Shown in pieces: positions 1 through 34,692 of a DNA stretch of 34,692 bases; position 1 is the stretch's first letter; the number at the start of each line of letters is the position of its first letter. The notes below the pieces were generated by a model. It was given only the letters and a program-made list of their open reading frames with translations, was not told the origin of the DNA and made no database searches. The position numbers and the translations under genes are program-made. The DNA lies in NCBI GenBank assembly GCA_030690985.1, contig JAUYFG010000138.1:1-34692 (forward strand), read 5' to 3'. This stretch comes from Pseudomonadota bacterium. Lineage in GTDB: Bacteria; Pseudomonadota; Gammaproteobacteria; Burkholderiales; Thiobacillaceae.

Positions 1-160
1 GCTTCCGGTTGCTCTCCACCCCGCTTCGCAGCGACGCAGTTACCTTCAGCTTCGGGGTCATGGCTTGCCCCGACACGGACTTCCACCATGCTGTTTACGC
101 GCCTTCACGGGCGCACGATTCCCGCGTTCGCGGGAATGACGACCCCACAGGAGAAACCGC

Positions 161-604
161 ATGAACCCCCGCAAACCCTTCGTCGTCCTCCTGGTGGAAG
201 ACGAGCCGGCCGACGCCCATCTGGTCAAGGTCGCGCTGCGCGAGAACCGCCTGCTGGTCGATCTGCATGTCACCTGCGATGGTGTCGAGGCGCTGCAATT
301 TTTACGCCGCCAGGAGCCATTCGCGGAAGTGCCGCGCCCCAACCTGATCCTGCTCGACCTCAACCTGCCGCGCATGGATGGCCGCGAGTTCCTCGCGGTC
401 GTCAAGAAAGATTCGGCCCTCGCCGACATTCCCGTGGTGGTGCTGACCACCTCCGATGTGGAACGCGACGTGGTGGCCTCCTACCAGTTGTGCGCCGCCG
501 GCTACATCACCAAGCCGGTGGACATGGAACAGTTCTCGTCCGCCATCCGCAGCCTGGGGAATTACTGGTTCGCCCTGGTGCGCCTGCCCGAGAGCGGGAT
601 ATGA
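161..604 (+). CDS. Single-domain response regulator (CheY/Rcp1-like receiver)
   Basis: VLLVEDEPADAHLVKVAL, LILLDLNLPRMDG phospho-Asp site, VVVLTTS and GYITKPVD motifs. Confidence 0.92.
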   Translation: MNPRKPFVVLLVEDEPADAHLVKVALRENRLLVDLHVTCDGVEALQFLRRQEPFAEVPRPNLILLDLNLPRMDGREFLAVVKKDSALADIPVVVLTTSDVERDVVASYQLCAAGYITKPVDMEQFSSAIRSLGNYWFALVRLPESGI

Positions 605-635
605 CACGCAGCAGCTACGAGGCTGAGAGGGCGCT

Positions 636-2351
636 ATGACACAACCTCTGCGCATCCTGTTGATCGAAGACGATCCCGGCGATGCCGGCCTGATCGCGGC
701 CATGCTGCGCCCGACCCGTTTCGGCGGCCTGGCGCCACGGCTAACGGTGGCTTCCTCGATCAAGGAAGCGCGGAACAGCGTCGCGGAAGCCGTGCCGGAC
801 CTGGTCCTGCTCGATCTCGCCCTGCCCGACTGTGCCGGCCTGGCCACGGTCACGGCCGTGCATGGCCTGGCGCCGGAAACCCCCATCGTCGTGCTCTCCG
901 GCCACCGTGATGCCGAATTCGAAGCCGAAGTCCTGGAAGCCGGCGCCCAGGATTATCTGATCAAGGGTGAGTTCGACGCCGAACAGATCAGCCGCGCGAT
1001 CCGCCATGCCCGCACCCGCGCCCGCCTGGAAGCACACCTGAAATTGCAGGAAGAAAAAATCCGTCAGCTCGCGTTTTATGACGCGCTCACCCAGCTACCC
1101 AATCGCCGTCTGCTGCTGGACCGCCTGCAACAAGCCCTGGCCGCCAGCGGGCGCAACCATCGCGCCGGCGCGCTGCTGTTCATCGACCTGGACGACTTCA
1201 AGGGCCTCAACGACACCCTCGGCCATGATGTCGGCGATCTGTTGCTGATCCAGGTGGCGCAACGTCTGGTGGAATGCGTGCGCGAGGGCGATACCGTTTC
1301 CCGCCTGGGTGGCGACGAGTTCGTGGTGATGCTGGAAGACCTCAGCGGCAGTCTGGAGGAGGCCGTGCTTCAGGCCGAAGCGGTCGGCGAAAAGATCATC
1401 GCCGCGCTCAATCGTCCCTATGACCTGAACGGCAATGAACAACGCAGCACCCCCAGCATCGGCATCACCCTGTTCGATACCGCCCACGACAGCATCGACG
1501 ATCTGCTGAAACGCGCCGATCTGGCCATGTACCAGGCCAAGGAAGCCGGTCGCAACACCCTGCGCTTCTTCGACCACACCATGCAGGCGCGGGTCGAGGC
1601 GCGCGCCGTGCTGGACGCGGAACTACGCCGCGGCATGCGTGCCGGCCAGTTCCTGCTGCACTACCAGCCGCAAGTCGATGGGTGCGGCCGGGTAACGGGC
1701 GCGGAAGCGCTGCTGCGCTGGAACCACCCGCAACGGGGCCTGGTCGCGCCCGGTGAATTCATCGCCCTGACCGAAGAGTCCGGCCTCATCGTCAGCCTCG
1801 GACATTGGGCGCTGGTGGAAGCCTGCCGGCAACTGAGTATCTGGGGGAAAAGCCCCAGCCAGGCCCAGTTGACCCTGGCCGTGAACGTCAGCGCCCGCCA
1901 GTTCCGCCACCCTGACTTCGTCGACCAGGTGCTGGCCGTGATCGACCACACCGGCGCCAATCCGTGGCGCTTGAAACTGGAACTCACGGAGAGCCTGCTG
2001 CTGGACAACGTGGAAGCCACGGCGGACAAAATGGCTACCCTGAAAACCCACGGCATCGGCTTCGCGCTCGACGACTTCGGCACCGGCTATTCCTCGCTGA
2101 CCTATCTGAAGCGGCTGCCACTGGATCAACTCAAGATCGACCGCTCCTTCGTCCAGGATGTGCTCAGCAAACCCAACGACGCCGCCATCGCCTGCGCCAT
2201 CATCGCCCTCGGCGCGAGCCTGGGCCTGCCGGTCATCGCCGAAGGCGTGGAAACCCCGCTGCAACGCGATTTCCTGGCCAGCCACGGCTGCGTCAACTTC
2301 CAGGGCTATCTGTTCGGCAGACCCATGCCGATTGAGGAATTTCCGGGTTGA
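636..2351 (+). CDS. Response regulator with GGDEF and EAL domains (c-di-GMP turnover)
   Basis: N-terminal receiver (LLIEDDPGDAGL...LVLLDLALPD), RLGGDEF with upstream REGD (I-site-like RxxD), EALLRW, DDFGTGYSSL and IAEGVE EAL motifs. Confidence 0.95.
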   Translation: MTQPLRILLIEDDPGDAGLIAAMLRPTRFGGLAPRLTVASSIKEARNSVAEAVPDLVLLDLALPDCAGLATVTAVHGLAPETPIVVLSGHRDAEFEAEVLEAGAQDYLIKGEFDAEQISRAIRHARTRARLEAHLKLQEEKIRQLAFYDALTQLPNRRLLLDRLQQALAASGRNHRAGALLFIDLDDFKGLNDTLGHDVGDLLLIQVAQRLVECVREGDTVSRLGGDEFVVMLEDLSGSLEEAVLQAEAVGEKIIAALNRPYDLNGNEQRSTPSIGITLFDTAHDSIDDLLKRADLAMYQAKEAGRNTLRFFDHTMQARVEARAVLDAELRRGMRAGQFLLHYQPQVDGCGRVTGAEALLRWNHPQRGLVAPGEFIALTEESGLIVSLGHWALVEACRQLSIWGKSPSQAQLTLAVNVSARQFRHPDFVDQVLAVIDHTGANPWRLKLELTESLLLDNVEATADKMATLKTHGIGFALDDFGTGYSSLTYLKRLPLDQLKIDRSFVQDVLSKPNDAAIACAIIALGASLGLPVIAEGVETPLQRDFLASHGCVNFQGYLFGRPMPIEEFPG

Positions 2352-2352
2352 T

Positions 2353-2498
2353 TGCGTGGGGGACGCCGCGCGCACCCTCGCGGCGGTTCGTTGGGCACGC
2401 TTCGCTTTGCCCAACCTACGGCGCTACGAATCACATAGAGCCGGAATTTCCGGGTTGATCCCTATCTGGGGGTTGCCTGTGGCAACCGGATAAGCACG
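2353..2498. repeat. Palindromic repeat block (GTTGGGCACGCTTCGCTTTGCCCAACCTACG family) ending in a GGATAAGCACG terminus
   Basis: Internal inverted repeat GTTGGGC...GCCCAAC, right terminus like the element at 7344-7525, 17-bp flanking direct repeat at 2336-2352 and 2443-2459. Confidence 0.7.
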
Positions 2499-2500
2499 CC

Positions 2501-3832
2501 TCAATCAAAGGCCTGCACCGGCGAGATGGCCGCCGCCGGGTTGGGCGGGTACAGCACATCCACCAGGAACAACGAAATCTCCGGCACGTAGGTAATCAGG
2601 GCCAGGTAAACCAGCATGACGCCGACGAACGGCAGGGCGGCTTTGGAGACCTCGGTCAGCCCCATTTTCGAGAGGTGGCTGGCGACATAGAGGTTGAGCC
2701 CTACCGGCGGCGTGATCATGCCGATCTCCATGTTCACGGTCATGATGATGCCCAGGTGGATGGGGTCGATGCCCAGCACCTTGGCAATGGGCAGGAACAG
2801 GGGTGCGAGGATCAGGATGATGGAACTGGGCTCCATGAACTGCCCGGCGAGCAGCAGCACGACATTGACGAACAACAGGAACTGCCAGGCTTGCAGGTTC
2901 TGCTCGATGACCCAGGCGGCCACGGACTGCGGGATCTGTTCCGAGGTGAGCAGGAAGTTGAACAGGATGGCGTTGGTGATGATGTACAGCAGCATGGACG
3001 AGGTGTTGGCGGCGTGCAGCAGCACCCGGCCGATGTCGCGGAAGGCCAGGCTGCGGTAGATGAAGGTGGCGCAGATGAAGGCGTATACGGCGGAGACCGC
3101 CGCTGCTTCGGTGGGCGTGAACACGCCGCCGTAGATGCCGCCCATGACGATGACCACCAGCATCAGGCCCCAGAAAGCGTCGAGGAAAGATTTCACGACT
3201 TCCTTGAAACTGGCGCGCGGGAGGGTGGGGAAGTTGTGCTTCTTCGCGTAGATGAAGGTCACGCCCATCAGCACCAGGGCCAGCAGGATGCCCGGGACGA
3301 TGCCGGCGACGAACAGCTTGCCGGCCGATTCCGAGGTGGCCACCGCGTACACGATCATGACGATGGACGGCGGAATCAGGATGCCTAAGCTGCCGGAACA
3401 GGCGATCAGGCCGGTGGAGAATTTTTTCGGATAGCCCTGCTGGATCATCGCGGGGAGCATCAGCGAGCCGATGGCCATGACGGTCGCCGGGCTGGAGCCG
3501 GACAGGGTGGCGAAGAAGGCGCAGGCCACCACGGAGGCCATCGCCAGGCCGCCGGGCATCCAGCCCACCAGGGTGACGGCGAAAGCGATGATGCGTTTGG
3601 CGACGCCGCCGTCGGTGAGGAAGGTGCCGGCCAGGATGAAGAACGGCACGGCCATGATGGCGAAGCTCTCCAGGCCGGTGAACAGGCGCTGCGAGATGAT
3701 GTTCACCGTGGTCATGTCGAATGACGAGAAAAACACCAGGAAGGTCATCACCGTCATCCCCAGGGCGATGGAGATGGGCGTTCCGGTGATGAGCATCAGG
3801 GTGAGGATGCTCATGATGAGGGCGGCGGTCAT
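2501..3832 (-). CDS. dctM: TRAP transporter large permease subunit (DctM family)
   Basis: Highly hydrophobic ~440 aa protein with typical DctM segments (SGSSPATVMAIGSLMLPAM, GGIYGGVFTPTEAAAVSAVYAF, TPPVGLNLYV). Confidence 0.93.
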   Translation of the reverse strand: MTAALIMSILTLMLITGTPISIALGMTVMTFLVFFSSFDMTTVNIISQRLFTGLESFAIMAVPFFILAGTFLTDGGVAKRIIAFAVTLVGWMPGGLAMASVVACAFFATLSGSSPATVMAIGSLMLPAMIQQGYPKKFSTGLIACSGSLGILIPPSIVMIVYAVATSESAGKLFVAGIVPGILLALVLMGVTFIYAKKHNFPTLPRASFKEVVKSFLDAFWGLMLVVIVMGGIYGGVFTPTEAAAVSAVYAFICATFIYRSLAFRDIGRVLLHAANTSSMLLYIITNAILFNFLLTSEQIPQSVAAWVIEQNLQAWQFLLFVNVVLLLAGQFMEPSSIILILAPLFLPIAKVLGIDPIHLGIIMTVNMEIGMITPPVGLNLYVASHLSKMGLTEVSKAALPFVGVMLVYLALITYVPEISLFLVDVLYPPNPAAAISPVQAFD

Positions 3833-4356
3833 TTCGCAAGCTCCTTCAGGGCGCCCTCGCGCAGCTCGGCGGTCGGGCCAGCCGACGTGGTTTCACCGCT
3901 GCGCAGGAATTTCAGCAAAGACTGGATGAAGCGGAAACACATCAGGCCGGAACCGAAGGGAATCGCCAGATAGATGATCCACATCGGCCATTCCAGATCG
4001 GGCGAGACCTGCCCGGTGCCGTGAATGAAGATGACCCAGCGGGCGCCGAAGAAGGCGATAACCCCGGTGAAGGTGATGCCCAGAATGATGCCGGTAATGA
4101 CCAAAAAACGCCGCTTCGCGCCCTCCAGCTTGTTCACCACATAGTCCACTCCGACGTGGATGCCGGTGCGCACGCCATACGCGGCGCCGAACTTGGCCAT
4201 CCAGATGAACAGGTAAATGGTGAGTTCCGTGGCCCAGGTGAAACCCGTTCCCATGAGATAGCGCATCACCACGGAAACAAAGGTAACCAGGGTGGCGGTG
4301 GCCATGAAGGAGAGGATCAGCCACTCCTCCAGTCGGTCCAGGATGCGGTGGAACAT
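3829..4356 (-). CDS. dctQ: TRAP transporter small permease subunit (DctQ family)
   Basis: 4-TM protein, F.WATELTIYLFIWMAKFGAAYGVRTG.HVGVD motif; 4-bp overlap with dctM; likely start MFHRILDRLEEW at 4356. Confidence 0.9.
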   Translation of the reverse strand: MFHRILDRLEEWLILSFMATATLVTFVSVVMRYLMGTGFTWATELTIYLFIWMAKFGAAYGVRTGIHVGVDYVVNKLEGAKRRFLVITGIILGITFTGVIAFFGARWVIFIHGTGQVSPDLEWPMWIIYLAIPFGSGLMCFRFIQSLLKFLRSGETTSAGPTAELREGALKELAK

Positions 4357-4378
4357 GGAACTTCCCTTTTCGCTACCG

Positions 4379-4457
4379 CGTAGGAGCGAGCTTGCTCGCG
4401 AATGCAACGGTGGCACTCCGGCCTAGCGTTGCTATCGCGAGCAAGCTCGCTCCTACG
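4379..4457. repeat. REP-like palindrome GTAGGAGCGAGCTTGCTCGCGA...TCGCGAGCAAGCTCGCTCCTAC
   Basis: Near-perfect 22-bp inverted arms. Confidence 0.85.
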
Positions 4458-4478
4458 GTGTGGTTGGTTTTCCAGTGA

Positions 4479-4553
4479 CGTAGGTTGGGCAAAGCGAAGC
4501 GTGCCCAACATCGCGGCGGTTCGTTGGGCTTCGCTTTGCCCAACCTACGGCGC
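4479..4553. repeat. GTAGGTTGGGCAAAGC/GCTTTGCCCAACCTAC palindromic repeat
   Basis: Two inverted TAGGTTGGGC copies around TCGCGGCGGTTCG; same family at 2380, 7410 and 18226. Confidence 0.85.
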
Positions 4554-4572
4554 TATTTGATGCTACGGCAAC

Positions 4573-5670
4573 TTATTTCTTCTCCTTGTCCGCCTTCACC
4601 GGGCCGGGCTTGTCTTTCCTGGCGGGGGCGGCAGCCTGGGTGGTTTTTTCCTGTTCCACCTCGGCGGCGGTTCGATAAGCGGCCTGAATCAGGTCGCGGC
4701 CGATCTTCTCCTCGAACTCCTTGTGCACCGGCAGCAGCGCCTGTTGCCAGACCACGCGATCCTTGTAGGGCAGCACATAGACCTGGGTGGTGCCGGCCGC
4801 CTTCACCTTGGCCAGTGCCTCGTCGTTTTCTTCCTGGGCGATCTTGCGCTCGAACACCGTGGTGTCTTTCATGGCCTTGTCCAGCGTGCCGCGCAGGTCG
4901 GCCGGCAGCTCGTCCCAGAACTTCTTGTTGACGATCACCGCGTAGCCCAGATAGCCGTGGTCGGAAATCGTCAGATACTTCTGCACCTCATGCATTTTCT
5001 GGGTGTAAAGGTTGGACATCGGGTTCTCGGTGCCATCCACCACGCCCTGTTGCAGCGCCGAATACACCTCGGAAAAGGCCATGACCTGCGGGTTGGCGCC
5101 CAGTGCTTTCATCTGCGCTTCCAGCACCTTGGACGACTGGATGCGCATCTTCAGCCCTTTGAAATTCTCCAGTGTGTGCAGCGGCTTGTTTGCGCTCATC
5201 TGCTTGAAGCCGTTGTCCCAGAACGCGAGGCCGGTGATGCCCTTGGCATCGAGCAGATTGAACAGTTTCTTGCCGATGTCGCCGTCCATCACCCGGTAGA
5301 GGGACTCCTTGTTGGGGAAGATGTAGGGCAGATCGAACAGCTCGAAGGAGCGCACACCGAGCGGCCCGAATTTCGCCAACGAGGGTGCCAGCATCTGCAC
5401 CGCGCCGATCTGGAGGGCTTCCATTTCCTCGCGATCCTTGTACAGCTGGCTGTTCGGGTAGACCTCGACCTTGACGCGGCCATGGCTGGCGGATTCCGCA
5501 AGCTTCTTGAAGTAGTCCGCGGCGCGTCCCTTCGGGGTGTCGGGCGCGACCACGTGGGAAAACTTGATGATGAGGGGATCGGCGGCTTGCGCGGCGGGTG
5601 TGGCCAATGCGGTGGCCAATGCGGTGGCAAGCGCAAAAGCAAGTGCCGACGACACGACTGAGAGCTTCAT
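4573..5670 (-). CDS. dctP: TRAP transporter solute-binding protein (DctP family)
   Basis: Signal peptide MKLSVVSSALAFALATALATALATPAAQA; IIKFSHVVAPDTPKGRAADYFKKLAE, VYPNSQLYKDREEMEALQ, GLKMRIQSSKVLEAQMKALGANPQVMAFSEVYSALQQGVVDGTENP. Confidence 0.95.
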   Translation of the reverse strand: MKLSVVSSALAFALATALATALATPAAQAADPLIIKFSHVVAPDTPKGRAADYFKKLAESASHGRVKVEVYPNSQLYKDREEMEALQIGAVQMLAPSLAKFGPLGVRSFELFDLPYIFPNKESLYRVMDGDIGKKLFNLLDAKGITGLAFWDNGFKQMSANKPLHTLENFKGLKMRIQSSKVLEAQMKALGANPQVMAFSEVYSALQQGVVDGTENPMSNLYTQKMHEVQKYLTISDHGYLGYAVIVNKKFWDELPADLRGTLDKAMKDTTVFERKIAQEENDEALAKVKAAGTTQVYVLPYKDRVVWQQALLPVHKEFEEKIGRDLIQAAYRTAAEVEQEKTTQAAAPARKDKPGPVKADKEKK

Positions 5671-5827
5671 GACAACTCCTTTTTGTTCGATAAAAACCGC
5701 AGCCATGGTAGGCCTGGGGCCTGACTCGGACAAGCCGCTTTCCGGGTGATTTCGCGGGATCGACGGCCGCTCTGCGAGGCGGGCCGTCACCAGGATTGCC
5801 TGCCGCAAGACAGGCCATTCATCCCAA

Positions 5828-5937
5828 ATTGTCCATTAGCCGGGGTGATGCCGGAGGCCCATATGTAGCGCAGGCGTCTCGCCTGCTTCGTGGGCCTGAT
5901 CAGCAGGGCAAAGCAGGCGAGACGCCTGCGCTACATG
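5828..5937. repeat. Dispersed repeat: ATTGTCCATTAGCCGG leader plus TGTAGCGCAGGCGTCTCGCCTGC...GCAGGCGAGACGCCTGCGCTACA palindrome
   Basis: Inverted arms about 23 bp; leader and left arm recur at 27987-28040. Confidence 0.85.
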
Positions 5938-5952
5938 TTTACCTCGGTTCAC

Positions 5953-7188
5953 TCACAACTCCAGCAGCAAACGCGCCGGGTCTTCCAGCGCGTCTTTCAC
6001 CGCGCGCAGGAAACTCACCGCTTCACGGCCGTCGACGAGGCGGTGGTCATACGAAAGCGCCACGTACATCATCGGGCGGATGACCACCTGGCCGTTTTCG
6101 GCGATGGGGCGATCCTGAATCTTGTGCAGGCCGAGGACGCCGGATTGCGGTGGGTTGAGGATGGGGGTGGAGAGCAGGGAGCCGAACACGCCGCCGTTGG
6201 AGATGGTGAAGGTGCCACCTTCCATTTCATCCAGGGTGAGTTCCAGGCTGTTGGCGCGGCGGCCGAAATCGGCGATCTGTTTTTCCACGGCCGAGAACGA
6301 CATGCGGTCGGCGTCGCGCAGGATGGGCACCACCAGGCCGCGTTCCGAACTGACCGCGACCCCGATGTCGAAATAGTCGTGGTAGACGATATCGCGCCCG
6401 TCCACGCTGGCATTGACCAGAGGGTAGGCCTTGAGCGCTTGGCACACCGCCTTGGTGAAGAACGACATGAAGCCCAGCTTGACCCCGTGTTCCTTCTGGA
6501 AGCGCTCCTGGTAACGGGCACGCAAGTCCATCACCGGCTGCATGTTGATCTCGTTGAAGGTGGTCAATATGGCGGCCGTGTTCTGCGCCTCCTTCATGCG
6601 TTCGGCGATGCGCTGGCGCAGGCGGCTCATCTGCACATGGCGATCGCCGCGTTCGAGCGAGTCGGGACAGGTCGGGCACGGCGGGCATTTTCCAGCGCTG
6701 GCGGCGGCGGCCGCGAGCATCGCCGGAGCGGGCGCGCTGGCTGGTGCCGGCGGCGGCTCCTCCGCGTCATGGCGGCTGAGTTCGCGGCGCTGCGAGGGGG
6801 GCAGCACAGCAGCCGGTTTTTCCGGAACGGGCTGCGGGACTTCCATCGTTGCTCCCGGATTCTGCTGCGCGGCCCCCGCAAGGGGGACGCCGGATTCGTA
6901 AGCGCTGCGCGCCAACGACTCCGCAGCATCCGGGCTACGCGAGGCGCTGGCTTCCGTGTCGATCAGCGCCAGGACTTCACCCGATTTCACCTCGCCGCCG
7001 ACCGGCACACGGATTTCCACCAGCACACCGTCCGCCGGCGCGGCCACTTCCAGGATCACCTTGTCGGTTTCCAGTTCGGTCAGGGTTTCATCGCGCCGCA
7101 CCCGCTCGCCGGCCTGCTTGCGCCAGACAAGAATGGAGCCGCTCTGCACGGATTCGGACAATTCAGGCGTTTTCAGTTCGATCAGCAT
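5953..7188 (-). CDS. 2-oxoacid dehydrogenase E2 acyltransferase (dihydrolipoamide succinyltransferase-like)
   Basis: N-terminal lipoyl domain (ETDKVILEV), Ala/Pro linker, C-terminal catalytic domain with [29 protein letters not shown] and [16 protein letters not shown]. Confidence 0.92.
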
Positions 7189-7260
7189 GGGGGCACCCGG
7201 AAAAGGTTGATGCGCGGGGATTATAGGAAGTCAGGCCGCGTTTTGTGCGCTGCGATATAA

Positions 7261-7296
7261 GTGAAATACGCAGTGAAATGCGGAATGAAATACGGA
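7261..7296. repeat. Three imperfect 12-bp tandem repeats (GTGAAATACGCA/GTGAAATGCGGA/ATGAAATACGGA)
   Basis: Read directly; lies 5' of the minus-strand E2 gene. Confidence 0.7.
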
Positions 7297-7343
7297 ATGC
7301 GCGGGGCCTTCTTGCCAAGCCAAATAGCGTTCATAGAATGAGA

Positions 7344-7525
7344 CGTGCTTATCGGGTTGTCACACACACCCACCCGATGTAGAGGCTCGTGATTTCGTGG
7401 CATGGGCTTGTAGGTTGGGCAAAGCTGCGCGTGCCCAACGAACCGCCGCGATGTTGGGCACGCTTCGCTTTGCCCAACCTACGTCACTACCGGTAGTGGG
7501 TGTGTGGGTTAACCCGATAAGCACG
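7344..7525. mobile_element. MITE-like element, 182 bp, TIR CGTGCTTATCGGGTT...AACCCGATAAGCACG, nested palindrome
   Basis: 15-bp perfect terminal inverted repeats extending imperfectly to about 39 bp; flanking 8-bp direct repeats GAATGAGA at 7336-7343 and 7526-7533; no ORF capable of transposition. Confidence 0.75.
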
Positions 7526-7573
7526 GAATGAGACAAGCATGTCCCGAATAACACGCTCCGCCTGGAGATCATC

Positions 7574-10500
7574 ATGCCTGGCCCCGCCTCTTTCGCGCGC
7601 TTTCTGAGCGCCCTGTCGCTGGCATTTCTGCCGGCCATTCTTTTCCCTCAGCCAGTGCTCGCCGATGAAGGCTTGCGCGCCGACAAAACGGAGATCGCGG
7701 CAGGCGAAAGCACCACGGTTCGTCTTGAAGGCGTCTCCGGCTTGTTCAAGACCCGCTGGCACAACGACCCGGACGGCAGCATCCGCTTCGACACCAAGAG
7801 CAATAAAGAAGCCGGCGTCACCGCGCTCAAACCCGGCCGGGTGAGCATCACCGCCAAGGTGCTGGCGAACAGCTACAGCCTCGAACTCAAGGTGCTGGAC
7901 GCCCCCGAAAAGAAAGACCCCAAGGGCGGCTGGCATACCAAGATCGAAGGCATGGCCAAGGTACTGGGCTTCCCGGACAAGGACGCGCGCATCGTGCGCA
8001 TGCTGGCCGAAGTAAACGACGGCAGCCGCCTGCCTTATGAGTTCTATGCCGACCTGGCCAAGATTCCCGCCACCCTGTTCGACGTGATCGAGGTGCGCTC
8101 GAAACTGGTGGACGGCAACCCCGCCTTCGCCCGTGATGTTCTCGGCCCCACCTTCGCCGGTGGCGGCACGGACGTGGAATTGCACCTTCTTTCCTGGCGC
8201 CGCAAGGAAACCCTGGCGGCCATCGACGAGGTGGTGAAGCGCTTCGTCGATGCCGGACGGGTGCCCAGGGACGGCTACTCGATGCTCATCTCCCACGTCG
8301 GGAAATGGGCCTCCCAGGAACTCTCCGCCCTCACCCTCACCGGCGACATCGACTTCAGTTTCGTCTGCAACGACGTGGAACTGGCGCAGGCCATGAAGGA
8401 CGCCTACGCGGAAGTCATCAAGCGGCGCACCGGGCTCGATCCCAAGGCGCTCGATTCCGTCGCCACCGCGCACGGCAAGGCCGGCCTGGAGGTCTACATC
8501 GGCAAGCACGGCATGGCCTTTGCTGAAGAGCAGATGAAGATCAACCAACTGGTGGACATGACCACCGGCTCGAAGAGAAAGATCGAGTTCGAAGACGTGG
8601 CCATGGGGCTGTCCATGGAACGGGCAATGGCGGAAACCTTCGGCAAGGAGGTGCCCAAACCGGCGCACAACAGCGAACCCGGCCTGTCGATGGAGATGGT
8701 GCGCCACTTCGGCCATGACATCGTCAAGACCGGCATTTACGACATGAGCAACGCAGTAGTGAAAGCCGCGAAATACCTGGACCGCAGCTACAAATCGCTG
8801 GATGCCTCCGGCGGCAAACCGGCCGACGCCGATCTCGCCAAGTTCGCCGGCGACATCACCGGCTGGGCCAACACCAAGCCACAGTCGGCGGCCATCCGGG
8901 AAAGCATGATCAAGCGCATTTCCGAGTATCTCGGCAGCGCGCCGAAGGTGGTGTTCGACCAGGACACGCAGAAGCTGGTGTTGTCGCTGGACCCCGGCCA
9001 GATCGCCGCCTTCCATGAAAAAGCTACCCAGGCCATGTGGAAAACCGTTGAACAGGGCTCCACCACCCGCACCCAGGAAATGGAAACCCGCATGCGGGAT
9101 CTCACCGAGCGCAAACGGCGTGGCGACAATGTTGAACAGGAAGTCGGCAAGCTCAGGGCGGACATGACCAGTCTGGTCGACATGGTGGAAGCCGAGGTGA
9201 AGGCCTTCAAGGATGTCGAAGTGCCCAAGGTGGTGATCGACAACAACGCCAAGGTGCGTGCACTGATGAACATCCTCGCCGGCCGCTTCGGCACCAAGGT
9301 GCTGTCCGAGGAAGAACTCAAGGACAAGAAATTCGTCGAGGAACTGCTCAAGGCCGAGGGCCAGCACGGCAGCGAGATGCGCCGCCAGATGACCGCCGCC
9401 TACATCATGGAACGCAGCGTCGATGCCTTGATCCGCAGCCCCGCGATGGCTGCAACCGGCGCCATGAGCGGCGTCGAGAAGACCAACCAGATGCTCGATT
9501 TCATCGACGACCGTCTGCTTGGCTCGATTCGTGGCGAAACCGGGTTCAGCGATTTCGAGACGGAACTGAAGCTGATCCGCCAGACCGCCCTCGACCCGAA
9601 GACCCGGCCCGGCGTGTTGAAGGAACTCAACGCCCTGAAGAGCCATGTCGCCCTGGGCATCAAAGCCACCAACCAGAAACTCAACAGCGCGCTGCAAGCG
9701 ACTTCCGCCGACCGCCAGGGCATGAAGTTCATGATGGTCTACGGCCTCGCGGATGAAATGAAGTCCTACCGCGACGCCTTCAACAACGAGGGCTGGGGCG
9801 GCTTCGCCACGGAAATCTTCCGCCGCCGCATCCCGCTCGGCTCCGCCATCGAAGGCGCGGTCATGGGCAACACCTACCGCGCCGGCTGGGACGTAGTCAC
9901 CACTCTGATTCCGCCGCTCGCCCTGCCGGAAGCCGCCCTGGGCCTGGTCACCATGATCGGCACCCAGGCCAGTTCGACTTACTGGAACGAACAACTTGCC
10001 CTGTTCGTGGACACCCTCTACGACAGCGCCACCTTCAAGCTGGTCGAGATGGAGCAGCACGACAAAGCCAAGGTGGGCGTGTACCGCCTGATCTCGGTCA
10101 AACACCGGGGCATCCCCATCGACCTTTCGCAATTTGCCGCCATGCGCCGCGAACAGGTCGAAGCCCTGCGCCGGCAGATCGGCAAGGGTCGCCTCGACTG
10201 GGCCGCGTACAACACGGAATTCCAGGGTCTCACCCGCTGGACCGAGGTGGACAGCGTCCTGCAAAGAAATCTCGCCGCCAGCGACCCGGCGCTCGCCCTG
10301 CTGGAAGAAATGGCCAGCCACCCCAGCGTCGGCCCGAAACTCATGGATCGCCTCGCCGAAAAAGGCCTGGTGCGCTGGGAGGAAGTGAAGCTGGGCTTCA
10401 TCACCAACCTGATCAAACGCCTGGAAGAGCGCAAGCAGGCCGACCAGGCCCTGGGCGCCGGCATGTTGCCGGAACTGTTCCTGGAACTGCGTAAAGCCGC

Positions 10501-13500
10501 CGCCGACCTGGAAATCGAGGACGCCATGCTGCGCGCCCTCGATGCCGAGGTGGACACCAACAACCTGAAGGCCCTGTTCAACTGGCTGTGGGAAACCAAG
10601 CGCAACGTCCAGGCTCAGGCGCCCACGGAAAGCGAGACCACGCGCGCCGCGCAGGTGGTGAAAAAGTATCTGGACACCTACAAGAGCATCGTCAAATCGC
10701 GCGACCAGTTGCAGACCTCGCTGCCCGCCTTCGCCGCCAAAGACGGTTCCACCCGTTACCTGACCAGCGACCTGTTCCTGTCCGGCCGCGCCGCTGCCGA
10801 CAAGGAAGTCAGTGATGCCTGGGTGAAGCATGTCGGCGGCTCGCTGACCGCCGGCAGCGACGCCCTGCTCGCCATCAAGAAGGAATATCTGCCCAACCTC
10901 GCCCTGGATGCCGAGGACCAGCGCTACCTTGAACGTGTGTTCCCGCGCGAACTCTGGATGAAGCCCTACAAGGACGCCGGCATCGCGCGCCAGAAAACCT
11001 GGCTGCTCGATCGCGCCATCGCCCACGGCAAGGCGCGCAATGAAATCCTCGACGAGTACAAGGCCTGGCTGGAAAGACAGGCGCCGGTGCAACTCAGCGT
11101 CACCGTGCTCGATGCCCTGGACGGCAAGAAACAGATCGGCGGCGCCTCCGGCGACCTCAAACCCACGGACATCCTGGGCAAGCCCGGCAGCGGCAAGGCC
11201 AGCGGCAGCACCCTCGTATTCGGCGTGCCCAGCGGCCGCTACAACCTGACCATCAAGGCGCCCGGCTATGACGATGCCAGCCAGGATGTGTTGCTCGGCC
11301 GCGCCCTCAACCCCAAACCCACGCTCGCGGTGAGCCTGACGCCGACGGGCAAGAAGGGCACAGGCGATCTCGCCCAGTTCATCGCCTCCGCCCTCAAGGC
11401 GCGCGACTGGAAAATCCTGGCTGATCGCCTGGATAGCGAGAAGAAGAGCGACCTCAAAATGCAGAACGTAGTCGCCTGGCAGGCCAACATCGACGCGCTT
11501 GGCGCAGCCCTGAAAACCCTCAAGGACGAGCGCATCGACTGGGCGCTGGCTTGGCGGCCGTATATCGACGCCCTCGATAACATCGACTCCAGCGTCTGGG
11601 ACAAGCTCACGCGGCAAGTGGAAATCAAGCGTACCGAGGTTGAACGTCGTTGCTGGGATGGTGGCAGCGCGAGCGAGGATACGAAGAAACGCACCGAACG
11701 TTGCCAGACCGAAGGCCGCAAGTTCGAGGAAAGCTGTGTCGGCACCTGGCCCGGCCAGCATTGGGAAGAAATGAAGCGCATCCGGATCGCGAAACAGGAA
11801 TTGCCGGATGCCACCCATACCCTGCATAGCGCCGGTTACGGCGGCTACCGCGCCTGGTTCGAGGCGGTGGAAAAGCTCGCCGAGAAACACAAGCTGCCCT
11901 TCCCCTACCCGAAACCGGTTACCCCGCGCCTGAAATACGCCCTGGGTTGCGCCAACGTGGGCCTGCCCACCGGCAAGAAGGATGCGGACTCCGCCATCAA
12001 GGTTACGGTAGCGGCGCCCAGCGCCAGCCTGCCCTTGGGCAAGTCGGTCACCCTCAACGCCAGCGCCGGCGGCGGCAAGGCACCGTACCGCTTTGCCTGG
12101 TCAAGTGGTGGCAGCGGAACGCGAGTCAGCGTCACCCCGCGCTGGGCCGGCGAATGGACGGTGACCGTCAGCGCCAGCGACGCCGAGGGCAAGAGCGGCG
12201 AAGGCAGCGCTACCGTGCGCGTCACCGCCGCGCAGGTGAAGCTGCAAGGCACCCAGCCCACCGTGTTCTACGGCAGCAACGCCACCCTCTCACTCCCCGG
12301 CAAGGAACCGCCCCCACCCGCCGTAGCGGGGCCCGACCCGTGCGCCGGACGTGGCTACACCGCCAGCAACCCGTTCGACGAATGTGCGCGGGTCACCAAC
12401 GTCAAAACCGTGACGACCGACCCGCGTTGGGATGCAGTCGGTGTGACACCGCCGCCACCGGAGATAGACAGCGTGACGCCGTCGGCCGCCGCGCCCACGG
12501 CTAGCGGTAAACAGCGCGTGGTCTGGCAGGCAGAACCCGCCGTCACCCTCAACCCACCGACCAGCAGCGATGGCAAGACCAAGGTCACCTATGACCGCAT
12601 GGGCTCGATCAAACTCTGGTGCGAAATCCAGGAAGAAATCGAAGGCGCCTTCCACAGCGTCGGCGAGTGCGGCCAGGAAACGGTGAAAGTCATCGCACCG
12701 AAGTTCAGCGTCAGCTTCACGCCCCCGGAAGGCCAAGGACGCATCGGGCAAGAGATACGCGCCCAGGTGAACAGCCAGCCCGCCGTCGCCGACAAACTGA
12801 TCGACTTCCGCTGGTTCGACCCGCCGACTTCCAACCGCATGGAGCTATCGACCAATGCGCGGGAGATCAGCTTCAAGCTGAAAGACGCGAAACCGGTAGT
12901 GCTGAAGACGCTGGCGCGAGTGCCCTACCACGGCGACGAAATCGCCGAAATCAGCGCCACCTACACCGGCCAGGTCTACCAGGTGAAAGCCTGGGCTGTG
13001 GAACCCGGCACGCGGCCGATGCTGTGGGATGCCAAGAAAGGGGGGTTGGTGCCGGTGCCCAAGGGCAGCTACGCCACCCACGAGCGGATTTCGCTGCGTG
13101 CCGAGATTCAAGGCGGGGCGCCCGACGGCGTGCGCTGGAACTGGACGGTGAACGACGACACCACGATTTCCAATCCGATCTCGCAGACCCCCACCGTTTC
13201 GCGCACCTCGGCCGGCAGCATCAACGCCCGGGTCGAGGCGCGCGACGGCGAAGGCGCCCTGCTCGGCAGCGGCGATGTCAGCCTCGGCGTGATCGAGGTG
13301 CGTGACACGCCGCCCGCACCAGCGAATTTGTCACAAGCGCCGATCCCCACTCTCACCCCGGACAAGACCACGCTGGAACGTGGCCAAAGCGTCTCGATCA
13401 GCGCCGAAGTGAGCGGTGGCAAAGCGCCCTACAGCTACGCCTGGCAAGGTGCCGGCGGCCAGGGCGCGCGAGTGACCGCCACACCAGGCAAACTGGGCAG

Positions 13501-15652
13501 CCACACGGTCAGCCTCACGGTGCGCGACAGCAAGGGCAAGAGCGGCAACGCCAGCCTGATCCTGGAAGTACAAGCCAATCAGGCCGACCGCGACCAGGCC
13601 GAAGCCACCCGCCTGGGCGACCAGGCGATCAAGCAGTTGCAACAGGGCAATCTGCCCGCCGCCATCAACACGGCGCGGCAAGGCAACCAGCGCGACCCCG
13701 CCGGCGCGCGCGCGGCCAGCGCCAAGGTCGCCGCCGCCGCCAAGAAAGCCGGCTGGAACGACGTCTACGAACGCGATTTCACTCAGGCCGTGCCCAAGTT
13801 GGAAGCCGCCCATGAACTCGATCCAACCGATAAAGATGCGGCGAGCAAGCTGGACCAGGCCAGGCGCTTCGCCCAGGTGTGGCCGCAGGTGGAAGCCAAA
13901 GCGCGCGAATTCGACGCCCAGATGGCCGACAAGAAAATCTGGAGCGCGCAGAAGACCCTGCTGCAAATGCAGGACCTGCAACACGAAATGAGCGGCGGCA
14001 TGGCCAACCCGCTATCCAGGCGCGCCAGCGACGCCTTCAACGCCGGCACGCAGGAATACAACCGCTTCATGCAGGACGTGAACGAGCGCCACACCCGCTA
14101 TTTCAAAGAGCAAAACTGGCAAGCCATGCTGAAAAACGCCGAAACCGCGCTGCAACGGGAGCACAACCCGGCCAACGACAAGGTGCTCAAGGGCAACGTC
14201 GATTTCGCCAAACAAATGCTGCGTGAACAGTCAACCAGGACCGCTGCGGCAAGCACCACCCACGCCGCGAACCTGGGCGCCGAGATTGCCGGCAAATGGA
14301 AAACCAGTGAGGGCGAACTGACCCTGAATCAGTCCGGCAACCAGATCAGCGGCAGCTACAGCAGCGACGGCGGCGAGATCGTCGGCGCGATGAACGGCAA
14401 CGTGCTGGAGGGTTACTGGATCGAAAACGGCTCCAGCGAACGCTGCGCCGGCGCAAAAAACGGTCGCTACCACTGGGGCCGCATCCGCTGGACTTTCCAG
14501 GGCGGCAAATTCACCGGCGTCTGGAGTTATTGCGACAAACCGCTGCCGGGCAGTGGCACCGGCTGGACCGGCGAACGTAGCGGCGGCGTGCCATCCACAC
14601 TGCCCAGCGCAAGCGGCGCCGCTCCCAGCGCCGGCTATGGCGACTGGGAAGTGGTGGAAACCACGCCCGGCATGTATCGCCTGGAACAAGGCAGCGGCCA
14701 AGTAAAAATCGCACGCCAGGGCAACAACCCCGGCGGCCTGCAACACGCCGGCCTGCGCCTGAATCGCGGCCTGCCGGTGACGGGCGATTTCGCCGCCCAG
14801 GTCAGTTTCAGCGACGCCCGCATCGAAGGCGGCCTCAACCAGATCGAACTGCACGCCAGCTTCGCCGACGGCTCCATCTTCTACGTGGTGCGCGACCGCG
14901 AACGCAGCGGCAGCCACATCTGGGCGCCCGGCCTGCAAGGTGACGCATCCTGCGGCCGTTCCGGCACGCTGCGCATGGAACGCCGGGGTGAAACTGTCAC
15001 CGGCTACTGCGACGGTCGCGCCATCGGTTCCGCGCCGCGCAAAGCCGCACTGACCCGGCTGCAATTCGTGCTGCAGAACAACAGCACGAATGACCCGATC
15101 TCGGCCACCTTCCGCGATTGGAAACTCAACGCCGCCAGTGGCACCCTCTCCGGCAAAACCGGCGCAAACAACCTGGCACACGGCAAACCGGCCAGCCAGA
15201 GCAGCCGTTCGCAGTGGTCACGGCCGGACGATCCGCAAGGCGCGGTGGACGGCGTCATCAACGGCGGCTGTTCATTCCACACCAACAACGAAGCCAACCC
15301 CTGGTGGCAAGTCGATCTCGGCGCCAGCTTCCGGCTTGGCGAAATCCGTCTCTACAACCGCATGGACTGCTGCGGCGAGCGCGCGCGCACGGTTCAAATC
15401 ATGGTGTCCGACGATGGCCGCAACTGGCGCACCGTCTACCGCCACAACGGCTCCGTCTTCGGCGGCAAGGACGGCAAACCGCTGCTGGTGGTCCTGTCCG
15501 ACGTGCAGGCGCGCCACGTCCGCTTGCAACTCAACGAAACCACCTGGTTCCATCTGGATGAGGTGGAAGTGATGGGCGCTGGTGAAGCCACCCCAAGCGA
15601 CGGCGGCCGTGATTACAGCGGCTACACGCCGCAACCCGCGAGCAGCCCGTAG
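7574..15652 (+). CDS. Giant secreted multidomain protein (PKD-like domains, TPR-like helices, C-terminal F5/8 type C/discoidin-like domain)
   Basis: 2692-aa ORF with signal-peptide-like N-terminus; two PKD-like repeats (APYRFAWSSGGSGTRVSVTP..GEWTVTVSASDAEGKSG; APYSYAWQGAGGQGARVTATP..SHTVSLTVRDSKGKSG); C-terminal NLAHGKPASQSS...AVDG...PWWQVDLGASFRLGEIRLYNR. Confidence 0.88.
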   Translation: MPGPASFARFLSALSLAFLPAILFPQPVLADEGLRADKTEIAAGESTTVRLEGVSGLFKTRWHNDPDGSIRFDTKSNKEAGVTALKPGRVSITAKVLANSYSLELKVLDAPEKKDPKGGWHTKIEGMAKVLGFPDKDARIVRMLAEVNDGSRLPYEFYADLAKIPATLFDVIEVRSKLVDGNPAFARDVLGPTFAGGGTDVELHLLSWRRKETLAAIDEVVKRFVDAGRVPRDGYSMLISHVGKWASQELSALTLTGDIDFSFVCNDVELAQAMKDAYAEVIKRRTGLDPKALDSVATAHGKAGLEVYIGKHGMAFAEEQMKINQLVDMTTGSKRKIEFEDVAMGLSMERAMAETFGKEVPKPAHNSEPGLSMEMVRHFGHDIVKTGIYDMSNAVVKAAKYLDRSYKSLDASGGKPADADLAKFAGDITGWANTKPQSAAIRESMIKRISEYLGSAPKVVFDQDTQKLVLSLDPGQIAAFHEKATQAMWKTVEQGSTTRTQEMETRMRDLTERKRRGDNVEQEVGKLRADMTSLVDMVEAEVKAFKDVEVPKVVIDNNAKVRALMNILAGRFGTKVLSEEELKDKKFVEELLKAEGQHGSEMRRQMTAAYIMERSVDALIRSPAMAATGAMSGVEKTNQMLDFIDDRLLGSIRGETGFSDFETELKLIRQTALDPKTRPGVLKELNALKSHVALGIKATNQKLNSALQATSADRQGMKFMMVYGLADEMKSYRDAFNNEGWGGFATEIFRRRIPLGSAIEGAVMGNTYRAGWDVVTTLIPPLALPEAALGLVTMIGTQASSTYWNEQLALFVDTLYDSATFKLVEMEQHDKAKVGVYRLISVKHRGIPIDLSQFAAMRREQVEALRRQIGKGRLDWAAYNTEFQGLTRWTEVDSVLQRNLAASDPALALLEEMASHPSVGPKLMDRLAEKGLVRWEEVKLGFITNLIKRLEERKQADQALGAGMLPELFLELRKAAADLEIEDAMLRALDAEVDTNNLKALFNWLWETKRNVQAQAPTESETTRAAQVVKKYLDTYKSIVKSRDQLQTSLPAFAAKDGSTRYLTSDLFLSGRAAADKEVSDAWVKHVGGSLTAGSDALLAIKKEYLPNLALDAEDQRYLERVFPRELWMKPYKDAGIARQKTWLLDRAIAHGKARNEILDEYKAWLERQAPVQLSVTVLDALDGKKQIGGASGDLKPTDILGKPGSGKASGSTLVFGVPSGRYNLTIKAPGYDDASQDVLLGRALNPKPTLAVSLTPTGKKGTGDLAQFIASALKARDWKILADRLDSEKKSDLKMQNVVAWQANIDALGAALKTLKDERIDWALAWRPYIDALDNIDSSVWDKLTRQVEIKRTEVERRCWDGGSASEDTKKRTERCQTEGRKFEESCVGTWPGQHWEEMKRIRIAKQELPDATHTLHSAGYGGYRAWFEAVEKLAEKHKLPFPYPKPVTPRLKYALGCANVGLPTGKKDADSAIKVTVAAPSASLPLGKSVTLNASAGGGKAPYRFAWSSGGSGTRVSVTPRWAGEWTVTVSASDAEGKSGEGSATVRVTAAQVKLQGTQPTVFYGSNATLSLPGKEPPPPAVAGPDPCAGRGYTASNPFDECARVTNVKTVTTDPRWDAVGVTPPPPEIDSVTPSAAAPTASGKQRVVWQAEPAVTLNPPTSSDGKTKVTYDRMGSIKLWCEIQEEIEGAFHSVGECGQETVKVIAPKFSVSFTPPEGQGRIGQEIRAQVNSQPAVADKLIDFRWFDPPTSNRMELSTNAREISFKLKDAKPVVLKTLARVPYHGDEIAEISATYTGQVYQVKAWAVEPGTRPMLWDAKKGGLVPVPKGSYATHERISLRAEIQGGAPDGVRWNWTVNDDTTISNPISQTPTVSRTSAGSINARVEARDGEGALLGSGDVSLGVIEVRDTPPAPANLSQAPIPTLTPDKTTLERGQSVSISAEVSGGKAPYSYAWQGAGGQGARVTATPGKLGSHTVSLTVRDSKGKSGNASLILEVQANQADRDQAEATRLGDQAIKQLQQGNLPAAINTARQGNQRDPAGARAASAKVAAAAKKAGWNDVYERDFTQAVPKLEAAHELDPTDKDAASKLDQARRFAQVWPQVEAKAREFDAQMADKKIWSAQKTLLQMQDLQHEMSGGMANPLSRRASDAFNAGTQEYNRFMQDVNERHTRYFKEQNWQAMLKNAETALQREHNPANDKVLKGNVDFAKQMLREQSTRTAAASTTHAANLGAEIAGKWKTSEGELTLNQSGNQISGSYSSDGGEIVGAMNGNVLEGYWIENGSSERCAGAKNGRYHWGRIRWTFQGGKFTGVWSYCDKPLPGSGTGWTGERSGGVPSTLPSASGAAPSAGYGDWEVVETTPGMYRLEQGSGQVKIARQGNNPGGLQHAGLRLNRGLPVTGDFAAQVSFSDARIEGGLNQIELHASFADGSIFYVVRDRERSGSHIWAPGLQGDASCGRSGTLRMERRGETVTGYCDGRAIGSAPRKAALTRLQFVLQNNSTNDPISATFRDWKLNAASGTLSGKTGANNLAHGKPASQSSRSQWSRPDDPQGAVDGVINGGCSFHTNNEANPWWQVDLGASFRLGEIRLYNRMDCCGERARTVQIMVSDDGRNWRTVYRHNGSVFGGKDGKPLLVVLSDVQARHVRLQLNETTWFHLDEVEVMGAGEATPSDGGRDYSGYTPQPASSP

Positions 15653-15792
15653 GGCGGAATCCCCGCGAGGGGGAGGCCGAATCCGTAGGCGCTGAAGCGC
15701 AACGGCTTCGCTCAAGCGGCCTTATCGCGCCTTCCGCCGTGGTTTGTCGGAAGGCGCCGGCATGAAGACGCCGGCTTTTCCGACCTACGGGG
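15652..15792. repeat. GTAGGGCGGAA...-type palindromic intergenic repeat
   Basis: CCCCGCGAGGGG, GCGCCTTCCGCC...GGAAGGCGC and GCCGGCATGAAGACGCCGGC inverted segments; related sequence at 28060-28150. Confidence 0.65.
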
Positions 15793-15978
15793 CTTCCGAG
15801 CGTGCCATCACAAAATGGTTTCGCGATAATGGGTCAGGCATTTCCCTGGTACTCATCTGTTCACCTACCCAAAGTGCATGACCCGACCCCCCCTCCCCTG
15901 AAACAGGCCGTCCCCGGCCAGCTCACGCCTGATCGGGGGGCGGGGGGTGCATTGCGGCGTGAGCGAGACCTGATACGC

Positions 15979-16212
15979 ATGGAACTGTCCAAGGTGAAGG
16001 ATGCCATGCCATTGCTGATGAAGCGGCGCAATGGCGGGTGCTGGACCCGCGAGGAGCAACGCTATCTGTTGGAGCGGCTACGCGGCCTGTCCTATCTGTC
16101 GCCATACCTGCTGGTGCTGCTGTTGCCGGGTTCGTTCGTGCTCATGCCCTTGCTGGCGTGGTGGCTGGACCGCCGCCGTGGCGCGCAACGCGCTGCTCGC
16201 GATTTGACCTGA
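15979..16212 (+). CDS. Small membrane protein resembling the C-terminal part of LETM1-like proteins
   Basis: MELSKVKDAMPLLMKRRNGGCWTREEQRYLLERLRGLSYLSPYLLVLLLPGSFVLMPLLAWWLDRRR; the ORF extends upstream to 15802 so the start is uncertain. Confidence 0.55.
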   Translation: MELSKVKDAMPLLMKRRNGGCWTREEQRYLLERLRGLSYLSPYLLVLLLPGSFVLMPLLAWWLDRRRGAQRAARDLT

Positions 16213-16259
16213 ACGACGACTGCTCGAACGCCGGCAAGGTGGCGTGCCGCATCGCCCCG

Positions 16260-17435
16260 CTACTTCATGGCTTCGCCGGTATACAAAGCGGCGATCAGGT
16301 CGGACTGGGTCACCATGCCGACCAGGCGGGCATCGGCATCGACCACCGGAATATGGTGCAGCCCCTTGTCCGACAGCATCGGCACCAGTTCGACGATGTG
16401 CATGTCCTCACGCGCGGTCACCACCGGTGTGGCCATGATCTGGCCGACCACCTCGGGTTTTTCCGAGGCGACGCCGGGGGTGCGGCGGATGAAGCGGATC
16501 AGCTTGTCCTCGAAGGTTTCGTAGGTTTTCAGGTTGGCGCGCTTGATGAAGTCCACCAGGGTGATGACGCCGATCACGCGGCGAAACGGGTCGATCACCG
16601 GAATCGCCTTGACCTTGTGGTAACGCAGCCGGGCCCAGGCTTCCTCCAGTTCGGTGCCGTATTCCGCCGTGGACAGGTCGCGCGACATGATGTCGGCGCA
16701 GGTGATGTTGCCCATCTTGCGGCGGAAGGCGTGGATACCCGCGCGGCTGTAGACCCGGTCGAGGTCCGCCTCGCTGATGTCCAGATAGGTGTCGAGATCG
16801 CGCAAGGCATTGCGCAGGTCGGTTCGATCCAGCCCGAGACGGTCGAGCGGCGTCGGGTCGCTGTGGCGGTGCTTGTGGTCTTTCCTGGTGCTCGGCCGCG
16901 CGGGATAGCGATGCCCGGGCATAAGGTTGTTGATGACTAGCGCGGCCAGGAGCAACAGCAGCACGTTGAGCCCCACCGGCTCCAGCATGAAGCGGAAACC
17001 CTCCGCGTGAACGGCGTCGCCGCCCAGCACGGCCACCAGCGCCACCGCCCCGCCGGGTGGGTGCAGGCTATGGCTGAAATGCATGCACAGGATCGTCAGC
17101 GATACGGCCACCGCCGAGGCCACCCAGAGATCCGGGAGCAACCGCGCGCAGGCCACCCCCACGAAAGCCGCGATCAAGTGGCCGCCCACCAGCGGCCAGG
17201 GTTGCGCCAACGGGCTGTTCGGGGTGACAAACAAAAGGATGGCCGAAGCCCCCATGGAGGCCACCAGAACCAGCAGGCCAGCCCCTTCCATGAATCGGCT
17301 GCTGACATAACCCACCACCAGCACGGCGACGAATGCCGCCAGCGTGGAACGCAGTCGCTCCCCGACGCTGAGGGGGGTGGACTCGGTGACCAGGTAGGGA
17401 CGAAGTCCCAGCAAAAACTGCCTGAGTGCGTGCAT
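16260..17435 (-). CDS. HPP family membrane protein with two C-terminal CBS domains
   Basis: HSLHPPGGAVAL motif in a multi-TM N-terminus; CBS segments ADIMSRDLST...IPVIDPFRRVIGVITLVDF and MATPVVTAREDMHIVELVPMLSDKGLHHIPVVDADARLVGMVTQSDL. Confidence 0.93.
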   Translation of the reverse strand: MHALRQFLLGLRPYLVTESTPLSVGERLRSTLAAFVAVLVVGYVSSRFMEGAGLLVLVASMGASAILLFVTPNSPLAQPWPLVGGHLIAAFVGVACARLLPDLWVASAVAVSLTILCMHFSHSLHPPGGAVALVAVLGGDAVHAEGFRFMLEPVGLNVLLLLLAALVINNLMPGHRYPARPSTRKDHKHRHSDPTPLDRLGLDRTDLRNALRDLDTYLDISEADLDRVYSRAGIHAFRRKMGNITCADIMSRDLSTAEYGTELEEAWARLRYHKVKAIPVIDPFRRVIGVITLVDFIKRANLKTYETFEDKLIRFIRRTPGVASEKPEVVGQIMATPVVTAREDMHIVELVPMLSDKGLHHIPVVDADARLVGMVTQSDLIAALYTGEAMK

Positions 17436-17536
17436 GAAGCGACCTTTCCTGTGTCTTTATCCAGGTCGGCATTATGGGTGAAGCGGTTTCGCCACGCCCA
17501 GCGGCCGGCTACCCGTGTAATCAACGGGCTCCCGCA

Positions 17537-18064
17537 TCACCCCGGCCGCGAGTCCTCCAGCCAGGTTTTGAACAACCAGGCCAGCGCAGCCAACATCAAT
17601 CCCCAGCCCAGGAAGGCGGTGAACCCGGCGATGCGGGTATCCGCGTCGAGCACGCCCCAGCGGGAAAAAATCTCGGTCCAGTCGTGTTCGCCACCGCCCA
17701 CCAGGGGCAGCAGTTGGACGCGCGCATCGGCCATGTAACGGGCCACGTTGAGCAGGCTCTCGCCCAGCCAGACCAGGCCGAACGCCAGCCCCACCGCTTC
17801 CCCCCGGCGCCGGAAGTGCCAGGCGACCAGGGCAGGAAACAGCAACTGGAACAAGGTGCCGCCGTAAACCATCAGGTGCCCGCTCAACAGGCCGACGAGG
17901 GGGTGGCCGGCTTCGTGGATGACCAGATTGGCGCTGTCCAGGATCGGCACCCAGTCCTCGCCGGATTTCAGACGCGCGAACACGATGTAAACCGCGAACA
18001 GCGCCACGCCGATGAATCCGGCCAAAGTCACCAGGCGAGGAGGAGAGTCGTAATCAGAGGGCAT
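17537..18064 (-). CDS. M50-like membrane metalloprotease/integral membrane protein
   Basis: HEAGH (HExxH) in a hydrophobic context; probable start MPSDYDSPPR at 18064, since the longer ORF N-terminus is translated repeat sequence. Confidence 0.75.
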   Translation of the reverse strand: MPSDYDSPPRLVTLAGFIGVALFAVYIVFARLKSGEDWVPILDSANLVIHEAGHPLVGLLSGHLMVYGGTLFQLLFPALVAWHFRRRGEAVGLAFGLVWLGESLLNVARYMADARVQLLPLVGGGEHDWTEIFSRWGVLDADTRIAGFTAFLGWGLMLAALAWLFKTWLEDSRPG

Positions 18065-18181
18065 CAATGTGTAGCGCCGGTGGGACGCCAATGGGATGGA
18101 TTCCTCCCCCCTGCCACGGCATCGAAGTGCCGGACTGGCGCAGTCTTGACCAGCCACGAGAAGGAGGGAGCCGAAAATGAA

Positions 18182-18347
18182 CGTGCTTATCAGGATGACA
18201 CATACACCCACTATCGGTAGCGTCGTAGGTTGGGCAAAGCGCAGCGTGCCCAACCTCGCGGCGGTTCGTTGGGCACGCTACGCTTTGCCCAACCTACGAC
18301 TGCTGTAGGTGTGAATAAATTCGCACCTACCATTCCGGCTCGCCACG
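18182..18347. repeat. Composite repeat: CGTGCTTATC terminus plus GTAGGTTGGGCAAAGC palindrome plus GTAGGTGTGAATAAATTCGCACCTAC hairpin
   Basis: Left half matches the TIR element at 7344; inner palindrome shared with 2380, 4479 and 7410; no right TIR seen. Confidence 0.7.
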
Positions 18348-18375
18348 GGTTGCCGTCAGCCTGCGAGCGGGCCGC

Positions 18376-19065
18376 CTACGCCAGTTGTTCGACCAGCAGG
18401 TGCTCGATGAAATGTTGCAGCAGCGCCCCGTCTTCAGGTGACGGCGGGGTGAAGCGGACGCCGTAATGGAAGCGCCCCACCGAAATCGAGCGATCCCTGT
18501 CGCCGCTGTTGCGGATCGTGGCGATCAAGGTCATGGCGCTGACCGCATCGGGAAGCAGGATCGGGATGGTCAGCGTGACCTCCGCACCGACATCGTCGAG
18601 CAGCCCAGTCAATTCCAGCTTGGCGCCGTGCTCACTGATATCGCGCATGATCGCCAGGGTGTGGGAGCCGTTGGCGCGGCAGAGTTCCACCGGCAAGCGG
18701 GTTTTCAAGCGCACCGATTGCCGGATCTGGCGGTACTTCACGCTTTCCGGCAGCGCGAAATGGGCATAGGGATAAGGCCGCGAGCGAGCACGCAGGCTTT
18801 GCGTGGTAAAGGCATAGGCATACATGCCGTGGACGACCCGGAAACTGAAACGGCTGGCGAGGGGAACCCACATCCCCTTGTCTCCGGCAACCGGCAGGGA
18901 GGTGAGAAAACTCTTCCCGCCGAAAGCGCCGATGAAGCTGACCGTGAAGGGTTCCGCTTCGAACCCAGCCAGCGGCTGCACGACCAGAGGTTCACCCACC
19001 TTGAGGTGCATGTCGGCGAAATCCGCTTCGTGCAATTCCTGGTCGTTCGTTTCCATCGCAACCAC
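18376..19065 (-). CDS. PilZ domain protein (YcgR-like flagellar brake type, c-di-GMP binding)
   Basis: RQSVRLKTRLPVEL (RxxxR) and MRDISEHGAKLEL (D/NxSxxG). Confidence 0.85.
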   Translation of the reverse strand: MVAMETNDQELHEADFADMHLKVGEPLVVQPLAGFEAEPFTVSFIGAFGGKSFLTSLPVAGDKGMWVPLASRFSFRVVHGMYAYAFTTQSLRARSRPYPYAHFALPESVKYRQIRQSVRLKTRLPVELCRANGSHTLAIMRDISEHGAKLELTGLLDDVGAEVTLTIPILLPDAVSAMTLIATIRNSGDRDRSISVGRFHYGVRFTPPSPEDGALLQHFIEHLLVEQLA

Positions 19066-19143
19066 TCCAGAGTCACAAACAAGCCCCTCTTTCGGCCCGA
19101 GAGGCTATTTCTTGAGGTGTTTATCCCAACCTGCGGCGCTACC

Positions 19144-19265
19144 AGGAAATGCAGGCGAGACGCCTGCGCTACAAGGCCGCGCTGTAGAGCGAGCGGTGCA
19201 AGGAAATGCAGGCGAGACGCCTGCGCTACAAAGCCGCGCTGTAGCGCAGGCGTCTCGCCTGCGTC
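19144..19265. repeat. Array of GCAGGCGAGACGCCTGCGCTACA palindromes, two 43-bp direct copies plus one inverted
   Basis: AGGAAATGCAGGCGAGACGCCTGCGCTACAARGCCGCGCTGTA at 19144-19186 and 19201-19243, then inverted GTAGCGCAGGCGTCTCGCCTGC. Confidence 0.85.
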
Positions 19266-19355
19266 TTTTAACCCAGCCGGCGAGCTGAACAATCAAGCCA
19301 CGACCAACACTTTCAAACGCACCCGGGCTACAGGTGAACGGGGGCATCCTTTATA

Positions 19356-21665
19356 GTGCGCGCCATGCTTGGAAAGCCCTCTCGGCGTTGCGCCGTCCCC
19401 AAATTCCCCCGTAAGCCACTGGCTCCCCGTGTCACGCGGCAACTGCGCGAAGTCTGGTGGCTGGCCGCCGTCGGGCTGGCGGTTTACCTGGGCATGATCC
19501 TGCTCAGCTATCACGCCGCCGACCCAGGCTGGTCGCACACCGGCATGGATCGAGCCGTGGCGAATAGCGGCGGCCATTTCGGCGCCTGGCTGTCCGATCT
19601 GCTGCTCTACCTGTTCGGCCTTTCCGCGTGGTGGTGGGTGGCGCTGTCGCTGTTCCTGGTCTGGTGGGGCTATAGAAACATCGGCGAGGAGGCGGCCACC
19701 ACCAGTGAGCACCAGCACGGCCTGGGCATCACCCTGGCCGGGTTTCTTCTGGTGTTGCTGACCAGCAGCGCGCTGGAAGCCCTGCGTTTTCATAGTGGCA
19801 AAACCGAGCTGCCGCTAAAACCCGGCGGCGCCCTCGGCGATGCCCTGGCGCACCTGGTGCAAACCGTATTCGGCTTCGATGGCGGCACGGTATTGCTGCT
19901 GCTTGCCTGGGGCGCGGGCATGAGTCTGTTCATCGGCGTGTCCTGGATATTCCTCGCGGAAAAATTGGGCAGCGGCATCGAGGCGGGCTTTACCCGCGCC
20001 TGGGGCGCCTTGCAGGCCTGGCGCGACCGCCGCGCCGGGCAGGCAGCCTTGAACGAGCGCGAAGTCGTGGTGAGCAAGGAAAGGAAGCGCATGGTCAAGG
20101 AGCCGCCGCTGCGCATCGAAGCGCCGCCCCCGGCCATCGTGAAGTCCGAACGGGTGCAGGAAGAACGCCAGGAACGCCTGTTCCACGACCCGCACGACGA
20201 CCCGCGCCCACCGCTGCGGCTACTCGACGAAGCTGCGGCCAGCACTGCCCAGATCGACCAGGCTGGCCTGGAAGCCACTTCGCGCCTGATCGAACGCAAG
20301 CTGCGCGAATTCGGCGTGGAAGTGAAAGTGCTGGCCGCTTACCCCGGCCCGGTCATCACCCGTTACGAGGTGGAACCGGCTTCCGGCGTCAAAGGCAGCC
20401 AGATCACCAACCTGGCCAAGGACCTGGCGCGTGCCCTGTCGCTGGTGAGCATCCGCGTGGTGGAAACCATCCCCGGCAAGACCTGCATGGGCCTGGAACT
20501 GCCCAACACCCAGCGCCAGATCGTGCGCCTGACCGAAATCCTCTCCGCCAAGGTCTACAACGACAACGCCTCCCCCCTGACCCTGGCGATGGGCAAGGAC
20601 ATCAGCGGCAACCCCATCGTCGCCGACCTGGGCAAGATGCCGCATGTGCTGGTGGCCGGCGCCACCGGTTCCGGCAAATCGGTGGCGATCAACGCCATGA
20701 TTCTGTCGCTGCTCTACAAAGCCACCCCGGACGACGTGCGCCTGATCATGGTCGATCCGAAGATGCTGGAGCTTTCCTCCTACGAGGGCATCCCGCACCT
20801 GCTCGCCCCGGTAGTCACCGACATGAAACTGGCCGCCAGCGCGCTGACCTGGTGCGTGGGCGAGATGGACAAACGCTATCGCCTGATGTCCTCCCTGGGG
20901 GTGCGCAACATCGCCGGTTTCAACCAGAAGGTGAAGGAGGCGGAAAAGGCCGGCAAGCCACTCGGCAACCCCTTCTCCATCACCCCGGAAGCCCCGGAAC
21001 ACCTGACCACCCTGCCCTACATCGTCATTCTCATCGACGAACTGGCCGACCTGATGATGGTGGCCGGCAAGAAGGTGGAAGAACTCATCGCCCGCCTGGC
21101 GCAGAAATCGCGTGCTTCCGGTATGCACCTGGTACTCGCCACGCAGCGCCCCTCGGTGGATGTCATCACCGGCCTGATTAAGGCCAACATCCCCACCCGG
21201 GTCGCCTTCCAGGTCACCAGCCGCATCGACTCGCGCACCATCCTCGACCAGCAGGGCGCCGAATCCCTGTTGGGGCAGGGTGACATGCTCTACCTGCCGC
21301 CCGGCCACGGTGCGCCCACCCGCGTGCATGGCGCCTTCGTCTCCGACGACGAAGTACACCGGGTTTGTGCCTGGCTCAAGGAACTTGGGCCACCCCAATA
21401 TGACGAAGCCGTGCTGGCCAACCCCGAGGAAGCAGAAGGTGAAGACGCGGATGCAAGCAACGCCGAAGCCGACGCGCTCTACGACGATGCCGTCGCCCAT
21501 GTCCTCAAGAGCCGCCGCGCCTCGATTTCCTCGGTGCAGCGACAGCTCCGAATCGGCTACAACCGTGCCGCCCGGCTCATCGAAGCGATGGAACGCGCCG
21601 GGCTGGTCTCCCCCATGCAAACCAATGGCAACCGTGAAGTGATCGCCCCGAAAAATGACAGCTAA
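19356..21665 (+). CDS. ftsK: DNA translocase FtsK
   Basis: 4 TM N-terminus; [64 protein letters not shown]-terminal gamma winged helix ([29 protein letters not shown]). Confidence 0.97.
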
Positions 21666-22269
21666 ATTCCTGTTTCTCCTGCTCCTCGCCCTGTCCCTCC
21701 CCGCCCACGCCGATGCCCAGGCGCGGCTTTCCACCTTCGTCAGCCAGACCAAGGGCCTCAAGGCCCAGTTCACCCAGACGGTGTTCGATCGCAACGGCCG
21801 CAAGACCCAGGAATCCAGCGGCACCCTGTTTTTCTCGCGCCCGGGCAAGTTCCGTTGGGTCTATCAAAAGCCCTACGCGCAACTTCTGGTGGGGGATGGC
21901 AAGCGCCTGTGGATCTACGACGAAGATCTCGACCAGGTCACCGTGCGCAAGCTCGACCTCGCCATCGGCGACAGCCCCGCCGCCCTGTTGGCGGGCGAAA
22001 ACGACATCGAAAAACGCTTCAACCTGAAAGACGCCGGCGAGAAAGAGGGCCTGGAATGGGTCGAAGCCGCGCCGAAATCAAAAGAGGGCAGCTTCGAAAT
22101 GGTCAGACTCGGCTTCAAGGGCGACGCCCTGCAAGCCATGGAACTGAAGGACAACTTCGGGCAAACCACCCTGCTGCGTTTCTCTCACCTGGAACGCAAC
22201 CCTTCCCTGGGCAGCAGCCTGTTCCGCTTCACCCCGCCCAAGGGCGCGGACGTGATCAGCGACAAGTAG
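21655..22269 (+). CDS. lolA: Outer-membrane lipoprotein carrier protein LolA
   Basis: Signal peptide; [60 protein letters not shown]; overlaps ftsK by 11 bp. Confidence 0.94.
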
Positions 22270-22320
22270 GCAGGCGGCTCATAAAGCGCCGTGACACTGG
22301 ATTCCGCAGTTGACCTCATC

Positions 22321-22434
22321 GTAGGAGCGGGCTTGCCCGCGATAGCCGCCGTGGTGCCCGCAAGGGGCACGCCGGATTCGTACGCGCTGAAGCGCTACGA
22401 CTCCGCTGTATCGCGGGCAAGCCCGCTCCTACGG
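22321..22434. repeat. REP-like palindrome GTAGGAGCGGGCTTGCCCGCGATA...TATCGCGGGCAAGCCCGCTCCTAC
   Basis: Near-perfect inverted arms of about 23 bp with internal GCAAGGGGCACGCCGGATTCG segment. Confidence 0.85.
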
Positions 22435-22487
22435 GGCCACACCACGGGTTATTGAGCAGTTACGTGTTTCTTGAGAGCCATGGCGAG

Positions 22488-22925
22488 TTACTCCGGCCAG
22501 TTCTTGATGTAACGCTTGAGTAGCGCGTTCTCGAAATTGGCTTCCTTCAGGCAGGCGCGGGCCACGTCGTGGAAGGAAATCACGCCGACCACCTTGCCTT
22601 CGTCCATCACGATGAGATGGCTGATACGGCTCTTGGTCATGGCGTCGCGGGCGTAGTCCACGCTGTCGTCCAGGCTGGCCACCACCGGTTCCTTTTCCAT
22701 CAGGGCACTGACCTTGACCTCGGTGAGCGAGCAACCACGCACTTGCAGGCCGCGCAGGATGTCGCGTTCGCTGATGAAACCGACCAGCTCGCCAGCGTGG
22801 ATGACCAGCAGGGAACCGACATCGTTTTCCACCATGCGCTTCACCGCCTCGCTGATGAGTGCGTCCGGTTCGATGGCGAAATTGGCGCAGTCGCCTTTGA
22901 TGGTGAGCACTTCACGGATGAACAT
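22488..22925 (-). CDS. CBS domain-pair protein
   Basis: VKRMVENDVGSLLVIHAGELVGFISERDILRGL and DYARDAMTKSRISHLIVMDEGKVVGVISFHDVARA. Confidence 0.9.
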   Translation of the reverse strand: MFIREVLTIKGDCANFAIEPDALISEAVKRMVENDVGSLLVIHAGELVGFISERDILRGLQVRGCSLTEVKVSALMEKEPVVASLDDSVDYARDAMTKSRISHLIVMDEGKVVGVISFHDVARACLKEANFENALLKRYIKNWPE

Positions 22926-22951
22926 TGCCTTCTCCTCGTATCACTTCGTTG

Positions 22952-23503
22952 TCAGGGCCGGACCAGCCCGGCTTCCACCTGGTCGCGTGTGGGCTTGCCG
23001 ACCAGCAATTCAATCAGGGTAAGCGCGAAATCCATCGCCGTGCCCGGCCCGCGCGAAGTGGCTACCTTGCCGTCCACCACCACCGGGTCTTTCAGGCAGG
23101 TGGTATTGGGCAAGCCCAGTTTCTCGACGAAACCGGGATAACTGGTGGCGCGCTTGCCGTCCAATAGCCCGGCCTGCGCCAGGGCGATGGGCGCGGCGCA
23201 GATGGCGGCGGTGTATTTGCCGGCGCCACCGAGGCGCCGCAACAGGGCCTGCACCCGCGCGTCGTTCTTCAGATGCTCGGCGCCGGGCATACCGCCGGGC
23301 AGCGCGATCATGTCGAAATCGCGCGTCAAGACCTCATCCAGCGTGGCATCCGGCTGTATGCGCACGCCACGGCTGCCTTCGATCAGCCCGACATGCAGGC
23401 CGGCGATCACCACTTCGATGCCGGCGCGGCGCAACAGGTCGCTCAGCGTGACGGCCTCCAGGTCTTCGAAACCGGGGGCCAGGGGAATCAGTACACTTTT
23501 CAT
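22952..23503 (-). CDS. DJ-1/PfpI (YajL/ThiJ-like) family protein
   Basis: MKSVLIPLAPGFEDLEAVTLSDLLRRAGIEV; nucleophile elbow AAICAAPIALAQAGLL. Confidence 0.92.
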   Translation of the reverse strand: MKSVLIPLAPGFEDLEAVTLSDLLRRAGIEVVIAGLHVGLIEGSRGVRIQPDATLDEVLTRDFDMIALPGGMPGAEHLKNDARVQALLRRLGGAGKYTAAICAAPIALAQAGLLDGKRATSYPGFVEKLGLPNTTCLKDPVVVDGKVATSRGPGTAMDFALTLIELLVGKPTRDQVEAGLVRP

Positions 23504-23577
23504 GGCTTCGTCCTTTGTCGGCGGGGGGGATCGTAATGGAAGCGACGGATTGCGACAGTGAATCCCGGCCGCGCTTC

Positions 23578-23781
23578 TCAATAATGCGGCGGCCGCTCCT
23601 CGCCCAGATCGCGCCGTTCCGCCGGCGCCATGTCCTGAAGTTGGTTGGATAGACGGATCACCAGTTGTTGCAACCGGTCGATCTGTTCCTGCTGGCGAAA
23701 CACGGTGCGGTTGAGTTCATCCAGCGTGTCTTCCGCATAACTCAGTTTGATTTCGATTTCGACCAGGCGCGCTTCCATCAT
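23578..23781 (-). CDS. slyX: SlyX family protein
   Basis: 67 aa coiled coil: LVEIEIKLSYAEDTLDELNRTVFRQQEQIDRLQQLVIRLSNQL. Confidence 0.85.
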   Translation of the reverse strand: MMEARLVEIEIKLSYAEDTLDELNRTVFRQQEQIDRLQQLVIRLSNQLQDMAPAERRDLGEERPPHY

Positions 23782-24380
23782 TTCTCCTTGAGCATGGGCT
23801 TCAGTTCACGCCAGATATTGTCCACCAGCAACGGCTGCGCGTCGGCGTCCGGGTGCAGTCCGTCAGCCAGAAAACGTTCGCGCTGCTCCGCCATGCCTTC
23901 CAGCAAAAACGGCACCAGGCGCACGTTTTTCGCCTTCGCCACCCGCGTGAACAGCCGCTCGAACCTGAGCATGTAAGCGGGACCGTAGTTTGGTGGCAGG
24001 CGCATGCCGACCAGCAATACCGCACTGCCTTGTTTTTTCGCCAGATCGATCATGGCCTCCAGATTGCGTGCGGTGTACTGCAAAGGCAGACCACGCAGAC
24101 CGTCGTTGGCGCCCAGTTCGATGATGGTAAGGTGCGGCCGATGCGCGACCAGGATGTTGGGTAAACGGGTCAGGCCGCCTGCGGTGGTTTCACCGGAGAC
24201 ACTGGCGTTGACCACCCGATGCTGAGGCAATTGCCGTTGCAGCAGGCTCACCCAGCCGGATTCGCGCGGAATGCCATAGGCGGCGGATAAACTGTCGCCG
24301 AACACCAGTATGGTGGGCGAGGCCCCGGCACTTGCCGGTAACGGCCCACTCAGCAGCAACAAGAGAGCAAAAACCTTCAT
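23778..24380 (-). CDS. Arylesterase / acyl-CoA thioesterase I-like SGNH hydrolase (TesA-like)
   Basis: Signal peptide; ILVFGDSLSAAYGI (GDS), VNASVSGETTAGGL, ELGANDGLRG, DGLHPDADAQ motifs. Confidence 0.93.
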   Translation of the reverse strand: MKVFALLLLLSGPLPASAGASPTILVFGDSLSAAYGIPRESGWVSLLQRQLPQHRVVNASVSGETTAGGLTRLPNILVAHRPHLTIIELGANDGLRGLPLQYTARNLEAMIDLAKKQGSAVLLVGMRLPPNYGPAYMLRFERLFTRVAKAKNVRLVPFLLEGMAEQRERFLADGLHPDADAQPLLVDNIWRELKPMLKEK

Positions 24381-25053
24381 GCGTATAGACATCGAAAACC
24401 TCGGTAAATCAGTACAAGTAGGCGAAGACGTGCTGCACATCCTCGCCGATGTTTCCTTCAGCGTGAACCCCGGCGAGAGCGTGGCCATCGTCGGCAGTTC
24501 CGGCTCCGGAAAATCCACCCTGCTGGGATTGATCGCCGGTCTGGATGTTCCCAGCTTCGGGCGGGTGCTGCTGGACGGGGAAAATCTGTTCGACCTCGAC
24601 GAAGACGGCCGCGCGGCGCTGCGCGGGCGCGGCATGGGCTTCGTGTTCCAGTCGTTCCAGTTGCTGCCCGGCCTCACCGCCCTGGAGAACGTGATGCTGC
24701 CGCTGGAACTGGCCGGCCAGGCCAACGCCGCCGAGGTGGCGCGCAGCCACCTGGAGCAGGTCGGCCTGGGCGAGCGTGTCCGGCATCGGCCGGTGCAGCT
24801 TTCCGGCGGCGAACAGCAACGCGTCGCACTGGCTCGCGCTTTCGCCGTGGCGCCGCGCATCCTCCTGGCCGACGAGCCCACCGGCAACCTGGACGTCCAC
24901 ACCGGCGCCCAGATCATCGAACTCCTGTTCGAACTGAACCGTGCCCAGGGCGCCACCCTAATCGTCGTCACCCACGACCCCGCCCTCGCCGCGCTGTGCC
25001 AGCGGCAATTGAGGCTGGATGGGGGGCGGGTGATAGCCGAAGGCAGGCCGTAG
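24379..25053 (+). CDS. ABC transporter ATP-binding protein (YbbA/LolD-like)
   Basis: Walker A GSSGSGKST, signature LSGGEQQRVALARA, Walker B ILLADEPTGNLD; start MRIDIENLG. Confidence 0.95.
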   Translation: MRIDIENLGKSVQVGEDVLHILADVSFSVNPGESVAIVGSSGSGKSTLLGLIAGLDVPSFGRVLLDGENLFDLDEDGRAALRGRGMGFVFQSFQLLPGLTALENVMLPLELAGQANAAEVARSHLEQVGLGERVRHRPVQLSGGEQQRVALARAFAVAPRILLADEPTGNLDVHTGAQIIELLFELNRAQGATLIVVTHDPALAALCQRQLRLDGGRVIAEGRP

Positions 25054-25082
25054 GGCCGTAGGGCACTGAACCTCCGTAGAAA

Positions 25083-25118
25083 TCCCCCCCAGCCCCCCTT
25101 TGAAAAGGGGGGGAGCCA
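25083..25118. repeat. AATCCCCCCCAGCCCCCCTTTGAAAAGGGGGGGAG hairpin repeat
   Basis: CCCCCCTTT-GA-AAAGGGGGG inverted repeat between ABC ATPase and permease genes. Confidence 0.7.
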
Positions 25119-25143
25119 AACCCAACCTGACACGCCCTAGCCC

Positions 25144-27621
25144 ATGCTTCCTCTCTCCCTCCGCTTCCTCGCCCGTGAATGGCGCGCCGGTGAAATCCGC
25201 GTCCTGCTGCTGGCTGTAGCGCTGGCGGTGGCCAGCCTGACGGCCGTGGCGTTCTTCGGCGACCGGGTGAAACAGGCGCTCGGGCGCGAAGCCAATACCT
25301 TGCTGGCAGCCGATCTGGTGATCGCTTCCGACCATGCCATCGCCCAATCCTTCGCCGAAGAGGCCCGGCAACGCGGCCTGCAAGTCAGTTCCAGCGCGGC
25401 CTTCCTGAGCATGGCGTTGGCCGGAAAAAAGAACCTGCTGGCCGGCATCAAGGGCGTGGAAGCCGGTTACCCCCTGCGCGGCAGCCTGCGCATCGCCCCG
25501 GCGCCGTTTGCCGAGGACGCCCCCACCCGCGACCTGCCCGGCCCCGGGCAAATCTGGCTGGACTCGCGCGCCGCCGGCGAACTGGGCGTGCGGGTCGGCG
25601 GCAAGGTGGAACTCGGCGCCGCGCGCTTCAAGGTCGCCGCCATCCTGACCTTCGAGGGCGAGCGCGGCGGCAATTTCATGGCCCTGGCGCCGCGTGTGCT
25701 GCTCACGGCGGCCGACCTGAACAAGACCGGACTGGTGCAGGAAGGCAGCCGTATCAACTACCGCCTGCTGGTTGCCGGCAGCGATCAGGATGTAGCCGAT
25801 TTCCGCGCCTGGTGCGAGCCGCGCCTGGCGCGCGGCGAGAAACTGGAAGACGTGCGCGATGCCCGCCCGGAACTGCGCCAGATCCTCGACAAGGCGCAGC
25901 GCTACCTCGGCCTGGCCGCCGTGCTCACCGTGGTGCTCGCCGCCGCCGCCACCCACATGGCGCTGCGCCGCTACGTGCAACGGCATTTCGACCAGTACGC
26001 CCTGATGCGCTGTTTCGGCGCCAGCCAGCGTCGCCTGCTCAGCCTGTATTTCCTGCAACTGACGGGCCTCGGCCTGGCGGCGGGTCTGCTCGGCGCGGCG
26101 CTGGGCTGGGTCACGCAACTGGCGCTGGCGAATCTGCTCGGCGGGGTGCTGCGCCTGGGCCTGCCGACGGCCTCCTGGCAACCGTTCGGGCTGGGCCTAC
26201 TGGCCGGCGTGACGCTGATCCTGGCCTTTGCCCTGCCGCCCCTGCTGCGCCTGGCGCGGGTGCCGACGCTGCGCGTGCTGCGCCGCGATCTCGGTCCGCC
26301 CCAGGGCGGGGCTGTCCTGGCCCATCTGGTCGGCCTCGCTCTGGTCGCCGGGCTGATCTGGTGGCAGGCCGGGGAAACCCGCCTTGCCCTGATCGTCAGC
26401 GGTGGCGTGCTGGGCGTGATGGCGCTCGCGGCGGCGCTGATTCAGGCCATGTTGTGGCCGCTTGCCCGACTGGCGCGCCACCTCCCCCCCGGCCCGCGTC
26501 TCGGCCTGCTCGGGCTCAGACAGCGTGGCTGGGAAACCACGCTCCAGGCCATGGCCCTGAGCCTGGGACTGCTCGCCCTGCTGCTGCTCACCCTGGTACG
26601 CGGCGATCTGCTCGATGCCTGGCGCAATCAGGTGCCGGAAGGCGCGCCCAATCGCTTCGTCATCAACATCCAGCCGCAACAGGTGGCGCCGGTGCAAGCC
26701 TGGCTGGCAGGCCACGGCATCCAGGGCGCGACGCTCTACCCCATGATCCGCGCCCGCCTCACCGCCATCGAAGGGCGCGCGGTTCACCCCGAGGATTACC
26801 CGGAAGGCCGCGCGCGCAATCTCGCGGAACGTGAATTCAACCTCTCGGAACTCGCCGAGCTGCCGCCCGACAACGAACTGGAGGCGGGCCACTGGTGGTG
26901 GCCCGGGCAAACTTCGGGCTTCACGGTGGAAGCCGGCATCGCCAAGACCTTGAACATCCGTCTCGGCGACAAACTCGACTTCGATGTCGGCGGCCTGCCG
27001 CTTTCCGGCCATGTCAGCAGCCTGCGCCGCGTCGAGTGGGATTCCTTCCGGGTGAACTTCTTCGTCGCCACCCCGCCCGGCGCGATGAACACCATGCCGA
27101 AGAGCTACATCACCAGCTTTCACCTGCCCCCCGAGCGCGGCGCCGTGCTCGCGGGCCTGGTCGCCACCTTTCCCAACCTGACCGTGATCGACGTGGCCCA
27201 GACGCTCAACGAACTGCGCGGCCTGACCGACCGGGTCAGCCAGGCGGTGCAACTGGTGTTCCTGTTCAGCCTGGGCGTGGGTGTGCTGGTCATGCTCGCT
27301 GCCCTCTACTCGCGGCGCGCCGAACGCGCCCGGGAAATCGGCCTCTGGCGCACCCTGGGCGCCTCGAAACGCACGCTGCGCGCGGCGCTGGCCAGCGAAT
27401 TCGCCCTCCTCGGCCTGCTCGCCGGCCTGGTCGCGGCCGGCGCCGCCAGCGTCCTGGCCTGGGTGCTGGCCAACAAGGTGTTCGACCTGCCGCACACCCC
27501 CGATCCCTGGATCTGGCTGTTCGGCCTCGGCGGCGGCGTGCTGTTGGTGCTGCTTGCCGGCTGGCTGGCGACTCGTGATCTGCTGGATGAGCCGCCGCTC
27601 ATGGCGTTGCGGATGGAGTAG
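25144..27621 (+). CDS. ABC transporter permease (FtsX-like, YbbP family)
   Basis: 825 aa with FtsX-like TM bundles; LMRCFGASQRRLLSLYFLQL and IGLWRTLGASKRTLRAALASEF. Confidence 0.92.
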   Translation: MLPLSLRFLAREWRAGEIRVLLLAVALAVASLTAVAFFGDRVKQALGREANTLLAADLVIASDHAIAQSFAEEARQRGLQVSSSAAFLSMALAGKKNLLAGIKGVEAGYPLRGSLRIAPAPFAEDAPTRDLPGPGQIWLDSRAAGELGVRVGGKVELGAARFKVAAILTFEGERGGNFMALAPRVLLTAADLNKTGLVQEGSRINYRLLVAGSDQDVADFRAWCEPRLARGEKLEDVRDARPELRQILDKAQRYLGLAAVLTVVLAAAATHMALRRYVQRHFDQYALMRCFGASQRRLLSLYFLQLTGLGLAAGLLGAALGWVTQLALANLLGGVLRLGLPTASWQPFGLGLLAGVTLILAFALPPLLRLARVPTLRVLRRDLGPPQGGAVLAHLVGLALVAGLIWWQAGETRLALIVSGGVLGVMALAAALIQAMLWPLARLARHLPPGPRLGLLGLRQRGWETTLQAMALSLGLLALLLLTLVRGDLLDAWRNQVPEGAPNRFVINIQPQQVAPVQAWLAGHGIQGATLYPMIRARLTAIEGRAVHPEDYPEGRARNLAEREFNLSELAELPPDNELEAGHWWWPGQTSGFTVEAGIAKTLNIRLGDKLDFDVGGLPLSGHVSSLRRVEWDSFRVNFFVATPPGAMNTMPKSYITSFHLPPERGAVLAGLVATFPNLTVIDVAQTLNELRGLTDRVSQAVQLVFLFSLGVGVLVMLAALYSRRAERAREIGLWRTLGASKRTLRAALASEFALLGLLAGLVAAGAASVLAWVLANKVFDLPHTPDPWIWLFGLGGGVLLVLLAGWLATRDLLDEPPLMALRME

Positions 27622-27740
27622 CCGGCTTTGCACGGCCTCCATTCCCCTGCTTGCGGCATGGCTGACGCCGGCGAAAAGCCCCTGTAACCTGCGCGCTTCC
27701 GTCAATCGGCGGGCTATTTATTCAAATGAGAGGAAACAGC

Positions 27741-27980
27741 ATGAGTGAACCCATCGTGGCGGGAAAAGAACCGATCGAAGCCAACCTGGAGCCGGGCGAA
27801 TACTGGTGGTGCAGTTGCGGCCGTTCAAAATCCCAGCCGTTCTGTGATGGCTCACACGCGGGCACCGACTTCACCCCCACCTCGTTCAAGGTGGAAGCTA
27901 CGGGCCCGGTCTGGCTGTGCGCCTGCAAGCACACCGCCAACCCACCCTTCTGCGACGGCGCCCACGAACTGCTGGATTGA
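27741..27980 (+). CDS. Tandem CDGSH iron-sulfur domain protein
   Basis: CSCGRSKSQPFCDGSH and CACKHTANPPFCDGAH. Confidence 0.93.
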   Translation: MSEPIVAGKEPIEANLEPGEYWWCSCGRSKSQPFCDGSHAGTDFTPTSFKVEATGPVWLCACKHTANPPFCDGAHELLD

Positions 27981-27986
27981 ACCTGG

Positions 27987-28153
27987 ATTGTCCATTAGCC
28001 GGAGGCCCACATGTAGCGCAGGCGTCCCGCCTGCTTCGTCCTTCCGATCAGCACGCGTAGGGCGGAAAAGCGGCTTTATCGCGCCTTCCGCCGAATGTTT
28101 GGCATTCGGCGGATAACGCCGGCAAGAAGACGCCGGCTCATCCGCCCTACGCG
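27987..28153. repeat. Dispersed repeat: ATTGTCCATTAGCCGG leader, TGTAGCGCAGGCGTCCCGCCTGC, then GCGTAGGGCGGA...TCCGCCCTACGC palindrome
   Basis: Inverted arms GCGTAGGGCGGA/TCCGCCCTACGC; inner GCCGAATG-TTTGG-CATTCGGC. Confidence 0.8.
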
Positions 28154-28314
28154 TGCTGCGGTGAAGTCACCCGCTATCCGGGTGAGGAATGGCCGATAGC
28201 CCAACCGCTGCGATTTCCTTGCAGCCGACATTGCCAACACCCCGTATGGCTGGTTGAGATGGGGAGATTGTGGGGAGGCGGGGATTTCCATACGAATGGC
28301 TCCCGCAAACGGTT

Positions 28315-29031
28315 TCAGAACTGGAAATAGAGGCGGCCATTCTGCCGCAGTTCACTCCGGACTTTTTTCCAATCCGGGAACAGGACGGCCACTTCACGCC
28401 AGAACGCCGGGGAGTGGTTGCGCTGCCGGAAGTGGGCGAGTTCGTGGCAGATGACGTAGTCGATGGTCTCGGGCGGCGCCTTGAGCAGGCGCCAGTTGAG
28501 GCTGACCACGCCCTTGGCCGAGAGGCTGCCCCAGCGCGTGCGGGCGTTCGACAGGCGTAACGGCGGCATTGGGCAACCGGCACGAGCGGCATGATGCGCC
28601 AGGCGTTCGCCCAGCAGCGCACGGGCGTTGCGCTGATACCAGCGCAGCACCAGCGCCGACGCCTGCGCTGGCGCTGCGTTGCAGAGCAGGGCCGCGCCGT
28701 CCTGGCGGGCTCGGGCCGGGCCAGGCTGGTCGAGCAGGCGCAGTTGCAACTGGCCGCCCAGGTAAGGCAGCAGCGCGCCGTCCTGCCACTCGAAGCGGTG
28801 CGCATGCGCGGCTTGCAAGCGCGCGCCGATCCAGTCGGCATGTTTGTGCAGGAAACCGTCGATCTCCCGCTGCGACAGGAGCAGGGGCGCGTTGACCACG
28901 ATCTCGCCAGCTTCGGAAACGCGCAACGCCAGGCTTCGTCGCCGACTGCTGCGGCGCAGGATGTAGGGCGGATGTACACCCGGAAAGGGTCGGGTTTCCC
29001 CGGAACGGGTGGCGAAACGGGCTAACGGCAT
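28315..29031 (-). CDS. YgjP/SprT-like zinc metallopeptidase (DUF45)
   Basis: RTRWGSLSAKGVVSLNWRLLKAPPETIDYVICHELAHFRQRNHSPAFW. Confidence 0.9.
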   Translation of the reverse strand: MPLARFATRSGETRPFPGVHPPYILRRSSRRRSLALRVSEAGEIVVNAPLLLSQREIDGFLHKHADWIGARLQAAHAHRFEWQDGALLPYLGGQLQLRLLDQPGPARARQDGAALLCNAAPAQASALVLRWYQRNARALLGERLAHHAARAGCPMPPLRLSNARTRWGSLSAKGVVSLNWRLLKAPPETIDYVICHELAHFRQRNHSPAFWREVAVLFPDWKKVRSELRQNGRLYFQF

Positions 29032-29277
29032 GGCGCGGAAGCTTACCCGTTCAGCCGTTCCAGCGCGCGCTTTGCCCTGAGTGGCCGGAGAGTCGGGCAG
29101 AACCCCGCCAGCTTGAGAGGATCAGGTCTCGGACACTGACCGTCGGTCCAGGCCAGTACCGCCACTCGCTACAGGCGTGGGATTTCGATCAAACATCTGT
29201 TTATTGAAAATCCTGTTGGATTTCTGCTTCCGGCCACAACCGGACGGACGCTGTGACACTGGAACTTGCGTTATTGT

Positions 29278-29296
29278 GTATATGATACCAATATAC
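29278..29296. promoter_or_regulatory. Candidate BrnA operator: GTATAT-gatacca-ATATAC inverted repeat upstream of brnT
   Basis: Perfect 6-bp arms immediately 5' of the brnT start; BrnA-type antitoxins autoregulate. Confidence 0.4.
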
Positions 29297-29300
29297 GTTC

Positions 29301-29600
29301 ATGATTGATCTGACCAAAATTACCGGGTTCAACTGGGACGACGGAAATGCCCAGAAGAACGAGAAACACGATGTCTCCACGGCGGAATCTGAACAGATTT
29401 TTTTTAACGAGCCCCTACTGTTGTTGGCAGACCCGAAACATAGTGACCTGGAATTGCGCTTTCATGCCTTGGGCAAGACCGACGAGGGACGCCTGTTGCA
29501 CGTCACCTTCACGTTGCGGGAAGCGGGAAAGAACATTCGGGTGATTTCTGCCCGAGACATGCACCGAAAGGAGCGTCAAATTTATGACCAGACAGCATAA
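29301..29600 (+). CDS. brnT: BrnT family toxin
   Basis: FNWDDGNAQKNEKHDVS, RFHALGKTDEGRLLHVTFTLRE, IRVISARDMHRKERQIY. Confidence 0.9.
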   Translation: MIDLTKITGFNWDDGNAQKNEKHDVSTAESEQIFFNEPLLLLADPKHSDLELRFHALGKTDEGRLLHVTFTLREAGKNIRVISARDMHRKERQIYDQTA

Positions 29601-29850
29601 AGCCACGCCAGAATTTGCCAACGAGGCAGAAGAACGCGCTTTCTGGGAGGCTAACGATTCGACGGACTATCTGGATTGGACCAAGGCCCAGAGAGTAGTC
29701 CTGCCCAATCTTAAGCCGACCACAAAGACGATTTCTTTACGCCTGCCTCAGCATCTGCTGGATTCGATCAAGGCCGCTGCTAACTCGCGTGACGTTCCTT
29801 ACCAGTCACTTATCAAGGTATGGCTTCAGGAAAAGCTCCATAGCCACTGA
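29584..29850 (+). CDS. brnA: BrnA family antitoxin
   Basis: EAEERAFWEANDSTDYLDWTKAQRVVLPNLKPTTKTISLRLPQHLLDSIKAAANSRDVPYQSLIKVWL; overlaps brnT by 17 bp. Confidence 0.92.
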   Translation: MTRQHKATPEFANEAEERAFWEANDSTDYLDWTKAQRVVLPNLKPTTKTISLRLPQHLLDSIKAAANSRDVPYQSLIKVWLQEKLHSH

Positions 29851-29989
29851 ACAGTTTGCCTGTCTGTCTCTGAACGGCCAGTTTGAGACAGCCAAGTCGC
29901 TGGCGTGGGCGTCGCTTGCTCGGCCTGAACGGCCGTTCATCAGCATCTCGAAATTTCGAGCGAATGACTGCAATGGGATGTCGGCAGTT

Positions 29990-31006
29990 TCAACGTGCTG
30001 AATGCACTTTTTCAATAAATACCAAAGTCGCATAGAGATCGTCGCCCATTCTTGGATCGCGCAAACCATGCACCGACACTTCGCAATCGCCAGAAAGTGC
30101 ATTCGTTGCCTGCAATTCCGCTTGCTTCAATTCATTTTGCGAGGGCAGTTCGCCTGAGCTGAGCACGACTAGCATCTGCTTGCTCTGCCAATTCAATCCA
30201 TGCAACAGCGGATTCTTGAATGCGGCAGTCACGGCCTGATCCACACGATTGATTCCGGTTGATCTGCCAAATCCCATGCTCAATTGGTTGCCGAGACCTG
30301 TCTGGCAGACGAGTGGGCGGATAGATTGTGCGTCAGCCAAGCCTTTTAGGGTCAACAAAACATGGGCAAGCCATTGATCCTGCAAAGCGAACACTTTGGC
30401 GAGATCGGCTTCACCGCCGAATATCTCGAACAGCGCTTCATTCCGTATGGCGAGGCAAGCATCGGCACACTGTTCCAATACCTTCCGAGATTTCTCCGCC
30501 TGATCCGCGCGTTCGGCACCTTCAAACGCAAATGGCAGGGTAACCAGAGCAAACGTAGGAATGCTCTTATGCCGGTCATCGCATGCCAAAGCCTGGGATT
30601 GCGGCGTTCCAACATTCCCGCCCAGGCCGGCCCAGATGAACAGCGTTTCTACCTCAGAGTCTATTGGGCTGGGCAAGGCTGCCAGCACATCGCCGACTTC
30701 GTACTCATTTGCTGCGCCCGAATGGCGATACGCCCTCAACCGCCCCTGTTCATCTCCCGCCTGAAGCAACAGGTCTACCCCTGGAGGCAGCCATTTGTGC
30801 AGGGCAGCCATCGCGTTCCTGCCCTTGCCGCCGAGCGTAATCACGCGAGTCTTGCTGTGGCGTGACGTATCGAACCATTCCTGGTCGCACATCACCGTGA
30901 CATCCAGGTAGTCGAGTGAATATGCGTCGAAAGGATCTGCCACTATGGAAGTGGATGGCAGGATTCGTTCAGGGACTATTGAGGGGGGATTCATCGCGAT
31001 ATCCAT
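29990..31006 (-). CDS. Divergent FtsZ/tubulin superfamily protein in the mcrBC operon
   Basis: Manual alignment to E. coli FtsZ recalled from memory: RVITLGGKGRNAM~KVIGVGGGGGNAV (T1); LFIWAGLGGNVGTP~VFIAAGMGGGTGTG (T4); VTLPFAFEGAER~VTKPFNFEGKKR; IRNEALFEIFG~IPNDKLLKVLG; C-terminal NPLLHGLNWQSKQMLVVLSSGE...DPRMGDDLYATLVF~SPLLEDIDLSGARGVLVNITAG...DPDMNDELRVTVV. Confidence 0.85.
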   Translation of the reverse strand: MDIAMNPPSIVPERILPSTSIVADPFDAYSLDYLDVTVMCDQEWFDTSRHSKTRVITLGGKGRNAMAALHKWLPPGVDLLLQAGDEQGRLRAYRHSGAANEYEVGDVLAALPSPIDSEVETLFIWAGLGGNVGTPQSQALACDDRHKSIPTFALVTLPFAFEGAERADQAEKSRKVLEQCADACLAIRNEALFEIFGGEADLAKVFALQDQWLAHVLLTLKGLADAQSIRPLVCQTGLGNQLSMGFGRSTGINRVDQAVTAAFKNPLLHGLNWQSKQMLVVLSSGELPSQNELKQAELQATNALSGDCEVSVHGLRDPRMGDDLYATLVFIEKVHSAR

Positions 31007-31034
31007 GAGATGTCTGCATGCACAACCGCCAAGT

Positions 31035-32357
31035 TCATGCCGTCAGCGCAACTGGCCGTTCGTGACGGCAGATTGCGGTGTTCAGGAGGCAACTTAATTG
31101 CTCAGGCACGGAGGCTAAATCCGCGAGTTCGACGCTGGCGACATGAATGAATTGCTCACCAGCGCCGGGGAGACCATCGAGGATGCGGAAACTCCGCAGC
31201 AACCCGGCCGCAATGCCTATCTCGGCATGATGCGGATACAGCAGATACACATTACGCACACCGTAGCGATGGGCATAGCCCAGCATCTGGTAAACGTCAG
31301 CCTGGGCGATACCCTGATTGCGTTCCTGTTCATCCAGACGCTTCCACTTCGTGTCGATAATCCAGGCCGGTTTGCCATCGCGTGAACCTGTGATATCTGG
31401 CTGGGTCTGGAAAACCTGCGCGCCGCTTTCCAGGTCTTGCAGCAAATAACGCGTCGGCCCCTGCAAGGCCACCTGCCAGCCCAAGGGCGTAAAGACAGCC
31501 CGCGCGACTTCGCCGATGTATTCCTCGAACAGTTCGTTCATGTCGAACAGCAGGCTGAAGCCCTCCAGACCGCCGGCGGTGACATCCTGCGTACGGTTTT
31601 GCAGGATCAGCCGCGCCATCGCCACCAAAGACGCGTAACGCCGATTGGCCCGGTCGAAATGCAGGCGATGCCATTCCAGCGCGGCGGCGGGAACATCGCT
31701 GACGCCGTCCAACGCAAAATCCAGTTCCGCCAAACGACGGGCGTTGTCGCCATGCCGGGTCACACGGCGCAGAAAACGCACCGTGGTCTTCAACACCCGG
31801 TTCAGCGGCGTATCCACGGTGAATTCGTCGAACTCGCAGCGAAAGCGTTCCGGCTGAAAGGCGTTCAACGTGGCCTGCAAGCCGGTGAGCAACTTGCCGC
31901 GCAAAGCCGGCAGATTGTCGGTGTGGCGCTCATACCGGCTGATCAGGCCGCGATGCACTTCGGCAAACAACTTGTCGCAGAACAGGCGGATGTAAATCTC
32001 CAGAATGTTCAGGTTCTGCGCCGCCAGCCGGGCGATGTCGGCCTCATGGATTTCCAGCCTGCGAGTGCGCGCCAACATGCGGAACAGGTTGGTGCGCGTG
32101 CCTTGCTCATCCAGCCCGTCGATCTTGGGAATGATCTCGATGGCCTCCGCCCCAAGCTGTACCACCCCAACATACTGCCGCGCCTTCAAGGTAGTGCGGT
32201 TGGCGTGGGTGAACAAGCCGCCTTTCGCAGCCTTCAAGCGTTGCGACAACCGTTCCAGCGCATCCACCTGAGCATGGGTGACCGACTTCCGGCCAGCGCA
32301 GGAAAAGGTTTCGCCAATGGCGAAGGTCTCGTGTTCGCGCAGGGTGAGCAGAGTCAT
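31035..32357 (-). CDS. mcrC: McrC family subunit of a 5-methylcytosine-type (type IV) restriction system
   Basis: EIIPKIDG, NLPALRGKLLTGLQ, PLNRVLKTTVRFL, PD-(D/E)XK segment QTQPDITGSRDGKPAWIIDTKWK; start chosen at MTLLTLREHE. Confidence 0.93.
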   Translation of the reverse strand: MTLLTLREHETFAIGETFSCAGRKSVTHAQVDALERLSQRLKAAKGGLFTHANRTTLKARQYVGVVQLGAEAIEIIPKIDGLDEQGTRTNLFRMLARTRRLEIHEADIARLAAQNLNILEIYIRLFCDKLFAEVHRGLISRYERHTDNLPALRGKLLTGLQATLNAFQPERFRCEFDEFTVDTPLNRVLKTTVRFLRRVTRHGDNARRLAELDFALDGVSDVPAAALEWHRLHFDRANRRYASLVAMARLILQNRTQDVTAGGLEGFSLLFDMNELFEEYIGEVARAVFTPLGWQVALQGPTRYLLQDLESGAQVFQTQPDITGSRDGKPAWIIDTKWKRLDEQERNQGIAQADVYQMLGYAHRYGVRNVYLLYPHHAEIGIAAGLLRSFRILDGLPGAGEQFIHVASVELADLASVPEQLSCLLNTAICRHERPVALTA

Positions 32358-32470
32358 GTTGGTGTTTGCTCCAATGCGGACTTCTTCAGTCGCACCTTGG
32401 TTTCTTCCCAACAGGAAACGGCTTCAGAGCCGCAATCCAGCCGCGCGAGCCGTTCAGCAAGAATCGCCAT
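32354..32470 (-). CDS. Putative 38-aa micro-ORF, ATGA-overlapping the mcrC start
   Basis: MAILAERLARLDCGSEAVSCWEETKVRLKKSALEQTPT; TGA stop overlaps the mcrC ATG by 4 nt. Confidence 0.35.
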   Translation of the reverse strand: MAILAERLARLDCGSEAVSCWEETKVRLKKSALEQTPT

Positions 32471-32531
32471 GTCACAAGCCGGTTCCACGTGCCTATCCGG
32501 AAAATCAAGCTCGCACGATGGTGGGGTAGGT

Positions 32532-32816
32532 TCAATCAATGGTTTCAACCTGCCGCGATCCCACTTCGTAATGCTGCTTCGGGTTGTGGCGGATTTCGCG
32601 ATACATGGTGTCCGGGGCCAGATCGAGGCCATTCGGCCATACCACCACACCATGCTCCACCTGCGCCTGAGCCACTGCGGCATCTTCCAGCAACGCTTCA
32701 AAAACCCCGGTGCAGAACGCCCGGCTGATATGAATCGTGCCGTTCAGGCCATCCGCGAAACGGACCATCAAGGTGCGTGGTGCTACGGGGCGAACTTCGA
32801 CGACATCCCAATACAT
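32532..32816 (-). CDS. DUF2442 domain protein
   Basis: MYWDVVEVRPVAPRTLMVRFADGLNGTIHISRAF...GVVVWPNGLDLAPDTMYREI. Confidence 0.85.
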   Translation of the reverse strand: MYWDVVEVRPVAPRTLMVRFADGLNGTIHISRAFCTGVFEALLEDAAVAQAQVEHGVVVWPNGLDLAPDTMYREIRHNPKQHYEVGSRQVETID

Positions 32817-32829
32817 GGCGGTCTCCTTC

Positions 32830-33090
32830 TCAACGCAAAGGTTCAATAGGCTTGGGCTGCTGCTTGGACTGACATAAATCCCAGTCAGCCAATAGCTCAG
32901 CCTGATGCAATTCCGCCCAATCCAGCACCAACTGGGCCGCCCGTCGTGGCAGGCTGCCTTCGCTGATGCACAGTCCGCGTATATCGACGGAGGCTTTGAA
33001 TTCGCCATAAGTGGCGTGGAAGTGTGGCGGCGCGTGTTCATCCCAGAACATCTGGATGAGGATGCCGTAAAACATGCTGATCGTCGGCAT
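32830..33090 (-). CDS. DUF4160 domain protein
   Basis: MPTISMFYGILIQMFWDEHAPPHFHATYGEFKASVDI...LVLDWAELHQAELLADWD. Confidence 0.9.
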   Translation of the reverse strand: MPTISMFYGILIQMFWDEHAPPHFHATYGEFKASVDIRGLCISEGSLPRRAAQLVLDWAELHQAELLADWDLCQSKQQPKPIEPLR

Positions 33091-33093
33091 AGA

Positions 33094-34374
33094 TCAACCC
33101 GCATCCTGCTGTGTTTCGGCAACGGCAGGGTGTCCGCCATTTCCCGCTAACCGCTGATAAGCCTCAACGGGGAAAGGTCGCGGATTCACCCGATAACTGG
33201 ATTTCGCTTCATAACCCACATCCTGCCGCCAGGTTGAGACAGGAGGCTCAATAGAATCAATTTTAAGAAATCCACCACCTTGTTGAGGTTCGTTCAAGGC
33301 AACAGCAATCTTTGCCCAGTCTTCGTAGAAATATTCCTGCAAGAGCGGAATGACTTTGAAACGGAAGACAGCATCGAGTTTCCCCAAGCTATCGACATCC
33401 CAGAAGAAGGCATGGCCGATGGTGTGGTCGCGGTCGTAGAGGTATTCGATGCGGCGATTCAATGCGGTAAGCAGGGTGACAAGGTTGATGCCCGTATCAG
33501 TACCGTCCTGATTCCTCACCACCTTTCCACTGAGTAATTCCGGCTTCGGCATCATTTCCACGAACTCGAAACGCCGGCGCAAGGCGGTATCGAGCAGAGC
33601 GATGGATCGATCGGCGGTGTTCATGGTGCCGATCAGGTAGAGGTTTGACGGAACACCAAAGGGGTCGCCACCTGAGTAAGGCAAGACAACCTTGATTTCT
33701 GTGCCTTCTGACCTATTTTCAGCACTCAATCGCTTGTCGGGTTCCAGCAGCGTGATCAACTCACCGAAAACCTTGGAGATATTAGCGCGATTGATTTCGT
33801 CGATGATGAGGACGTACTCGTTTGTGGGGTCTTTCTCGGCACGGTTGCACATCTGGCGGAAAATGCCTTGGCGAATTTCATATTTCACCGCGCCTTTATC
33901 GTTGTCGATTATTGGGCGAATGCCTTCGACGAAATCCTCGTAGCTGTAGGACTGGTGGAAGGTAATAAAGGCGATGTGCCCTTGTTTGACCAGTTCAGCG
34001 TAATCGCTGCGTTCCTTGCCGCAAATTTCGGCGGCGATCTCACTGACTATGTAGGTTTTTCCGGTGCCAGGTGGGCCGTAGAAAATGGTGTTTAGGAATT
34101 GGCCATCAATTTCATCTTTGTTTGGATTGTCAGGCATTGGCGTGTGTATTAAATCTATGGAAACCGGTACTAACCATTTATTTACCTCTTTTGTGCAATA
34201 CTTTACAAAACCCTGAGCGCCACCTGGGCCTTCGTGATCACCAACCGCCAATGCCAATTCATCAATAGTGGCCTGCCCACCTTTGGCTTCCAGAGCGTAC
34301 TTGACTTTTTCCCATGATTTTTGGTTCTTCCCGACACTTGGGTAATATGGTTTGCCTATTCTGTATTTCATCAT
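33094..34374 (-). CDS. mcrB: McrB family AAA+ GTPase subunit
   Basis: Walker A FYGPPGTGKT, QSYSYEDFVEGIRP, Walker B VLIIDEINRANISKVFGELITLLE, GTMNTADRSIALLDTALRRRFEF; N-terminal ~90 aa winged-helix-like segment. Confidence 0.94.
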   Translation of the reverse strand: MMKYRIGKPYYPSVGKNQKSWEKVKYALEAKGGQATIDELALAVGDHEGPGGAQGFVKYCTKEVNKWLVPVSIDLIHTPMPDNPNKDEIDGQFLNTIFYGPPGTGKTYIVSEIAAEICGKERSDYAELVKQGHIAFITFHQSYSYEDFVEGIRPIIDNDKGAVKYEIRQGIFRQMCNRAEKDPTNEYVLIIDEINRANISKVFGELITLLEPDKRLSAENRSEGTEIKVVLPYSGGDPFGVPSNLYLIGTMNTADRSIALLDTALRRRFEFVEMMPKPELLSGKVVRNQDGTDTGINLVTLLTALNRRIEYLYDRDHTIGHAFFWDVDSLGKLDAVFRFKVIPLLQEYFYEDWAKIAVALNEPQQGGGFLKIDSIEPPVSTWRQDVGYEAKSSYRVNPRPFPVEAYQRLAGNGGHPAVAETQQDAG

Positions 34375-34475
34375 TTTCCCTTCAACGACATCACCAAAGT
34401 CATCGGCCTCGAAGCTGAAGCCACAAATCCGTGGTATTCATAAAACCCCTTGGCCTCATCTGACAAGACATGCAC
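34371..34475 (-). pseudogene. C-terminal remnant of a GNAT acetyltransferase (TacT/AtaT toxin-like)
   Basis: Minus-strand translation VHVLSDEAKGFYEYHGFVASASRPMTLVMSLKGK* matches the typical C-terminus of GNAT toxins; the frame is closed by a stop just upstream. Confidence 0.65.
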
Positions 34476-34477
34476 GC

Positions 34478-34501
34478 GAGAGAATTAAGGAGAGAATTAA
34501 G
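34478..34501. repeat. Two tandem copies of GAGAGAATTAAG
   Basis: Perfect 12-bp tandem duplication at the GNAT truncation point. Confidence 0.8.
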
Positions 34502-34572
34502 GGGCCAGGTCGAATTAGTAAGGTTATTTGACACGCTCCAACCAACCACTTCGTAATCGTTTAGACCCCACC

Positions 34573-34692
34573 TCAAGTCCCCACCAAAGTAAGCTGTTGC
34601 CCAGGCGATTCAGCCGGGATGGGTGGCAAGGCTGGAGCGCTCAGTCCCTGACGGGCGGCATGAATGGCTTGGGCTAGCGTATGGGTGACGCT
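34573..34692 (-). CDS. C-terminal end of an unidentified ORF running off the window
   Basis: ...SVTHTLAQAIHAARQGLSAPALPPIPAESPGQQLTLVGT* open to the window edge; family not recognised. Confidence 0.3.
   Translation of the reverse strand, partial: SVTHTLAQAIHAARQGLSAPALPPIPAESPGQQLTLVGT

Follow-up and report, generated by a model that had tools for sequence, protein, structure and literature searches.

Analysis of the window, by which we mean the whole stretch of 34,692 nucleotides, revealed a McrBC restriction operon in which two small genes separate the genes for the motor and nuclease subunits. Read along the minus strand, the order is mcrB, dhiT, dhiA, the tail of a decayed antitoxin gene, mcrC and an FtsZ-like gene:

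33094..34374 (-), mcrB, McrB-type AAA+ GTPase motor subunit, 426 aa
32830..33090 (-), dhiT, DUF4160 (PF13711) toxin, 86 aa
32823..32828 (-), AAGGAG ribosome-binding site of dhiA, read from the sequence
32532..32816 (-), dhiA, DUF2442 (PF10387) antitoxin, 94 aa
32354..~32524 (-), decayed Unstab_antitox (PF09720-type) tail, located by tblastn with the L047 antitoxin
31035..32357 (-), mcrC, PD-(D/E)xK nuclease subunit, 440 aa; PF10117, 265.5 bits
29990..31006 (-), divergent FtsZ/tubulin-like gene; PF00091, 39.5 bits; TIGR00065, 64.6 bits, below cut-off
29301-29850 (+), BrnT/BrnA toxin-antitoxin pair, just beyond the operon and in opposite orientation

The preliminary description had placed a DUF4160-DUF2442 pair between mcrB and mcrC at 32532-33090, and this span is exact, running on the minus strand from the dhiT start at 33090 to the dhiA stop at 32532. 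The placement was confirmed by Pfam matches (DUF4160, 74.1 bits with a cut-off of 23; DUF2442, 45.5 bits with a cut-off of 23.9) and by operon-like spacing: dhiT begins 3 bp after the mcrB stop, with no promoter detected upstream of it by a consensus scan, which is a weak test, and dhiA follows dhiT by 13 bp with AAGGAG ahead of it. The stretch at 32354-32529 was considered as a mere spacer, a reading that we rejected since it proved to be a decayed antitoxin gene, matching the intact L047 antitoxin at 47% over 49 aa (tblastn, E 5e-10); this tail had been missed in the preliminary description. Its TGA stop overlaps the ATG start of mcrC (ATGA), and its cognate ParE toxin is gone; a matching remnant is present in genome G1103.

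The two subunit genes form a McrBC system by the usual marks, namely a signature-bearing McrB AAA+ GTPase and a McrC nuclease in a single operon, an organization also described in the CoCoNuT census (PMC11090510). McrB carries the Walker A motif GPPGTGKT and the McrB signature MNTADRS, matches AAA_5 in Pfam (67.8 bits) and the NCBI McrB model only partly, and is 50-82% identical to its relatives. About 90 N-terminal residues are without any Pfam match, and Pfam did not detect in this protein the modified-cytosine-binding domain (ADAM/DUF3578) of E. coli McrB. The mcrC gene is the sole PF10117 match in the genome; PADLOC gave no match for DhiT, DhiA or McrC.

The FtsZ-like gene begins 28 bp past mcrC, and its product is 29% identical to the regular FtsZ of the genome (contig C128), 32% to its nearest family relative and 46% to a fragment on contig C24; the gene was not seen beside the other mcrBC loci examined. 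BrnT-like toxins are reported upstream of some CoCoNuTs in the census (PMC11090510).

Misassembly, or foreign sequence in a genome with 5.28% contamination, was considered as a source of the arrangement and rejected, because the junctions are common to G1103 and to locus L045. G1103 is an independent genome with the identical layout, antitoxin tail included; across the entire 807-bp gap its DNA is 80.9% identical. In L045, the mcrB|dhiT junction is 98.6% identical to that of the window.

The DhiTA pair and selection on its toxin gene

DUF4160 and DUF2442 are the toxin (DhiT) and the antitoxin (DhiA) of the DhiTA family of type II toxin-antitoxin (TA) systems; the toxin of dhiTA from Dickeya dadantii 3937 inhibits growth in Dickeya and in E. 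coli, and is neutralised by its antitoxin (PMC8198452). The statement in the preliminary description that such pairs have been suggested to be TA-like but are uncertain in function is dated, the system having been validated as DhiTA in 2021 (PMC8198452). The Dickeya system shares its domains with the window pair and likewise has the toxin gene first and the antitoxin gene second, close together; however, it is a free-standing bicistron with its own promoter, which it represses (PMC8198452), whereas the window pair lies inside mcrBC, immediately past mcrB.

That the window pair is a TA system is supported by its family, gene order, conserved residues and selection. The DUF2442 gene lies directly downstream of dhiT, and DhiT has the conserved DUF4160 toxin residues HxxPH(F/I)H...Y...P...W...L...W as well as 16/16 residues in columns invariant across 13 relatives. 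Against the NCBIfam DhiT model (NF048015) it scores 76.8 bits, below the equivalog cut-off of 100, and we consequently file it in the DUF4160/DhiT superfamily and not as a strict DhiT. Among plasmid records, 33 have DhiT relatives and 186 have McrC relatives, each family being counted separately.

The AlphaFold model of DhiT is confident (pLDDT 95.5). Foldseek comparison with the PDB gave nothing better than E 0.75 and PDB sequence searches gave no match, so that structure was dropped as a way to the DhiT target. An active or metal-binding site might be made up of His19, His23 and His25, which are invariant. The DhiA model (pLDDT 78) matches NE0471 (2AUW) with a TM score of 0.71 over the query. 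NE0471 is a DUF2442 protein with an additional C-terminal helix-turn-helix domain; the window dhiA encodes the DUF2442 domain alone and is too short for such an extension.

Purifying selection on the toxin gene is strong. Compared with its G1103 counterpart, the window dhiT has 24.5 synonymous against 4.5 nonsynonymous differences, a dN/dS of 0.034; the corresponding ratios of dhiA (0.156) and mcrC (about 0.13-0.15) are higher. This indicates that the toxin reading frame is being maintained. The dS values of dhiT and dhiA are similar (0.67 and 0.65) and that of mcrC is somewhat higher (0.92-1.10), as fits a long common history within the operon. In genus g57, the second lineage considered below, nonsynonymous changes are also proportionally fewer in dhiT than in dhiA, dS being saturated there.

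Toxin-antitoxin cassettes at the mcrB-mcrC junction

Filled junctions are rare. The survey drew its mcrB-mcrC pairs from samples at class, order and phylum level and from relatives of the window McrC, 76 non-redundant pairs in all, mostly from Pseudomonadota; many loci come from metagenome-assembled genomes and some end at contig ends. The gap is at most 60 bp or the genes overlap in 68/76 pairs, frequently by 4 bp. Longer gaps occur in the other eight. TA genes lie in four of these (L017, L045, L047 and the window); of the rest, two apparently owe their length to interrupted mcrB frames (L066 and L079) and two, both in genome G325, hold one small ORF that has no Pfam match (L018, 56 aa; L033, 59 aa). 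By eye, the 59-aa ORF is antitoxin-like. Small TA genes were named via Pfam or homology to neighbours; VapB-like partners, having no Pfam match, were named by position, and the ParE matches are slightly under the Pfam cut-off. Among the surveyed pairs, no recognised TA was seen at this junction outside two lineages, and nearly all junctions elsewhere were empty.

The first lineage is the McrC clade of the window, in which TA genes of several families lie upstream of mcrC in all seven readable loci, the window included. In L045, whose McrC is 87% identical to that of the window, dhiT is broken by a DUF433/DUF5615 pair, dhiA is intact and a second DUF433/DUF5615 pair follows it. The L047 gap contains a lone nucleotidyltransferase gene, dhiA without dhiT, an IS1595-type transposase gene, an Unstab_antitox/ParE pair and a VapBC-type pair; the transposase gene, at L047:3714-4670, has 24-bp inverted ends and sits among the TA cassettes. 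A VapBC-type pair is located at the contig end in L046. G1094 has dhiTA with dhiT cut by the contig end and a stop codon inside dhiA, along with VapBC-type remnants, Unstab/ParE, DUF433/DUF5615 remnants and a nucleotidyltransferase gene; the gene after the latter, which has no Pfam match, is on our reading a possible HEPN candidate. In G1106, DUF433, a VapB-like gene and Unstab/ParE precede a broken mcrC.

The same cassettes thus recur in orders that differ among the loci of this clade, and some shared blocks are of high identity: the Unstab/ParE block is 97% identical at the DNA level between L047 and G1094, and dhiA of the window is 96% identical to that of L047, while mcrC is 86% identical. 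This is the pattern that exchange by recombination would leave. A short motif, GAAACC.TTGATTGAACCT, is shared between the position after dhiA and positions near other cassettes, and might be a recombination point.

The second lineage, genus g57 (G053 and relatives), is distant from the window on the McrC tree. Its junction is empty in G1074 and G1075, where mcrC starts directly after the mcrB stop, and is occupied by dhiTA in G053 and G1071 and by a VapBC-type pair in G1072 (PIN domain, 48 bits). In G1070, all that remains of dhiT ahead of dhiA is a few codons from either end, the interior of the toxin gene having been deleted. The preliminary description had called for neighbourhood statistics on DUF4160/DUF2442 within mcrBC operons; TA genes at the mcrB-mcrC junction recur in two lineages. 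Such a hot spot inside a McrBC operon is recurrent but rare.

TA pairs might be so common that some settle as neutral passengers in any harmless operon gap, and the abundance of TA genes in the genome and the instability of cassettes that leave remnants fit this explanation. On the other hand, the same junction was hit in two lineages and dhiT is strongly constrained. Moreover, random placement in the class-sample genomes with both families, the window's own genome being left out, would put about 0.005 copies of DUF4160 inside a mcrB-mcrC gap, and one was observed (G053), so that the arrangement is not due to chance. We consider a purely passive presence doubtful, if quite conceivable. General clustering in defence islands may be part of the TA signal. 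In G1071, which has dhiTA in the gap, ParD-like/ParE-like and YefM/YoeB pairs lie directly past mcrC (L142, 4554-5918, minus strand), and the attraction is hence not strictly confined to the gap.

Half-decayed modules offer a second view of the site. The antitoxin dhiA is kept in L045, L047 and G1070, as are the VapB-like and DUF433 genes of G1106 and the lone nucleotidyltransferase gene of L047. Altogether the antitoxin side survives in 6/7 half-decayed cases (two-sided 0.125, not significant), which is no more than suggestive that antitoxins outlast toxins. G1094, with a stop inside dhiA and dhiT partly visible, is possibly the opposite case, and owing to this locus and the small numbers we dropped the rule that the antitoxin always survives.

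These remnants bear on the proposal that the nested TA system guards mcrBC by addiction, punishing its loss through post-segregational killing as CreTA does for CRISPR-Cas. Location between the subunit genes, strong purifying selection on the toxin and the preponderance of leftover antitoxins, as would follow if decay had to begin with the toxin, would all agree with such a guard, for which CreTA is a precedent. Yet Dickeya dhiTA did not improve maintenance of a mini-F plasmid in E. coli, where only a ccd system helped (PMC8198452), and toxins have repeatedly been lost with mcrBC retained (L045, L047 and G1070), both of which weaken the case for addiction. Junctions are, furthermore, empty within one genus (G1074 and G1075), and in G1106 the Unstab_antitox/ParE frames remain open and intact next to a mcrC that is internally deleted and frameshifted (L172, 7894-9534). 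We therefore judge a guard function unlikely.

Possible roles of a nested module

Most inserted modules have their first start close after the mcrB stop and/or their last stop abutting or overlapping the mcrC start. From these tight junctions we infer co-transcription and probable translational coupling, and with modules placed in operon direction McrBC expression should persist and the TA genes should be on the same transcript. Taken with the observed anatomy, family membership, recurrence, cassette exchange and decay, and selection, this leads us to propose, with a probability of about 0.72, that the window pair is a functional type II TA system of the DhiTA family, its DhiT presumably toxic, captured in operon direction at a mcrB|mcrC junction that serves as a TA landing and exchange site in two lineages. 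Its role is most likely that of defence-associated cargo, which would either add a second growth-arresting layer or persist selfishly in a permissive, co-expressed site. The earlier suggestion of a TA cargo is well supported, as unrelated TA modules occupy the same junction in relatives and in the second lineage.

The alternative suggestion in the preliminary description, a regulator triggered by inhibition of McrBC, finds no support as a function particular to DhiTA. That DhiTA is dedicated to sensing or regulating McrBC, with DhiA for instance binding McrB or the mcrBC promoter, could be read into the position of dhiTA between motor and nuclease genes, its presence in two independent mcrBC lineages and the retention of dhiA after loss of dhiT in three loci. 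Nevertheless, other TA families or nothing at all are found at the site in the same clades, and this exchange of unrelated families argues against a sensor made of DhiTA in particular. Both families are abundant in the genome, which encodes a single McrC, six DUF4160 proteins and ten DUF2442 proteins. One DUF4160/DUF2442 pair is within mcrBC; the remaining five DUF4160 and nine DUF2442 genes lie elsewhere, away from it. On our reading DhiTA is no dedicated component of the McrBC machinery, and we regard a sensing role as highly improbable.

A less specific form of functional coupling is easier to envisage. Shut-off of host expression by a phage, or a block of McrBC, might deplete a co-expressed, labile DhiA and leave DhiT to arrest the cell in an abortive response. 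The operon architecture would allow this, the several TA families at the site would be equally fit for such a back-up, and DarTG2 in a restriction operon provides a precedent; still, most McrBC loci have nothing at the junction and the toxin is frequently lost, and we hold a back-up role to be possible but less likely than not. It is also conceivable, though rather improbable, that the junction is a selected docking site at which translational coupling to both subunits ties release of the toxin to interrupted McrBC synthesis, with any TA module interchangeable. If so, a type IV restriction operon would become a two-layer, self-policing immune unit.

Known nested systems place the captured module in context. 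The nearest precedent is DarTG2, which lies between hsdS and hsdR in an RptR island, at what its authors called a potential recombination hotspot (PMC12255303), and which is, like the window pair, a TA system nested in a restriction system. That case concerns type I restriction and one TA system, whereas restriction here is of type IV (McrBC) and small TA modules of several unrelated families replace one another at a single junction; the DarTG2 island also contains an RptR-type regulator, of which none was seen at the window locus. CreTA in CRISPR-Cas operons is more distant: it is again a TA system nested in an immune locus, but it consists of an RNA toxin and an RNA antitoxin under the control of Cascade (PMC12737573). 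A term search of the main text of the CoCoNuT census (PMC11090510) found no mention of TA genes between mcrB and mcrC, and we found no report of such modules in the literature searched; further papers could exist.

TA and restriction systems are often neighbours in defence islands, and coupling between them is hard to prove. Here, among close relatives, one precise junction in a two-gene restriction operon has gained TA families, lost them and gained others in their place, and the natural variants (empty, dhiTA, dhiA only and VapBC-type) make the choice between guard, back-up and passenger directly testable. DhiT, a toxin without a solved relative, is thus met in a defence context, where selection on it is strong.
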